From: Gallionella sp.
GTDB lineage: Bacteria; Pseudomonadota; Gammaproteobacteria; Burkholderiales; Gallionellaceae
NCBI GenBank assembly: GCA_017880865.1
Contig: JADGRL010000004.1
Location: forward strand, 35,511-99,510
Reading direction: 5' to 3'
DNA: 64,000 nucleotides
The notes under the pieces are model-generated. The model made no database searches. It worked only from the letters and a program-made list of their open reading frames with translations, and was not told where the DNA came from. Made by a program: the position numbers and the translations under genes. Numbering within the stretch: the first letter of the stretch is position 1; each line of letters starts with the position of its first letter. This document shows, piece by piece, positions 1-64,000 of this stretch.

Positions 1-1374
1 CACCGCATCAATTGCCTTCTGCACTTCACTAGGAAGAACGACAGATTTTGCTGCGGCGAGTGCTTTCAGAATTTGTGCCAGATTATTCAACAACTCGCTT
101 GGCACGACGATGGACTTGTTCGTCACCGGCATCAGCAGGTCATCATCACTTGAATGAACGATGTTGGCTTGAGCGCCCTTCTTGACTGCCTGTCTTACGC
201 GTTGCGCCAGCAGCGGATGGTCTTTGCGCAAAAAGCTGCCGACGATCAGAAAACGGTCACGGGTATTGATCTCATTGATGGGCATACCCAGCCATGGTGC
301 ACAGGATTGTTTGCCGTCCGCACTGAAGTCGGACTGGCGCAATCGAAAATCGATATTATCGCTGCCGATGCCGCGCATCAGTTTTTGCAGCAAATAAAGC
401 TCTTCCAGCGTGCTGTGCGGTGTCGCCAGCGCGGCGATCTGCTCTGCTCCGGCGGCATTGGCCACCTGGCGCAAACCATTCGCCACATATTCGAGCGCGG
501 CTTGCCATTCGACTTCGATCCACTTGCCGTCTTGTTTGAGCATCGGGCGGGTCAGACGCTCAGGCACATTCAGGCCTTCGTAGCTAAAGCGGTCTTTATC
601 GGAAATCCAGCATTCGTTGATGGCTTCGTTTTCAATCGGCACGACGCGCAGCACCTTGTTGTCTTTCACCTGTATCGCAAGATTGGAACCCAGACCATCG
701 TGCGGGCTGACTGAACGACGACGCGACAATTCCCAGTTGCGTGCGGTGTAACGGAACGGCTTGCTGGTCAGCGCGCCGACCGGACACAAATCGATCATGT
801 TGCCGGACAACTCGGAATCCACCGAGCTGTTCACAAAGCTCATGATCTCGGCATGCTCGCCACGGAACGCCATGCCCAGTTCCATCACCCCGGCGATTTC
901 CTGTCCGAAACGCACACAGCGCGTGCATTGGATGCAGCGGCTCATCTCTTCGGTGGAGATCAGCGGGCCGATGTCCTTGTGCATCACGCTGCGCTTTTCC
1001 TCGTGGTAACGCGATGCGCCACCACCATAACCCACGGCCAAATCCTGCAACTGGCATTCGCCACCCTGATCGCAAATCGGGCAATCGAGCGGATGGTTGA
1101 TCAGCAGAAATTCCATCACGCCTTTTTGCGCCTTGACCGCCATCTCCGAATGAGTGCGTACCTTCATGCCTTCGGCAGCTGGTGTCGCGCAGGCTGGCAG
1201 CGGCTTGGGCGCCTTCTCCACTTCCACCAGACACATACGACAATTGGCCGCGATGGAAAGTTTTTTGTGGTAGCAAAAATGCGGGATGTAGACACCGGCC
1301 TGGTGCGCCGCGTCCATCACCGTGGAACCGCGCGCGGTCTGAACCGACTTGCCATCAATTTCAATGTTAATCAT
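1..1374 (-). CDS. nuoG: NADH-quinone oxidoreductase subunit G (3' part missing)
   Basis: Large peripheral-arm subunit of respiratory complex I, carrying iron-sulfur clusters that pass electrons from the NuoF FMN site to quinone. The ORF track omits it because it runs off the left edge. Reading minus from the ATG at 1374 gives MINIEIDGKS, then the N-terminal 2Fe-2S ferredoxin-like cysteines (CYHKKL, NCRMCL), a His/Cys segment (CPICDQGGECQLQD) and CIQCTRCVRF for a 4Fe-4S cluster. The molybdopterin-oxidoreductase-like part follows and is cut off. 458 codons are visible; full proteins usually have about 700 to 900. It follows nuoF by 21 bases in the nuo operon. Confidence 0.95.
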   Translation of the reverse strand, partial: MINIEIDGKSVQTARGSTVMDAAHQAGVYIPHFCYHKKLSIAANCRMCLVEVEKAPKPLPACATPAAEGMKVRTHSEMAVKAQKGVMEFLLINHPLDCPICDQGGECQLQDLAVGYGGGASRYHEEKRSVMHKDIGPLISTEEMSRCIQCTRCVRFGQEIAGVMELGMAFRGEHAEIMSFVNSSVDSELSGNMIDLCPVGALTSKPFRYTARNWELSRRRSVSPHDGLGSNLAIQVKDNKVLRVVPIENEAINECWISDKDRFSYEGLNVPERLTRPMLKQDGKWIEVEWQAALEYVANGLRQVANAAGAEQIAALATPHSTLEELYLLQKLMRGIGSDNIDFRLRQSDFSADGKQSCAPWLGMPINEINTRDRFLIVGSFLRKDHPLLAQRVRQAVKKGAQANIVHSSDDDLLMPVTNKSIVVPSELLNNLAQILKALAAAKSVVLPSEVQKAIDAV

Positions 1375-1395
1375 TGCTCACCTAATCCGTCAGCT

Positions 1396-2676
1396 TCACA
1401 CCAAGCAGCGCTTGTGTTCGATGTGATATTCAAATTCGTCGCGAAAATGCCTGAGCATGCCCTGCACCGGCCACACCGCGGCTTCACCTAATGCGCATAT
1501 CGTGCGCCCGGCGATGTTGTCGCCGATACTCAACAGCAAATCCAGATCTTCGGGGCGGCCCTCGCCGTGCTCGATGCGATGCACGATGCGATACAGCCAA
1601 CCAGTGCCTTCGCGGCACGGCGTGCACTGCCCGCAGGACTCCTCAAAATAAAAATACGACAGCCGCTCCAGCGCACGCACCATGCAGGTCGTCTCATCCA
1701 TCACGATCACCGCACCGCTGCCCAGACCGGAACCGGCCTTCTGAATGGAATCGTAATCCATCGTCAGTCCCATCATAATCTCGGCGGGCAACACCGGCAT
1801 CGACGAACCGCCCGGGATCACCGCCTTGAGCGTGTGTCCGTGGCGCACCCCGCCGGCCATTTCCAGCAACTTGGCAAAGGGTGTGCCCATCGGCACCTCA
1901 AAATTGCCGGGATTGTTCACATGACCGGACACGGAAAATAACTTTGTGCCGCCGTTGTTGGGCTTACCTAATTCCAGAAATTTTTGACCGCCGTGATTGA
2001 TGATGTACGGAATGCTGGCAAAAGTTTCGGTGTTGTTGATCGTGGTCGGCTTGCCATACAGACCGAAGCTCGCCGGGAACGGCGGCTTGTAACGCGGCTG
2101 GCCTTTTTTGCCTTCGATGGATTCGAGCAATGCGGTTTCTTCGCCGCAGATATACGCGCCATAACCCAGATGATTGTGCAGATCAAAACTAAAATCCGTG
2201 CCCAGGATGTTGTCGCCAAGATACCCCGCAGCACGCGCCAGCTCGCAGGCTTCTTCCATGCGCTCGTAGGCTTCGAATATTTCACCGTGCACATAGTTAT
2301 AGCCGGTCTTAACGCCCATCGTGTAAGCGGCGATCGCCATGCCTTCGATCAGCAGATGCGGGTTATAGCGCAGGATGTCCCAGTCTTTACAGGTACCCGG
2401 CTCGCCTTCGTCGGTGTTGCAAACGATATATTTATCGCCAGTGTAGTTCTTCGGCATGAAGCTCCACTTCAGGCCAGTTGGGAAACCCGCGCCTCCACGC
2501 CCGCGCAATGCCGATGACTTGACCTCGGCGATTATCACATCGGGCGACATCTTTGTGGTCAGCACCTTACGCAGCGCCTGATAACCGCCGACCTTGAGAT
2601 AGTTCTCCAGCGTCCAGGGCTGGTCGAAATCCATCGTGGTGAGAATGACCGGGCCCTTCATGCCAGTGTCTTTCAT
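1396..2676 (-). CDS. nuoF: NADH-quinone oxidoreductase subunit F
   Basis: NADH-oxidising, FMN-binding subunit of complex I (426 aa). The NADH-binding glycine-rich stretch [14 protein letters not shown] lies near residue 60, the FMN region [13 protein letters not shown] near residue 85, and the 4Fe-4S cluster site [11 protein letters not shown] near residue 350. The start codon overlaps the nuoE stop in an ATGA arrangement, so translational coupling is likely. Length is typical. It acts on the cytoplasmic side of the inner membrane with NuoE and NuoG. Confidence 0.97.
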
Positions 2677-3152
2677 AATTGGTCCAGTTCCGCCAAAATT
2701 TGATCAATCTTTGCAGGTGTCATGCGTGCACAGATTTTTTTGTTGTTCAATGTGAACAGCGGCGCATCCTTGCACGCGCCCATGCATTCGCCCTCGCGCA
2801 AGCCATACTTGCCGTCCGCAGTCACCTCATTAAAACCGATGCCCAGCTTGTCTTGCAGATAATCCACGACCTCTCCAGCCCCGCCCAGCGTGCAGGAAAG
2901 ATTGGTGCACACCGTGATGGTGTTTCGGCCCATCGGCTTGAGGTTATACATATGGTAGAAGGTCGCGACTTCAAACACCGCCATCTGCGCCATGCCCAGA
3001 TAGATAGCGATATCCGCCATATCATCGGTGGCAATCCAGCCTTTTTCATCTTGCACGAAACGCAATGCGGCCATCACCGCAGACTGCCGCTGATCCGCCG
3101 GATACTTCTTCAGCTCACGGTCGATCTTGACTTGTATTTGTTCAGTTAACAT
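2673..3152 (-). CDS. nuoE: NADH-quinone oxidoreductase subunit E
   Basis: 24-kDa-type subunit of complex I (159 aa), a thioredoxin-fold protein that holds the 2Fe-2S cluster N1a. The cysteines CTNLSC and, further on, CMGACKDAP are in the expected spacing for the four cluster ligands. The ATG overlaps the nuoD stop by one base (TAATG) and the stop overlaps the nuoF start, as usual in tightly packed nuo operons. Confidence 0.96.
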
Positions 3153-4405
3153 TAACGGTCTACCTCACCAAAAACGATGTCCTGGGTGCCGATGATGGTC
3201 ACCACGTCCGCAATCATATGACCGCGCGCCATTTCGTCCAGCGCGGCCATGTGGGCGAAGCCCGGCGCGCGTATCTTCAAACGATAGGGTTTGTTCGCAC
3301 CGTCAGAAATCAGGTAAATGCCGAACTCCCCCTTGGGATGTTCGACGGCCGCGTAAGCCTCTCCGGCCGGCACATGCATCCCTTCAGTGAACAGCTTGAA
3401 GTGATGGATCAACTCTTCCATGTTTTCTTTCATGGCTTCGCGCCGAGGCGGCGCAAATTTATGGTCGCTGGTCATCACGGGTCCCGGGTTGGCGCGCAAC
3501 CAGGTGATGCACTGCCCGATGATACGGTTGGACTGCCTCATCTCTTCGACGCGCACCAGATAACGATCATATGAATCGCCGGTCTTGCCAACCGGAATAT
3601 CGAAATCCAGGCGGTCATAAACTTCATAGGGCTGCTTCTTGCGCAGATCCCACTCGATGCCCGAGCCACGCAGCATCGGTCCGCTAAAACCCAGCGCCAG
3701 CGCGCGTTCCGGCGTGACGATGCCGATATTGACGGTACGCTGTTTCCAGATGCGGTTATCCGTCAGCAGGGTCTCGTATTCATCCACACACTTGGGGAAG
3801 CGGCGGGTGAAGTCTTCGAGGAAATCGAGCAACGAACCCTGACGGTTTTCGTTGAGTCTTTTTACCGCTGCGGCGTTATGAATTTTGGAAGCCTGATATT
3901 GCGGCATGCTGTCCGGCAGATCGCGATACACGCCACCCGGACGATAGTAGGATGCATGCAGCCGCGCACCGGATGCGGCTTCGTACGCATCCATCAAGTC
4001 TTCGCGCTCGCGGAAGCAATACAGGAATACGGTCATCGCACCGATGTCCAGCCCGTGCGCGCCCAACCACAGCAAATGGTTCAGCACACGGGTGATCTCA
4101 TCGAACATCACGCGGATATATTGCGCACGCAATGGCACATCGATACCGGCCAATTTCTCGATCGCCATCACATAAGCATGTTCGTTGCTCATCATCGAGA
4201 CGTAATCCAGCCTGTCCATGTAGGGCAAGGCTTGAAGGAAGGTTTTGTGCTCGGCCAGTTTTTCGGTAGCGCGATGCAGCAATCCGATATGCGGGTCGGC
4301 GCGCTCGATCACCTCGCCATCCAATTCCAGCACCAGACGCAACACCCCGTGCGCGGACGGATGCTGCGGGCCAAAATTCATGGTGTAGTTTTTAATTTCA
4401 GCCAT
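3152..4405 (-). CDS. nuoD: NADH-quinone oxidoreductase subunit D
   Basis: 49-kDa-type subunit of complex I that forms part of the quinone-binding pocket with NuoB. The ORF track opens 12 codons upstream at 4441, but the ATG at 4405 is better: it begins [10 protein letters not shown], the family's usual N-terminus, and has GGAG seven bases upstream. This gives 417 aa and an 8-base overlap with nuoC. Family signatures include the [11 protein letters not shown] loop and the C-terminal DIVFGEVDR ending. Confidence 0.96.
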
Positions 4406-5084
4406 GTTTACGCTCCATGTTACTGGCGTAATTTTCTTCACGCACGATGCGCGGTGTCACTTCGCGCGGCTCGATCGAGACCGGCTGGTACACCACACGC
4501 TGCTGCTCGGGGTCGTAGCGCATTTCCACGTGACCTGACAGAGGGAAGTCCTTGCGGAACGGATTACCGACAAAACCATAATCGGTGAGCAGGCGGCGCA
4601 GATCGGGATGCCCGGTGAACACGATGCCATACAGATCGAAGGCTTCGCGTTCATACCAGTTGGCGGCTGGCCAAATTTCGATCACCGATGCCAGTACCGG
4701 AAAATCATCTTCCTCGGCAAACACGCGCACCCGCAAGCGCTGGTTATGCGTAATCGACAAAAGATGGTAGACCACCGCAAAGCGGAGCGGGAAAGTTGCA
4801 GGCACGTCTTCCGATTTCAGATAGGCGCCCCCCTCGCAGATATCGCTGCCGTAAGTGGAGTAATCCACACCGCACAGATCGACCATTTGCTCGAAACGAA
4901 AATCCGCATCATCGCGCAACAGGGTCATCACCTGCAGCACATCGGTGGCGCGTATCGCCACGGTCAGTTCACACAGATTGACAACCGAGCTCACCAAACG
5001 CTTGCCGAACTGGCCGACAAGCTTGTCTTGCAGCGCGAATAATTTATTGTCTTGTAAATTGCACAAATCAGCCGTCATGTTCAC
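4398..5084 (-). CDS. nuoC: NADH-quinone oxidoreductase subunit C
   Basis: 30-kDa-type subunit of the complex I connecting arm (228 aa). The family signature [12 protein letters not shown] and following [13 protein letters not shown] are present near residue 145, and the C-terminal region ends with [11 protein letters not shown] and a tail. C and D are separate genes here, unlike the fused nuoCD of enteric bacteria. The listed start is a GTG overlapping the nuoB stop (GTGA); an ATG two codons further in is equally possible. Confidence 0.95.
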
Positions 5085-5560
5085 CCGCGCGCAATCGTGT
5101 TGGTACGTTTGATTTTATTCTGCAACTGAATGATGCCGAACAGCAAAGCCTCAGCCGTCGGAGGGCAACCGGGCACATACACATCCACCGGCACGATGCG
5201 ATCACAGCCTCGCACCACCGAATAGGAATAGTGGTAGTAGCCGCCGCCATTCGCGCAGGAACCCATCGAAATCACCCAGCGCGGCTCGGCCATCTGGTCG
5301 TAGACCTTGCGCAAGGCCGGAGCCATTTTATTGCACAGTGTGCCGGCCACGATCATCACATCCGATTGACGCGGGCTGGGACGAAACACGATACCGAAGC
5401 GGTCCAGATCGTAACGCGCCGCACCCGCGTGCATCATTTCCACCGCGCAACAGGCCAACCCGAAGGTCATCGGCCACAGCGAACCAGTACGCGTGTAATT
5501 GATGATGGTGTCGAGCGTCGTGGTGACGACACCTTTTTCCAGAATACCTTCTATTCCCAT
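5081..5560 (-). CDS. nuoB: NADH-quinone oxidoreductase subunit B
   Basis: PSST-type subunit that carries cluster N2, the last electron carrier before quinone. Cluster cysteines are visible in [18 protein letters not shown] and VPGCPPTAE. The ORF track starts at 5581, seven codons upstream. The ATG at 5560 gives the usual MGIEG N-terminus (159 aa) and has AGGGG at a suitable distance inside the end of nuoA, so it is preferred. Confidence 0.96.
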
Positions 5561-5907
5561 TCCAGAGCCCCTTTCATCCATTCGTAGATAAAGCCGACCA
5601 CCAGAATGGCCAGAAAGATCATCATCGAAACGAAACCAAAAGTGCCGATTTCCTTGAGCACGATCGCCCAGGGAAACATGAACGCGATTTCGAGATCGAA
5701 CAGAATAAACAGGATGGCCACGAGGTAATAGCGCACATCAAATTTCATGCGCGCATCTTCGAAGGCCTCAAAACCGCACTCGTAAGGAGAGAGTTTTTTG
5801 CTGTCAGGCCGATTGGGCGAGACCAGCTTACCCAATATCACAGGCACCACGCCCATCGCGATACCGACACATATGAACAACAGCACCGGGAAATAATTTT
5901 CCAACAT
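5551..5907 (-). CDS. nuoA: NADH-quinone oxidoreductase subunit A
   Basis: Small membrane subunit of complex I (118 aa) with three hydrophobic helices. The loop [25 protein letters not shown] is the family signature, and its cysteine sits near the quinone cavity in related enzymes. It is the first nuo gene. Its last codons overlap the nuoB start by 10 bases. tRNA-Leu, secG and tpiA lie upstream on the same strand. Confidence 0.96.
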
Positions 5908-6020
5908 TGGGCTACGCCCCCTCTGTTTATGGTTAGTGAGTTAACCCAGAATTACTTTTGAATCGCATTGCTTGTTGAACCGATTATCTGGCCAACACGC
6001 GCATGCATCTACTTCAATCT

Positions 6021-6107
<87 letters not shown>

Positions 6108-6122
6108 AATACCGCTATAAAT

Positions 6123-6491
6123 CTATTTTGGAATGTCCTTGGACTTCGAGTCGTCGACCGGGCTAGTCGGCTTGGTCTCTGCCGGACTTGCCGCTGGCGC
6201 GACGGGAGCCGCTTGAGTGGCCGCCGGATTCACTTTATCCATCAAACCCTGCTGCTGCGCGGGATGAGAATAAAGGTAAGTCAGCGACAAGCTGGTAATA
6301 AAGAACAGCGTCGCGGCGACTGCCGTACTGCGACTGAGGAAATTTGCGGAACCGCTGGAACCGAACAGACTGCCTGCCGAACCCGTGCCAAACGCTGCGC
6401 CCATATCGGCACCTTTACCGTGTTGCATCAACACCAAGCCGATCAACACCACCGCTGTCACAACGTGCACTACCCAAACTAATGTTTCCAC
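6123..6491 (-). CDS. secG: Preprotein translocase subunit SecG
   Basis: Small membrane subunit of the SecYEG channel (122 aa). Two hydrophobic segments (about residues 3-22 and 55-74) flank the conserved cytoplasmic loop LMQHGKGADMGAAFGTG. A Pro/Ala/Ser-rich tail follows, as often seen in beta- and gammaproteobacteria. It lies between tpiA and tRNA-Leu in a common order. Confidence 0.94.
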   Translation of the reverse strand: METLVWVVHVVTAVVLIGLVLMQHGKGADMGAAFGTGSAGSLFGSSGSANFLSRSTAVAATLFFITSLSLTYLYSHPAQQQGLMDKVNPAATQAAPVAPAASPAETKPTSPVDDSKSKDIPK

Positions 6492-6513
6492 TTACGACCC
6501 CTCACACACTACG

Positions 6514-6543
6514 CCAATGACAAAATTACCAATGACAAAATTA
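6514..6543. repeat. Tandem duplication of a 15-bp unit
   Basis: The 15-base unit CCAATGACAAAATTA occurs twice with no gap. The second copy supplies the tpiA stop codon; the first lies in the tpiA-secG spacer. It looks like a simple slippage duplication. Confidence 0.9.
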
Positions 6544-7296
6544 AATTTGACCCGCGCGACAAATTGCCAAAAACTCGTCCGCCACCAAGGATGCGCCGCC
6601 GATCAGGCCACCATCAATATCCGGCATCGCAAACAACTCTGCTGCGTTATTCGCCTTCACACTGCCGCCGTAGAGTATACACAACCCGGACGCGATTTGA
6701 CTATCGCCAGATGCGACACGCTGCCGGATAAACGCATGAACCGCCTGCGCCTGCGCAGAACTTGCCGTTTTTCCGGTGCCGATTGCCCATACCGGTTCGT
6801 AAGCCACCACCGCGTTGCGCAATGCCTGCACACCACCCAACCTAATCAGCGCATCCAACTGTCCGGCAACCACTTCTTCGGTTATACCGCTCTCGCGCTG
6901 CTCCAGCGATTCTCCAACACACAGGATAGGTGTTAACCCAGCCCGTTGTGCGGCCAAAAATTTCTCGGCCACCAGTTCGCTGCTCTCGCCATAATAAGCG
7001 CGACGCTCCGAGTGCCCGACGATCACATAACCACAACCAAAATCGCACAACATCGCGGCCGACACTTCACCGGTATAGGCGCCTTTGTCCAACTGATGCA
7101 CATCCTGCGCGCCCCACTTCACCTGACTACCGGACAGCTTTTGCTGCGCCTGGGCCAAATAAGGGAACGGCACACAAACCACACAATCGACACCGGGCAT
7201 CGCGGCTATCCCGCTACGCACCGCATCCAGCAACTGGGCGTTCTGAGCCAGTGCACCCTGCATCTTCCAGTTTCCGGTAACCAATTTGCGACGCAT
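6541..7296 (-). CDS. tpiA: Triose-phosphate isomerase
   Basis: Interconverts dihydroxyacetone phosphate and glyceraldehyde 3-phosphate in glycolysis and gluconeogenesis. Catalytic regions are all visible: NWKM (Lys) near the N-terminus, IVGHSERR (His) and the AYEPVWAIGTGK loop with the catalytic Glu. The ORF track begins 11 codons upstream at 7329; the ATG at 7296 gives MRRKLVTGNWKM and 251 aa, the family's usual size. Neither start has a strong ribosome binding site. Confidence 0.96.
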   Translation of the reverse strand: MRRKLVTGNWKMQGALAQNAQLLDAVRSGIAAMPGVDCVVCVPFPYLAQAQQKLSGSQVKWGAQDVHQLDKGAYTGEVSAAMLCDFGCGYVIVGHSERRAYYGESSELVAEKFLAAQRAGLTPILCVGESLEQRESGITEEVVAGQLDALIRLGGVQALRNAVVAYEPVWAIGTGKTASSAQAQAVHAFIRQRVASGDSQIASGLCILYGGSVKANNAAELFAMPDIDGGLIGGASLVADEFLAICRAGQI

Positions 7297-7402
7297 CGTC
7301 ATCAATCCGCTAAGCATCAAAGCGCGCAATCGTAACCGCGAACCGTCGAATGGTCAATGAAACAAACAGAACATCGCAGGAGCGCCCTTAATACATGGGG
7401 AG

Positions 7403-8374
7403 CTAGAACGGATCGGCGAAAATATCGCGCATGGAAGCGCCCGCAAAGAAAGTTTTCTGCTTGGCCGCATTGACCATGTCCGGATTGCCGCATAAGAAAA
7501 CACGCCAGCCGGAAAGATCCGGATGATCAGCCAGCGCCACGTCCAGCACCATCCCTGACGCATAGCCCGCCCGAGCTTCAATCTCACCCTCGCCTGAGCC
7601 TTCGGATACGCAGGGAACATAACTGAAATTGCGATGCGCCAGCGCAAGCTTCTTCAATTCCTCGACCAGATAAAATCCGTCCGGGTTATAGCTGCCATGG
7701 TAGAGACTGAGCTTGCCTTGATGGCCGTTCAACAGCGCGTCGCGGATGATGCCATACAACGGCGCGAGTCCCGATCCGGTCGCAATCAGCAGAATATTCT
7801 GTTCCGGTTTGCCCTCAACGTAAAAACAATCGCCGGAAGCTTCTGAAATCGTGATGGTGTCCCCGGCCTTCATGTTCGCAAAAACCCAGCCGCTCACCAG
7901 TCCGCCCGGCACCTTCCGCACATGCAATACAAGTTCTTTGTCGAGCGCGGGAACACTCGCCAATGAATAGCAGCGCGCCGTGGTTTCGTCCTTGAACAAA
8001 TTGATGAACTGCCCGGCCTTATATTCCAGAGGGCGGGAAGGTTCTAGCCGGATGCCGAGAATATCGGCGTTGAGATATTCGACACGGGTGACCGTGGCCT
8101 CAAGCTTGCCTAACCCCGCCTCGGGCATAACAACCTCGATATCTTGTTCAGGAAAACAGGAACAAGCTAAAAAATAATTCTGGGCCGCGAGGGTCGGCTT
8201 CAACCCCGCGCGGGCTTTTTCAGGCACCTCGCCCTTGACCGCGCGCATCAGACAGGTCTGACAAACACCGGAGCGGCAAGAAGAAGGAACAGCAACACCT
8301 CGGGCAGTCAAACAGTCGAGTACGGAGTTTTTCCCGCACTCATATGACTGCCCGCCATAAATAACTTTAGGCAT
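7403..8374 (-). CDS. 2Fe-2S / FAD / NAD(P)H oxidoreductase (electron-transfer reductase)
   Basis: Three-domain soluble reductase of 323 aa. Residues about 1-90 are a plant-type 2Fe-2S ferredoxin domain (CRSGVCQTC, with a later Cys in LACSC). Residues about 95-195 form an FAD domain with the RCYSLAS flavin motif, and residues about 200-320 an NAD(P) domain with GSGLAPLYG and a C-terminal FLCGNPDMV. It resembles the AscD and aromatic-oxygenase reductase group. It starts 12 bases after the haemoglobin gene, so the two are probably cotranscribed and the reductase may reduce the haem. The physiological partner is inferred. Confidence 0.8.
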   Translation of the reverse strand: MPKVIYGGQSYECGKNSVLDCLTARGVAVPSSCRSGVCQTCLMRAVKGEVPEKARAGLKPTLAAQNYFLACSCFPEQDIEVVMPEAGLGKLEATVTRVEYLNADILGIRLEPSRPLEYKAGQFINLFKDETTARCYSLASVPALDKELVLHVRKVPGGLVSGWVFANMKAGDTITISEASGDCFYVEGKPEQNILLIATGSGLAPLYGIIRDALLNGHQGKLSLYHGSYNPDGFYLVEELKKLALAHRNFSYVPCVSEGSGEGEIEARAGYASGMVLDVALADHPDLSGWRVFLCGNPDMVNAAKQKTFFAGASMRDIFADPF

Positions 8375-8386
8375 AGGTGTTTAGGC

Positions 8387-8749
8387 TTATTTGCCCAGAA
8401 CGTCGTTTCGGGTACTTTCGGCGATTGCAGCAGCTTGTGCAATCAAATGGCCGGGGACTTTGAGTTCCGTCAGCGTGGCGCCGAGGTTCTCCATCACCGC
8501 GTCAAAATGGCTATCGTTAAGACCCTGGGCCACGAGATGCGCATGACCTCTTCTCATATCCGCGCCGGTATAGTTGTGCGGTCCGCCAAAGGCCATCGTC
8601 AGAAAAGCTTTTTGCTTGGCGGCCTGCTTGTTCATATCCACGCCCTCGAAGAAACGCTTGATACGATCATCCTGCAGCACCTTGCGATAAAAAATGTCCA
8701 CTGCGGCATTAACAGCACCTTCCCCACCAATTTCGGTATACAGACTCAT
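8387..8749 (-). CDS. Group 1 truncated haemoglobin
   Basis: A 120-aa 2-on-2 globin. Seen in the sequence: the B-helix Tyr in IFYRKVL, the glycine pair in FGGPHNYTG, the proximal His in RRGHAHLV and the following SHFDAV. In this family such proteins bind O2 and NO, and several dioxygenate NO to nitrate when a reductase supplies electrons. The reductase gene lies immediately downstream and an NsrR-type gene is divergent, which supports a role in NO defence. Confidence 0.9.
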   Translation of the reverse strand: MSLYTEIGGEGAVNAAVDIFYRKVLQDDRIKRFFEGVDMNKQAAKQKAFLTMAFGGPHNYTGADMRRGHAHLVAQGLNDSHFDAVMENLGATLTELKVPGHLIAQAAAIAESTRNDVLGK

Positions 8750-8817
8750 TTTTATTTCTCCAGGTTATTTTGATCTGACTGCCAGAATGTTCCGGCAATT
8801 GTATAAATGCCTCATTA

Positions 8818-8878
8818 GGATGTATATTCGAGCCGCTCTAGACATGAGCAACATTAATATATATCCTGAATGCATCTT
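8818..8878. promoter_or_regulatory. Candidate NsrR operator region upstream of the haemoglobin gene
   Basis: The 11-mer GAATGCATCTT (8868-8878) matches 10 of 11 positions of the known NsrR half-site AAATRCATCTT. The 11-mer at 8856-8866, one base away, matches the opposite half at 7 of 11. AGGATGTATAT at 8817-8827 is a further 9 of 11 half-site. GGATGTATATT at 8818-8828 and AATATATATCC at 8856-8866 also form an inverted repeat with 10 of 11 matches. The site lies 70 to 130 bases upstream of the haemoglobin start. The assignment to NsrR is inference from motif and neighbours. Confidence 0.5.
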
Positions 8879-8983
8879 ATTGTCCGTCCACAACCCTGTC
8901 AAGTGTCATGTTTGAACAGGGCGAAAACTATGTCGACGAGCATCAGGCAATACGAAAAATGGCGAACCTGCGCAGCCTACATA

Positions 8984-9003
8984 GATCAGATGTGCATCTG
9001 GTC
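8984..9003. promoter_or_regulatory. Dyad upstream of the Rrf2/NsrR gene
   Basis: GATCAGATG and CATCTGGTC face each other across two bases; the inner six bases pair perfectly and one outer position mismatches. It lies about 70 bases before the nsrR start and shares the AGATG/CATCT core of NsrR half-sites, so an autoregulatory operator is possible. The rest of the 321-base intergenic region (8750-9070) holds no ORF I can support. Confidence 0.4.
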
Positions 9004-9070
9004 TGGCTTCCCGGCGCGGCCATCACCCCGTTGTAGTTTTCAATAATCCGCTCACCCGGAAAGGTACGAA

Positions 9071-9520
9071 ATGCGTTTAACCCTGTACACCGATTATTCG
9101 CTGCGCGTCCTGCTTTATCTTGCCGACAAGGAAGGTGAAATCGTGACGATCAGTGAACTGGCCGACTTTTTCAAGATTTCGCGTAACCATCTGGTCAAAG
9201 TGGTACACAATCTGGGACTCAAAGACTACATCCTGACCACACGGGGGCGGCACGGCGGACTCAAACTCGCCCGTCCGGCGAAAGAAATTCTGATCGGCGC
9301 GGTGGTGCGCGCGACTGAACCCGATTTCGATTTGCTCGAATGCTTCAATCCTAAAACGGATCATTGCGTGATCACCCGCTCCTGCTCGCTGAAATCCGTG
9401 ATATTCAACGCGCAAGCCGCCTTCCTGGGTGAACTCGACAAATATACGCTGGCCGACATGGCCAACGCACCCAAGAAAGCCTTGCCCTCATTCAAATCCA
9501 TCCCGATCGTGCACAGCTAA
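9071..9520 (+). CDS. nsrR: Rrf2-family transcriptional regulator, NsrR-like
   Basis: A 149-aa winged-helix repressor. The N-terminus MRLTLYTDYSLRVLLYLA is the family's hallmark; the helix-turn-helix spans about residues 27-50 (ISELADFFKISRNHLVKV) and the wing GGRHGGLKLA-like stretch follows. Three cysteines in LECFNPKTDHCVITRSC are placed as in the NO-sensitive iron-sulfur cluster of NsrR. It is divergent from the haemoglobin-reductase pair, its likely target. Confidence 0.82.
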   Translation: MRLTLYTDYSLRVLLYLADKEGEIVTISELADFFKISRNHLVKVVHNLGLKDYILTTRGRHGGLKLARPAKEILIGAVVRATEPDFDLLECFNPKTDHCVITRSCSLKSVIFNAQAAFLGELDKYTLADMANAPKKALPSFKSIPIVHS

Positions 9521-9626
9521 GAAACGCCGATTAAACAAACCGTTCCCGGACCCTTCGGATTATGGCCGGGAAAAATGTTATTGAAGGGGTAGCGGCCTAT
9601 CAGACTTAAGGGCGCAGCTGTTTCAT

Positions 9627-10562
9627 TCAAGCCAGACAGGCCGCCAGCATTTTCCTGACTGCAATCGGATCGCGCTCTGTGCGCAATGTCCGGTACAGTG
9701 TTTCCGCTTCCGGGTAGCCAGCGCGCAACATTCCCAGCCATTGCTTGAGCCGCCCCGGCGCGTGCCTCGGGTCCATCCGGGCACATAACAGGTCGTAGTA
9801 ATCGATCACCCAGGGCAGCAGTTCCGGCCAGTGCATGGCCTCCTCCCCGGTTTTGATGCGCCGCATCAGGTCCGGGCGGACGATGGCGCCGCGCCCGATC
9901 ATCACGTCGGTGCAGCCGCTGATCTGGCGAATTTTTTCACTATCCTTGGGGGTCCACACCTCACCGTTGGCCACCACCGGCAGCTTCACGGCTTCGCGGA
10001 TATGGGCGAGCCATTCCCAGCGCGCAGGAGGGCGGTAGCGGTCGGACCGAGTGCGTGCATGAACGGTGAGTTCATTGGCGCCGCCCGCTTCGATGGCTCG
10101 GGCGCAATCGAGCGTCAGCGAGGTATCTTCAAGGCCCAGACGCATCTTGGCGGTGACGGGAATGTGTTTCGGCACGGCGCGGCGCGCAGCAGTCACGATG
10201 GCGTGGATTTGCTCCGGGAACTGCAGCAGGACAGCGCCGCCGCCGTGACGATTCACCGTGGGTGCGGGGCAGCCGAAGTTGAGGTCGATGCCCGGTGCAC
10301 CCAGGGAAGCGGCGAATGCGGCATTTTCTGCGAGGCAGACCGGGTCGCTCCCCAGCAACTGCACGCGCACCGGCACCCCGGCGCGCGTACATCCGCCGCT
10401 GACCAGCTCAGGCACGGTGCGCAGCAGCTTTTTCTCAGTGAGCAGATGGTTGGTGACCCGCACAAATTCGGCCACGCACAGGTCGATGCCGCCCAGACGC
10501 GTCAATATGTCGCGCAGGCTATGATCGGCCAAGCCCTCCATCGGGGCGAGAATCAGGCGCAT
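9627..10562 (-). CDS. dusC: tRNA-dihydrouridine(16) synthase
   Basis: FMN-dependent reductase that converts a D-loop uridine to dihydrouridine in tRNA (311 aa). Visible are the N-terminal APMEGLADHSLR, the catalytic Cys in DLNFGCPAPTVNRHGGG, the VHARTR segment and the FMN-phosphate region VVANGEVW. The APMEG start and GCPAPTVNRHGGGA match the DusC rather than DusA/B branch. Confidence 0.9.
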   Translation of the reverse strand: MRLILAPMEGLADHSLRDILTRLGGIDLCVAEFVRVTNHLLTEKKLLRTVPELVSGGCTRAGVPVRVQLLGSDPVCLAENAAFAASLGAPGIDLNFGCPAPTVNRHGGGAVLLQFPEQIHAIVTAARRAVPKHIPVTAKMRLGLEDTSLTLDCARAIEAGGANELTVHARTRSDRYRPPARWEWLAHIREAVKLPVVANGEVWTPKDSEKIRQISGCTDVMIGRGAIVRPDLMRRIKTGEEAMHWPELLPWVIDYYDLLCARMDPRHAPGRLKQWLGMLRAGYPEAETLYRTLRTERDPIAVRKMLAACLA

Positions 10563-10687
10563 GGGTATCTGGACGGTTGCGGGGCGTTTATTTTAGAAAA
10601 AATACACATAAGTTCAGACTCGATTTATCTTTATTCTGTTGATGGAGGTGCCCCGAACGGAGTGCCTCCTGATTCATCATCGCCAAA

Positions 10688-11509
10688 TCAGAATGCGTAC
10701 CCCAACCCAAGTCTAACCGTGGTGTAATTTGTCTTGCTGTCCGGCTCCCAGGTGACGAGGCCGCCAGCTAAGGGATACAGCGCGCTGATGCCATACTTGA
10801 AGCTCTTATAATCGACACCGACGTTGCCGTGGAAGGTTTTGGTAAATGCATAATCGGCGCAGGCGCCCACCTTGTACCGGCTGGAGTTGCCGAGTCGGCC
10901 CGTGAATCCAGCAGGGCCTTCGACCACAATATTTGATCCGAATGTACGCCCGAACACGGCATTGATTGAAACTACCAGTTTGGCGACAGGCGAATACTGG
11001 CCCAGCGCACCGATCCCATAATAATGGTGAGTGTAGGTCTCACCATAATTGATCAACCTGTCCCATTTATGATGGCCGAGCTCGGCGTAGGGTGTCAGCA
11101 TCAACTCGTCGTTAACTACGAAACCTCTTCCGTAACGGGCGCTGTAATTATCCAGTATCGCACCGGAAGGTTGAACGACCGAACCATACACTCCGCCTTC
11201 CTGAAGGGAGCCTACATATTTCGTGTTGCCGGAGGAATGGTCGTATTCGGCTTCGAAATAATCGTTTCCGAGCCACCAATCCTTCATCGCGGATAAGGAC
11301 AGCGCCGCACCCGGCACCCAGCCCGTCGCCGTGTCTATCGTTCCGGTCGTCGTGCCCAGAATTCCATTGCCCGTTTCCGTGTAATCGACATACGTCGCAA
11401 TGATCTGGCTGCCGATCTGGTTATTGGATGCCATGATGTCGGATGTGCCCGCAAACGCTGTTGCAGAGCACATCAAGCAGCCCATCAGCAAAGCGACTTT
11501 ATGCAACAT
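10688..11509 (-). CDS. Predicted outer-membrane beta-barrel protein, unknown function
   Basis: A 273-aa protein with a clear signal peptide (about 20 residues ending ATAFA), then many alternating polar/aromatic strands (YFEAEYDHS, LTPYAELGHHKW, VRLGLGYAF) and a C-terminal Phe. The terminal aromatic residue is the usual signal for outer-membrane barrel insertion. I do not recognise the family. It stands alone between dusC and panD, with about 210 bases of spacer before panD in which I see no gene. Confidence 0.65.
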   Translation of the reverse strand: MLHKVALLMGCLMCSATAFAGTSDIMASNNQIGSQIIATYVDYTETGNGILGTTTGTIDTATGWVPGAALSLSAMKDWWLGNDYFEAEYDHSSGNTKYVGSLQEGGVYGSVVQPSGAILDNYSARYGRGFVVNDELMLTPYAELGHHKWDRLINYGETYTHHYYGIGALGQYSPVAKLVVSINAVFGRTFGSNIVVEGPAGFTGRLGNSSRYKVGACADYAFTKTFHGNVGVDYKSFKYGISALYPLAGGLVTWEPDSKTNYTTVRLGLGYAF

Positions 11510-11722
11510 AAAATCCTCTCTAATTCACGGGATCCAGATTCGTCGCACATCATATGACAGAAACGGGCGCAGCGTGCCTTGCACCTCATTTTCTTGCGCC
11601 GAATCCCAAGGAGGCAAAGTGAGCTATTTCAGCCTACTGATTTTTTGTAGAAGGCCTGCCACGACGCCCATGCATCCAATCAACCTGGATGTCGCAGCAG
11701 TGCTCGGAACACGCCTGCGAAG

Positions 11723-12103
11723 CTAGGCGGCCTGTACCGGAATCTGTTCGCGTTGCGCGATGATGCGGTTGTGCTCGTCCACATAGACGAGCTGCGGGTG
11801 GAATTTTTGCAGCTCCAATTCGGAATACATCGCGTAAGTGGCGATGATGATGATGTCTCCCGGATCGGCCTTGTGCGCCGCCGCGCCATTCACGGAGATC
11901 ACGCCGGAACCGCGTTGGGCGCGGATGGCGTAGGTGGTGAAACGCTCGCCATTGGTGACATTGTAAATATCGATCTGCTGATATTCTTTGATGTCGGCGG
12001 CATCCAGCAAATCGTCGTCGATCGCGCAGGAACCCTCGTAATGCAACTCGGAGTGCGTGACATGCACCCGGTGCAACTTGGCTTTAAGCATGATTCTTTG
12101 CAT
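11723..12103 (-). CDS. panD: Aspartate 1-decarboxylase
   Basis: Makes beta-alanine from aspartate for pantothenate synthesis. The 126-aa proenzyme begins [13 protein letters not shown] and contains the self-cleavage site EGSCAID, where the Gly-Ser bond is cut to form the pyruvoyl group. Tyr in the [13 protein letters not shown] region is present. The gene lies upstream of panC and panB in gene order but has its own promoter-like sequence. Confidence 0.96.
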
Positions 12104-12132
12104 TAGGACACCTCTTATTTCAGTGGGCGCGG

Positions 12133-12138
12133 ATTATA
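12133..12138 (-). promoter_or_regulatory. -10 element of the panD promoter
   Basis: Reads TATAAT on the minus strand followed by the GC-rich discriminator CCGCGCC, 30 bases upstream of panD. The same TATAAT plus GCGC arrangement occurs before several other operons in the window. Confidence 0.5.
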
Positions 12139-12156
12139 TAACACCCGGCCCAATAA

Positions 12157-13004
<848 letters not shown>

Positions 13005-13008
<4 letters not shown>

Positions 13009-13796
13009 AAGCTGTGTTCCTGCGCAGGAAAGCTACCCGCCTTCACTTCGGCGACATAGTTCGCCACCGCCGCCGCGATACTGGACGCGCCCTGCATGTA
13101 GTTCTTCACGAAGCGCGCCTTCTTGCCGGGAAATGCATCCAGCATATCGTGCAACACCAGCACCTGACCGGAACACGCTGCACCCGCGCCGATGCCGACC
13201 GTGGGAATGGTGAGCTGCGCGGTGATTTCCGCTGCCAGTGCAGCAGGCACGGCTTCCAGCACCAGCATGCCCGCGCCAGCCAGTTCAAGCGCCAGCGCAT
13301 CCTGCAATAATTGTTGCGCGGCGGCGGATTCTTTACCCTGCACGCGATAACCGCCCAACTGATGCACCGACTGCGGGGTCAGCCCGATGTGTCCGCACAC
13401 AGGGATGCCGCGAGAGGTTAAGAAGCGCACCGTTTCGACCATAGCCGCACCGCCTTCTAGCTTGACCATCTGCGCGCCCGCCGCCATCAGCTGCGCGGCA
13501 TGTTCAAACGTTTTTTCCGGGCTGATCTGGAACGTGCCGAACGGCATATCGCTGATGATAAAAGCCTGTTTCGAGCCCCGTGCCACACAGGCGGTGTGGT
13601 AAACCATGTCGGTAAGCGTAACCGGCAGCGTGGTTTCGTGTCCCTGCAACACCATGCCGAGCGAATCGCCGACCAGCAGCGCGTCGACACCTTGGGCTTC
13701 GAGTAGCGCGGCGAAGCTCGCGTCATAACAGGTCAGCACGGCAATTTTCTCGCCCTTGCCGCGCATGGCTTTCAGTGCAGTCAGTGTGGTACGCAT
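13005..13796 (-). CDS. panB: 3-methyl-2-oxobutanoate hydroxymethyltransferase
   Basis: Transfers a hydroxymethyl group from methylene-tetrahydrofolate to ketoisovalerate to form ketopantoate (263 aa). Family motifs: [28 protein letters not shown] with the metal Asp, LEGG, and [20 protein letters not shown]. It overlaps the upstream kinase stop by one base (TGATG) and panC by four, so the cluster is translationally coupled. Confidence 0.96.
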
Positions 13797-14437
13797 CAGC
13801 TCCCCCTGCTAAAAAATTCGCGCGGCCCGCGCATTTCCTCGATGCGGCTCAGCAGCAATTTGAAATCTTCATCGCCATCCACGAAGTTCAGATGCTCGCT
13901 GTTCACCATCAGCACCGGAGCCGCGTCGTAATGATAGAAGAAATCGCTGTAGCTTTGTGACAGACGCAACAAATAACTTTCGCTGATGCCGAATTCATAA
14001 GGCTGTGCGCGGCGCTGCACGCGCTCTGCCAGAATATCCGGCGCGGCCTGCAAATAAATCACCAGGTCCGGCACGGGCGCCTGCAATTGCAGCGAGCTGT
14101 AAATTTGCTGATAGAGCGCGAACTCTTCTTCATTCAGATTGAGCCGCGCAAACAGCGGGTCCTTGTCGAACAGATAATCCGACACGGTGCTCTCGCGAAA
14201 TAAATCCATTTGCGCCAGATCACGCACTTCGTTGCTGCGCTGGAACAGGAAGAACAATTGAGTCGCCAGCGCATAGCGCGGCGGGTCCTGATAAAACTTG
14301 GCGAGAAAGGGATTTTCGTCGGGCTTTTCCAGCAGCGTCCCGGCACCGATGTGTTGCGAGAGCCGATGCACGAGGCTGGTCTTGCCGACGCCGATCGGTC
14401 CTTCCACGACGATGTAGCGATACTTATCAAGCAGCAT
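13796..14437 (-). CDS. Deoxynucleoside kinase (deoxyadenosine/deoxycytidine kinase type)
   Basis: P-loop kinase of the deoxynucleoside kinase family; ATG at 14437 gives 213 aa. The Walker A motif is [13 protein letters not shown], followed by the substrate-binding [11 protein letters not shown] region and [14 protein letters not shown] with the conserved Arg. The ORF track opens 13 codons earlier. It sits between folK and panB, a common beta- and gammaproteobacterial order. The true substrate cannot be told from sequence alone. Confidence 0.85.
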
Positions 14438-14939
14438 TGAGCATCCTCTCCAATACCTGACCCTGACATCCTGCAAGCGCCAGCTCGGCCCGACCTACTC
14501 CGGGTATGCTGATATCCGGCGCGATTTCCAGCAGCGGCTGCAACACGAACGCACGCAAGTGCATCTGCGGATGCGGGATGGTCAGGCCATGCTCGTGCAG
14601 TTGCACATCGTCATACAGCAGCACGTCCAGATCCAGCGTGCGCGGCGCGTTGCGATAGGTACGCTCGCGACCGTGCTGATGCTCGATGTGTAACAACGCT
14701 TGCAGAAAGGCATGCGGCATCAAGGTTGTTTCGATTTTCGCCACCGCATTCACGAAATCCGGCTGGCTTGGTAAATCGGTCTGACCCGGATAGCCTATCG
14801 GCGCGCTGCGATACAGCGAAGAGCGAGCAACCAGACTCGTATCCGGCAGCTGATCAATGTCGGCAAATGCACGTCGCAATTGGCCGAGCGGATCTTCCAG
14901 ATTGCTGCCCAGCCCGATAAAGGCGGTGTGTCGCGTCAC
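14427..14939 (-). CDS. folK: 2-amino-4-hydroxy-6-hydroxymethyldihydropteridine pyrophosphokinase
   Basis: Pyrophosphorylates the pterin precursor of folate (170 aa). It has the N-terminal FIGLGSNL, the PDFVNAVAKIET segment and the RTYRNAPRTLDLDVLLYDD motif with metal-binding Asp residues, then LTIPHPQMHLRAFVLQPL. Four-base overlap with pcnB upstream and about 10 bases with the kinase downstream. Confidence 0.95.
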   Translation of the reverse strand: MTRHTAFIGLGSNLEDPLGQLRRAFADIDQLPDTSLVARSSLYRSAPIGYPGQTDLPSQPDFVNAVAKIETTLMPHAFLQALLHIEHQHGRERTYRNAPRTLDLDVLLYDDVQLHEHGLTIPHPQMHLRAFVLQPLLEIAPDISIPGVGRAELALAGCQGQVLERMLNAA

Positions 14940-16351
14940 TCGTATGCCCGGCCCGTATCCTGTCGGCCAGTATGCTCGTCCGCCGAGTGTTCACCCGATG
15001 ACTCGCCCACTGACCCAGTGGCCGACTCGCTGGCTGGTTTTTTCTTGCGCGGCTTCCGGCGGCGTTTCTTGTCTCCCGCACCTTCAGGCTGCAACATTTC
15101 CACACGGCGCTCTTCGCTGGCATCTTGAAACTCGTCCCACCACAATCCCAGCTCGTCATCCACTTCGCCGCTGGCGCAACGCAACAACAGGAAATCGAAT
15201 CCGGCACGAAAGCGCGGTTGCTCCAGCAAACGGTACGGACGTTGTCCGGCGCGCTGATCAAAGCGTTGTTGCAACAACCAGATTTCTTTCATCACCGCAT
15301 CCTGGCGGTGCGGGATAGCCAGCTGCGCTTTTTGTCTGGCCAGCACTTCATCCATCGCCTCGTGCATCGCGCCTATCGGACGCCCGCCTTGCTGCACGCG
15401 CAAATTCCACGCCGCCAACACCTCATGCCACAACAGCGCGGCGAACAAAAACGCGGGAGAAACCGTCTTGTCCTGGCTGAGACGCTCGTCGGTATTGCGC
15501 AACGCCAGCATGATGAATTTTTCGCCCATCGGCTGTTCCCAGATCACATCCAGCAGCGGCAGCAAGCCGTGATGCAGATTCATCCGGCGCAACTGCTGGA
15601 TGCACTCCAGCGAATGCCCTGACAACAGCATTTTCAACACCTCGTCGAGCATGCGCGCCTTCGGCACGTTGTCGAGCAAATTCTTCATTTTGGCGATCGG
15701 TGCTGCGGTCGCCGCATCCAGCTCGATGCCCAGCTTGGCGGACAAGCGCACCGCGCGCAGCATGCGCACCGGGTCTTCGCGGTAACGCACTAGCGGGTCG
15801 CCGATGATGCGCAACAGACCATTGCGCGTATCGGCATAGCCGCGGTGATAATCAAAAATCTCCTGGGTGGACGGATCATAGAACAGCGCATTTGCGGTGA
15901 AATCGCGCCGCGCCGCATCCTGCTCCTGATCGCCGAATTCATTGTCGCGCAGCAAACGGCCATGCTCGTCGGTCTGCGCATCTTCGGCCTCGATCATGCG
16001 GCGGAAAGTAGACACCTCGACCACCTCCTCACCGAACATCACATGCACCAGCCGAAAGCGCCGACCGATGATGCGCGCGCGGCGAAACACGCGGCGCACA
16101 TCTTCCGGTGTGGCATCGGTCGCGATGTCGAAATCCTTAGGTGTGCGCTCCAGCAACAAATCGCGCACCGCACCGCCCACCACATAGGCCTGATAGCCTG
16201 CGGCTTGCAAGCCGTCGGTGACTTTCAGCGCGCCGTAGCTGATCTGCTCGCGCGCCACGCCATGCAATTTGAACGGGATCACCTGAGCATTTCCCACCGT
16301 TTTGGTTTTGGCAGGTTTACGGAATACGCGCTTGAAAAATTTTTTGATCAT
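14936..16351 (-). CDS. pcnB: Poly(A) polymerase I
   Basis: Adds 3' poly(A) tails that promote RNA decay. The nucleotidyltransferase head shows YVVGGAVRDLLLERTPKDFDIATDATP near residue 55, then RRFRLVHVMFG and RRDFTANALFYDP. The C-terminus is rich in Lys, Arg, Ser and Glu, as is common for PcnB. The ORF track starts at a TTG (16366); the ATG at 16351 gives 471 aa and begins MIKKFFKRVFRKP. It heads the pcnB-folK-kinase-panB-panC run. Confidence 0.93.
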   Translation of the reverse strand: MIKKFFKRVFRKPAKTKTVGNAQVIPFKLHGVAREQISYGALKVTDGLQAAGYQAYVVGGAVRDLLLERTPKDFDIATDATPEDVRRVFRRARIIGRRFRLVHVMFGEEVVEVSTFRRMIEAEDAQTDEHGRLLRDNEFGDQEQDAARRDFTANALFYDPSTQEIFDYHRGYADTRNGLLRIIGDPLVRYREDPVRMLRAVRLSAKLGIELDAATAAPIAKMKNLLDNVPKARMLDEVLKMLLSGHSLECIQQLRRMNLHHGLLPLLDVIWEQPMGEKFIMLALRNTDERLSQDKTVSPAFLFAALLWHEVLAAWNLRVQQGGRPIGAMHEAMDEVLARQKAQLAIPHRQDAVMKEIWLLQQRFDQRAGQRPYRLLEQPRFRAGFDFLLLRCASGEVDDELGLWWDEFQDASEERRVEMLQPEGAGDKKRRRKPRKKKPASESATGSVGESSGEHSADEHTGRQDTGRAYE

Positions 16352-16398
16352 GCAGTGTTTAGGCAATTGAACGCGACAAGATCGCGCAAGGAGCGCGG

Positions 16399-16404
16399 AT
16401 TATA
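16399..16404 (-). promoter_or_regulatory. -10 element of the pcnB promoter
   Basis: TATAAT on the minus strand followed by CCGCGCTCC, about 48 bases before the pcnB ATG. Confidence 0.5.
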
Positions 16405-16415
16405 CAGCCCCAAAG

Positions 16416-16441
16416 AAAAACGCGCCTTGCGGCGCGTTTTT
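16416..16441 (-). terminator. Intrinsic terminator after psiF
   Basis: Stem CGCGCC/GGCGCG with loop TTGC, flanked by A5 on one side and T5 on the other. It follows psiF on the minus strand and lies just before the pcnB promoter, so it separates the two transcription units. The A/T flanks would let it work in either direction. Confidence 0.85.
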
Positions 16442-16460
16442 AACGAAGCGATTAACGCCC

Positions 16461-16478
16461 GTCGACTGCGCTCAGGAC
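16461..16478. repeat. Dispersed GTCGA...GCTCAGGAC repeat, copy 1
   Basis: GTCGACTGCGCTCAGGAC, immediately after the psiF stop, matches the widespread proteobacterial repeat of the type TCGACnnGCTCAGGAC. A second copy, in opposite orientation, lies inside nudB at 55697-55716. Confidence 0.55.
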
Positions 16479-16482
16479 AGGC

Positions 16483-16821
16483 TTAGGCCTTGAGACAGGA
16501 GCTCATGAACTTCTTGCGCTCGTCACCCTTGAGTGCTTTGGTCTTGGCGTCTGCATTGCAAGTCTTCATCTTATCTTGTTGCTTGACCGGAGCGGCAGCG
16601 CTGGCGACAGGCTTGGCATCGGTCTTCGCGGGAGCCGCAGCAGACTTCAACACGTAATCCTTTTTCAGGCATTTGCTCATGAACGCCTTGCGCTCATCGC
16701 CCTTCATGCCTTTGGCTTCTACGTTACAGCCCTTCATTTTTTCCTGTTGCGCGCCCGCGAAAGCCGGAGCCGAAACAGCGAATGTAAAACCCAAACATGC
16801 CAATGCGATCAGTTTTTTCAT
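16483..16821 (-). CDS. psiF: PsiF-repeat protein (exported)
   Basis: A 112-aa protein with a signal peptide (cleavage near AFA-GAQQ) and two PsiF repeats of the form KMKxCN...KGDERKxFMSxCLK, joined by an Ala/Pro/Lys linker. In E. coli psiF is induced by phosphate starvation, but its biochemical role is unknown. I see no Pho box here; there is a TATAAT-type promoter instead. Confidence 0.85.
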   Translation of the reverse strand: MKKLIALACLGFTFAVSAPAFAGAQQEKMKGCNVEAKGMKGDERKAFMSKCLKKDYVLKSAAAPAKTDAKPVASAAAPVKQQDKMKTCNADAKTKALKGDERKKFMSSCLKA

Positions 16822-16878
16822 GGAATTCTCCTTGGTTTAAATCGTTGATTTTGTTCCCCATGCGGCGGAAGCGCGCGC

Positions 16879-16884
16879 ATTATA
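16879..16884 (-). promoter_or_regulatory. -10 element of the psiF promoter
   Basis: TATAAT on the minus strand followed by GCGCGCGC, about 58 bases upstream of the psiF start. No good -35 hexamer is visible at 17 bases. Confidence 0.5.
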
Positions 16885-16913
16885 GCGAAAGCTAGGCATT
16901 CAATCAGCAACAT

Positions 16914-17636
16914 TTATCGGCTATCTCTTCCAGCCCGCACACCCTTAAGCCAGCGCTCGTACAACCGAGTCGCCACGCTGTTCAAGCGCGACAGTTCGTC
17001 CGTCATGCTCCGCTGTATCTCAATCGTCGATTGCACCGCCGGACTGGCGCTGCTGGTCTTTACTTCATCGGCGCCCACCTCACACCAAATCGCGATCATC
17101 TCAACGGTCATCTCGATGTGGCATTGCAGCGCAAGATGACGGCCTATGGCGTAGGCTTGATTAATGCAATAGGCGCTGGACAGCAGGTGCGTCGCCCCTT
17201 GCGGCAAACTGAAGGTTTCGCCGTGCCAGTGAAACGCCTGAAAGTTTTTAATATCGCCAAACCAGCTGCGCGCGATGTCGTTGTTTGAAACCTGCACCTC
17301 GCCCCAGCCGATTTCCTTGACCGGATTGCGCATCACGACACCGCCCAAGGCCTTGGAGATCAGTTGTCCGCCGAGGCAATGCCCCAACAGCGGAATGTCT
17401 AGCGCGACGGCATCTCGGATCAATGTCTCAACTTTCGGTATCCACGGCAGATCGTCGTTGACGCTCATCGGCCCACCCATGAACACCAGTCCTGAGTAGG
17501 CCGTTGCGCTGGGCGGCACGACATCGCCAGCATCGATTGCGATCAGTTGCCACGGGATACCGCGCTCGTCGAGAAATTCGGCGAAATATCCGGGGCCTTC
17601 GGTTGAAGCATGGCGGAATATCGCGACAGGTTTCAT
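16914..17636 (-). CDS. Class I glutamine amidotransferase-like protein
   Basis: A 240-aa protein of the GMP-synthase-like amidotransferase group. The nucleophile elbow is LLGHCLGGQL, and the catalytic His/Glu pair is probably LQCHIEMT, where most relatives have FQxHPE. The oxyanion strand FMGGPMSVND is present. Members of this stand-alone group include gamma-glutamyl peptide hydrolases and uncharacterised proteins; the substrate is unknown. Confidence 0.78.
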   Translation of the reverse strand: MKPVAIFRHASTEGPGYFAEFLDERGIPWQLIAIDAGDVVPPSATAYSGLVFMGGPMSVNDDLPWIPKVETLIRDAVALDIPLLGHCLGGQLISKALGGVVMRNPVKEIGWGEVQVSNNDIARSWFGDIKNFQAFHWHGETFSLPQGATHLLSSAYCINQAYAIGRHLALQCHIEMTVEMIAIWCEVGADEVKTSSASPAVQSTIEIQRSMTDELSRLNSVATRLYERWLKGVRAGRDSR

Positions 17637-17725
17637 GTCATGTAGGGGCGTATGCCATAACCAGCGACTTAGTTGGTGTTTTTTGCCAACCTAGTCGAAT
17701 GGCTAGTTGTTTCATCAATACGCCC

Positions 17726-18517
17726 CTACAATGTTTTGTCCCGCTCGATCAGCGCATAGGCCGAATGGTTATGTATCGACTCGAAGTTCTCAGACTCGAC
17801 GATATAGGTATCGATGCGCTCATCGGCATCCAGCACCGCCGCCACGTCGCGCACCATGTCTTCGACGAATTTCGGGTTGTCGTAGGCGCGTTCGGTGACG
17901 AATTTTTCGTCGGGGCGTTTGAGCAAACCGTACAGCTCGCATGAGGCCTGCTCTTCGGCGATGCGCACCACGTCTTCGATCCAGACAAAACGGTTGGTGC
18001 GCAGCGTGAGCGTGACATGCGAACGCTGGTTATGCGCACCGCGCTCGGAAATCTTTTTCGAGCACGGGCACAGACTGGTAACCGGCACCAGCACCTTCAT
18101 CGTGACGCGCGGTTTGCCGTGTACCGTTTCGCCGATCAGCGTGACATCGTAATCGAGCAGGCTTTGCACACCCGACACCGGCGCGGTCTTGTTCACAAAA
18201 TACGGGAAGCTCATTTCGAGGTAGCCGGACTGCGCTTCCAGACGCGTCACCATTTCGCGCAGAATGCTCTCGAAGGATTCCACGGAAATCTCGCGCTCGT
18301 GCTCGTTGAGTATCTCGACGAAGCGCGACATGTGCGTGCCCTTGAAATTGTGCGGCAGGTGCACGTACATGTTGAATGTGGCGACCGTGTGCTGCACGCC
18401 GACGCTCTTGTCCTTCACCTTGATCGGATGGCGGATGCCTTTGATGCCGACGCGATCGATCGCCAGATGGCGGGTATCGGCGGAACTTTGCACGTCGGCA
18501 ATAGCGGGTACATTCAT
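17726..18517 (-). CDS. folE2: GTP cyclohydrolase FolE2 (type IB)
   Basis: Makes 7,8-dihydroneopterin triphosphate from GTP, the first step of folate synthesis. This metal-promiscuous form is unrelated in sequence to the zinc enzyme FolE. Length 263 aa; the catalytic Cys is in [19 protein letters not shown], and [10 protein letters not shown] and [13 protein letters not shown] are conserved. FolK and NudB, two later steps of the same pathway, are also encoded in this window. Confidence 0.95.
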
Positions 18518-18550
18518 GGCAAGCTTTCTATCGGGTTGCGATTATGCGAG

Positions 18551-18556
18551 ATTATA
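18551..18556 (-). promoter_or_regulatory. -10 element of the folE2 promoter
   Basis: TATAAT on the minus strand followed by CTCGC, 34 bases upstream of the folE2 ATG. I see no Zur-type palindrome around it. Confidence 0.4.
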
Positions 18557-18575
18557 ACCAATCCCGACCAATTTA

Positions 18576-20441
18576 CTAGGTTGGATAATTTTTAATGCTG
18601 GCAATCAGGCCTTTGGCATCCAGACCGCAATCCGCCAGCATCTGCCCGTGTTCGCCCTGCTCGATGAATCGGTCCGGCAAGCCGAGTTGCAGCAGCGGAA
18701 TAACGATGCCGTGCTGTTGCAAACATTCCGCCACCGCGCTGCCCGCACCGCCTTGTATTGTGTTCTCTTCCACGGTCACCAGCAGCTCATGTTCGCGCGC
18801 CAGACGAAGCACCAATTCGGCATCCAGCGGTTTGACGAAACGCATGTTCGCCACCGTCGCATCAAGTTGTTCTGCCGCAGCCAGCGCAGGCGCCAGCATG
18901 GTACCGAATGCCAGTATCGCCACTCGACGACCCTCACGGCGCAACTCGCCACGACCGACAGGCAGAGCACTCATTTCGTTTTTGATCGCCACGCCCGGCC
19001 CGGTGCCGCGGGGATAACGCACCGCGCTCGGCGTGTTCAACAGCATGGCGGTATATAACATTTGACGGCATTCGTTCTCGTCAGCGGGAGCCATCACCGT
19101 CATGTTCGGGATGCAGCGCAAGAATGACAGATCGAAACTGCCCGCATGGGTCGCGCCATCCGCGCCGACCAGCCCGCCGCGATCGATCGCCAAAATCACA
19201 GGCAGGTTCTGGATCGCGATGTCGTGTATGAGTTGATCGTAAGCGCGCTGCAAGAAGGTCGAATAGATCGCCACCACCGGCTTGTAACCATCGCAGGCTA
19301 ATCCAGCGGCGAATGTCAGAGCGTGCTGTTCGGCGATGCCGACATCGAAATAACGTGCAGGAAAACGCCCGGAAAATTCCGCCATGCCCGAGCCTTCGCA
19401 CATCGCCGGGGTAATGCCCACCAAACGTTCATCCTGTGCCGCCATGTCGCACAGCCACTGTCCGAACACTTCGGTATATGTTGGATTCGCAGTCAGCCCT
19501 TCGACGTGGTTAGGGACAGGCTTGGCGGTGATACCCTGAATGCGGTCGAACTTGCCCACGCCGTGATACAGCAGACAATCCTGTTCGGCCAGCGCGTAGC
19601 CACGGCCCTTTTGCGTGACGATGTGCAGAAATTGCGGGCCTTCGAGTTGGCGGATGTTGCTCAAGGTATCCAGCAATACGTCCAGGTCATGACCGTCGAT
19701 CGGTCCGATATAGTTGAAACCGAATTCCTCGAACAGGGTACTCGGTGTCACCATGCCTTTGACGTGTTCTTCGGCGCGCTTGGCGAATTCCAGCACCGGC
19801 GGCATACCCTTCAACACCTTTTCGCTGCCGCGCCGCACCGCCGCATAAAATCGACCCGACATCAGACGGGCCAGATAATTGTTCAGCGCGCCTACGGGGC
19901 GCGAAATCGACATATCGTTGTCGTTGAGTATCACCAGCAGATTCGCATCCATCGCACCGGCGTTGTTCAGCGCCTCGAACGCCATACCGCCGGTCAGCGC
20001 GCCATCGCCGATGATCGCCACAGAACGGCGCTCGGAGCCTTGCAGTTTTGCCGCCACCGCCATGCCCAGTGCCGCCGAAATCGAGGTGCTGGAATGCCCG
20101 GTGCCGAAGGTGTCATACGGGCTTTCTTCGCGCTTCGGGAAACCGGCGATGCCGCCCGCCATGCGCAAATGGCTCATCGCCTCGCGCCGTCCGGTCAGAA
20201 TTTTGTGCGTATAGGTCTGATGGCCCACATCCCAGACCAGCTTGTCTTCCGGCGTATCGAAAATGGTGTGCAGCGCGATGGTCAACTCGACCGTGCCCAG
20301 ATTGGAGGATAAATGCCCGCCGGTATGGCTGACCGATTCGACCAGAAATTCGCGCAACTCACTCGCCAATTGCGGCAACTGCTCGCGCTCCAACGCACGC
20401 AGCTCGCCGGGGGTGTTGATGGTATCAAGTAAGGTGTACAT
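18576..20441 (-). CDS. dxs: 1-deoxy-D-xylulose-5-phosphate synthase
   Basis: Thiamine-diphosphate enzyme that condenses pyruvate and glyceraldehyde 3-phosphate, first step of the MEP isoprenoid pathway. The ThDP motif [18 protein letters not shown] begins near residue 150; the transketolase domain shows [18 protein letters not shown] and [15 protein letters not shown]. The track starts at TTG (20444); the ATG at 20441 overlaps the ispA stop (TGATG) and gives 621 aa. Confidence 0.96.
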
Positions 20442-21331
20442 CAAAACTTTCGCAATACGATGAAGTCGGCAAGTTCACGCAAACGCTGTGCGGAATCGCC
20501 GAATTCAGCCAGTGTTTCCAATGCTTCCCTGTGCAGGCGACTAGCCATGTTTCGAGCCTCATTTATTCCCAGCAGGCTGACGTAAGTCGGCTTGTCGTTG
20601 TCGGCATCCTTGCCCGCCGTCTTGCCCAGCGTGGCGGTATCCGCCTCGCAGTCCAGCACATCGTCCACCACCTGAAACGCCAGTCCGATCAGCTTGCCGA
20701 AACGATCAAGCTGGGCTAATTGCGCAGGCGAGACAGAACCGCATTGCGCGCCCAGCATCACCGCCGCACGGATCAACGCGCCGGTCTTGTGGATGTGCAT
20801 GAATTCCAGTTCAGGGAGTGTGAGCGACTTGCCCACGCTGGAAAGATCGATCGCCTGCCCGCCCGCCATGCCGCGCGATCCTGTGGCCACCGCCAGCAGC
20901 TTGATCATTTCCAGCTGGCTGGCCGCGTCAGCGCTCAAACGATGTTCCGCGAGCAGCTGAAATGCCAGCGTTTGCAGGCTGTCGCCGACCAGCAACGCGG
21001 TCGCATCATCATATTGCACATGGCAGGTCGGTTTGCCACGGCGCAACACATCGTCATCCATGCACGGCATGTCGTCATGCACCAGCGAATAGGCGTGGAT
21101 CAGTTCGACCGCTGCCGCCGCGATATTGACACGCTTGACATCCGCACCCACCAGCTCGCCTGCGGCAAACGCCAGCAACGGTCGCACGCGTTTGCCGCCG
21201 TCCAGCACCGCGTAGCGCATCGCCTCATGCAAGCGCTGCGGGGCGACTTCAGCACGCGGCAACAGCTCGCGCAACACGCCCTCGAAGCGCACCTGATGGG
21301 CCGCGATCCAGCCTTGAAAATCAGAGGCCAT
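20441..21331 (-). CDS. ispA: Farnesyl diphosphate synthase
   Basis: Head-to-tail prenyl transferase making farnesyl diphosphate. The first Asp-rich motif is [16 protein letters not shown], the second is [18 protein letters not shown] at 21331 gives 296 aa and starts right after the xseB stop (TAAGATG); the ATG at 21352 chosen by the track overlaps xseB and adds seven residues. The xseB-ispA-dxs order is widespread in proteobacteria. Confidence 0.95.
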
Positions 21332-21332
21332 C

Positions 21333-21575
21333 TTAATTTTGCCCAGCGTCATTATTCGTTGAGAAATCTTTCAGCACGCCGTCTTCCAGCACGCGCACCT
21401 GCTGCTGCGCGTCTTCAAGACGGGTGCGGCAGAACGACAACAGCTCCGCGCCGCGTTTATAAGCCGCCAGCGAATCTTCCAGCGACAAATTGCCCGCCTC
21501 CATATCGGCGACGATTTGCTCAAGCTCGGCCATGGACGATTCGAAGCCCGGCGTTTTTTGCGATTTACCAGCCAT
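21333..21575 (-). CDS. xseB: Exodeoxyribonuclease VII small subunit
   Basis: An 80-aa helical protein with the family core FESSMAELEQIVADMEAGNLSLEDSLAAYKRGAELL. It works with XseA in degrading single-stranded DNA. AGAGG precedes the start at a suitable distance. It heads the xseB-ispA-dxs run. Confidence 0.95.
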   Translation of the reverse strand: MAGKSQKTPGFESSMAELEQIVADMEAGNLSLEDSLAAYKRGAELLSFCRTRLEDAQQQVRVLEDGVLKDFSTNNDAGQN

Positions 21576-21743
21576 AAAAAACCTCTATTTGTGGATACCG
21601 CTATAAATACAAACTCAAATCATGATGAAACCACGGGTGGGACTGAGCGATACCGTGTCGTGACGGGGTTTTGATTTAGCGAGCTACCCTTGAGAAAGAC
21701 CGGCATTTTACCCAACGCACTCCGACTGAGCCAATTTTTGTTG

Positions 21744-21751
21744 CCCCCCCC
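21744..21751. repeat. C8 homopolymer in the xseB/Rieske-oxygenase intergenic region
   Basis: Eight C residues in a row, about 57 bases upstream of the Rieske oxygenase ATG. The remaining 232-base divergent spacer holds no gene I can support. Confidence 0.6.
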
Positions 21752-21808
21752 ATTAATTTCGGGGACAATCCCTAACTTACGTCGCATCAGAATATAGAAT
21801 ATTAAGGC

Positions 21809-22906
21809 ATGTCCGATATCGCCCTCATCAATCAACTCACCCCGGCTCAGGTTCAACCGCCGCTAGACTGGTACTTTAACCCCAAGGCGCTGGAAGCAGA
21901 GCAGCGCCTGCTATTCGAGCAAGGGCCGAATTACGTCGGGCATGAGCTGATGGTTCCCAATCTGGGCGACTATCAGGTGTTGGCCGGCGAGGCACAGATG
22001 CTGGTGCGCAATCCGAACGGCGTGGAGCTGCTCAGCAACATCTGCCGCCACCGTCAGGCCACGATGCTGCAAGGGCGCGGCAACGCGCAACACATCGTCT
22101 GCCCGCTGCATCGCTGGACTTATGAAACCAACGGGAAGCTGCTCGGCGCGCCGCACTTCCCCGAAAATCCCTGCCTGCATCTGAACAAATCGCCGCTGCA
22201 AAACTGGAACGGCCTGCTGTTCTCGGGCAAGCGCGACATCGCAAAAGACCTAGCCCGAGTCGGCGTGATGCAGGAAATCGACTTCTCCGGCTACATGCTC
22301 GATCGCGTGCAAGTGGACGAATACGCGTTCAACTGGAAGACCTTCATCGAGGTGTATCTGGAAGACTACCATGTCGTGCCGTTCCATCCGGGCCTAGGCA
22401 ACTTCGTCGATTGCGACGATCTGAAATGGGAATTCGGCGAACAGTACAGCGTGCAGACCGTCGGCATCCGTAACGGCTTGCGCAAGACCGGCAGCGATGT
22501 GTACGGCAAATGGCAGGAACAAGTGTTGCGCTATCACGGCGGCAAGCTGCCCAAATACGGCGCGATCTGGCTGACCTATTACCCCAACATCATGGTCGAG
22601 TGGTATCCGGGCACGCTGGTCGTCAGCACCCTGGTGCCGCGCGGCGTGGATGCCTGCACCAACATCGTCGAGTTTTATTACCTCGAAGACATCGTTCTGT
22701 TCGAGCGCGAATATGTCGAAGCCGAACAGAAAGCCTATAACGAAACCGCCGTCGAGGACGACATCATTTGTCTCAGGATGCATCAGGGACGAAAATCGCT
22801 GTACCAGCGCGGCATCGAAGAACACGGCCCCTACCAGTCGCCCACCGAAGACGGCATGCTGCACTTTCACGAGTACCTGCGCCGCAATCTGAGTTCTCAT
22901 CTCTAA
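21809..22906 (+). CDS. Rieske 2Fe-2S aromatic-ring-hydroxylating oxygenase alpha-subunit-like protein
   Basis: A 365-aa two-domain oxygenase. The Rieske domain ligands are in ICRHRQATML and CPLHRWTYE (CxH and CxxH) near residues 78-100. The mononuclear iron ligands are in LEDYHVVPFHPG (D-x2-H-x4-H) near residue 188, with a further acidic residue towards the C-terminus (EDDIICLRMHQG). No beta subunit or reductase is adjacent, though a suitable reductase lies at 7.4 kb. The substrate is unknown; relatives act on aromatics, choline-type amines and carotenoids. Confidence 0.85.
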   Translation: MSDIALINQLTPAQVQPPLDWYFNPKALEAEQRLLFEQGPNYVGHELMVPNLGDYQVLAGEAQMLVRNPNGVELLSNICRHRQATMLQGRGNAQHIVCPLHRWTYETNGKLLGAPHFPENPCLHLNKSPLQNWNGLLFSGKRDIAKDLARVGVMQEIDFSGYMLDRVQVDEYAFNWKTFIEVYLEDYHVVPFHPGLGNFVDCDDLKWEFGEQYSVQTVGIRNGLRKTGSDVYGKWQEQVLRYHGGKLPKYGAIWLTYYPNIMVEWYPGTLVVSTLVPRGVDACTNIVEFYYLEDIVLFEREYVEAEQKAYNETAVEDDIICLRMHQGRKSLYQRGIEEHGPYQSPTEDGMLHFHEYLRRNLSSHL

Positions 22907-22916
22907 ACCATTCCGC

Positions 22917-23771
22917 ATGGGCGCGTTGTGGATGCTGGTCGCCAGTTTGCTGTTCGCCTGCATGGGGGTGTTCGTCAAACTCGGCGCAGCGTATTTCTCT
23001 CATATTGAGCTGGTGTTCTACCGCTCGTTCTTCGGCTTGGTGCTGGTCTTTCTGATCATGCGTTCACAGTGCGTCGGCGTGGCCACACACTATTGGCGCG
23101 CCCACCTGTGGCGCGGCATTTCCGGCTCGCTCGCGCTGGCGCTGTTCTTCTACTGCATCACCGTACTGCCACTCGCCACCGCCGTCACGCTCAACTACAC
23201 CGCGCCGCTGTTTCTCACGCTGCTGACGATACTGGTGTTCAAGGATAAATTTCATCTGCCGCTGACCCTCGCGATCGCGCTCGGATTCGGCGGCGTGGTA
23301 CTGCTGCTGCACCCGACGTTGCAACGCGATCAACTGCTGCCCGGCCTGCTCGGCCTGATCTCCGGCTTGCTCGCCGCAGTCGCCTATCTCAACGTCAAAC
23401 AACTCGGCGTCATCGGCGAACCGGAAACGCGTACCGTATTTTATTTCAGCCTGATCGCCACGATCGGCAGCGGCGTGTGGATGCTGTTCGGCACGACGCA
23501 TACCATCACCCCACAAGGCGCAGCTATCCTGTTAGGTCTGGGCGGCACCGGCACCTTGGCGCAACTCGCGATGACCCGCGCCTATCGCATCGGAAACACG
23601 CTGGTGGTCGGCAGTCTGGCGTACAGCACTATCATATTCGCCAGCCTGTTCGGCATGATGCTGTGGCATGAAATATTGCCGCTGACCAGTTGGCTGGGCA
23701 TGGCTCTCATCATCGCGGGTGGTGTGTTAAGCTTACGCCTGACACCCAAACACCCGTCTCAAAAACCATAA
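22917..23771 (+). CDS. EamA/DMT-family transporter
   Basis: A 284-aa integral membrane protein with ten predicted hydrophobic helices in two EamA repeats (for example GALWMLVASLLFACMGVFVK at the N-terminus and the later GLGGTGTLAQLAMTRAY). DMT proteins export metabolites or amino acids. It follows the Rieske gene by 10 bases, so the two are probably cotranscribed. The substrate is unknown. Confidence 0.85.
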   Translation: MGALWMLVASLLFACMGVFVKLGAAYFSHIELVFYRSFFGLVLVFLIMRSQCVGVATHYWRAHLWRGISGSLALALFFYCITVLPLATAVTLNYTAPLFLTLLTILVFKDKFHLPLTLAIALGFGGVVLLLHPTLQRDQLLPGLLGLISGLLAAVAYLNVKQLGVIGEPETRTVFYFSLIATIGSGVWMLFGTTHTITPQGAAILLGLGGTGTLAQLAMTRAYRIGNTLVVGSLAYSTIIFASLFGMMLWHEILPLTSWLGMALIIAGGVLSLRLTPKHPSQKP

Positions 23772-23783
23772 GCGAGCAGAAAA

Positions 23784-24131
23784 ATGATCACCATCGAACA
23801 AACCGAAAACCTCGTCAACATCGCCGTGCTGGGCGAATTCACGATCGCCGACTTCAAGACGTTTGAAGAGCAGTCCTTATACAAACTGAAATTCCCCGGC
23901 GAACTGAACCTGCTGCTCGACCTGCGCGCGATGGTCAGCTACACCGTGGACGTGGCCTGGGAAGACATCAAATTCTTCAAGCGCGAACACGACCACGACT
24001 TCAGCAAAATCGCCATCGTCACCGACAACCAGTGGATCACCTGGGCAGCTTGGCTGTCGCGCACCTTCATCAATGCCGACATGCGCGTGTTTGCCGATTA
24101 CAAAGAAGCGCAGGCCTGGGTTCAAGGTTAA
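23784..24131 (+). CDS. SpoIIAA-like / STAS-SEC14 small cytosolic protein
   Basis: A 115-aa protein with the pattern of the SpoIIAA-like family: an N-terminal beta strand pair, GELNLLLDLRAM, WEDIKFFKREHDHDFSKIAIVTDNQWITW and a C-terminal VFADYKEAQAWV. The function of this family is poorly known; structures resemble lipid-binding or STAS domains. It is 12 bases downstream of the EamA gene and looks like the last gene before the cassette-like region. Confidence 0.75.
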   Translation: MITIEQTENLVNIAVLGEFTIADFKTFEEQSLYKLKFPGELNLLLDLRAMVSYTVDVAWEDIKFFKREHDHDFSKIAIVTDNQWITWAAWLSRTFINADMRVFADYKEAQAWVQG

Positions 24132-24169
24132 AAAAATCAGGCGGGCACGCTTCAGGGTGGCTACCTTAC

Positions 24170-24176
24170 GTTAGAG
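24170..24176 (+). repeat. attC-like R' core (GTTAGAG) at the left edge of the cassette array
   Basis: ACGTTAGAG just before the first cassette ORF matches the integron core GTTRRRY at six of seven positions. It has no full fold upstream that I can draw; it marks the left boundary of the array. Confidence 0.5.
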
Positions 24177-24186
24177 AGCAAACATA

Positions 24187-24492
24187 ATGCTCATGGAATT
24201 TGCTCGGAATATTAGCAATGGCGCTCATCTCTACTGGCATCGCCGTATTTCCACATACCCTATTCGTTGGCTCGTGCTTCTTTTTGCGTTTTGTGTCGTG
24301 GAGGTACTTTTGGTCGCTGTCGTTAGCGGTGAGTTTGCGCTTGCGTGGTTTGCGATTGGGGTAAGTTTTTTGGTCGGTGACATCACCACTCTAATCAAAA
24401 TAGCGAGGTGTCGTAATTGCGGGTTTGTCGTTGTGCCTGCTCCAACGTATCGTAAAGCGTGCCCGTCGTGCGGTCACATAATGCAACCATGA
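24187..24492 (+). CDS. Cassette ORF 1: two-helix membrane protein with a zinc ribbon
   Basis: A 101-aa protein of unknown family. Two hydrophobic segments (about residues 27-45 and 48-66) precede a C-terminal four-cysteine knuckle, CRNCGF...CPSCGH, likely a zinc ribbon on the cytoplasmic side. It begins 11 bases after a GTTAGAG core and is followed by an attC-like site, which is the layout of an integron gene cassette with one promoterless ORF. Confidence 0.65.
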   Translation: MLMEFARNISNGAHLYWHRRISTYPIRWLVLLFAFCVVEVLLVAVVSGEFALAWFAIGVSFLVGDITTLIKIARCRNCGFVVVPAPTYRKACPSCGHIMQP

Positions 24493-24502
24493 GCGCAGGG
24501 CT

Positions 24503-24566
24503 CTCTACCCCCGCGGTCAAGCTAGACTGCGCTGATAAAGCCCAGCGCAGCCCCTTCACGTTAGAC
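24503..24566 (+). repeat. attC-like recombination site 1
   Basis: Ends with a perfect R' core GTTAGAC (24560-24566). An 8-bp perfect stem CTGCGCTG/CAGCGCAG (24527-24534, 24543-24550) forms the middle. The expected partner R'' near 24503 reads CTCTACC, five of seven matches to GTCTAAC. GGTCAAG and CTTCAC give the imperfect L-type pairing. This is the structure of an integron attC. Confidence 0.7.
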
Positions 24567-24586
24567 CACAGTACGAAACCTATGCC

Positions 24587-24934
24587 ATGTCGATAAACTG
24601 GAAAACACGCTCACCTTTTTTTGGGCTCATACTCATACTGATACTGCAATTGGCATTTTCTGTAAGTTGTTTCTATTTTCATTACAAGTTTCAAGCCATC
24701 GCCACTAATCGAGCCGCAGCAAACGAAAGGCTAGAAACGAAGTTTCACGACATCAATTGTGATCGTATCAATAAGGAAGCCGTCATCGAAGTGATAAAGG
24801 GTTCTGTTACAGATGCAGAAAGCATTTCAGAGCTTTTTTTATATTGCGGTATTTTTATTGGTTGGACAGCTGGCTTTGCTTTGTTATCGCTTCTCAGTCT
24901 AAGAAAGAAATATGTTGCGAATAGTCCAGTCTAA
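24587..24934 (+). CDS. Cassette ORF 2: two-helix membrane protein, unknown
   Basis: A 115-aa protein of unknown family with an N-terminal hydrophobic helix (about residues 10-30), a charged middle part with one Cys in HDINCDRINKE, and a second helix (about 82-104) before a short Lys/Arg tail. The DNA is visibly more AT-rich than the flanking housekeeping genes. The TAA stop lies inside the R'' core of the following attC, typical of compact cassettes. Confidence 0.6.
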   Translation: MSINWKTRSPFFGLILILILQLAFSVSCFYFHYKFQAIATNRAAANERLETKFHDINCDRINKEAVIEVIKGSVTDAESISELFLYCGIFIGWTAGFALLSLLSLRKKYVANSPV

Positions 24935-24985
24935 CCCTGCGCTCAAGCGGGACTGCGCAAGAGCGCGCAGCTTAGCTCGTTAGAG
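24929..24985 (+). repeat. attC-like recombination site 2 (best preserved)
   Basis: 57 bases from R'' GTCTAAC (perfect RYYYAAC) to R' GTTAGAG (six of seven). The inner stem is CTGCGC/GCGCAG around AAGA, and GCTCAAGC can pair with GCTTAGC leaving one unpaired C, like the extrahelical bases that orient attC recombination. The CTCAAGCGGGACTG stretch is close to the commonly seen attC left arm. Confidence 0.8.
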
Positions 24986-25013
24986 TTACGGGACTATTTG
25001 AGGCGCTATCAAA

Positions 25014-25379
25014 ATGAAAAAACTTCTGTGGTTTAACGCAATTGTGACGGTGTTTTTTCTCCTCACCTCGCTAGGTATCTACGGATGGTGGAATTTTACC
25101 GCCTCACGACCACTCCTAAAACAGCTTCCGCAAGTCACAATCGAGAACGCCAAAACGATGACGGATTTGGATCATTTGCGAAAATTAAATCTTCTATTGA
25201 TCGACAAAAGTCGAATAGAGGTCGCTGGAATAAACGATGTTATAGAGAAATCTGTGAAAGCAAATGAAAGCCTTGCGCAAATGGTATTCATTCTTTTCCT
25301 AGTGAACAGCGTTTGGCTGTATCGGTTGCTGCATGCTCAGCCCCTTAATAAATCCGGCGATGATAGCTCTAACGCTTAA
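25014..25379 (+). CDS. Cassette ORF 3: membrane protein, unknown
   Basis: A 121-aa protein of unknown family: an N-terminal hydrophobic helix (about residues 6-25), a charged soluble stretch, and a second helix near residues 88-106 (MVFILFLVNSVWLYRLL). The overall plan, two helices around a charged loop, resembles cassette ORF 2, but I see no clear sequence repeat between them. It starts 28 bases after attC-like site 2. Confidence 0.6.
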   Translation: MKKLLWFNAIVTVFFLLTSLGIYGWWNFTASRPLLKQLPQVTIENAKTMTDLDHLRKLNLLLIDKSRIEVAGINDVIEKSVKANESLAQMVFILFLVNSVWLYRLLHAQPLNKSGDDSSNA

Positions 25380-25410
25380 ACGGAACTGGATACGCAGCCC
25401 CTCAATTTAA
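25367..25410 (+). repeat. attC-like recombination site 3, apparently truncated
   Basis: CTCTAAC (25367-25373, six of seven to GTCTAAC) overlaps the end of cassette ORF 3, then TTAAACGGAACTG and GCAGCCCCTCA follow as in attC arms. No GTTRRRY core closes it; AATTTAAAC appears instead. It looks like a decayed or recombined right end. Confidence 0.55.
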
Positions 25411-25413
25411 ACA

Positions 25414-25421
25414 CCCCCCCC
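25414..25421. repeat. C8 homopolymer upstream of the methyltransferase gene
   Basis: Eight C residues 13 bases before the methyltransferase ATG, at the right end of the cassette array. The position between the array and the start codon could affect translation if its length varied. Confidence 0.55.
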
Positions 25422-25434
25422 TGAGAAACATAAA

Positions 25435-25983
25435 ATGACCCCAATACTTATTTTCGCCTTCGTTTCAGTCTTTTTTGTGTTTGTTTCCAGGAAGACGCTG
25501 CTCCGCCTTCAGTCGCACGGCTTCTACCGGTTCTTTGCGTGGGAGTGTATCGCGGCGCTGGTCTTGCTCAATTTTCCGCATTGGGTAAAAAATCCGTTCT
25601 CCCTGCTCCAGATCATTTCATGGCTGCTTATCGCCGCTTCCGTCTTTCTGGTGGTTCATGGCGTGCGCCTGCTTCAGATGATCGGCAAACCCGATCAGAA
25701 CCGATCTGATACCGAGTTGCTGGAATTTGAAAAAACCACTCAGCTGGTTACGGTGGGCGCCTACAAATACATCCGCCATCCGCTCTATGCTTCACTGCTG
25801 TTTCTCGCGTGGGGTGCTTTTCTTAAAGACCCCTCATGGATCGGCCTGCTGCTGGCCTCTATCGCTTCGTTTTTCCTGCTCCTGACCGCCAAGAGCGACG
25901 AATCCGAATGTCTGCGGCATTTCGGGAGCACGTATCAAACCTATATGCAGGGAACCAAAAAGTTTATTCCTTTCATCTTTTAA
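25435..25983 (+). CDS. Membrane methyltransferase of the isoprenylcysteine methyltransferase/PEMT fold
   Basis: A 182-aa protein with about five hydrophobic helices. The family's C-terminal SAM-binding motif is clear: GAYKYIRHPLYASLL followed by ESECLRHFGSTYQTYM (E..F...Y..Y). Bacterial members are mostly uncharacterised; some methylate lipids or quinone-related substrates. It follows the last attC-like site, so it may be the right flank of the array or a fourth cassette with a lost site. Confidence 0.78.
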   Translation: MTPILIFAFVSVFFVFVSRKTLLRLQSHGFYRFFAWECIAALVLLNFPHWVKNPFSLLQIISWLLIAASVFLVVHGVRLLQMIGKPDQNRSDTELLEFEKTTQLVTVGAYKYIRHPLYASLLFLAWGAFLKDPSWIGLLLASIASFFLLLTAKSDESECLRHFGSTYQTYMQGTKKFIPFIF

Positions 25984-26035
25984 AAGAACCCGATGGGCCA
26001 GCATTGCCCATTACTCCAAAATTTCTCCGCAAAAC

Positions 26036-26060
26036 AAAAAACCCGCTCTCGCGGGTTTTT
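26036..26060 (-). terminator. Intrinsic terminator after rpmG
   Basis: Stem ACCCGC/GCGGGT with loop TCTC, flanked by A5 and T5. It follows rpmG on the minus strand and could also stop plus-strand transcription from the methyltransferase gene. Confidence 0.85.
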
Positions 26061-26085
26061 CTTTGTACAACTAAGCCAGCCTGAA

Positions 26086-26244
26086 TTACTTCAGCTTGGT
26101 TTCCTTGTACATGACATGCTTGCGTGCCTTAGGATCGTATTTCTTCATTTCAAGCTTTTCAGGCGTGGTGCGCTTGTTTTTGGTCGTGGTGTAGAAATGA
26201 CCAGTGCCGGCACTGGATTCAAGTTTGATTTTTTCGCGAGCCAT
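26086..26244 (-). CDS. rpmG: 50S ribosomal protein L33
   Basis: Absent from the ORF track because it is short. The minus strand reads [20 protein letters not shown] and ends [11 protein letters not shown], 52 aa, an L33 of the type lacking zinc-binding cysteines. AGGAG stands seven bases before the ATG. It follows rpmB by 11 bases, the usual rpmB-rpmG order. Confidence 0.96.
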
Positions 26245-26255
26245 TTTTTATCTCC

Positions 26256-26492
26256 TTAAACGTTTACGCCACGGGCGCGTACTTCAACCAGCACCGCGTC
26301 GATACCATTCTTGTCGATGGTGCGCAGCGCTGCATTAGTCAAGCGCAAGCTGACCCAGCGGTTTTCGCTCTCGACCCAGAAGCGGCGACGTTGCAGATTC
26401 GGCAAGAAACGACGCTTGGTTTTATTGTTTGCGTGGGAAATATTGTTTCCCGACATCGGGCCTTTGCCCGTCACTTGACATACACGTGCCAT
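26256..26492 (-). CDS. rpmB: 50S ribosomal protein L28
   Basis: A 78-aa ribosomal protein that begins [34 protein letters not shown], the family signature. The zinc-type CxxC pair is missing, as in other proteobacterial copies. First gene of the rpmB-rpmG pair. Confidence 0.97.
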
Positions 26493-26525
26493 AGCTCTAC
26501 TCCAACCAATTTCAAAAGAGCGCGG

Positions 26526-26531
26526 ATTCTA
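26526..26531 (-). promoter_or_regulatory. -10 element of the rpmB promoter
   Basis: TAGAAT on the minus strand followed by CCGCGCTC, 34 bases before rpmB. It matches the discriminator pattern of the other housekeeping promoters here. Confidence 0.45.
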
Positions 26532-26585
26532 CCTAATGAATCGGGAATGATCAACCTGAATTTTCAGCAAGGGTGACGTGACTCC

Positions 26586-26625
26586 CTGTAATCAATCTGC
26601 AACACAGCCTTAACCCAACTGAAAC
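26586..26625 (+). promoter_or_regulatory. Pho-box array upstream of the EAL/GGDEF gene
   Basis: Four 7-mers with an exact 11-base period: CTGTAAT, CTGCAAC, CCTTAAC, CTGAAAC, separated by 4 bases each. PhoB binds CTGTCAT-type direct repeats with this period. A -10-like TATGCT begins at 26636, ten bases after the last repeat, which is the usual Pho promoter geometry. Assignment to PhoB is by motif only. Confidence 0.6.
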
Positions 26626-26671
26626 ATCCGGGAATTATGCTGCCGCGCATCCCACTCACAGGATATTTACG

Positions 26672-28465
26672 ATGAAAACGCTTCAGGACATACTACAGCA
26701 GCGCAACCTCTCTGCACTCTTCCAGCCGATCATGGACATTTCCAGCGGCACGTTTCTGGGCTTTGAGGGGCTGATACGCGGCCCGGCCAATAATCCGCTG
26801 CATTCGCCCATCAACCTGTTCGGCGCAGCCAAACAACAAGGGCTTTCACTGGAAGTTGAAATGTTGTGCAGACAGATTGTGCTGGAGTCCTTTGCCGCCC
26901 AAAATTTGCCCGGACATCTGTTCCTGAATGTCAGCCCGGAAGCGTTGACGCACCCCAGCTTTAAAAACGGACAGACTCTGTCCTACCTTGAAAATCTCGG
27001 CATCGACCCGAAACGGGTCATCATCGAAATCACCGAGAATCAGCCCACCTTCGATTTTGCGGGGATGCGCAATGCACTGCTGCACTACCGCAGCATGGGC
27101 TTCCAGATTGCAATCGACGATCTGGGCGAAGGCTTTTCGAGTTTGCGCTTGTGGTCTGAATTGCGTCCCGAATTTGTAAAGATAGACATGCATTTCGTGC
27201 AGGGCGTCAATTCCGACCCGCTCAAACAACAATTTCTGCGATCGATTCAAAGCATCGCGCTGAGCTCCGGCACACAAGTAATCGCGGAAGGCATCGAGTC
27301 GGCTGCCGAATTCAAATTCATCCGCGATATCGGGATCGCCTGCGGTCAGGGTTATTTCATTGCACGCCCCAATCACGTTCCGCCATTGAACGCATCCGCC
27401 GAAGTCGGGTGTCTGATCAACACGAACCACCCCGCAGAGCAACCCTATAGCAATGTCCGCAGCGTCACGGTCGAAACTATCTTGCGTTATGTTGAGCCCG
27501 TCCAGCCGGAAACCGAGATTGAAAAAATATTCGCCCAGTTTACCGAAGATAAAAACTTGCGCGCCCTGCCTGTCGTTAAAAATGGACGTCCGGTCGGATT
27601 GATCAACCGTTATGAGTTCGTGGACAACCTGGCCCAGCCATACCGCCGCGAACTGCTCTGCAAAAAACCTTGCTCGGACATGATGAATGCGCTGCCCTTG
27701 CTGGTGGAGAAATCGACGCCTATCCATGAATTGAGCGGGTTTTTGAGTGAATCAGAAATCCGGCATTTTACCGACGGCTTCATCATCACCGAGCAAGGCC
27801 GCTACATCGGGATCGGCTCGGGACAAGACCTGCTGCGCGAAATCACCAAGGCGCAGATCGAAACCGCGCGCTATGCCAACCCGCTGACCTTATTGCCCGG
27901 CAATGTCCCGATCAATGAGCACATCGAGCATTTGCTTCAATCCGAAAAATCATTCTCCGTCTGTTATGGTGACCTCGATAACTTCAAGCCCTTCAACGAT
28001 GTGTGCGGCTATCGCAAAGGTGACGAGTTGATCCAATTCACCGGCAAGCTGCTCGGCACTTTCTGCGACCCGGTGCACGATTTTATCGGCCATATCGGCG
28101 GTGACGATTTCATTATGGTTCTGCAAAGCCCGGATTGGGAGCAACGTTGCAATCAGGCACTGTCCGCTTTTGCGCGCACCTCAACGGCACTGTTCGACAA
28201 AGATCACCGCTCGGTCGGCGGTTATCTGAGCGGCGATAGACAAGGTCGCACCGTTCATCATCCGCTGCCCACGCTCTCGATCGGCGTAATCCGGGTTAAC
28301 CCGGAATTTTTCAGTTCGCACCATGAGGTGGCCGAAGCCGCCACGTCCGCAAAAAAAATGGCCAAGGAAAAACTCGGCAATAGTCTGTTCATCGAACGGC
28401 GTCGTCTGCACCCACACCAGATGGTAGAAAATCAACTCGATACTTTGGAGGTTCATTATGGATAA
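26672..28465 (+). CDS. c-di-GMP protein with EAL, CBS-pair and GGDEF domains
   Basis: A 597-aa cytoplasmic protein without membrane helices. EAL domain, about residues 5-240: the signature is EGLIRG, and the catalytic set appears intact (FLNVSP, IIEITEN, IAIDDLGEG, FVKIDM, VIAEGIE, GQGYF), so phosphodiesterase activity is likely. Residues about 265-385 look like a CBS pair, a possible ligand sensor. The C-terminal GGDEF domain carries GGDDF and DLDNFKPFND; no RxxD inhibitory site is visible. The gene overlaps the acyltransferase gene by 8 bases and is preceded by Pho-type repeats. Confidence 0.88.
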   Translation: MKTLQDILQQRNLSALFQPIMDISSGTFLGFEGLIRGPANNPLHSPINLFGAAKQQGLSLEVEMLCRQIVLESFAAQNLPGHLFLNVSPEALTHPSFKNGQTLSYLENLGIDPKRVIIEITENQPTFDFAGMRNALLHYRSMGFQIAIDDLGEGFSSLRLWSELRPEFVKIDMHFVQGVNSDPLKQQFLRSIQSIALSSGTQVIAEGIESAAEFKFIRDIGIACGQGYFIARPNHVPPLNASAEVGCLINTNHPAEQPYSNVRSVTVETILRYVEPVQPETEIEKIFAQFTEDKNLRALPVVKNGRPVGLINRYEFVDNLAQPYRRELLCKKPCSDMMNALPLLVEKSTPIHELSGFLSESEIRHFTDGFIITEQGRYIGIGSGQDLLREITKAQIETARYANPLTLLPGNVPINEHIEHLLQSEKSFSVCYGDLDNFKPFNDVCGYRKGDELIQFTGKLLGTFCDPVHDFIGHIGGDDFIMVLQSPDWEQRCNQALSAFARTSTALFDKDHRSVGGYLSGDRQGRTVHHPLPTLSIGVIRVNPEFFSSHHEVAEAATSAKKMAKEKLGNSLFIERRRLHPHQMVENQLDTLEVHYG

Positions 28466-29330
28466 GCATACGCAGCATTTGCCCGTCAGCCTGTTCCGGG
28501 GCAGCCGCCTCGCCCTGCACTTTTGTTATGGGATGCTGCTGGCCGTCATTTACCCGCATCTGAATCAAGCCCGTCGACGTCGCGCGATGAAGGCCTGGAG
28601 CCGGCAACTGCTGAGCATCCTCAACATCGGCATCCAGATCGAGGGTCCGCAACCTTCGCGCAGCGACGGCGGATGCCTGATCGTCGCGAACCATGTCTCG
28701 TGGCTGGATGTTTTAGTGCTGAATGCCATTTACCCTTCGCGTTTCATAGCCCAATCCGAGGTACGCAGTTGGCCCGTCATCGGCTGGCTATGCCGTCGTG
28801 TTGGCACGGTATTCATTGAGCGTGCGATGCATCAGGATGCCGCATCGGTCAATCGGCATGTGGGCGCACTGCTCAAACAAGACGTTTGCGTGGGACTTTT
28901 TCCGGAAGGCACCACGACAAACGGCAAACAGGTCGGACACTTTCATTCGGCATTTTTCCAGCCCGCGATCGACGCGGGGGTCAGAGTTTGCCCGATTGCA
29001 CTGCGCTACCAGGATAAAAATAGAGGGCCGAGCACCACGGCGGTTTTAACTGGTGACATGACGCTTGCTCAATCCATCTGGAAAATCCTGCGCTGCCCGC
29101 GTCTCAACGCATTGGTGGTGTTCACCCCCGCACTGCCAACCGCCAACGAGAACCGCCGCGTGTTGGCACGCGCCGCACAGGAATCCATCGCGCAAGGACT
29201 GAAAAATATTGGCTACACCCGGCAAGCCGTCACGCAACAGCCCGTATCCGCCTTTTCGCAAACCGTGCTTACATCACAGTCGGCTTATGCATTGCTTGTC
29301 GATCCGCTATTCAATCAGCACCCCAAGTAA
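28458..29330 (+). CDS. 1-acyl-glycerol-3-phosphate-type acyltransferase, OlsA candidate
   Basis: A 290-aa PlsC-family acyltransferase with an N-terminal hydrophobic segment. The catalytic motif is NHVSWLD (HX4D), with FIAQSEVRSWPVIGW, and FPEGTT for phosphate binding. PlsC homologues beside olsB usually act as OlsA, converting lyso-ornithine lipid to ornithine lipid. The role is inferred from the neighbour olsB and from the Pho context; a plain phosphatidic-acid-forming role is the alternative. Confidence 0.75.
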   Translation: MDKHTQHLPVSLFRGSRLALHFCYGMLLAVIYPHLNQARRRRAMKAWSRQLLSILNIGIQIEGPQPSRSDGGCLIVANHVSWLDVLVLNAIYPSRFIAQSEVRSWPVIGWLCRRVGTVFIERAMHQDAASVNRHVGALLKQDVCVGLFPEGTTTNGKQVGHFHSAFFQPAIDAGVRVCPIALRYQDKNRGPSTTAVLTGDMTLAQSIWKILRCPRLNALVVFTPALPTANENRRVLARAAQESIAQGLKNIGYTRQAVTQQPVSAFSQTVLTSQSAYALLVDPLFNQHPK

Positions 29331-29342
29331 AATTTAACAGTT

Positions 29343-29360
29343 CTTTCATATTCCCTTCAT
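29343..29360 (+). promoter_or_regulatory. Pho box upstream of olsB
   Basis: CTTTCAT-ATTC-CCTTCAT, a 7-4-7 direct repeat with six and five matches to CTGTCAT. Two weaker repeats (CTGCAAC, CTCTCGT) continue the 11-base period to 29382. It lies 58 bases before the olsB ATG. Confidence 0.6.
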
Positions 29361-29417
29361 CTGGCTGCAACAAGACTCTCGTAACCTGCATGCATCTTCA
29401 ACATCAAGGAGCATGAA

Positions 29418-30167
29418 ATGCACGGACTTAGCCTTAAAACACAAGCCACCGACCTATCCTATTTAACCACCTCTTTAGCGCGTGACGGTGATGAGATTCT
29501 TGAAGTGCAGCGCCTGCGCTACCAGGTGTGCTCTGAGGAAATGGGCGCACATCTATCCAACGCAGAAGAAAGTTTGTACTGTGATGCACAGGACAACTAT
29601 TGCGAACATTTATTGATGCGTGAAAGTGACGACAATAATGTAGTGGGCACTTACCGCATACTCTCTCCCGGCAGGGCAAAAAAATTCGGCGGCTACTTTT
29701 CGCAAACCGAATTTGATTTATCGCGCTTGCAGTCTCTGAGCGACCGGATGGTGGAAATCGGGCGCGCCTGTGTGCAATTGGATTATCGCGACACCGAAAG
29801 CATCAATTTTCTGTGGGGCGGCTTGGCCCAATACATGCAAGAAAACAACCACGAATATCTGATCGGCTGCGAGAGCATCAGCATGGCGGATGGCGGCCAT
29901 GAAGCGGCCAGCCTCTATCGCAAGCTGTGCCGGATCTATTCCGCCCCGATTGAATACACCGTGTACCCGCATCGCCCGCTGCCGCTGTACGCGCTGAATC
30001 AATATCTCGATGTGCCGATTCCGCCGCTGCTCAAGGGCTATCTGCGGATGGGCGCTTACCTCTGCGGAGAACCATCCTTTGATCCCGAATTCAATACCGC
30101 CAATTTTTTGATCCTGCTGCCGATGTCGCGCATGGGCAGCCGCTACGCCAGACGTTTTGTTAAATAG
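29418..30167 (+). CDS. olsB: L-ornithine N(alpha)-acyltransferase
   Basis: GNAT-fold acyltransferase of 249 aa that makes lyso-ornithine lipid from ornithine and 3-hydroxyacyl-ACP. It matches the OlsB pattern from end to end: EILEVQRLRYQVCSEEMGAHL, VVGTYRIL, GGYFSQTEFDL, EIGRACVQLDYR, PPLLKGYLRMGAYLCG and NFLILLPMSRMGSRY. Ornithine lipids replace phospholipids when phosphate is scarce, and a Pho box precedes the gene. Confidence 0.85.
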   Translation: MHGLSLKTQATDLSYLTTSLARDGDEILEVQRLRYQVCSEEMGAHLSNAEESLYCDAQDNYCEHLLMRESDDNNVVGTYRILSPGRAKKFGGYFSQTEFDLSRLQSLSDRMVEIGRACVQLDYRDTESINFLWGGLAQYMQENNHEYLIGCESISMADGGHEAASLYRKLCRIYSAPIEYTVYPHRPLPLYALNQYLDVPIPPLLKGYLRMGAYLCGEPSFDPEFNTANFLILLPMSRMGSRYARRFVK

Positions 30168-30208
30168 CGGACACTTGCCCAGACACACATTTTCGCTTTT
30201 TAACAAAT

Positions 30209-30226
30209 CTGTCATATTCCGTTCAT
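30209..30226 (+). promoter_or_regulatory. Pho box upstream of the porin gene
   Basis: CTGTCAT-ATTC-CGTTCAT: the first repeat is a perfect consensus match. TTTTAAC upstream (30198-30204) and TCTTAAC downstream (30231-30237) keep the 11-base period, giving four repeats. A -10-like GTTAAT is at 30246-30251. Confidence 0.75.
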
Positions 30227-30304
30227 CAATTCTTAACACGCGCTGGTTAATCTGCGCGGGTCGCACAAGGCGGCTTTATTAATAAAGACTAAGGAGTCAT
30301 CATA

Positions 30305-31537
30305 ATGATGCAAAAGAAAGTAATCGTTGTCGCACTGACTGCAGCTATCGCGTTGCCTGTATCGGCTTTGGCCGACAATGCGAACTTCACATTCTATGGC
30401 ACAGTTGACGTGTCTCACGACACAGTCAGAACCGGCAACGGTACTACTGCCGCTGTTACAACTGCTAGCCCTACCGGCAAAGCCGCTGTCGCCGGTGTGA
30501 CCAAGCAAGTCGTATCGAGCAACGTGTCCAAATTCGGTTTCAAGGGTTCTGAAGATCTGGGTGGCGGTCTGGCCGCGATCTGGCAGGTTGAGCAACAAAT
30601 CAACATCGACAACTCGTCAAACTCCTGCGCTGCGACAACTATACCTGCTGTTGCTGCTGGTGCAGCAGCGCCCGCTGTTACAGTTCCCGCTTGTACCGCC
30701 AACAACGGTATTTTCGCTACCCGCAATACGTTTGGTGGCTTGAAGAGCGACAGTTTGGGTACCGTGCTGATGGGTCGCCACGACACTCCGTACAAACTCG
30801 CTACACGCAAACTGGATGTGTTTGCTGACAACATCGGCGACAACCGTGCGTTATTGGGTAACAAGAGCGCTGCTGGCTTCGAACTCCGCGCAACCGATGT
30901 ATTGGCTTACATCAGCCCGGCATTCGCTGGTGTGACTGTAGCTGTTGCGACAGTCAATCTGACTGAATCCAATACCAATAATACTCAGAAGAATAACGGC
31001 GCGCTGAGCATGGCGGTAATGTATGACGCTGCTCCGTTCTACGCTTCTGTGGCGCATGAGTCGCACAAGCTGGAAACCACGTTATCTGGTGCAAATGAAT
31101 CCGCTAACCGCTTCGGCTTCGGCTTCACCCAGGACATGTTCACAGTGGGTTTGGTATATGAGAAGACCACCGACAACCTCGGCAACGGCGCACTGCAAAC
31201 CAACCTGTACGGTCACACTGCATTCTATGTGGGCGGCAAGGTCAAAGTCGGCAACGGCGCTGTGAAACTGGCCTACGGCAAGGCTGGTCAATTGGCTAAT
31301 ACGACTGTTGCGACTACTGTTGCGACTACGCCTACAGATACTGGTGCAAGCCAGATTTCTGTCGGTTACGACCACAACATGAGCAAGCGTACCACGCTGT
31401 ATGCCCTGTATACCAAGATAACCAACGGCCAAGGCATCAACTACGGCTTCTCGCAGAACTCCGGTGCGTCCAGCACCACTTCTGGCTACGGTACAACGCC
31501 TTCCGCGCTGTCCCTCGGTTTGAAGCATTCGTTCTAA
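30305..31537 (+). CDS. Gram-negative general porin, probably phosphate-starvation induced
   Basis: A 410-aa outer-membrane trimeric-porin type protein. The signal peptide ends near ALA-DNANFTFYGTVDVS, the usual porin_4 N-terminus; GFKGSEDLGGGLAAIWQVEQ and the C-terminal Phe (LSLGLKHSF) are characteristic. AAGGAG precedes the start. Ala/Thr/Val-rich insertions (about residues 40-60, 115-130, 330-345) are probably surface loops. A near-perfect Pho box suggests a role like PhoE or OprP, but the pore's ion preference is not deducible. Confidence 0.9.
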   Translation: MMQKKVIVVALTAAIALPVSALADNANFTFYGTVDVSHDTVRTGNGTTAAVTTASPTGKAAVAGVTKQVVSSNVSKFGFKGSEDLGGGLAAIWQVEQQINIDNSSNSCAATTIPAVAAGAAAPAVTVPACTANNGIFATRNTFGGLKSDSLGTVLMGRHDTPYKLATRKLDVFADNIGDNRALLGNKSAAGFELRATDVLAYISPAFAGVTVAVATVNLTESNTNNTQKNNGALSMAVMYDAAPFYASVAHESHKLETTLSGANESANRFGFGFTQDMFTVGLVYEKTTDNLGNGALQTNLYGHTAFYVGGKVKVGNGAVKLAYGKAGQLANTTVATTVATTPTDTGASQISVGYDHNMSKRTTLYALYTKITNGQGINYGFSQNSGASSTTSGYGTTPSALSLGLKHSF

Positions 31538-31597
31538 ATGAAATAACCAGCCACTTACCCACTGTATTTTGGTGGGTTAGTGGAATGGCTATGTAAT

Positions 31598-31630
31598 AAA
31601 AAGCGGGGCTCTTCGGAGTCCCGTTTTTTA
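31598..31630 (+). terminator. Intrinsic terminator after the porin gene
   Basis: Stem CGGGGCTC/GAGTCCCG with a TTCG loop and one G-T pair, then TTTTTTATT. The A-run on the left side could serve the convergent acr3 gene. Confidence 0.85.
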
Positions 31631-31672
31631 TTGCACTGGTGTCGGGGCGCGATGAATCGAGCCCCTACCTAA

Positions 31673-32704
31673 TTATTTACTTTGCTTGCCAAGCTCATAC
31701 CAACCCTGCGTGGCATTGGCGATTTTCACCACCAGCAACATCACCGGTACTTCGACCAGCACGCCGACCACGGTGGCTAATGCCGCACCCGATTGAAAGC
31801 CGAACAGGCTGATCGCGGTGGCCACCGCCAGTTCGAAGAAGTTGCTCGCGCCGATTAAGGCGGACGGTGCGGCGATGCAATGCGCCACACCCAGACGACG
31901 ATTTAACCAGTACGCCAACCCGGAGTTGAACAATACCTGGATCAGAATCGGCACGGCCAGCATCGCGATCACCAGCGGTTGCGCGACGATGGCATTACCC
32001 TGCAAAGCGAACAGCAACACCAGAGTCAGCAACAGCGCGCCCATCGATAACGGTGCGATGCGCTCCATTGCCTGTTTAAAAACTACCTCGCCCTTCGCCA
32101 GCAAGCGTCGGCGCAATAATTGCGCGAACATGACCGGGATCACAATGTAAAAAATCACCGAGACGAGTAGCGTATCCCACGGCACGGCGATGCTGGCGAT
32201 GCCGAGCAATAAACCCACCAGCGGCGCGAAGGCGAAAATCATGATCGTATCGTTGAGTGCGACTTGCGACAGCGTGAAATACGGGTCGCCCTTCACCAGA
32301 TTACTCCACACGAACACCATCGCGGTACAGGGCGCGGCGGCCAGCAAAATCAGACCTGCTATATAACTGTCGAGCTGATCCTGCGGCAGATAGTCGGCGA
32401 ATACATGACGTATGAACAGCCAGCTGAGGAAGGCCATCGAGAAAGGCTTGACGCCCCAGTTGATGAACAGCGTGACAGCGATACCGCGGCTATGCGCCCG
32501 GACCTGATGCAGCGCGCCGAAGTCTATTTTCAGCAGCATCGGAATAATCATCACCCACACCAGTACACCGACCGGAATGTTGATTCGGGCAATTTCCAGA
32601 CCGGCGATGACTTGGAACACACCCGGGAAGAATTGCCCGAGCAGCACGCCTGCGATGATGCACAGCCCGACCCAGACGGTCAGGTAACGCTCGAATAAAT
32701 TCAT
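31673..32704 (-). CDS. acr3: Arsenite efflux transporter, ACR3 family
   Basis: Inner-membrane arsenite extruder of 343 aa with about ten helices. Known key residues are present: the Cys in LAAAPCTAMVFVWSNL and the Glu in GVLVEVPVMLLV. Other signatures: PVGVLVWVMIIPMLLKIDF, NWGVKPFSMA and ALIGASNFFELAVA. Last gene of the arsR-arsC-CMD-acr3 operon. Confidence 0.94.
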   Translation of the reverse strand: MNLFERYLTVWVGLCIIAGVLLGQFFPGVFQVIAGLEIARINIPVGVLVWVMIIPMLLKIDFGALHQVRAHSRGIAVTLFINWGVKPFSMAFLSWLFIRHVFADYLPQDQLDSYIAGLILLAAAPCTAMVFVWSNLVKGDPYFTLSQVALNDTIMIFAFAPLVGLLLGIASIAVPWDTLLVSVIFYIVIPVMFAQLLRRRLLAKGEVVFKQAMERIAPLSMGALLLTLVLLFALQGNAIVAQPLVIAMLAVPILIQVLFNSGLAYWLNRRLGVAHCIAAPSALIGASNFFELAVATAISLFGFQSGAALATVVGVLVEVPVMLLVVKIANATQGWYELGKQSK

Positions 32705-32734
32705 CTCGACTCCTTCAATGTGTGCGTTGAGGTT

Positions 32735-33082
32735 TCATGGTTTGGTTACCCGATCACCACAAGTTGTGATCGGCTGAGTAACGGCTGGAGTGGTTACACA
32801 ACAAGAGCTGGCACGAACTTTCGTTTCCGGCGTTGCAGGGCCGAGATAGCGTTCAGCAAGATTCAGCATGGCGTGCGCAGGAGTATCTTTGACTTTCTGA
32901 GCAAGATCGACGGCGTAACGCATATCCGAATTGCTGACACCGAGTTTTCGCGCCTGATCGTAATGGTATTTGAGACAAGGCTCGCAATTGCTGGCGATGG
33001 CCGCACCGATGGCAACCAATTCTGCAACTTGCTCGGTAAAAATCGAAGCGTCAGATGAATCCAATATTTTTGTTTTCTTCAT
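32735..33082 (-). CDS. Carboxymuconolactone-decarboxylase/AhpD-like protein of the ars operon
   Basis: A 115-aa protein with a CMD-fold core: ELVAIGAAIASNCEPCLKYHYDQARKLGV holds the AhpD-type redox pair CxxC followed by His. An unusual tail of about 35 residues contains three more cysteines (SSCCVTTP and ITTC). Such proteins recur in arsenic operons; a disulfide-reductase or arsenite-binding role has been suggested for relatives, but it is unproven here. Confidence 0.75.
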   Translation of the reverse strand: MKKTKILDSSDASIFTEQVAELVAIGAAIASNCEPCLKYHYDQARKLGVSNSDMRYAVDLAQKVKDTPAHAMLNLAERYLGPATPETKVRASSCCVTTPAVTQPITTCGDRVTKP

Positions 33083-33092
33083 CGCAAATTCT

Positions 33093-33590
33093 TCAGTCTT
33101 GGATGCGACCGATTTCGGCGAGTTTTTCTTTCAGTGTGAGCTTGTCCAATTTTTCGATAGGCAAACTCAGGAACAACTGGATACGACGCGCCAGTTGCTC
33201 GGCGGCTTTCTTGAACGCAGCGCGCCGCGCTTCATCGCCATCGACATGCGCCGGATCGGGGATGCCCCAGTGCGCTGTGGCCGGATGTCCCAGCCACAGC
33301 GGGCAGGCTTCGCCAGCCGCGTTATCGCACACGGTGAAAATAAAATCGAATTGTGGCGCACCGGGTGCAGCGAACTCGTCCCAGCTTTTGCTGCGCAACC
33401 CTTCAGTGCTGTGCCCCTGCTCCTTTAACCATTCCAGCGCGCCCGGATTGACTCGCCCGGCGGGCTTGCTGCCTGCGCTGTAGGCCTTGAACCGGCCTTT
33501 GCCCAGACTGTTGAACAGCACTTCGCCCAGGATGCTGCGCGCGGAATTGCCGGTACACAACACCAGCACGTTGTATTTTTTGTCTTGCAA
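33093..33590 (-). CDS. arsC: Arsenate reductase, thioredoxin-coupled low-molecular-weight phosphatase type
   Basis: A 165-aa enzyme reducing arsenate to arsenite. The P-loop is VLCTGNSARSILGE (C-x5-R with the family's Asn-Ser), followed by AGSKPAGRVNPGAL, the second catalytic Cys in VCDNAAGEACPLW and DPAHVDGDEA. The C-terminus is longer than in the classic Staphylococcus enzyme. Confidence 0.93.
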   Translation of the reverse strand: MQDKKYNVLVLCTGNSARSILGEVLFNSLGKGRFKAYSAGSKPAGRVNPGALEWLKEQGHSTEGLRSKSWDEFAAPGAPQFDFIFTVCDNAAGEACPLWLGHPATAHWGIPDPAHVDGDEARRAAFKKAAEQLARRIQLFLSLPIEKLDKLTLKEKLAEIGRIQD

Positions 33591-33615
33591 GATTAACTCC
33601 TTAAAAAAGTAACAA

Positions 33616-33933
33616 TTATTTGTTGTTCGGATTGCAGGCCTCAGGATTCCCGCCGCAGCAGTTTTCTGTCAGGTACGCCAGCATGTCATTCATCACCGTG
33701 AAATTCGCGGCGTAGTAGACAAAACGCCCGTCCTGCCTGCCCTCAATCAGCCCAGCATGATCCAGTGTTTTAAAATGGAACGACATCGTTGCCGGAGATA
33801 CTTTCAGCCTCTCGGCCACCTGCCCTGCCGCCATGCCCTCCGGCCCACGCTCCACCAGCAAGCGATAAATCGCCAAGCGTGTGGGTTGGGCCAGTGCTGA
33901 CAATGCTTTTACTACTTGTGCCGATTTCATCAT
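33616..33933 (-). CDS. arsR: ArsR-family repressor
   Basis: A 105-aa winged-helix metalloregulator: LAQPTRLAIYRLLVERGPEGMAAGQVAERLKVSPATMSFHFKTL, then the wing GRQDGRFVYYAA. The arsenite-binding cysteines are at the C-terminus (ENCCGGNPEAC) rather than in the DNA-binding helix, as in other ArsR subtypes with C-terminal thiols. First gene of the ars operon. Confidence 0.93.
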   Translation of the reverse strand: MMKSAQVVKALSALAQPTRLAIYRLLVERGPEGMAAGQVAERLKVSPATMSFHFKTLDHAGLIEGRQDGRFVYYAANFTVMNDMLAYLTENCCGGNPEACNPNNK

Positions 33934-33956
33934 TTTATATTTCCATTATTAAACAA

Positions 33957-33974
33957 ACATCAAAATGATGATGT
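33957..33974. promoter_or_regulatory. Candidate ArsR operator
   Basis: ACATCA-n6-TGATGT, a perfect 6-bp inverted repeat in the AT-rich region 24 to 41 bases upstream of arsR. ArsR operators are often short, imperfect dyads in this position. Confidence 0.45.
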
Positions 33975-34077
33975 GTGATTAAAACACCAAAATTGTGGTC
34001 AGGCAAGATGATCCCAACAAACAATACAAGGGATGAATTTAACTCCGGATAGACAGCACTCCGGAACACAGTAATAA

Positions 34078-34095
34078 TTGTAATAATCCTGTAAC
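34078..34095 (+). promoter_or_regulatory. Pho box upstream of pstS
   Basis: TTGTAAT-AATC-CTGTAAC, a 7-4-7 direct repeat with five of seven matches to CTGTCAT in each half. A -10-like TAACAT starts at 34106, ten bases after the box, 80 bases before the pstS start. Confidence 0.65.
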
Positions 34096-34186
34096 GCAAA
34101 CACCCTAACATGCGCTCCGCAACAAGGCACTGTTGGTTTAATGGGCAACCGGCCGCAAGCTACAAATTCACCCCAATGGAGATATT

Positions 34187-35236
34187 ATGAATAGCAAACT
34201 GAAGCAACTCATCATCGGCATCACTGCTGCCACAGCGGTCGCTTATGCCGGCGCAAGTCTGGCAACTGGCATCACTGGCGCGGGCGCCACTTTCCCTTAC
34301 CCGGTCTATGCCAAATGGGCTGAAGCTTACAAAGCTCAAAGCGGTGTTGAGATGAATTACCAGTCCATCGGTTCCGGCGGCGGCATCAAACAGATCCAGG
34401 CCAAGACCGTGGATTTCGGCGCAACTGATGCCCCATTGAATCCAAATGAATTAGCACTCGGTGGCTTGGCTCAATTCCCAACCGTAGTCGGCGGCGTGGT
34501 ACCGGTCATTAACATCGCTGGCGTCACTCCCGGACAATTGAAGCTGGACAGTAAAGTGCTGGCCGATATCTACTTGGGCAAGATCACCAAGTGGAATGAT
34601 CCGCGCATCGTTGCAGACAACGCGGGTGTCACTTTGCCGGATGAGGCCATCACCGTGGTGCATCGCGCCGATGGTTCCGGCACCACCTTCATCTTCACCA
34701 CTTACCTGTCGCAAGTCAGCTTGGACTGGAAACGTAGCGTGGGCGGTGACAAAGCCGTAGCTTGGCCGGTCGGTTTCGGCGGCAAGGGCAACGAAGGCGT
34801 CGCGTCCTATGTGCAACGCCTCAAGAATTCCATCGGTTATGTGGAATACGCTTACGCGCTGCAGAACAAGATGACATACACCCAGCTGAAGAACCGCGAG
34901 GGTCTGTTCGTTCAGCCTGATAGCAGCACATTCAAGGCTGCCGCCGCGAACGCGAAGTGGGACAAGGACAACGGCTTCTACGAAATCCTGACCAACGAGC
35001 CGGGCAAGGATAGCTGGCCTATCACTGGCGCCACCTTCATCCTGGTCCACAAGTCTCCGGAAAAAGTGGAGAGCGCCAAGGAAGTATTGAAGTTCTTCGA
35101 TTGGGCCTACACCAACGGCGACAAACTGGCATCTGATCTGGACTATGTACCGTTGCCTGCCAACGTCGTGACAATGATACGCGACGCATGGAAAGCACAA
35201 ATCAAGGACGCCGCAAACAAGGCTATCTGGAAATAA
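34187..35236 (+). CDS. pstS: Phosphate ABC transporter, periplasmic binding protein
   Basis: High-affinity phosphate binder (349 aa). Signal peptide of about 26 residues, then GAGATFPYPVYAKWAEAY, QSIGSGGGIKQIQAKTVDFGATDAPL and HRADGSGTTFIFTTYL, which hold the phosphate-coordinating residues. A short spacer with a hairpin and a promoter separates it from pstC. Confidence 0.97.
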   Translation: MNSKLKQLIIGITAATAVAYAGASLATGITGAGATFPYPVYAKWAEAYKAQSGVEMNYQSIGSGGGIKQIQAKTVDFGATDAPLNPNELALGGLAQFPTVVGGVVPVINIAGVTPGQLKLDSKVLADIYLGKITKWNDPRIVADNAGVTLPDEAITVVHRADGSGTTFIFTTYLSQVSLDWKRSVGGDKAVAWPVGFGGKGNEGVASYVQRLKNSIGYVEYAYALQNKMTYTQLKNREGLFVQPDSSTFKAAAANAKWDKDNGFYEILTNEPGKDSWPITGATFILVHKSPEKVESAKEVLKFFDWAYTNGDKLASDLDYVPLPANVVTMIRDAWKAQIKDAANKAIWK

Positions 35237-35250
35237 GCTCACGGGTGTGG

Positions 35251-35278
35251 CTGACACAGCACGCCCTTAAGTTATAAT
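35251..35278 (+). promoter_or_regulatory. Internal promoter between pstS and pstC
   Basis: CTGACA (35251-35256) and TATAAT (35273-35278) with a 16-base spacer, a near-consensus sigma-70 promoter starting 15 bases after the pstS stop. The predicted start point falls in the following hairpin. Confidence 0.6.
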
Positions 35279-35280
35279 CG

Positions 35281-35306
35281 CGGGGGCTGATGCCCCCGTT
35301 GTTTTA
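35281..35306 (+). terminator. Hairpin/terminator between pstS and pstC
   Basis: Perfect stem CGGGGGC/GCCCCCG with TGAT loop followed by TTGTTTTA. It would reduce transcription into pstCAB and leave PstS in excess, as in other pst operons. Confidence 0.7.
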
Positions 35307-35341
35307 TCCCCATTATTTTTCTGGCTAAAAAGTACCCGACC

Positions 35342-36304
35342 ATGCCGATGTTTTCAAACGAAGCGCGCCATAAACAACAAGCAGTGTTCGACTTGCTATT
35401 TCGCAATCTGACGCGTGTCTCCGCATTTGGAGTGTTGGCATTATTGGCCGCGATCATCGCATCTCTCGTGGTGGGCAGCATGCCCGCCATCCATGCATTT
35501 GGCTTTGGTTTTTTGACCAGTTCCGATTGGGACCCGGTCAACGATAAATTCGGCGCGCTGATTCCGATCATCGGCACGCTCATCACCTCTGGCATCGCGT
35601 TGATCATCGCGATTCCGGTCAGCTTCGGCATCGCAATTTTTCTGACCGAGCTCTCGCCGCGCATTTTGCGCCGCCCGCTCGGCATCGCGGTCGAATTACT
35701 GGCGGGTATCCCCAGCATCATTTATGGCATGTGGGGGCTGTTCGTATTCGCGCCGCTGTTCGGCGACTACGTTGAACCGTGGCTCAACAAACATGTCGGG
35801 ACCATGCCCTACCTCGGCCCGTTCTTCTCCGGCCCGCCGATGGGTATCGGCATGCTGACCGCCGGCATCATTCTCGCCATCATGGTCATCCCGTTCATCG
35901 CCTCGGTGATGCGCGATGTGTTTGATGTGGTGCCCACCCTGCTCAAAGAATCCGCATACGGTCTGGGCGCGACCACATGGGAAGTGATGTGGAACGTCGT
36001 GTTGCCCTATACCAAAGTGGGTGTGGCAGGCGGCATCATGCTGGGGCTCGGGCGCGCACTGGGCGAAACCATGGCCATCACCTTCGTGATCGGCAATGCC
36101 CACGAGTTGAGCCAGTCGCTGTTAATGCCGGGCAATAGCATTTCCTCCGCATTGGCCAACGAATTCACCGAAGCGGTCGGCGATCTGTACACCTCCTCGC
36201 TGATCGAACTCGGCCTGATCCTGTTTTTCATTACCTTTGTGGTGCTGTCCATCGCGCGCTACATGCTCTACAAGCTGGGGCAACGCGAAGGACAGGCTGC
36301 ATGA
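35342..36304 (+). CDS. pstC: Phosphate ABC transporter permease PstC
   Basis: Inner-membrane permease of 320 aa with six hydrophobic helices. It shows [15 protein letters not shown] and the EAA-type loop [27 protein letters not shown], then [18 protein letters not shown]. It overlaps pstA by four bases (ATGA). Confidence 0.96.
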
Positions 36305-37155
36305 ACGCCATGCTGAATCTATACGCACGCCGCCGCGTCATCAACGCGGTGGGACTCTCCATCTCGGTGCTGGCCATGCTGTTCGGATTATTCTGGCTAT
36401 GCTGGATATTATGGACGCTGTTGGACCACGGACTGTCCGCACTCACCCCGGTGGTGTTCGCGCAAATGACGCCTCCGCCAGGTAGCGCGGGTGGCCTGCT
36501 CAACGCGATTGCGGGCAGCCTGATGATGACGCTGGTCGGTACGCTGATCGGCACACCCATCGGAATATTGGCGGGCACCTATCTGGCTGAATTCGGCCAG
36601 CGCGGCTGGATGGCGCCGATCACCCGCTTCATCAACGACGTGCTGCTGTCCGCCCCCTCCATCGTGATCGGCCTGTTCGTGTATGAAGTGTATGTGGTCA
36701 AGGTCAAACATTTTTCCGGCTGGGCAGGCGCGCTGGCCTTATCCATACTGGTGATTCCGATCGTGATTCGCACCACCGAAAACATGCTGCGCCTGGTTCC
36801 CAGCACGCTGCGTGAAGCCGCTGCGGCACTCGGCGCACCTCAGTGGAAGGTCATCAACTTCGTCACGCTGCGTGCCGCTCGTGCGGGCATCATCACCGGT
36901 GTATTGCTGGCCGTGGCGCGCATCAGCGGCGAAACCGCGCCGCTGTTATTCACCGCGCTCAACAACCAGTTCTGGAGCAGCAACATGAATCAGCCTATGG
37001 CCAATCTGCCTGTGGTGATTTTCCAGTTCGCGATGAGCCCTTACGCAGACTGGCAAAACCTGGCCTGGGCGGGTGCGCTGCTGATTACCGTCAGCGTGCT
37101 GACGCTCAATGTCCTGGCGCGCGTGCTGTTCCGTCAAAGCGCAACTACCCATTAA
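36301..37155 (+). CDS. pstA: Phosphate ABC transporter permease PstA
   Basis: Second inner-membrane permease (284 aa), six helices. Signatures: [55 protein letters not shown] and [13 protein letters not shown]. Coupled to pstC by the ATGA overlap. Confidence 0.96.
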
Positions 37156-37181
37156 CATCTGGTCACTAACAAGGCTAACCC

Positions 37182-37955
37182 ATGAACATCGAAACCATCG
37201 CCAATCCGAAGATCATCATCAAGGACCTGAACTTTTATTACGGGAATTACCGCGCGCTCAAAGATATCAACTTGAGCATCGCGGAAAAAATGGTGACCGC
37301 CTTCATCGGCCCATCCGGCTGCGGCAAGTCAACGCTGCTGCGCACCTTCAACCGCATGTATCAGCTCTATCCCCAACAAAAAGCTACCGGGGAGATCATG
37401 CTGGATGGCGCGAATATCCTCGACAGCAAGCAGGATCTGAACATGCTGCGCGCCAAGATCGGCATGGTGTTCCAGAAACCCACGCCGTTCCCGATGTCCA
37501 TCTATGACAACATCGCATTCGGCGTAAAGTTATACGAGAATCTTAATAAGCATGACATGGAAGCACGCGTGGAATGGGCGTTAAAGAAGGCCGCGCTGTG
37601 GGGCGAGGTAAAAGACAAACTAAAACAAAGCGGCACTGGGTTATCCGGCGGACAGCAACAACGCCTGTGCATCGCCCGTGCGATTGCGGTCAAGCCGCAG
37701 GTGCTGCTTCTGGACGAACCGACCTCCGCACTCGACCCAATTTCAACCGCGCACATCGAAAAATTGATCGACGAGTTGAAGGAAGACTTCACGATCGTGA
37801 TCGTCACACACAACATGCAACAGGCCGCGCGCATCTCCGATTACACCGCCTACATGTATCTGGGCGACCTGATCGAACTGGGTGAGACCAGCACCGTATT
37901 CACCAACCCCAAGCGCAAGGAAACGGAGGATTACATAACAGGTCGCTTCGGTTAA
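37182..37955 (+). CDS. pstB: Phosphate ABC transporter ATPase PstB
   Basis: Cytoplasmic ATPase of 257 aa. Walker A GPSGCGKS, signature LSGGQQQR, Walker [14 protein letters not shown] and H-loop VTHNMQQA are intact. Ends with the family's DYITGRFG. No phoU, phoB or phoR follows; a terminator closes the operon. Confidence 0.97.
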
Positions 37956-37974
37956 TTTGCCCGCACCTATCAAC

Positions 37975-38004
37975 AAAAAAGCCCGAAACAAGCCGGGCTT
38001 TTTT
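37975..38004 (+). terminator. Bidirectional terminator between pstB and dedA
   Basis: AAAAAAGCCCG...CGGGCTTTTTT: a 5-6 bp GC stem with an eight-base loop between A6 and T6 runs. It serves pstB (plus) and the convergent dedA (minus). Confidence 0.85.
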
Positions 38005-38032
38005 AATTCTGCAACTCAGCGTCGTGGATCGC

Positions 38033-38680
38033 TCAAGCGGATTGATTGCTTTTGCGATGGCGAATGAATTCGCTTACCGCAGGCAGCAACGAAATCACGA
38101 TGATGCCGACGATGATCAGCGTGAGATTATTTTTCACCACCGGGATATTGCCGAACAAAAAGCCCGCTACGGTCAGGCTGCTGATCCACGCCACACTGCC
38201 CAGCGCGCTGAACAGCACGAACAACCGGTAGCGCATCAGCCCGATACCAGCGACAAACGGCGCGAAGGTGCGGATGATGGGCAGAAAGCGCGCAAGCATG
38301 ACGGTCTTGCCGCCGTGTTTTTCGTAGAAAGCGTGAGTCTTGGCCAGATGCTCGGGCCTGATGAGTTTTGCGTTGGCGCGATTAATCAGGCGCAGCCCAA
38401 TCAATCTGCCCACCCAGTAGTTGGTGTTGTCGCCGCAGAAGGCCGCCAGCACCAGCAGCGGAACCAGCCACTCAAGTTGTAGCGCCTCCATCCCGCACAG
38501 CGCACCCGCCACAAACAGCAGCGAATCGCCTGGCAGGAAAGGCGCGATCACAAGGCCTGTTTCAGCAAAGATGATCAGAAACAGAATGGCATACACCCAC
38601 ACGCCGTATTGCTGGGTCAGTGCCAGCAGGTGCGCGTCCAGATGCAGGATGATGTCTAAAAATGCGGCGAGTAAATCCAC
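38033..38680 (-). CDS. DedA-family inner-membrane protein
   Basis: A 215-aa DedA/VTT-domain protein with about five helices and re-entrant segments. Family signatures: FAETGLVIAPFLPGDSLLF, FCGDNTNYWVGRLIG and RFLPIIRTFAPFVAGIGLM. DedA proteins act as proton-linked lipid carriers, including recycling of undecaprenyl phosphate. It follows secF by three bases on the same strand. Confidence 0.9.
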   Translation of the reverse strand: MDLLAAFLDIILHLDAHLLALTQQYGVWVYAILFLIIFAETGLVIAPFLPGDSLLFVAGALCGMEALQLEWLVPLLVLAAFCGDNTNYWVGRLIGLRLINRANAKLIRPEHLAKTHAFYEKHGGKTVMLARFLPIIRTFAPFVAGIGLMRYRLFVLFSALGSVAWISSLTVAGFLFGNIPVVKNNLTLIIVGIIVISLLPAVSEFIRHRKSNQSA

Positions 38681-38683
38681 GGC

Positions 38684-39616
38684 TTAGGGCAACACTTCTT
38701 CGGTTTCGGTCTTTTCCGGCTTGATGAAATCTTCGCGCGACACACCGAACATCATCAGCAGCGGGCTGGCAACCAGCACTGAAGAATAAATACTGAACAG
38801 GATACCGATGGTCAGCGCCATCGCGAAATAGTGCAGCGTCTCACCGCCCAGGAACAGCATCGCGCCGACCATCATCTGTGTGCAGCCGTGCGTGATGATG
38901 GTGCGCGACATGGTGCGTGTAATGGCGTTGTCGATGATCTCATGCACTTCGGCCTTGCGCATCGTGCGGAAGTTTTCACGTATACGATCGAACACCACCA
39001 CCGATTCATTCACCGAATAACCCAGCACCGCCAGCACCGCCGCCAGCACGGACAGCGAGAATTCCCATTGGAAAAATGCGAAGAAGCCGAGAATGATCAC
39101 CACGTCATGCAGGTTGGCGATGATCGCGGCCAGCCCGAATTTCCACTCGAAGCGCAACCACAGATAACCGACTATCCCTAAGCTGACCAGCAGCAGCGCC
39201 AACTCGCCGTTGTCGATCAAATCGCGGCCGACCTGGGAGCCGACGAATTCCACGCGGCGTTTTTCCACAGTGGCATCCTGCTTGCGTAGCCCGTCTATCA
39301 CCTGCTCGCTCAATTTCGCCCCGGCGATATTCTGCTTGAATGGCACCTGGATCAGCACGTCATAACTGGATCCGAAATTCTGCACCTGAGCATCCGGCAA
39401 ACTCATTTCGGCTAACTGCGCGCGTATTTTGGGAAGATCGGCAGACTGCGCGTAATGCACTTCGATCACCGTGCCACCCGTGAAATCCACCCCGAAATTC
39501 AGTCCCTTGGTGGTGATAAAAAATACCGCGAACAAAAACGTCACCAGCGAAATCGCGGTGGTATAGCGTCCATAACTCATGAACGGAACGTCGTGCTTGA
39601 TCCTGAAAAATTCCAT
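38684..39616 (-). CDS. secF: Protein translocase subunit SecF
   Basis: Inner-membrane partner of SecD (310 aa), six helices. FGVDFTGGTVIEV near the N-terminus, GYSVNESVVVFDRIREN, and TRTMSRTIITHG are characteristic. It uses the proton gradient to help preprotein release. yajC-secD-secF order. Confidence 0.96.
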   Translation of the reverse strand: MEFFRIKHDVPFMSYGRYTTAISLVTFLFAVFFITTKGLNFGVDFTGGTVIEVHYAQSADLPKIRAQLAEMSLPDAQVQNFGSSYDVLIQVPFKQNIAGAKLSEQVIDGLRKQDATVEKRRVEFVGSQVGRDLIDNGELALLLVSLGIVGYLWLRFEWKFGLAAIIANLHDVVIILGFFAFFQWEFSLSVLAAVLAVLGYSVNESVVVFDRIRENFRTMRKAEVHEIIDNAITRTMSRTIITHGCTQMMVGAMLFLGGETLHYFAMALTIGILFSIYSSVLVASPLLMMFGVSREDFIKPEKTETEEVLP

Positions 39617-39626
39617 TATATTTTCC

Positions 39627-41438
39627 TTAGCCTATCGCCACTTTGGTGAGCCGCGTCTTGCGGCCGTAAATCAAATTCACTAACGCGCGCGAAATCAGCA
39701 CCGCGCTGAACATCGAAGTCATGATGCCTAGACACAGCACTACCGCGAACCCTTTGATCGGACCCGAACCAAACATGAACAATGCAATTCCGGCGATGAA
39801 GGTGGTCACGTTGGAGTCGAGGATGGTGCCGAACGCGCGGTCATACCCGGCATGAATCGCGGCCTGCGGCGTGACGCCATTGCGCAGCTCTTCGCGGATA
39901 CGCTCGTTGATCAGCACGTTCGCGTCGATCGCCATGCCCAGCGTCAGCGCAATACCTGCCATACCCGGCAGCGTGAGCGTGGCTTGTATCATCGACATCA
40001 TCGCCACCAGCAACAGCAAATTCGCGGCCAGCGCCAGCACCGAGATCGTGCCGAACATCAGGTAATAGGCCATCATGAACAGAGCGACCATGATGAAACC
40101 GATCTTCGTGGAATTGAAGCCGCGCGTGATATTTTCTGCGCCCAGGCTGGGGCCGACGGTACGCTCTTCGATGATTTCCATCGGCGCCGCCAGCGCTCCG
40201 GCGCGCAGCAGCAGCGCAGTGTCTTGCGCTTCCATCGTATTCATGCTGCCGGTGATCTGCACGCGCCCGCCGCCGATCTCCTCGCGTATGACCGGTGCCG
40301 TGACGATTTCGCCATGGCCCTTTTCAAACAGAATGATCGCCATGCGTTTGCCGACATTCTCGCGCGTCGCGTCCTTGAACTGACGCGCACCCACGCCGTC
40401 CAGGTTGATATGCACCGCAGCTTCATTGGTGCGGGTATCGAAGCCGGGCTGTGCGTCGTTGATGCGTTCGCCGGTGAGTATCACCTGCTTCTTCACCAAT
40501 AACATTTTCCCTTCGCGATCCTTGAACATCTCGGAGCCGAACGGCGCGGCAGCACCCGGGGTTACTTGATGAGCCTCATCCACCATGCGAACTTCCAGCG
40601 TCGCGGTACGTCCCAGAATATCCTTGGCGCGCGCCGTATCCTGCACGCCGGGCAGTTGCACCACCACACGATCCGCGCCCTGCTGCTGGATCACCGGCTC
40701 GGCCACGCCGAGTTCGTTCACACGGTTGCGCAACGTGACCAGATTTTGCTGCACCGCAGAATCCTGAATGCGATGTTCGGCTTCCGGCTTGAGTGTGACG
40801 AGCAGGTTGTATTCGCTGCCTTCATTCTTGTCGTTCAATATGTAGTCGGAAAAACGCTGCTTGATTTCGGCTTCGCCCTTGCTGCGTGCCTCGGCATCGC
40901 GGAACTTCACCAACAACACCCGACCTTCGCGACTCACGCCGGAATAAGCGATATTCTGTTCGCGCAGCGCGCTACGTATATCGCCGGTGGCCGCTTCCTG
41001 CGCCTTGGTCAGCGCAGCCTCCATGTCCACTTGCAACAGAAAATGCACCCCGCCGCGCAAGTCCAGACCGAGATACATCGGCAACGCATTGAGCCCGGTC
41101 AGCCACTGCGGCGAGCGCGGCAGCAGATTGAGCGCGACCACATAATCTTCGCCGAGCTGGGCGATCAGTATGTCCTTGGCCTTCAATTGGCTGTCGGTAT
41201 CGGCAAAACGTGCCTTGACACTATTACCATCCAGCATAACCAGTTCCGAATTAAGGTTGGCTGCCTTCAGAACATTTCCGACACGTTCCAGCAATGCGGC
41301 ATCCGCCTTTAAGCTGGTGCGCAACGGCGACACCTGCACAGCAGGCGACTCACCGAAATAATTCGGCAACGCGTAAATCAACCCGGCCAGCAACGCGGCC
41401 AGAATCAGCAGATATTTCCACAACGGATATTGGTTCAT
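39627..41438 (-). CDS. secD: Protein translocase subunit SecD
   Basis: A 603-aa membrane protein with one N-terminal helix, a large periplasmic region (GLDLRGGVHFLLQVD, VVQLPGVQD) and five C-terminal helices with GMAIDANVLINERIREELRNG. Usual length. Confidence 0.97.
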   Translation of the reverse strand: MNQYPLWKYLLILAALLAGLIYALPNYFGESPAVQVSPLRTSLKADAALLERVGNVLKAANLNSELVMLDGNSVKARFADTDSQLKAKDILIAQLGEDYVVALNLLPRSPQWLTGLNALPMYLGLDLRGGVHFLLQVDMEAALTKAQEAATGDIRSALREQNIAYSGVSREGRVLLVKFRDAEARSKGEAEIKQRFSDYILNDKNEGSEYNLLVTLKPEAEHRIQDSAVQQNLVTLRNRVNELGVAEPVIQQQGADRVVVQLPGVQDTARAKDILGRTATLEVRMVDEAHQVTPGAAAPFGSEMFKDREGKMLLVKKQVILTGERINDAQPGFDTRTNEAAVHINLDGVGARQFKDATRENVGKRMAIILFEKGHGEIVTAPVIREEIGGGRVQITGSMNTMEAQDTALLLRAGALAAPMEIIEERTVGPSLGAENITRGFNSTKIGFIMVALFMMAYYLMFGTISVLALAANLLLLVAMMSMIQATLTLPGMAGIALTLGMAIDANVLINERIREELRNGVTPQAAIHAGYDRAFGTILDSNVTTFIAGIALFMFGSGPIKGFAVVLCLGIMTSMFSAVLISRALVNLIYGRKTRLTKVAIG

Positions 41439-41508
41439 GACAGCCTCTTAATGACTAGGGTTCGTGCCGACCGGGGACACGCGGAAATCCGATTACCAGG
41501 AAATCCAG

Positions 41509-41847
41509 TTACTTGATTGCCTTGATCGTGCCTTTAGGCAACACGCTTTGAATCGCGCTCTTTTGCACCGTCACTTCGAGGTTCTGAGCGATTTCCACGC
41601 CGAGATATTGCTCGTAAACCTTGCTGACCGTACCGACTTCACCGCCGACCGTCACGACTTCATCACCGCGTTGCAGGGCGGCGATCATGGCTTTCTGCTC
41701 TTTAGCGCGCTTGGTCTGCGGGCGCAATATTAAAAAGTAAAACACGGCGACCAATGCGATCAGCGGCAGAAAATTCATAATTCCGTTGTCCGGCGCGGCG
41801 GCAGCCGCTTCTGCGTAAGCATTACTGATAAACATATTCTTCTCCAC
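41509..41847 (-). CDS. yajC: Preprotein translocase subunit YajC
   Basis: A 112-aa protein with one helix and the signature YFLILRPQTKRAKEQKAMIAALQRGDEVVTVGG. Binds SecDF. First gene of the yajC-secD-secF run. Confidence 0.96.
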   Translation of the reverse strand: MEKNMFISNAYAEAAAAAPDNGIMNFLPLIALVAVFYFLILRPQTKRAKEQKAMIAALQRGDEVVTVGGEVGTVSKVYEQYLGVEIAQNLEVTVQKSAIQSVLPKGTIKAIK

Positions 41848-41866
41848 GATAAATCAAAAGGCGCGC

Positions 41867-41872
41867 ATTCTA
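41867..41872 (-). promoter_or_regulatory. -10 element of the yajC promoter
   Basis: TAGAAT on the minus strand followed by GCGCGCC, 20 bases before the yajC ATG, so the leader would be very short. Confidence 0.45.
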
Positions 41873-42009
41873 CCATGAAGCAGCAGCTGCTCACTCATCA
41901 CCAGGCACTTCTTCTGCGCACAACTCATCAACTCTCCTGCCTGAACCGGTAATTGAATTAAAATACGGCGACATCGCCCGTCGCAGACCAAACATCAACC
42001 TTTTACCTC

Positions 42010-42855
42010 TTGACCCACATGAACCTCATCATCCAAGCCACACACACCATCGCCGCGACGCAGCTCGACCACCTTGCCGGGCTGTCACAGAGCAGCAAAT
42101 GCGAGCAGATCGACGAGCGCGCCTATCGATTGACCGATGCGCTGGTGCATCCCGGGATCGCGCCTTACTGCCTGGCAAACCAACTCGATTACGGCTTCGT
42201 GCCGCGCAATCGTTCGTTGAAAGATATCGGGTTGGTGGTGATGGACATGGATTCCACGCTGATCACGATCGAGTGCATCGACGAGATCGCTGATATGCAG
42301 GGACTCAAACCGCAGGTATCGGCAATCACCGAGGCTGCGATGCGCGGCGAAATGGACTTTGCCGAAAGCCTGCGCCGCCGCGTCGCTTTATTGGAAGGGC
42401 TGGACGAACACGCGCTGCAACGGGTGTATGACGAGCGCCTGCAACTCTCCCCCGGTGCCGACATCATGCTCGAAGCGCTGCAATCGCGCGGCATCAAGAC
42501 GCTGCTGGTATCCGGCGGCTTCCTGTTTTTTACCGAACGGCTAAAACCCAGATTAAAATTGGATTACACCCATGCCAACACGCTGGAGATCAAGAACGGG
42601 AAACTCACCGGCAAGGTGCTGGGCCAGATACTCGACGCGCAAGGCAAGGCCGACTGGCTGGTGAAGATACGCGACGAGCTAAAACTCAAACCCGATCAGG
42701 TCATCGCGATGGGCGACGGTGCGAACGATTTGAAAATGATGGCGCAGGCGGGCATCAGCATCGCGTACCACGCCAAGCCAGTGGTGCGCGAACAGGCCAG
42801 TTATGCACTGAATTTTGTCGGGCTGGATGGACTGGTGAATTTGCTGGCTGATTAG
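42010..42855 (+). CDS. serB: Phosphoserine phosphatase
   Basis: HAD-family phosphatase for the last step of serine synthesis (281 aa). Motif I is VVMDMDSTLITIECIDEIAD, motif II LLVSGGF, and motif III/IV VIAMGDGANDLKMM. The N-terminal 70 residues resemble a short regulatory domain. Other starts a few codons in (MNLIIQ) are possible. Confidence 0.95.
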   Translation: MTHMNLIIQATHTIAATQLDHLAGLSQSSKCEQIDERAYRLTDALVHPGIAPYCLANQLDYGFVPRNRSLKDIGLVVMDMDSTLITIECIDEIADMQGLKPQVSAITEAAMRGEMDFAESLRRRVALLEGLDEHALQRVYDERLQLSPGADIMLEALQSRGIKTLLVSGGFLFFTERLKPRLKLDYTHANTLEIKNGKLTGKVLGQILDAQGKADWLVKIRDELKLKPDQVIAMGDGANDLKMMAQAGISIAYHAKPVVREQASYALNFVGLDGLVNLLAD

Positions 42856-42911
42856 CAAAATATGTGGTGGTACGATTACGCATTGCACTTACACTTATTT
42901 AGAGGGTTACC

Positions 42912-43562
42912 ATGAAAGACAATATACGTGAGATTCTTAAACAAATAAGCACCCTCGAAGCCGAACTGAACACGGCCATCGAAGCACAGGAAAGTCATGT
43001 GCGCTACCAAATCGAAGGCAAGCGCGTGGTGTTCGACCACGCCGTCAAGGAAGCTCATCTCAAGCTCAAGCCAAAGATGAATTTTTTAATGTGGTTTTTT
43101 ACCGTGCGCCCGCAAAATTTTCTCACCATGCCGGCCATCTACGGCATGCTTGTTCCGCTGGCCTTGCTCGATCTGTGCATCAGCCTCTATCAGCTGACCT
43201 GCTTTCCCATTTACGGCATTACTCGGGTTAAGCGCGCTAAATATATAGTTATGGATCGTCAATATCTGGCTTATCTGAATTTCATCGAAAAAGTGGACTG
43301 TGCGTACTGCTCGTATGCTGTCGGAATGATCGGTTACGCGAGCGAAATTCTTGCTCGCACCGAGCAATATTTCTGTCCGATCAAACACGCTCACAAAATG
43401 CTCAATTCGCATGCGCGCTATGCGCATTTTCTGAGCTACGGCGAGGCTGACGGTTTCCATGACAAGCTCGAAAAATTCCGCAGCGAACTTAGCGGTGACG
43501 CGGATCAACCAAGCAAGCCGAAAAGTGGCGGCTCACCAATAGAAAACGGTGCGGGCAAGTAG
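42912..43562 (+). CDS. Membrane protein of unknown function
   Basis: A 216-aa protein I do not recognise. Residues about 1-45 look like a charged helix or short coiled coil, one hydrophobic segment spans about 75-100 (MPAIYGMLVPLALLDLCISLYQ), and the C-terminal part contains seven cysteines in total including CAYCSY, with a Ser/Gly/Lys-rich tail. GAGGG precedes the start. It lies between serB and the ribonucleotide reductase, separated from the latter by 44 bases. Confidence 0.75.
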   Translation: MKDNIREILKQISTLEAELNTAIEAQESHVRYQIEGKRVVFDHAVKEAHLKLKPKMNFLMWFFTVRPQNFLTMPAIYGMLVPLALLDLCISLYQLTCFPIYGITRVKRAKYIVMDRQYLAYLNFIEKVDCAYCSYAVGMIGYASEILARTEQYFCPIKHAHKMLNSHARYAHFLSYGEADGFHDKLEKFRSELSGDADQPSKPKSGGSPIENGAGK

Positions 43563-43606
43563 TTCTTAGAATACTGTTATATAAAATTTTTTAGGGAACG
43601 ACCGTC

Positions 43607-46441
43607 ATGACGCAAGAAATCAGCACCGAAGTATTGTTGGAAAAATACGCTGAACCCGGCGAGACCTCCGTTGAAGATGTGCGCCGTCGTGTGGCACGCG
43701 GCCTGGCACTGGCCGAAAAACCGGATCAACGCGCTTACTGGGAAGAGGCTTTTTTTCTGGCTCAGGAAAACGGATTTGTGCCCGCCGGTCGCATCAACTC
43801 GGCGGCAGGATTAAAGAATCAGGCGACGCTGATCAACTGCTTCGTGCAGCCGGTGGGCGATTCCATCTCCGGTATCAGCGACGGTAAACCGGGGATATAC
43901 GATGCCTTGCAGCAAGCCGCCGAAACCATGCGGCGCGGCGGCGGAGTCGGCTATGATTTTTCCGAGATTCGTCCCGAGGGCGCGCAGGTCAGAGGCACGA
44001 ATTCGCGCGCCAGCGGCCCGATCTCCTACATGCGTGTGTTCGACCGCTCCTGTGAGACAGTCGAATCGGCCGGTGCGCGGCGCGGTGCGCAAATGGGCGT
44101 GTTGCGCTGTGATCATCCCGACATCGAAAAATTCATTCACGCCAAGGATCAAGGCGATCTGCGCAACTTCAATATTTCTGTCGGCGTGACCGATGCGTTG
44201 ATGCACGCCGTAGAGAACAATCAGGAATTCGAGTTGGTACATGCCGCTGAGCCCGCTGAAGCGCTCAAGTTGCAAGGTGCGACACGCCGCAATGATGGCA
44301 AGTGGGTGTATCGCAAAGTGCAGGCTGCAGAGCTATGGAAGCAGATCATCGCGAGCACCTACGATCATGCCGAGCCGGGCGTACTGTTCATCGACCTGAT
44401 GAACCGCGACAACAACCTCAGCTACATCGAAGTGATCGCGGCGACCAACCCCTGCGCCGAGCAACCGCTGCCGCCTTATGGCTGCTGCTGTCTGGGTTCG
44501 ATCAATCTGACGCGCATGGTGAAAAATCCATTTACAGCGCACGCGGGTTTTGACTACGAACCCTTCAAGCAAACGGTACGCGTCGCGGTGCGCATGCTGG
44601 ACAATGTGCTGGACGTCACCGCATGGCCGCTGCCCGAACAGCAACTGGAGGCGCAGAACAAACGGCGCATCGGACTGGGCTATACCGGGCTGGGCGACGC
44701 GCTGGTGATGCTAGGTTTGCGCTACGATACCGATGCGGCGCGCGCCTTCGCCGCAGACATCACGCGCATCATGCGCGACGAGGCCTATCTCGCATCATGT
44801 GATTTGGCCATCGAGCGCGGGGCGTTCCCGCTGCTGGATGCGGAACAATATCTGGCCGCACCGCGCTTCGCCTCGCGCCTGCCGGATGAGATCAAAAATA
44901 AAATCCGATCACACGGCCTGCGCAACAGTCACCTGCTGTCGATCGCGCCCACCGGAACCATTTCGCTGGCGTTCGCCGACAATGCATCCAACGGCATCGA
45001 GCCGCCGTTCTCGTGGTTTTATACGCGCAAGAAACGCATGGCAGAGGGCGGCACCAAAGATTATTCGGTTGAGGACCATGCCTGGCGGGTATACAAAAGC
45101 ATGGGCAGCGATATGGACAAGCTGCCACCCGCGTTCGTCACCGCATTGGAAATATCGGCGATCGATCACATGAAAATGGTGGCTGCCGTCGCACCGTTCA
45201 TCGACACTTCGATCAGCAAGACCGTCAACGTGCCCGCCGACTACCCTTACGAGGATTTCAAAGACCTTTACACCGAGGCGTGGAAAGCCGGACTGAAGGG
45301 CTTGGCGACCTATCGACCCAACAGCGTGCTGGGCTCGGTGTTGTCGGTCACGCCAGCAATTGCTTCAGAAAAAACAGAGGAACAGCCGCAGGATTTCGTT
45401 TTCGATCAGGACAGACGCATCGTGCTCGAAGCCACCCCCAAACCGGCGCTTGCCTCATTGCGCTGGCCGGGCCGCCCTGCACTTGCCGCAGGTAGTGAAG
45501 GTTGGGTATCGCAAGTGGTGAAACATCCGCTCGGCAGTTTCGTCGCGTTCGTATCGCACACTTCCAACGGTCACAATCATCCGTTCGAAGTCTGGGTGAA
45601 TGGCTCGGAGCAGCCGCGCGGGCTCGGTGCGCTGGCGAAATCGCTGTCGATGGATATGCGCACGCGCGATCCGGTGTGGGTGCGCATGAAGCTGGAAATG
45701 CTGATGAAGACCGCCGGTGACGACGCCTTCGACATGCCGATGCCGCCTGACGGTGAGATAAAACGCATGCCCAGTCTGGTGGCGGCGTTCGCGCATTTAC
45801 TGAAATACCGCATAGAACAATTGGGCGCGCTGGAAGTGAGCGAGGGGGTGACCACACCGATGATGGACGCGCTGTTCGCCAGGAAGGAGCCGAAGACCGG
45901 CACCGACGGCACGATGAGCTGGACGGTGGATATTTCCAATGCCGGCAGCGGCGACGACTTCGTGCTGGGCTTAAAAGAACTGGTGCTGCCGGACGGGCAA
46001 CGCCGCCCCTATTCGATGTGGCTGTCCGGCGTGTATCCGCGCGCGCTCGACGGACTGTGCAAGGTATTGAGTCTGGATATGCGTGTGATCGACCCGGCCT
46101 GGATAGGCATGAAATTGCGCAAGCTGCTCAATTTCGGCGAACCGCTGGGCGACTTCATGGCGCGCGTGCCAGGCAGCGTCAAGATGGAAAGCTACCCATC
46201 GACGGTCTCCTATGTCGCCAAGCTGATCATCCACCGCTACGCGATGCTCGGCATCCTCGACGAGCACGGCTATCCTGTTCAACAAATGGGCGTGCTGGAA
46301 ATTCCCGAAACGCAACTAAAATTCACCGGCATCAGACTGATTGCAGGCAAGGTCTGCAAAGAATGCGGTAACGCCACGCTGATCAAAAAAGATGGTTGTG
46401 AATTTTGCACCAGTTGCGGCGCAATCGGAGCGTGTGGATAA
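43607..46441 (+). CDS. nrdJ: Adenosylcobalamin-dependent (class II) ribonucleotide reductase
   Basis: Oxygen-independent reduction of ribonucleotides with a B12 radical (944 aa). The catalytic barrel shows [39 protein letters not shown] with the radical Cys, and [12 protein letters not shown]. After about residue 630 come two copies of a TSCPD-like domain (about 635-738 and 771-882; PFEVWVNG and [25 protein letters not shown] and [17 protein letters not shown]). A four-Cys ribbon CKEC...CEFCTSCG ends the protein. No cobalamin riboswitch is visible in the 44-base leader. Confidence 0.93.
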
Positions 46442-46473
46442 TCCTTGTCCCCAATGAATAGGGATTATTAATT

Positions 46474-46590
46474 GTGGGTGCCTTGCTGGCATTGCGCGCA
46501 GCAGGAAAGAAAATTGACCGATTGTCGATCGATTTTAACGCAGGCCAGCTGACCCTGGGTTTGCTCGAAGGCGAGTCAAAAAATCCATGA
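46474..46590 (+). CDS. Possible 38-aa ORF coupled to the DUF2252 gene
   Basis: Too short for the ORF track. A GTG start with AGGG about ten bases upstream opens a frame ending SKNP, whose TGA overlaps the ATG of the next gene (ATGA). The peptide starts VGALLALRAAGKKIDRLS. It may be a real coupled leader peptide, or the tail of a decayed gene. I do not recognise it. Confidence 0.35.
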   Translation: MGALLALRAAGKKIDRLSIDFNAGQLTLGLLEGESKNP

Positions 46591-47816
46591 ATAATATTGT
46601 TGAAGCCATCCTGAAATATAACGCAGGTCGCGAGCCGAAACGGGTTGCATTAAAGTATCGGGCAATGAGGCAGGATGCTTTTGCCTTCATGCGCGGGACA
46701 TGCCATTTGTTCTATCAAGACTGGCCCGTTGCCGATACACGCCTGAACGATGCGCCATTGGCATGGATTTGTGGCGATTTGCATCTGGAGAACTTCGGCT
46801 GTTACAAGGCGGACAACCGGCTGGTCTATTTCGATTTGAATGATTTCGATGAGGCGGCTCTGGCTCCGGCCACTTGGGAATTGGCACGCTGGCTGACCAG
46901 TATCATCGTGGCGGCCAAGTCATTGCAATTATCCAGAGGCGATGCCATCCATCTTTGCGAGGTCGGGCTGGGCAGCTACGCGGCAGCCCTGGTTGCGGGC
47001 AAGTCCCGGTGGCTGGAACGTGAGACCGCCAGCGGAATGATCAAGGAGTTGCTCAACCCGCTGAAATTGCGCAACCGTAAAACTTTTCTGGACAGCCGAA
47101 CCAAACTGCGCAAGGGAAAGCGCGCCATAAAAACAGACGGGAAGCGCGCCCTCGAATTAACACCACCTGAAAAAGACGCGGTCATGGCGTTTGCCAAAGA
47201 ATATGCACGGCAACAGCCCGATCCAAAATTCTTCCGTCCGCTCGATGCCGCAAAACGTATCGCGGGCACCGGCAGCCTCGGGGTCGCACGCTATGTCATT
47301 TTGGTCGAAGGCCATGGCAGTCCTGATTTAAACTACCTGCTCGACCTCAAGGAAGCGATACCGGGTTCTTTGCGACCTTACCTGAAGCATGAGCAGCCGC
47401 TTTGGGAAAGCGATGCCCACCGGATCGTCAATGTGCAACATTGGGCACAAGCAATCGCCCCTGCATTTCTGTCGGCCGTCACTTTTCAGGATCGCCCGTT
47501 CGTCTTCAAGGGGCTGCAACCCACGCAGGACAGGCTGGCGCTCAATGGTTGGAACGGCAAACTCAAACGCCTAGAGCAAGTGATACGCAGCATGGGTGAA
47601 GTCGCGGCCTGGAGCCATCTGCGCAGCGGCGGACGATCCGGTTCTGCCGTGACGGATGAGTGGATCGCTTTCGGCGAAAGTCGCGACTGGCAGACGCCCT
47701 TGCTGAAATACGCAACGGCCTATGCTTCCCATGTTGCGTCCGACTGGAAAAAATATTGCAGGGAATATGACCGCTCAGGTAGTGACTGGGGTGCAACATT
47801 GCTCTCAAGGATTTGA
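46587..47816 (+). CDS. DUF2252 family protein (kinase-like fold)
   Basis: A 409-aa protein. MRQDAFAFMRGTCHLFYQDW, ICGDLHLENFGCYKADN and VYFDLNDFDEA form the conserved core, which resembles the catalytic loop of aminoglycoside-phosphotransferase-like kinases (GDLHxxN then DFD). SLGVARYVILVEG follows. The reaction is unknown. Confidence 0.85.
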   Translation: MNNIVEAILKYNAGREPKRVALKYRAMRQDAFAFMRGTCHLFYQDWPVADTRLNDAPLAWICGDLHLENFGCYKADNRLVYFDLNDFDEAALAPATWELARWLTSIIVAAKSLQLSRGDAIHLCEVGLGSYAAALVAGKSRWLERETASGMIKELLNPLKLRNRKTFLDSRTKLRKGKRAIKTDGKRALELTPPEKDAVMAFAKEYARQQPDPKFFRPLDAAKRIAGTGSLGVARYVILVEGHGSPDLNYLLDLKEAIPGSLRPYLKHEQPLWESDAHRIVNVQHWAQAIAPAFLSAVTFQDRPFVFKGLQPTQDRLALNGWNGKLKRLEQVIRSMGEVAAWSHLRSGGRSGSAVTDEWIAFGESRDWQTPLLKYATAYASHVASDWKKYCREYDRSGSDWGATLLSRI

Positions 47817-47829
47817 GAGGTCGACCTCA

Positions 47830-48345
47830 TCAGTCGCCTGTCTGCAATGCTTTCACGGCAATTTGAAATTGGCCTGCAATCGTGTCAACTGCGGCGCGCA
47901 GCTTCTCCGGCCCCAGTTCATCCGCTGGCGCTGTGAATGGATGGTGCAGCAGCACCGACTCGGAAAATTCGCGCACAGTTTTGTAGTGACTGTCTGCATC
48001 GTGCAGCAATGGCTTTGGATTGACCGCCTGAAAATACAGTACCCCGCCGCGCAATGCGATCGCCAATAAGTAAGCGCTCTCTCCCCGAGAAAAAACCTTG
48101 GGGTCGCGCACTTCAAAATACTGGGTGTGAAGATCGCCCTGAGGCGGATGCGCTTGGGTAAACTGCTTGGCGATTTGTTCGATGAATGTTTGCGCACGGT
48201 TGAGTTGCGGCGCGAGGGTGATATGGTATTGCCCGGGGCGCTGGATGATGACCGGATTCTCCAGCACCACAGGCTTAGCCCGGCGTATTGTCAGAACCAC
48301 CAAAGTAATGATGGTAATGAGCAGCAGTGATTCACCCATATTCAT
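47830..48345 (-). CDS. Membrane-anchored protein of unknown function
   Basis: A 171-aa protein with one N-terminal hydrophobic helix (about residues 5-21) followed by a soluble domain containing QRPGQYHITLAPQLNRAQTFIEQIA and YFEVRDPKV. I do not recognise the family. It converges on the DUF2252 gene with 13 bases between the stops. Confidence 0.65.
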   Translation of the reverse strand: MNMGESLLLITIITLVVLTIRRAKPVVLENPVIIQRPGQYHITLAPQLNRAQTFIEQIAKQFTQAHPPQGDLHTQYFEVRDPKVFSRGESAYLLAIALRGGVLYFQAVNPKPLLHDADSHYKTVREFSESVLLHHPFTAPADELGPEKLRAAVDTIAGQFQIAVKALQTGD

Positions 48346-48350
48346 TTCCT

Positions 48351-48381
48351 AAAAAAGTTCGGGGGGCTTGCGCCCCCCGAA
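48351..48381 (-). terminator. Intrinsic terminator after pbpG
   Basis: Perfect 10-bp stem TTCGGGGGGC/GCCCCCCGAA with loop TTGC; on the minus strand it is followed by a T6 run. It lies 15 bases after the pbpG stop and before the start of the downstream membrane-protein gene. Confidence 0.88.
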
Positions 48382-48395
48382 GAATCAACTCAATA

Positions 48396-49259
48396 TCAGC
48401 CTCGCTGCAAACCTCGGCTATCCGCACTTTCCATCCACTTCTTGATGCGGTTGGCATCGCCGACGCGGGTACGTTTCCCCCATGAATCGAGCAGCACGAT
48501 GATGACCGGACGCTGTTTGATCGTCGCCTCCATCACCAGACACAGTCCCGCCTCGTGGATGTAGCCGGTCTTGCTCACACCGATATTCCACGAGGCATTC
48601 CTGACCAGCGGATTGGTGTTGCTAAAACGCATCGTGCGCCCTTTTAAACCTTCCACCGAATGTGATGTGCTGGTGGTGTATTGATGGATCAGGGCATAGT
48701 GGCGCGCGGCGGCAACCATCTTGACCAGATCCTGCGCGGTGGAAACGTTGTCGCTATCCAAGCCGGTCGGGTCGAAAAACTTGGTGTTCTCCATTCCCAA
48801 CACGCGCGCCTTGGCATTCATCGCCGCCACCACGGCCTCCGGGCCACCCGGATAACTTCTCGCCAAGGCCAATGCGGCGCGGTTCTCCGAGGCCATCAAC
48901 GCCAGCTTGAGCATTTCGCTGCGGGTGAGCGTCATGCCCACACGCAATCGCGAGCGCGCACGTCTGATTTTATTCAGATCGTCCTCAACAACGCTCACGG
49001 CTTCGTCCATCGGCAACTGCGCATCCAGCATGACCATCGCGGTCATCAGCTTGGTAATGGAGGCGATCGGCACAACCGTTTTGGTATTCTTGTTGTACAG
49101 CGGAAGCTGGGTCTCTTCATCGAAAATCAGCGCGATATGGGATTGCACCTTCAGCTGCGAAACCCTGTGCGCTTTTTGATGGTTGCCAGTCTCGGCGTGT
49201 GCTGCCTGTAATGCCAACGCAAGTGCGACTAACGCCAGCGTCCAGAATCTCATTTTCAT
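48396..49259 (-). CDS. pbpG: D-alanyl-D-alanine endopeptidase (penicillin-binding protein 7 type)
   Basis: Periplasmic peptidoglycan endopeptidase. The ATG at 49259 gives 287 aa and a clean signal peptide ending AAHAE; the track adds 35 unlikely residues upstream. Serine-hydrolase motifs are SITK (SxxK), SEN and KTG (SKTGYIHEAG). Confidence 0.92.
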   Translation of the reverse strand: MKMRFWTLALVALALALQAAHAETGNHQKAHRVSQLKVQSHIALIFDEETQLPLYNKNTKTVVPIASITKLMTAMVMLDAQLPMDEAVSVVEDDLNKIRRARSRLRVGMTLTRSEMLKLALMASENRAALALARSYPGGPEAVVAAMNAKARVLGMENTKFFDPTGLDSDNVSTAQDLVKMVAAARHYALIHQYTTSTSHSVEGLKGRTMRFSNTNPLVRNASWNIGVSKTGYIHEAGLCLVMEATIKQRPVIIVLLDSWGKRTRVGDANRIKKWMESADSRGLQRG

Positions 49260-49318
49260 TATTTTCACTGCCCTGCAACGACTAAACACCGCGAAGCATA
49301 CCCTAAAACCAATATAAA

Positions 49319-51115
49319 TCAATCGGCAGGCTGCGTCTGCTCTTCCTGCTTCTGAAGATTCCACATTTGCGCATACAGCTTGTTCAGCGCCAGCAATTCT
49401 TTATGCGTGCCGCGCTCGACGATCTGCCCCTTGTCCATCACCAGTATCTGATCGGCATCCACCACAGTGGACAAACGATGCGCGATCACCAGCGTGGTGC
49501 GGTTTTGCGCGATCGTGCGCAGTTCGGCCTGGATCGCTTTTTCCGATTTTGAATCGAGCGCAGAAGTCGCCTCGTCGAAAATCAATATCGCCGGATTCTT
49601 CAGAATCGCGCGCGCAATCGCGACGCGCTGCTTCTCGCCGCCGGACAGTTTCAAACCGCGCTCGCCCACCATGCTGTCGTAACCTTGCGGCAGTGATTCG
49701 ATGAAATCATGAATGTGCGCGGCCTGGGCTGCGGCGATGATTTCGTCGCGCGACGCCTCGGGACGGCCATAAGCGATGTTGTAATAAATCGTATCGTTGA
49801 ACAGCACGGTGTCTTGAGGCACGATGCCGATCGCCGCGCGCAGGCTGCTTTGCGTCACCGAGCGTATATCCTGACCATTGATGGAAATGCGCCCCTGATG
49901 CACATCATAGAAACGGAACAGCAGGCGCGACAGCGTGGACTTGCCCGCGCCGCTAGAGCCCACCACCGCCACCTTGTGTCCGGCCGGAATCGCAAAACTC
50001 ACGCCGAACAGAATCTGCCGGTCGGGCGCATAGGAAAAACTGACCTGCTCGAATTGCACCGCCGCGCTGCCCACTTGCAAGATGGTCGCATCCGGCGCGT
50101 CGGCGATTTCTCTGTCCTCATGCAGCAGGCCGAACATCTTCTCCATGTCCGCCAGCGCGTGGCGGATTTCGCGATACACGAAGCCCAGGAAATGCAGCGG
50201 CATGTACAACTGGATCATGAACACGTTTACCAGCACCAGATCCCCGACGGTCATTTTGCCCTTGGCCACCTCGTCGGCGGCGAGCAGCATCAGCGCGGTG
50301 ATGCCGATCGCGATAATGATGCTCTGCACTGAATTCAACCAGGCCAGTGAAGTCTGATTGCGCACCGCAGCGGTTTCCCAGTGTTCCATGTTGTGATCGT
50401 AGCGGCGCGCCTCGTATTGCTCGTTGCCAAAATACTTCACCGTCTCGTAATTGAGCAGGCTGTCGATCGCGCGCGTGTTGGCCTTGGAATCCAGATCGTT
50501 CATCGTGCGCCGCACCACCATGCGCCACTCGGTGATGAACAGCGTGAAGGCGATGTAAATCACCAGCGTGATGAACGTGATGATCGCGAACCACACGTTG
50601 TATTTTTTGAGCAGAATCGCCGCGACCAGACCGATTTCCAGCAGCGTCGGCAAGATGTTGAACAGCGTGAAGTTCAGCAAGAAACCGATCCCGCGCGTGC
50701 CGCGCTCGATGTCGCGCGACACCCCGCCGGTCTGCCTGTCCAGATGAAAGCGCAAGCTCAGGCTGTGCAGATGCTCGAACACCTGCAGCGCCACGCGCCT
50801 TATCGCGCGTTGCGTCACATTGGCAAACACCGCATCGCGCAATTCGCCAAACAGCGTGCTAAACAGGCGCAGCAACCCGTAACCTATGATCAGGAATACC
50901 GGCACCACCAGCACCGCATGGCTCTTGTCCATCGCGTCGATGATTTCCTTGAGCACCAAGGGTACGGACACATTGGCGAGCTTGGAAAAAACCAGCAAAC
51001 TCATCGCAACGATCACGCGCCATTTGAATTCCAGCAGATACGGAATCAGGGAGCGCAGGGTCTGCCAATCGGCGCGGTTGGCAGCATTTGCCGGTTGAAT
51101 CGGGGATGGGCGCAT
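49319..51115 (-). CDS. ABC exporter, Atm1/HMT1 type (ABC half-transporter)
   Basis: A 598-aa fused membrane-ATPase protein. Six helices in the first 320 residues, with the Atm1-like YFGNEQYEARRYD loop and a RQTGGVSRDIERGTRGI coupling region. Walker A VVGSSGAGKST, signature LSGGEKQRV, Walker B ILIFDEATSALD. Bacterial Atm1 relatives export glutathione conjugates or glutathione-metal complexes. The ATPase end overlaps the pbpG promoter region. Confidence 0.9.
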   Translation of the reverse strand: MRPSPIQPANAANRADWQTLRSLIPYLLEFKWRVIVAMSLLVFSKLANVSVPLVLKEIIDAMDKSHAVLVVPVFLIIGYGLLRLFSTLFGELRDAVFANVTQRAIRRVALQVFEHLHSLSLRFHLDRQTGGVSRDIERGTRGIGFLLNFTLFNILPTLLEIGLVAAILLKKYNVWFAIITFITLVIYIAFTLFITEWRMVVRRTMNDLDSKANTRAIDSLLNYETVKYFGNEQYEARRYDHNMEHWETAAVRNQTSLAWLNSVQSIIIAIGITALMLLAADEVAKGKMTVGDLVLVNVFMIQLYMPLHFLGFVYREIRHALADMEKMFGLLHEDREIADAPDATILQVGSAAVQFEQVSFSYAPDRQILFGVSFAIPAGHKVAVVGSSGAGKSTLSRLLFRFYDVHQGRISINGQDIRSVTQSSLRAAIGIVPQDTVLFNDTIYYNIAYGRPEASRDEIIAAAQAAHIHDFIESLPQGYDSMVGERGLKLSGGEKQRVAIARAILKNPAILIFDEATSALDSKSEKAIQAELRTIAQNRTTLVIAHRLSTVVDADQILVMDKGQIVERGTHKELLALNKLYAQMWNLQKQEEQTQPAD

Positions 51116-51143
51116 AGCGGGATGACGGAAATGACAGTTGCGG

Positions 51144-51149
51144 ATTATA
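51144..51149 (-). promoter_or_regulatory. -10 element of the ABC exporter promoter
   Basis: TATAAT on the minus strand followed by CCGCAACTG, 29 bases upstream of the ATG, with GCGC bases on its 5' side. Confidence 0.45.
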
Positions 51150-51207
51150 GCGCGTGCGCTAACCTGCCACCTGGCAACCGTATTTTGTAATCAATGGTGC
51201 AAACGGC

Positions 51208-52386
51208 TCAGATCGATCGGCCATAGCCCAACAGGCCGATCAACAGGCGAACGATCCCGTAGCTGATGTGTGCGACCAGTTTGCCTATCCAGTTGCCCGA
51301 CACGCCATAGCCATCCCCGACACGAACCGCATCGTCGGCAATCGCGGCAAGCAGGCTTGCGCGCAACTCTCCGGCAAACCCGGCATCCCTCACCTCCAGA
51401 TTGGCTTCTCTGGCCAGCAGCAAACTGAACGGGTCGATGTTGGATGAGCCAACCGTCGCCCACAGTCCATCCACCACCGCCACTTTGGCGTGCAAAAAAC
51501 TGGCCTGATATTCGTAGATCTCGATTCCTGCGGCCAATAATTGATCGTAGAGTGCATGCGTCGCATAGTGCTGCAGGCGATATTCAACCCGGCCTTGCAA
51601 CAGCAGCACCACACGAATGCCGCGCTGTGCGGCTTGTATCAAGGCCTGCCGAAAAGCGCGTCCGGGTAAAAAATATGCGTTGGCAATGATGATTTCTCGT
51701 TGCGCCTCGGCAATCGCCTTCAGGTACGCGCCTTCAATATCACGACGATGACGCAAATTGTCGCGCAATAACAAAGAGATTTCCGGTGTGGCAGCAGGCT
51801 TCGCCCGCTCCAGAACGAAGTGCCGGATTTCCTTGCCGCGCTGGCGAAAGTTGGCCCATGTCACCACCCCCCACAAATGCCGCATCGTCGCGTGTATTTC
51901 ACCCACCGCCACACCTTGTACCCGCACCGCATAATCGAGACGGGGAAAACTGAAACTCTCGCGGCTTGAAACATCGTTGATGATATTGATGCCCGCGACA
52001 AAAGCCACCTCGCCATCCATCACCGCCAGCTTGCGGTGCAAACGAAGCAAGCGACGCATCCGGCTGCGGCGCAACGTGAATGGGGAGATTTCGCGCCTGA
52101 ACCATTGCACTTCGACCTTGGCCGCGAGCAATTCATCCAGCCAGGACAGAGGCAATTCTGCCGAGCCATAACCATCGAGCAACACGCGCACCACCACCCC
52201 GCGCCCAGCTGCGCGGCACAATGCATCGGAGACCATGCGGCCGGTCTCGTCGGCTGCGAGAATATAGGTTTCCAGATAAATAGAATGCTGTGCGGCGTCG
52301 ATATCCGCGCACAATTGCGGGAAATACGCCACGCCGTTTTGCAGCAGCATCAACTGGTTTTCGGCCACCTGAAAAACGCGTGTCAT
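51208..52386 (-). CDS. clsB: Cardiolipin synthase B-type phospholipase D protein
   Basis: A 392-aa protein with two HKD motifs: HRKLAVMDGEVAFVAGIN near residue 117 and HAKVAVVDGLWATVGSSNID near residue 300. No N-terminal membrane helices, as in ClsB; a short hydrophobic stretch is near the C-terminus. Makes cardiolipin or related phospholipids. It overlaps the upstream phosphatase gene by four bases. Confidence 0.9.
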   Translation of the reverse strand: MTRVFQVAENQLMLLQNGVAYFPQLCADIDAAQHSIYLETYILAADETGRMVSDALCRAAGRGVVVRVLLDGYGSAELPLSWLDELLAAKVEVQWFRREISPFTLRRSRMRRLLRLHRKLAVMDGEVAFVAGINIINDVSSRESFSFPRLDYAVRVQGVAVGEIHATMRHLWGVVTWANFRQRGKEIRHFVLERAKPAATPEISLLLRDNLRHRRDIEGAYLKAIAEAQREIIIANAYFLPGRAFRQALIQAAQRGIRVVLLLQGRVEYRLQHYATHALYDQLLAAGIEIYEYQASFLHAKVAVVDGLWATVGSSNIDPFSLLLAREANLEVRDAGFAGELRASLLAAIADDAVRVGDGYGVSGNWIGKLVAHISYGIVRLLIGLLGYGRSI

Positions 52387-53156
52387 AGGCTACTCAGTTG
52401 CGCGGAAAGTGCGGCATGATCCGACAGGCGCTGCCAGGCACCCCCAGTATGCACGCTGCTGTGCAGCACGTTAAATCCACGCACGTAAATGCGATCCAGA
52501 CGCAGCATAGGCAGCCGGGATGGAAAACTGCGCGCCGGTTTGCCGCGATGCAGATGGAACACATCGTGGATATTTAATTCGCTGGCCAAAGTCTTGCTCA
52601 ACTGATTGCGCCAATCGTTGAAATCACCCGCGATGATCAGCGGCGCATCAGGCGGAATCTCATTGCGCACATACTCAATCAATGCACCGGTTTGCTCACG
52701 GCGGCCCTTGGCAAACAACCCAAAATGCGCGCACAGGCAATGCACGCCCTGCAGTCCCTTTTCGTTCTGCTGGTCAGGTAAATCGATCTCGCAGTGCAAC
52801 AGCCCGCGACTCTCGAATCTGTGCGCGGAAACATCCGTGTTCAAGGATTGCAAGATCGGAAAACGGCTCAGAATCGCGTTGCCATGATGCCCCGCCTCAT
52901 ACACCGAATTTTTGCCATACACAGAATGCGGCCAGACTTCCGCCGCGATGAATTCGTGCTGCGCACCTTCTGGGTAATTGAGATATCGCTCGCCGTGATG
53001 CGTGTGCTCGCCCTGCACCTCTTGCAGGAACACGATGTCGGCATTCAGCTCGCGCAGTCGCTCACGCAACTCGTGTAGTACCACACGGCGATTGAAATAG
53101 GAAAGGCCTTTATGAATATTATAGGTAGCGATTTTCAGGGTAGTCATGGTGTGCAT
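52383..53156 (-). CDS. Endonuclease/exonuclease/phosphatase family protein
   Basis: DNase I-like fold. Motifs ATYNIHKGLSYFNRR, VFLQEVQGEHTHH, GHHGNAILSRFP, IIAGDFNDW and LSDHAALSA carry the metal and catalytic residues. The ATG at 53156 gives 257 aa; the track begins at 53186. This family is commonly linked to clsB in betaproteobacteria; a phospholipid-related role is possible but unproven. Confidence 0.88.
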   Translation of the reverse strand: MHTMTTLKIATYNIHKGLSYFNRRVVLHELRERLRELNADIVFLQEVQGEHTHHGERYLNYPEGAQHEFIAAEVWPHSVYGKNSVYEAGHHGNAILSRFPILQSLNTDVSAHRFESRGLLHCEIDLPDQQNEKGLQGVHCLCAHFGLFAKGRREQTGALIEYVRNEIPPDAPLIIAGDFNDWRNQLSKTLASELNIHDVFHLHRGKPARSFPSRLPMLRLDRIYVRGFNVLHSSVHTGGAWQRLSDHAALSAQLSSL

Positions 53157-53173
53157 TCTACCCACAATAATTG

Positions 53174-53194
53174 CCGGGGGTAGCACCCGTAAGG
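53174..53194 (+). repeat. Inverted repeat pair, left copy
   Basis: CCGGGGGTAGCACCCGTAAGG, with the small hairpin ACCC-GTAA-GGGT. An almost identical copy lies on the opposite strand at 54147-54167 (one base shorter run of G). Confidence 0.75.
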
Positions 53195-53230
53195 GTACGG
53201 AACACGACAGCTAGTCACCACACCTCATTG

Positions 53231-53259
53231 TGCAATGCTACGAAGCCACAAGCATTGCA
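53231..53259. repeat. Hairpin with 9-bp perfect arms
   Basis: TGCAATGCT and AGCATTGCA face each other across an 11-base loop in the spacer between the phosphatase gene and the lipoprotein gene. No T-run follows, so it is not a clear terminator. Confidence 0.6.
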
Positions 53260-53353
53260 AACCATTCAACTACCAATATGTCCGGGAAGCGTTTATGCGA
53301 CATTATGCAATTGCCAAACGCTCCACCCGTGGCACTAGCCCTCAAGGTATGGT

Positions 53354-53728
53354 TCAGAGTACCGTAAAGCTCACGGTACTGGTCGTGCCTGCCACTGCTT
53401 TATTGGCATCTTGCACCGAGAAGACAAGGTTTGCTGTTGCATAAGTAGCGGTCGGTGTTCCTGTCACAGCGCCCGTGCTGGCGTTAAAGTTCAAGCCTGC
53501 TGGTAATGTGCCGGTGTAGCTGTAGGTATAAGGAATTGCGCTACCACTGGGCGTTAAGGGTGAAAAGCTGACCATAGCCACTCCAACGGTCAGATTCTGT
53601 GCGGTGGTGGTCGCTGTGGCGCTAATCGCACCGCCACCCGCACCACCTTCGCTACCCTCACCACCGCCACAAGCTGCAACAGTAATGCCGAAAAGTATGA
53701 CCAACAGAAATTTAAGCATCTTCATCAT
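53354..53728 (-). CDS. Small lipoprotein with a putative Ig-like (He_PIG-type) domain
   Basis: The ATG at 53728 begins [14 protein letters not shown] and gives 124 aa; the track adds 26 unlikely residues. The lipobox is VAACGGG, then a Gly/Ser linker, then a single beta-rich domain with [29 protein letters not shown] and [20 protein letters not shown], the typical putative-Ig repeat pattern. The protein would be a surface or periplasmic lipoprotein; a role is unknown. Confidence 0.72.
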
Positions 53729-53780
53729 TATCTGAACTCCATAGAATGGTTGTGTAATCGTAATTCTATATCGGCTCGGT

Positions 53781-53808
53781 TTATGCATCGAAAAATTGCG
53801 ATGCATAA
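53781..53808. promoter_or_regulatory. Perfect 10-bp inverted repeat upstream of the lipoprotein gene
   Basis: TTATGCATCG and CGATGCATAA separated by AAAAATTG, 53 to 80 bases before the lipoprotein start. It could be a regulator site or a 5'-leader hairpin. Confidence 0.5.
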
Positions 53809-54146
53809 CGAAATGCGCAGAATAAAAACTAAAAACAGATTTTTTCCTGAACCAAAGTCGAATATAAAGACTCGATCAGGGTTTTATCGTATGTCTGATT
53901 TTGAACACTCTAGCGCTAGCACATCAGATCCGTTTTGTGAATTTTCACCGCACTGAAATTCACGTCTCGCAATACGCCCCTAAAAAGTCGAAGTTGGAGC
54001 ATTGCGAACAGAATAAGTTCAGGTCACCCGAAAGCTGCACGTCGCCTCGATCAGTTGAAAACAAACGAAGGTTTATGTGAAAACACGCCGCGCAGCGGTT
54101 TGCAGCGTCAAGACCACCCGCAAGGGCGAGTGTCTTGCTGCATACT
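53809..54146. other. Gene-free stretch with further dyads
   Basis: No ORF here is supported. It holds TAGCGCTA and the 8-bp inverted repeat GTGAATTT/AAATTCAC (53937-53944, 53956-53963). The track ORF at 54055-54603 is mainly antisense to nadA and is not credible. Confidence 0.5.
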
Positions 54147-54167
54147 CCTTACGGGTGCTACCCCGGC
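54147..54167 (-). repeat. Inverted repeat pair, right copy
   Basis: Minus strand reads GCCGGGGTAGCACCCGTAAGG. Together with the copy at 53174-53194 it brackets about 950 bases containing the lipoprotein gene. It starts five bases after the nadA stop codon and includes a second small hairpin, CCCCGCCGGGG. Confidence 0.75.
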
Positions 54168-54171
54168 GGGG

Positions 54172-55269
54172 TTACGCGTTCCCTATCCCGCGCGTCGGCA
54201 GATTGATCTGTTTCGCAAATACCAGCATGCGTTCTATCGGCAGCACCGCGCGCTGAATGATCGCCGGATCAACGTATATCTCATTGCGCCCCGCTTCCAA
54301 CACTTCTGCCAGATTGAGCAGGCCGTTCATCGCCATCCATGGGCAGTGGCTGCAACTGGTGCAGTTTGCACCGGCGCCAGCCGTCGGAGCTTCGAGGAAG
54401 AGCTTGTCCGGGCACAGCGTGCGCATCTTGTGCAGGATGCCGTTGTCGGTAGCGACGATGAATTCTTTCACGTCAGAGTTCTGCGCGGCCTTGATCAGTT
54501 GCGTGGTGGAGCCGACCACGTCCGCCAACTTGACCACCGCGCGCGGCGACTCGGGGTGCACCAGCACGAGTGCGCCGGGATGCTTTGCTTTCAGTTCGAT
54601 TAATTCTTTGGACTTGTATTCGTCGTGCACGATACACGAGCCTTGCCATAGCAGCATGTCCGCACCGGTCTGTTCCTGCACGTAGCCGCCCAGATGTCGA
54701 TCCGGCGCCCAGAGTATTTTCTTGCCCTGCTCCATCAGATGTTTGACCACCGGTAGCGCGATCGAGCTGGTCACCATCCAGTCTGCGCGCGCCTTGACCG
54801 CCGCGCTGGTGTTGGCATACACGACCACGGTGCGGTCGGGATGCGCATCGCAGAACGCGGCGAATTCGTCGGCCGGGCAACCCAGATCTAGCGAGCATTC
54901 GGCCTCCAGATCGGGCATCAGCACGCGTTTTTCCGGATTCAGAATTTTCGCGGTCTCGCCCATGAAGCGCACACCGGCGACGACGATGGTCTTGGCCGGA
55001 TGCTGGTGGCCGAAGTTCGCCATGTCCAACGAATCGGAAACGATTCCGCCGGTGGCTTCCGCGAGATCCTGCAAATCTGGATGCACGTAATAGTGCGCCA
55101 CCAGCACCGCGTCCTGTTCACGCAACATGCGCTTGATACGCGCGATCAGCTCCGGCTTTTCGGCTTTACTAGGTTCATGCGGAGCCTTCGCCCACGCCTT
55201 TTCCGTACTGCAACTGGTTTGCGCAGCATCGGGGTGATCGTAGGCAATGTGGACACGATTCTCGTTCAT
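54172..55269 (-). CDS. nadA: Quinolinate synthase
   Basis: 4Fe-4S enzyme making quinolinate for NAD synthesis. The ATG at 55269 has GAGG at the right distance, overlaps the nudB stop (ATGA) and gives 365 aa; the track starts 38 codons earlier. Cluster cysteines: [20 protein letters not shown] and the C-terminal [27 protein letters not shown] and [15 protein letters not shown] are also typical. Confidence 0.95.
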
Positions 55270-55763
55270 TGGTGTTTCCTCGGTACGCGCGAACTCGTCT
55301 GTAAACGCTGGGGCAATTCTAGAATCGCCGCGCAATTGCTCGGTGAAAAAACTTTTTCGGCGGCATCTTGCCACGCCAGCCACTGATAGTTCAGATGCTC
55401 ACGCGGCGCAAGTTGGATGGGTACAACACCGGGGAGTTCCAGACCGAACACATGCTCGGTGTTGTGGGTGATGCCAGGAGGGTAGCGGTGCCGCCAGTGC
55501 GGATAAATCTCGTAGACGTTTTGCGCCTGCCAGTCGGTCAGCTCATATTGCCCTGCATCCAGCCCGGTCTCCTCGAACACTTCGCGTAACGCGGTCTCGG
55601 TCAGCGTTTCACCGGCTTCACGACTGCCGGTGACCGATTGCCAATAGCCCGGATGATCGGCGCGTTCCAGCAACAGCACCTTCATGTCTTGAGCCCGTCC
55701 TGAGCATGTCGAAGGAGTGTAAATCACCACCAGCACCGAGACCGGCTGTTTATTGCCTGACAT
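55266..55763 (-). CDS. nudB: Dihydroneopterin triphosphate diphosphatase with an extra loop
   Basis: Nudix enzyme of folate synthesis (165 aa). The Nudix box is [22 protein letters not shown]. Compared with E. coli NudB (VVIYAQDTKRVLML), this one reads [21 protein letters not shown], about seven extra residues. The DNA for the extra stretch matches a dispersed repeat. Order aspS-RNase-barstar-nudB-nadA on the minus strand. Confidence 0.9.
55697..55716. repeat. Dispersed GTCGA...GCTCAGGAC repeat, copy 2, inside nudB
   Basis: GTCCTGAGCATGTCGAAGGA on the plus strand. The core agrees with the copy at 16461-16478 in reverse orientation. It lies in frame in the coding region and supplies residues that other NudB proteins lack. 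Confidence 0.6.
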
Positions 55764-55766
55764 TTG

Positions 55767-56162
55767 CTAAACGTAGAATATCCAGAAAGCTTTCTTGTGC
55801 TGCCGCCAATACACCACCGTATCTGCAAAAATATCCAGCGCGATTTCCCGGTCGTTGGCGGAAAGGCCGAGCGTGTCGCTGACATTGCGCAACAGCAGCA
55901 CATAGCCGCCAGATTGATGCCACGACAAGTCGCACAGCGCGTCGGCCAAGGCATCCCAGTTTGCGCCGAATTCCGGCGGAAATTGGGCCGCGACTGCCAG
56001 CGCATTGAGCAAGTTCTGCTTGCCTTTGATGCCTTTGAGATCGGTATCGAACAGCGCAAAACCGGCTGCCTCAGCCGCGCTGCGCAAGGTTTCCACGCTG
56101 CATCCCAGCGTATAGCTGCCCGCTGCGTCCCTGTTGCCCAGTTGTTGTGCCAGTGCGTCCAT
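55767..56162 (-). CDS. Barstar-family ribonuclease inhibitor
   Basis: A 131-aa protein. The barstar core is in residues about 30-115: AEAAGFALFDTDLKGIKGKQNLLNALAVAAQFPPEFGANWDALADAL, where the Asn-Trp-Asp turn is the family's hallmark. It starts two bases after the RNase gene stop, so the inhibitor is made with its presumed partner. Confidence 0.85.
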   Translation of the reverse strand: MDALAQQLGNRDAAGSYTLGCSVETLRSAAEAAGFALFDTDLKGIKGKQNLLNALAVAAQFPPEFGANWDALADALCDLSWHQSGGYVLLLRNVSDTLGLSANDREIALDIFADTVVYWRQHKKAFWIFYV

Positions 56163-56164
56163 GG

Positions 56165-56547
56165 CTACTCCTGAATTCGTTTGAAGGTTTTGTAATGATC
56201 GGAGGTGTAATAATACTCGCGGGGCTCGCCGCTGATAATACGGCGCGCGCCGCGATTACGCGAACCGGGTGTTTTCACGGTGTACTCGTGATAATAGCCG
56301 CGCTGGTGTTTTGGCAACACCCGCTCGAAATTACCGAACACCACGCCATCACGCGGGTAGGCGAACGGCCCGCCCTGTTTGATGGCGCGCAGTGTGTCGC
56401 GCGCCTCTGGCGGTAATGCAGCGACGCCGATTGCCGCCAGATCGGCATGCGCATTTTGCGCGGCGTGGTGCGAGTGCGCCTGTGCTGGCAACCATGACAT
56501 CGCCAGCAATACGAACAGCCCCGCGCGTAGTAACTTTTTCAGCATCA

Positions 56548-56548
<1 letters not shown>
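56165..56548 (-). CDS. Secreted guanyl-specific ribonuclease (barnase/T1-like)
   Basis: A 127-aa protein with a signal peptide ending PAQAH. The RNase core: GGPFAYPRDGVVFGNFERVLP, HQRGYYHEYTVKTPGSRNRGARRII and EYYYTSDHYKTFKRI. The Glu in YHEYTV, the Arg in NRGARR and the His in SDHYKTF match the catalytic triad of barnase-like enzymes. Its ATG overlaps the aspS stop by one base (TAATG). Confidence 0.85.
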
Positions 56549-58362
<1,814 letters not shown>

Positions 58363-58389
58363 GGTTCAGTTTCTAAGAAAATACTAAGG

Positions 58390-59019
58390 TTAGTTTGATT
58401 GAGAATTGGGGGTATAGGCGCGATGCTTACCGGTTTCTGAGGAAGCGGCCACACCCATCGAAACGATGGAACGCAACGCCACATCCACCGTCATATCCAG
58501 CTCTATAATGTCGGCGCGGCGCACGAAGAAATAAAATCCGTTCACAGGACTGGGCGTGGTGGGAATAAACACCGCGACGTATTCCTCGTCGAACATATCG
58601 ATCACCTCACCCGGCACACTGGTCTGAAACGCCAGCGACCAAGCCTCGGGATGAGGATAGCGCACCAGCAACACCTTGCGAAAGGATTTGCCGTTGCCCG
58701 ACAACAAGGTATCGCTGACCTGTTTGACGCCCTTGAAAATACTGCCCACGAAGGGCACGTGCAGCATCGCCTTTTCCCATTGCACCCACAGGCGCTGGCC
58801 GAATACGTTGCGCATCAGCAAACCGGTCAGCAATACCACCGCAAAGGTCAGGATGATGCCCAAGCCGGGAATGTGGATGCCCAACACGCGGTCGGGATGC
58901 CAGTATTCCGGCAACAACAACAGCGTTCTATCCATCGTGGCGATGGTCAGATTCAGCACCCACAGCGTAATGCCGAGCGGAACCCAGACCAGCAGGCCGG
59001 TGATGAGATATTTTTTCAT
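58390..59019 (-). CDS. DUF502 family membrane protein
   Basis: A 209-aa protein with two N-terminal hydrophobic helices (about residues 4-25 and 48-70) and the signature PFVGSIFKGVKQVSDTLLSGNGKSFRKVLLVRYPHPEAWSLAFQT, then VFIPTTPSPVNGFYFFV. The function is unknown. fmdB-DUF502-aspS is a well conserved betaproteobacterial order. Confidence 0.9.
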   Translation of the reverse strand: MKKYLITGLLVWVPLGITLWVLNLTIATMDRTLLLLPEYWHPDRVLGIHIPGLGIILTFAVVLLTGLLMRNVFGQRLWVQWEKAMLHVPFVGSIFKGVKQVSDTLLSGNGKSFRKVLLVRYPHPEAWSLAFQTSVPGEVIDMFDEEYVAVFIPTTPSPVNGFYFFVRRADIIELDMTVDVALRSIVSMGVAASSETGKHRAYTPNSQSN

Positions 59020-59022
59020 GGC

Positions 59023-59295
59023 TTAAGCGTTACCGCTCGCCACAGGACAGGAACCCGCTGCGGCGCAAGGCGCACAAGCGGCTTCAGCCTTCGGCGCATT
59101 CTTTGACTGGGGGCCATTCTTGAAATCGGTCACGTAATAGCCGTTGCCCTTCAATTGAAAACCGGCGGCGGTCAATTGCTTGGAGAAAGTCTCTTTGCCG
59201 CATTCAGGGCAAGTGCTGAGCGGAGCATCGCTCATTTTCTGCATCACATCATTCTGGTGATCGCAACTGCTGCAACGATAAGCATAAATAGGCAT
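59023..59295 (-). CDS. FmdB-type zinc-ribbon protein
   Basis: A 90-aa protein. MPIYAYRCSSCDHQNDVMQKMSDAPLSTCPECGKETFSKQLTAAGFQLKGNGYYVTDF is the FmdB putative regulatory fold with two CxxC pairs. The Ala-rich C-terminus carries three further cysteines. First gene of the aspS operon. Confidence 0.92.
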   Translation of the reverse strand: MPIYAYRCSSCDHQNDVMQKMSDAPLSTCPECGKETFSKQLTAAGFQLKGNGYYVTDFKNGPQSKNAPKAEAACAPCAAAGSCPVASGNA

Positions 59296-59329
59296 CGCAT
59301 CTCCCTATCGGTAATTTTCAAAGGCGCGC

Positions 59330-59335
59330 ATTATA
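59330..59335 (-). promoter_or_regulatory. -10 element of the fmdB-aspS operon promoter
   Basis: TATAAT on the minus strand followed by GCGCGCC, 35 bases upstream of fmdB. Confidence 0.5.
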
Positions 59336-59504
59336 GCAAAGGGGGTGAACAAACATAAGGAAATTGGCATATGCAATTGACGCAGCACTCAAATTATGCA
59401 GCTGCTTATTGTTGCGTTTCAAATTCAAGTTTGCGACAACCGAATGAAATGGCTGAGGTTTTTAATAATAATTCCATCAGTGGTTGTATCAGGCTCAAGA
59501 CAGG

Positions 59505-59510
59505 TATAAT
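59505..59510 (+). promoter_or_regulatory. -10 element of the rhlE promoter
   Basis: TATAAT followed by GCGCC on the plus strand, with a TTGTAT about 15 bases upstream. It predicts an untranslated leader of about 120 bases before the TTG start. The leader (59517-59639) has no ORF; long leaders are common for cold-induced DEAD-box genes. Confidence 0.5.
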
Positions 59511-59639
59511 GCGCCACCCTGCGCCAAACCAATCAGCGTAGCGGTCTCTATAATTCACTCCCGATCTTTTCGATCACTTATTCGTCAGCCTTGATTGGTG
59601 CAGCTCTTGTGAGCGGCAGGCCGTCGCAGGAGCCTAGCT

Positions 59640-61142
59640 TTGTCAAAAAATGAAATTACTTTCGCCAGCTTGAATCTGGCAGAACCCCTGATGCGCGCAA
59701 TTGCCGACGCAGGTTACACGACACCCACCCCGGTGCAGGCGCAAGCGATCCCGCTGGTATTGGCCGGCGGCGATTTGCTGGCCGGCGCGCAAACCGGCAC
59801 CGGCAAGACCGCAGGCTTCACGTTGCCGATCCTGCATCTGCTCACCGCTAAACCCGCCACGAATCCGCGCCCCGGTCGTCCGCGCTGCCTGATTCTGGTC
59901 CCGACGCGCGAACTCGCAGCTCAGGTTGAACAATCGGTGCAGACCTACGGCAAATATCTCTCGCTGAAATCGATGGTGATGTTTGGCGGCGTGAACATCA
60001 ATCCGCAGATGAAGGCCTTGCGCGGGCATGTGGATATCCTCGTGGCTACGCCGGGACGGCTGCTCGATCACGCTGGGCAAAAAACGCTGGATCTGTCCGG
60101 TGTCGAAATTCTGATACTGGACGAAGCCGACCGCATGCTGGACATGGGCTTCATTCGCGACATCAAAAAGATTCTCGCTCTGTTGCCCAAGCAGCGCCAG
60201 AACCTGTTATTTTCGGCGACCTTCTCCGACGAGATCAAAACGCTTTCCGACGGACTGCTGCACAACCCCGGCTTTGTCGAAGTGGCGCGCCGCAACACCA
60301 CGTCGGAACTGGTGGAACAAAGCGTCCATATGGTGCCGCAAAAACTGAAGAGCCACTTGCTCTCGCACCTGATCAAACATAACGACTGGAAGCAAGTGCT
60401 GGTGTTCACCCGCACCAAACACGGCGCAAACCGGCTGACCGAAAAATTGATCGCGGACGGCATTCCCGCCGCCGCGATCCACGGCAACAAGAGCCAACCG
60501 GCGCGCACCAAAGCCTTGGCGCAATTTAAGGACGGCACATTGCCGGTGCTGGTCGCCACCGACATCGCCGCGCGCGGGCTGGACATCGACATGTTGCCGC
60601 ATGTGGTGAATTTTGAATTGCCGAATGTGCCGGAAGATTACGTGCACCGCATCGGTCGTACCGGACGTGCGGGCAGCAGCGGCGCGGCCATCTCGCTGGT
60701 GGACAAAGAAGAATTATCGTATCTCAGAGACATTGAGCGACTGATCAAGCGCGAGATTCCGAAAGTGGCGATAGACAGCTTTGTACCTCCCACCAACATC
60801 GCCGAGGAAGCGCCGCGCGCGCCACGCCCGCCACAAGGACAAAGACGCAATAGCGGGCCACGCACCGCAGGCACCGGCAATCGCAACCAGCCGCCGCGTG
60901 AGGGTCAAGCGCGTGATGGTCAGGGTCCAAAGCCACGCCAACAACGCGAACCGCGCAATCCACAACAGCGGGAACAGCAACCGCGTACCGGATCGCAACC
61001 GAGAAATAGCCAAACCTCCGCCAAGCCGCGCCCACCACAGAAGCCCGCCGATCAACAGCATCTGTCCGAAGCCGCGCGTCATCAAGCCATGCCGCAACCG
61101 GCGCTGTTTTCGCCGAAGCCGGGTGTGCGTCGGGGCCGCTAA
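59640..61142 (+). CDS. rhlE: DEAD-box RNA helicase, RhlE type
   Basis: A 500-aa ATP-dependent RNA helicase. Q motif [18 protein letters not shown], motif [11 protein letters not shown], Ia PTRELA, II DEAD in [33 protein letters not shown] and [12 protein letters not shown]. The C-terminal 110 residues are Pro/Gln/Arg/Gly-rich and disordered. The start is TTG with AGGAG at a good distance; no nearby ATG fits. Confidence 0.93.
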
Positions 61143-61160
61143 TACTGGAGATTAAAAAAC

Positions 61161-61187
61161 TTCAGCGCAGCGATTTGCTGCGCTGAA
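61161..61187 (-). terminator. Terminator after the small secreted-protein gene
   Basis: Perfect 11-bp stem TTCAGCGCAGC/GCTGCGCTGAA with five-base loop. On the minus strand it ends in GTTTTTT, so it terminates the 61218-61562 gene; it may also slow rhlE transcription. Confidence 0.85.
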
Positions 61188-61217
61188 AACCAGTGAGTGT
61201 GCGGGGGCGAAAAATTG

Positions 61218-61562
61218 TTATTTTCGTCCCCGCCGCTGGCGTGTATAAACAGTCGCCTTGCCGTGCTCCGTCAAGGTGAGCTTGCCGCCGGCGAACTGAT
61301 AAGGAATCGCATTCGAGCTGTATTTTCCGCTGAGCTGTATCATGCCGCCGTTGGAAATGGCATAGAAGTATCGCCTACCCTTGTAGTGGATGGTCCCGTT
61401 GTCCTTGAACGTGATGGCACCTTTCGTGCTGTACCAAGTGCCTCGTAACGATTGCTCCGCTTTAGTGACTGTGCTGTGAGATCGTTGTGCGGCGAAGCTG
61501 CCTCCGGATAGCCCCGTCAGCAAAAGCGCTGTCAGCAGCAAAAAACAGCGTGAAAAAGTCAT
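61218..61562 (-). CDS. Small secreted protein, unknown function
   Basis: A 114-aa protein with a signal peptide ending FAAQ, then a compact beta-rich domain (LRGTWYSTKGAITFKDNGTIHYKGRRYFYAIS, then MIQLSGKYSSNAIPYQFAGGKLTL), reminiscent of lipocalin-like or DUF-type folds. The end is basic (TRQRRGRK). I do not recognise the family. Confidence 0.65.
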   Translation of the reverse strand: MTFSRCFLLLTALLLTGLSGGSFAAQRSHSTVTKAEQSLRGTWYSTKGAITFKDNGTIHYKGRRYFYAISNGGMIQLSGKYSSNAIPYQFAGGKLTLTEHGKATVYTRQRRGRK

Positions 61563-62091
61563 GGTGGCCTCCCGAATTTAATAATGCGGCACACGTTAAA
61601 AGCCCCCGCATTGTTTGTCAACCCCATTGATCGCGCCCACTATAACCCTTACGAAGAATTTGCCCGATTCGGATCGGAAAGGTAAGTTGACTGTCTCCAA
61701 GCTCTACTGTGAGTCAGGCACTGCACCTTGTCAGTATCAATTATCGGGTGCGCTGAATAAATTGATGAGTGCGCAACGTTTCAACGACTGGTTCTAGGAA
61801 GGCAATCAGCACGATCGATGGGCAGGTCTGTGCTGCGGATTCAACCGGTCGATGAGGCGCGAAATTGTAACCTGAGGAAAGTCAGGCGCTAGATGATGTG
61901 GTCGGCGAGCTTGGAGGTTGTTTCCACCATTCGCAGTGTGTTGCAGAATAGGCAGACGCTCCGGCCTTTGCATGAGTATTCGCCAAGCACTTAAATTTTC
62001 ATCATTATCAAAAGCATAAATTATTAATGAACGTGGAAAAGCCTAAGGCGAATTGAAGTTAATCAATCTTCTTCGATGTTATGTTTGCGTT
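61563..62091. other. Stretch without a supported gene
   Basis: Two short plus-strand frames exist (a 33-codon frame from 61584 and the 60-codon track ORF from 61615) in different frames with no ribosome binding site. They may be debris of one decayed gene, but I cannot show it. Confidence 0.4.
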
Positions 62092-62286
62092 TTATGGGGG
62101 GTGATCGACCTGATCACTGCGAGCCGATTGTTGTACCTCGACGGGCATGGGTAGCTGACGCGTTGCGGGTTGAGGTTCGGCGTCACTCTTGTGAACTCCT
62201 GGCGTAGCACCATTTGCGCCGCCCGCTTTATGAGCGCTAGCACAGGCAGGCAGCAGCAGTACTAACAACAAAACAGAATTCCTCAT
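62092..62286 (-). CDS. Possible small lipoprotein
   Basis: A 64-aa ORF starting MRNSVLLLVLLLPACASAH: a short hydrophobic signal with a plausible lipobox (LPAC). The rest is low-complexity, rich in Ala, Pro and Gln. A weak candidate without clear family or conserved motif. Confidence 0.4.
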   Translation of the reverse strand: MRNSVLLLVLLLPACASAHKAGGANGATPGVHKSDAEPQPATRQLPMPVEVQQSARSDQVDHPP

Positions 62287-62470
62287 GCTACATCTCCCAC
62301 AGCAAAAATTTAGTCTTCGTGATGACGGTGATTACCAGACTCTGCATCGCACATGAACACGATCAACAGCGTGTACACCGATTGCCTCCCCTTTAAATAA
62401 ACACTGCGGCAATTGGTTTAACGACGTGCGAGTTTAGTTCCTAATCACGATTGTCGGCAATCGGAATCAG

Positions 62471-62530
62471 GCGAATTCAAGTTCGAAGTGCAACAGCTAA
62501 TAGTTTGCGGATTCAACTCTGAAGTGCAAC
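62471..62530 (+). repeat. Two imperfect 24-bp direct repeats (possible insertion-sequence remnant)
   Basis: The 24-mers at 62471-62494 and 62507-62530 agree at 20 positions, with a period of 36 bases. Both contain GAAGTGCAAC preceded by ATTCAA. The unit resembles ends of IS30-type elements as I remember them; no transposase is present. Confidence 0.45.
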
Positions 62531-62722
62531 ACACCATCGACATCACTGACCGTACTCACGCAGGTCTCTCCATTGCGTTAAATGGGGCGGCTCATTCCAA
62601 CCCATATAATCATTCATTCAGACCTGCAAAGTGTTCGTTACCACACAGACCGGCGGCAACATTAAGTTCAGTCTTCAGTCGTTGCCGGAATAACCTGCCA
62701 ACTTAAATGAAGGAGTATGAAA

Positions 62723-63154
62723 ATGTACAAAGATCAAGTCACAGAAGTTTCAACTGACGCAGTTGATTTACCGCAAATCCGTTTTCCCGTCAAAGGAAGA
62801 AAAAATGCGGCTGAACTGGCTGGCGAACAGGACGATATCAAAAAGCTCACTAAGATTGTTGCAGATGCTTTTGGGGCGATTGCGAATGCAACGGGGCTTT
62901 CTGAAAAAGAGGTGCTCCACGTTATTGAAGATATCCATGTGGAGATGCTTAAGGATGTGCTTAAGGGTGGTATTCATATGGATGTGCTTAAGAAAGGCAT
63001 TCAAGATGCTATCAAGGTAATTGCACTTGCAACCGATCTTGATACGCAGCAAATTTCCGAAATATTCACAGCGAAGAAGAATACCAACATTAATGACATC
63101 GTTAGTCGGCTTCATGACAAAAGCCAAACTAACAGATGGAAGTTTGGGGATTAA
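62723..63154 (+). CDS. Small cytosolic protein of unknown function
   Basis: The ATG at 62723 has AGGAG seven bases upstream; the ATG two codons earlier (62717) is only one base from it. The 143-aa protein is mainly helical and charged: DIKKLTKIVADAFGAIANATGLSEKEVLHVIEDIH, then KDVLKGGIHMDVLKKGIQDAIKVIALATDLDTQQISEIF, two segments with a similar helix pattern. I do not recognise the family. Codon use is more AT-rich than in the core genes. Confidence 0.6.
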   Translation: MYKDQVTEVSTDAVDLPQIRFPVKGRKNAAELAGEQDDIKKLTKIVADAFGAIANATGLSEKEVLHVIEDIHVEMLKDVLKGGIHMDVLKKGIQDAIKVIALATDLDTQQISEIFTAKKNTNINDIVSRLHDKSQTNRWKFGD

Positions 63155-63734
63155 GCTCCAAAGTCAAAAAGTACCGAAGTCGAATTATTTTATGTTTCGA
63201 CAAATGGTCAGGCAGCCATGAAGCTTGGAAATTTGGCTCTAAGGAAACGCAGATTAAATCGAAGTTATCATCAGCGATCCCCCGTGATTAAATTTCACGT
63301 GAATTTTTCACGGGTGCGATTTTGTTTTTCTGTATTCTGTTGTCGACATTCCTTTTTAGGCACTTCCTAGAGGGATTTTTCCCTCGTTTTACCTACTATG
63401 AGCACAGTTGAATTCATCGTAGTTCCGCTTTCGAAATGAATGTTGCATGGAGCAGTATTCTGCAAGGTGTACGTGCGTTAGCGAACGGAACGTTCTTGAT
63501 ATAGAGGAGGATACTCATTCCATCTGTAGATAGTGATCAGGTAGGTTTTTTGTGTGTATTCATCGCCCACATTACTAGAGCAGGTAGGTTAAACGACAGC
63601 TTGACTGGCTATTGAAATATTTCTGCAACACTATTGTATCAACATAAACTTATCAGTTTAGCGGAATATTTACCAAAGCAGCCTATGTGGATCAATATAA
63701 AAGGTGCATTACAAAATGAGAAAGAGTGAATGAA
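63155..63734. other. Long AT-rich intergenic region with hairpin
   Basis: 580 bases without a supported gene. At 63281-63314 the arms CCCGTGA and TCACGGG enclose the 10-bp palindrome TTCACGTGAA; a T-rich stretch follows (TTTTGTTTTTC), so it may be a terminator for the preceding gene. The rest may hold the promoter of the downstream gene. Confidence 0.45.
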
Positions 63735-64000
63735 ATGTCGTTAGTGATTGATATGCTGCGCACCTCAACAGTTACCGATGAGTTGAGTGATTCTGAAGTG
63801 CAAATTATTCATGGATTGTTTGATGTTCAAGAATACAAATCTGGCGAGGTCATAGTACAGCCGGAAGATGTGCAGTCAGACAGCCTGTATATTTTGGCGC
63901 ATGGCGATATTGAAGTAAAGATCGAAAGTGGAGAAGGAGAATCCATCATCCATGTGCTTAAGCCTGGTGATCTTGCGGGTATGATTGCGTTTGTTGGTGG
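63735..64000 (+). CDS. Cyclic-nucleotide-binding-domain protein (C-terminus beyond the window)
   Basis: Missing from the track because it runs off the end. From the ATG at 63735 it reads MSLVIDMLRTSTVTDELSD and continues with EYKSGEVIVQPEDVQSDSLYILAHGDIEV and HVLKPGDLAGMIAFVGG, the beta-roll of the CAP/CRP effector domain. Alternative start: GTG at 63726. Only 88 codons are visible, so a regulator, a channel-like protein or a stand-alone domain are all possible. Confidence 0.75.
   Translation, partial: MSLVIDMLRTSTVTDELSDSEVQIIHGLFDVQEYKSGEVIVQPEDVQSDSLYILAHGDIEVKIESGEGESIIHVLKPGDLAGMIAFVG

Follow-up and report, generated by a model that had tools for sequence, protein, structure and literature searches.

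A phosphate-transport gene cluster containing four genes (pstS, pstC, pstA and pstB) was identified on the forward strand of the 64,000-nucleotide stretch of Gallionella sp. DNA that was analysed (the window). The genes pstS (34187-35236), pstC (35342-36304), pstA (36301-37155) and pstB (37182-37955) encode the phosphate-binding protein, two membrane subunits and the ATPase subunit, respectively, and score above the cut-offs of the NCBIfam models NF008171/TIGR00975, TIGR02138, NF008430 and TIGR00972, in the same order. The intergenic region between pstS and pstC is 105 nt long, with pstA and pstB next downstream. The genes for PhoB and PhoU are present in the source genome on contigs other than the pst contig. 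An arsenic gene cluster (31673-33933) encoding an ACR3 transporter, an ArsC-like protein and an ArsR-type regulator lies divergent from the pst genes. A scan of the window with Rfam 15 at the gathering score returned one tRNA only and no known RNA family at the pstS-pstC junction, which rules out a known Rfam element as the identity of the junction.

The junction contains a promoter-like sequence, CTGACA-16-TATAAT (35251-35278, forward strand, as are all features given below), that matches the consensus at 11 of 12 positions, in agreement with the near-consensus promoter reported in a preliminary description of this DNA. The hexamer TATAAT (35273-35278) matches the sigma-70 -10 element at 6/6 positions, including A2 and T6. 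The -35 element CTGACA (35251-35256) is clade-specific and matches at 5/6 with a spacer of 16, within the 16-18 nt expected for sigma-70. The core -10 together with the G at -14, GTTATAAT (35271-35278), is defined by its conservation in 95 relatives. A terminator-type stem (35280-35299) follows, composed of the 5' arm GCGGGGGC (35280-35287), the loop TGAT and the 3' arm GCCCCCGT (35292-35299), and then the tail TGTTTTATC. Both arms were recognised by the scan, by RNA folding and by covariation in relatives, and the scan counted 7 GC pairs among the 8 bp of the stem. The T-rich tail, TGTTTTAT (35300-35307), was assigned from the sequence here and from the T content of the tail in relatives. A GC-rich stem directly adjoining a T-rich tract is the sequence signature of an intrinsic (rho-independent) terminator, and the predicted folding energy of the complete hairpin is -18.1 kcal/mol (z of -4.3), so the GC hairpin reported beside the promoter is also present. 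The gap between promoter and hairpin is a single base (C35279) and not two bases as first described. A second, upstream hairpin (hairpin 1, 35243-35266), predicted by RNA folding and frequent but not universal in relatives, overlaps the -35 region.

From the position of the -10 and the folds of shortened RNAs, an RNA start is predicted 6-8 nt past the hexamer (35284-35286), within the 5' arm; a +1 at 7 nt would correspond to 35285. RNAs beginning at 35284, 35285 and 35286 would retain 4, 3 and 2 stem pairs, with predicted energies of -7.3, -4.0 and -0.7 kcal/mol, respectively. The earlier proposal of a start inside the 5' arm is therefore borne out as to position, with 3 of 8 pairs left at the predicted +7, although initiation itself is a prediction from the -10.

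Background counts were made in a 399-kb sample of the source genome. Only the junction site, among 49 TATAAT sites in this sample, has a -35 that matches at 5/6 positions or better with a spacing of 16-18. Of 72 terminator-like sites in the sample, two, the junction included, carry an exact TATAAT positioned with its +7 inside the 5' arm, and the second of these retains practically the whole stem. A loose hexamer scan of 5 kb gave 3 promoter-like sites against 3.6 expected and thus no excess; the significance of the junction promoter lies in match quality and conservation, not in hexamer count.

Conservation was examined in relatives belonging to the Gallionellaceae, as judged from named matches (Sideroxydans, Gallionella and Ca. 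Ferrigenium). The pstS-pstC intergenic regions were taken from same-genus genomes and from other genera of the family, in which pstC was located and the upstream DNA was read, giving 129 loci (128 distinct). By one fixed criterion, the unit was scored as present where a -10 matched at 5/6 positions or better and its +7 lay within the 5' arm of a stem with 6 bp or more. This applied to 104 of the 128 distinct regions, compared with 13 of 2460 first-order shuffles of them; the unit so defined is lacking in the other 24 family regions and occurs in 6 of 66 intergenic regions outside the family. A set of 95 sequences chosen by a second criterion, a G-run 2-5 nt past the -10, was used to describe the unit. 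The gap between the -10 and the G-run varies within these 2-5 nt with a standard deviation of 0.7, whereas the distance from the pstS stop to the -10 ranges from 10 to 164 nt and that from the -10 to the ATG from 44 to 126 nt. The gap is thus nearly fixed while the flanking distances vary, and therefore the -10 and the hairpin travel together. They also stay together where insertions lengthen the region (L017 and L030). In L017, a long insertion with inverted repeats, at about 10-164 nt past the pstS stop, separates pstS from the unit, which was displaced as one piece.

The hexamer in the 95 units is TATAAT in 87, TACAAT in 7 and TATACT in one, and 92 of the units have G at -14. At -15, nearly all relatives have A or G; the conserved G at -14 lacks a preceding T, and hence no canonical TGn motif is formed. 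A -35 of CTGACA or CTGACT at spacer 16 is present in 20 of the 95 units and in none of 40 short intergenic regions, and no recognisable -35 was found in 40 of the 95. The -35 was for this reason rejected as a member of the conserved core, which comprises GN-TATAAT plus the hairpin. Loop length varies from 3 to 9 across relatives, the arm sequences change with compensation, and the covariation of the stem exceeds that of all shuffles (0/500; alignment A1). The tail has at least 4 T in 9 in most relatives. A start at +7 would leave 2-6 stem pairs in 92 of 93 relatives.

A strict DNA pattern of the unit gave one match each in 73 of 158 family genomes, overlapping double counts apart. These matches lie less than 250 nt upstream of pstC in 71 cases, and the other two lie just after pstS at contig ends; a reversed-pattern control gave 2 matches in all 158 genomes. 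A dispersed repeat or general genomic motif is ruled out by this single occurrence per genome at pstS-pstC. Partial AAT/ATT pairing of TATAAT with the tail exists in some genomes. Retention of TATAAT solely for such pairing is likewise ruled out, as the hexamer persists without tail pairing (e.g., L004 and L038) and the G at -14 lies outside the stem. The association of promoter-like sequence and hairpin is real and far from chance.

A probable Pho box (TTGTAAT-AATC-CTGTAAC, 34078-34095) precedes pstS and matches at 10 of 14 positions, the box being scored out of 14 as two 7-bp repeats spaced 11 bp apart upstream of a -10. Among 51 same-genus loci whose upstream DNA was long enough, 50 scored 10-14/14 before pstS, whereas no Pho box was found before pstC in those loci, the best scores in the pstS-pstC regions being 7-10/14. 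The internal promoter is accordingly not classed as a Pho promoter. The presence of the box before pstS alone suggests that pstS most likely answers to phosphate and that the internal promoter most likely does not.

The junction is probably a compact promoter-terminator fusion, in which the terminator would act on pstS RNA and be blind to RNA from the overlapping promoter, the latter supplying basal PstCAB. PhoB-driven pstS RNA would enter the GC hairpin and mostly end there, giving abundant PstS and a smaller amount of PstCAB from read-through. Other RNA would start inside the 5' arm, from a housekeeping-sigma promoter whose -10 is of the extended type (G at -14 and TATAAT) and which CTGACA assists in the source clade. 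This internally started RNA would keep about 3 of 8 stem pairs, so that the terminator could not act on it, and it would provide a basal, Pho-independent supply of PstCAB. The Pst complex has a role in Pho repression. From this known role, we infer that the likely reason for basal PstCAB is a need for the transporter in Pho signalling when phosphate is plentiful. The separate control of PstS and the membrane transporter put forward in the preliminary description is thus partly supported: the layout conserved as a unit, the spacing that places the start in the arm and the Pho box before pstS alone favour it, whereas the start, the stop and their functional coupling are predicted from sequence.

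Two other explanations compete mainly with the proposed fusion, namely close packing in which the overlap has no function, and a site of RNA processing. According to the first, promoter and hairpin are both real and their overlap reflects close packing, the start position having no function and the hairpin mainly trimming or stabilising pstS RNA. This agrees with the position of the exact TATAAT about 18 nt farther upstream in genus g51, with the weak tails of some genomes (L003, L009 and L038, in which the -10 and hairpin are present with little T-tail) and with two loci of other families (L097 and L098) that show the conventional order of terminator and then TATAAT. However, the spacing of -10 and hairpin is nearly fixed even in a 218-nt intergenic region with ample room (L017), and packing pressure alone is no explanation for fixed spacing in long intergenic regions. 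The packing explanation is weakened by this spacing and is considered unlikely, though it is the strongest of the alternatives.

According to the second explanation, which appears improbable, no promoter exists and UAUAAU is an AU-rich, RNase E-like cleavage site between two hairpins that separates and differently stabilises the pstS and pstCAB RNAs. A sequence-variable second hairpin does directly precede TATAAT in many genomes whose intergenic region is longer (e.g., L009, L087, L251 and L257-L264); it shows apparent compensatory changes, is partly covarying, and folds better than 95% of shuffles in 25 of 66 cases. In addition, the corresponding junction of Escherichia coli MG1655 carries a stable REP-like stem and lacks both a T-tail and TATAAT. 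RNase E, however, does not need an invariant hexamer, whereas TATAAT and the G at -14 are nearly invariant and the variants TACAAT and TATACT follow sigma preferences in retaining the A and T at which sigma recognition is strictest. Short intergenic regions that lack the upstream hairpin still keep GN-TATAAT, and the junction has the best -35 among the 49 TATAAT sites counted in the source genome. The cleavage explanation is therefore weakened by the near-invariance of GN-TATAAT.

A regulated switch was also considered, in which slippage in the five-G start run would add G and re-form the stem with the C-run, so that completion of the pstCAB RNA would depend on nucleotide levels or on the exact start chosen; this is regarded as very improbable. 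Even less credence is given to the palindrome being a protein operator at an internal promoter and not an RNA hairpin. A strong inverted repeat does lie directly over the expected start, but an operator would keep half-site sequence and spacing, in contrast to the variable loop and compensated arm changes described above, and the T-rich tail indicates termination. That the promoter-like sequence and the terminator adjoin by chance, as the lack of excess in the loose hexamer scan might suggest, is already ruled out for practical purposes by conservation, as the unit occurs in most family regions against 0.5% of shuffles and the strict pattern is always at the pstS-pstC junction.

Several known systems resemble parts of the proposed fusion. 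Some ABC importer operons have an intercistronic partial terminator or stabilising stem behind the binding-protein gene, as in the REP stem of malE-malF, and this leads to more binding protein than membrane subunits. The pst junction shares a stem after the first gene with these systems and differs in having a promoter predicted to start in the stem. The E. coli frd terminator overlaps the ampC attenuator/promoter region, and in this case too a short piece of DNA holds both the terminator of one unit and, overlapping it, the control region of the following unit; the ampC transcript, however, holds the whole attenuator hairpin, whereas at the pst junction the start would cut the stem. The E. 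coli MG1655 pstS-pstC junction lacks a promoter-terminator fusion, unlike that of the Gallionellaceae. Alternative or internal promoters have been reported for the E. coli pst operon (Spira et al. 2010, as cited in PMC12096839); on that secondary account, promoters inside the operon besides the PhoB-dependent one before pstS are common to both, so an internal promoter per se is not new. In Bacillus subtilis pyrG, a G-run start with reiterative G addition controls a terminator (PMC4448216). The predicted pst start also lies in a G-run, and a terminator's C-run follows farther on. Of reiterative initiation, the pst junction shows the G-run start alone, with no sign of slippage, and its G-run is followed by C or T. 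No description of a conserved promoter-terminator fusion was found in a limited literature search.

If RNA does start in the stem, one 50-bp element would stop upstream RNA and yet stay blind to RNA from the overlapping promoter. This would be a very compact means of separate control of a binding protein made in quantity and a membrane complex made in smaller amounts, and would keep a signalling transporter present under plentiful phosphate. The unit is kept in most of a family of iron-oxidising-type bacteria, and can thus be tested in cultured members and used as a design. Caution is also advised before a junction of this kind is labelled just "operon" or "terminator" on the basis of its sequence.

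Exceptions to the common arrangement were found in several groups. In genus g51, the hexamer that touches the stem is TAAAAT or TACAAT; unless this hexamer is the one used, RNA begun from the exact TATAAT upstream would include the complete hairpin. In the g51 loci L268-L282, a tandem pair of -10-like hexamers, at a distance of about 18 nt from each other, lies ahead of the hairpin and perhaps serves two starts, of which one would include the full stem and the other would not. The hexamers are degenerate in most g52 genomes, and the g52 loci L284, L286 and L289-L292 have a long AT-rich inverted repeat (TTTTGAAAATTGATTTT ... AAAATCAATTTTCAAAATTTG) in the DNA that separates the hairpin from pstC. 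Five loci (L006, L015, L040, L043 and L220) have the hairpin without TATAAT, and the sole TATAAT of L042 lies just past the pstS stop, away from the hairpin.

Paralogues of pstS without pstC downstream were identified in L018, L022 and L048, where other, non-pst genes follow. These paralogues keep the GCGGGGG hairpin and T-tail, and TTTATTT or AATATAT replaces TATAAT. The loss of TATAAT fits a promoter role and is suggestive only, because the three paralogues probably represent one evolutionary event. The pstS paralogue of L010, which is followed by a phoB-like gene, has kept both TATAAT and the hairpin.
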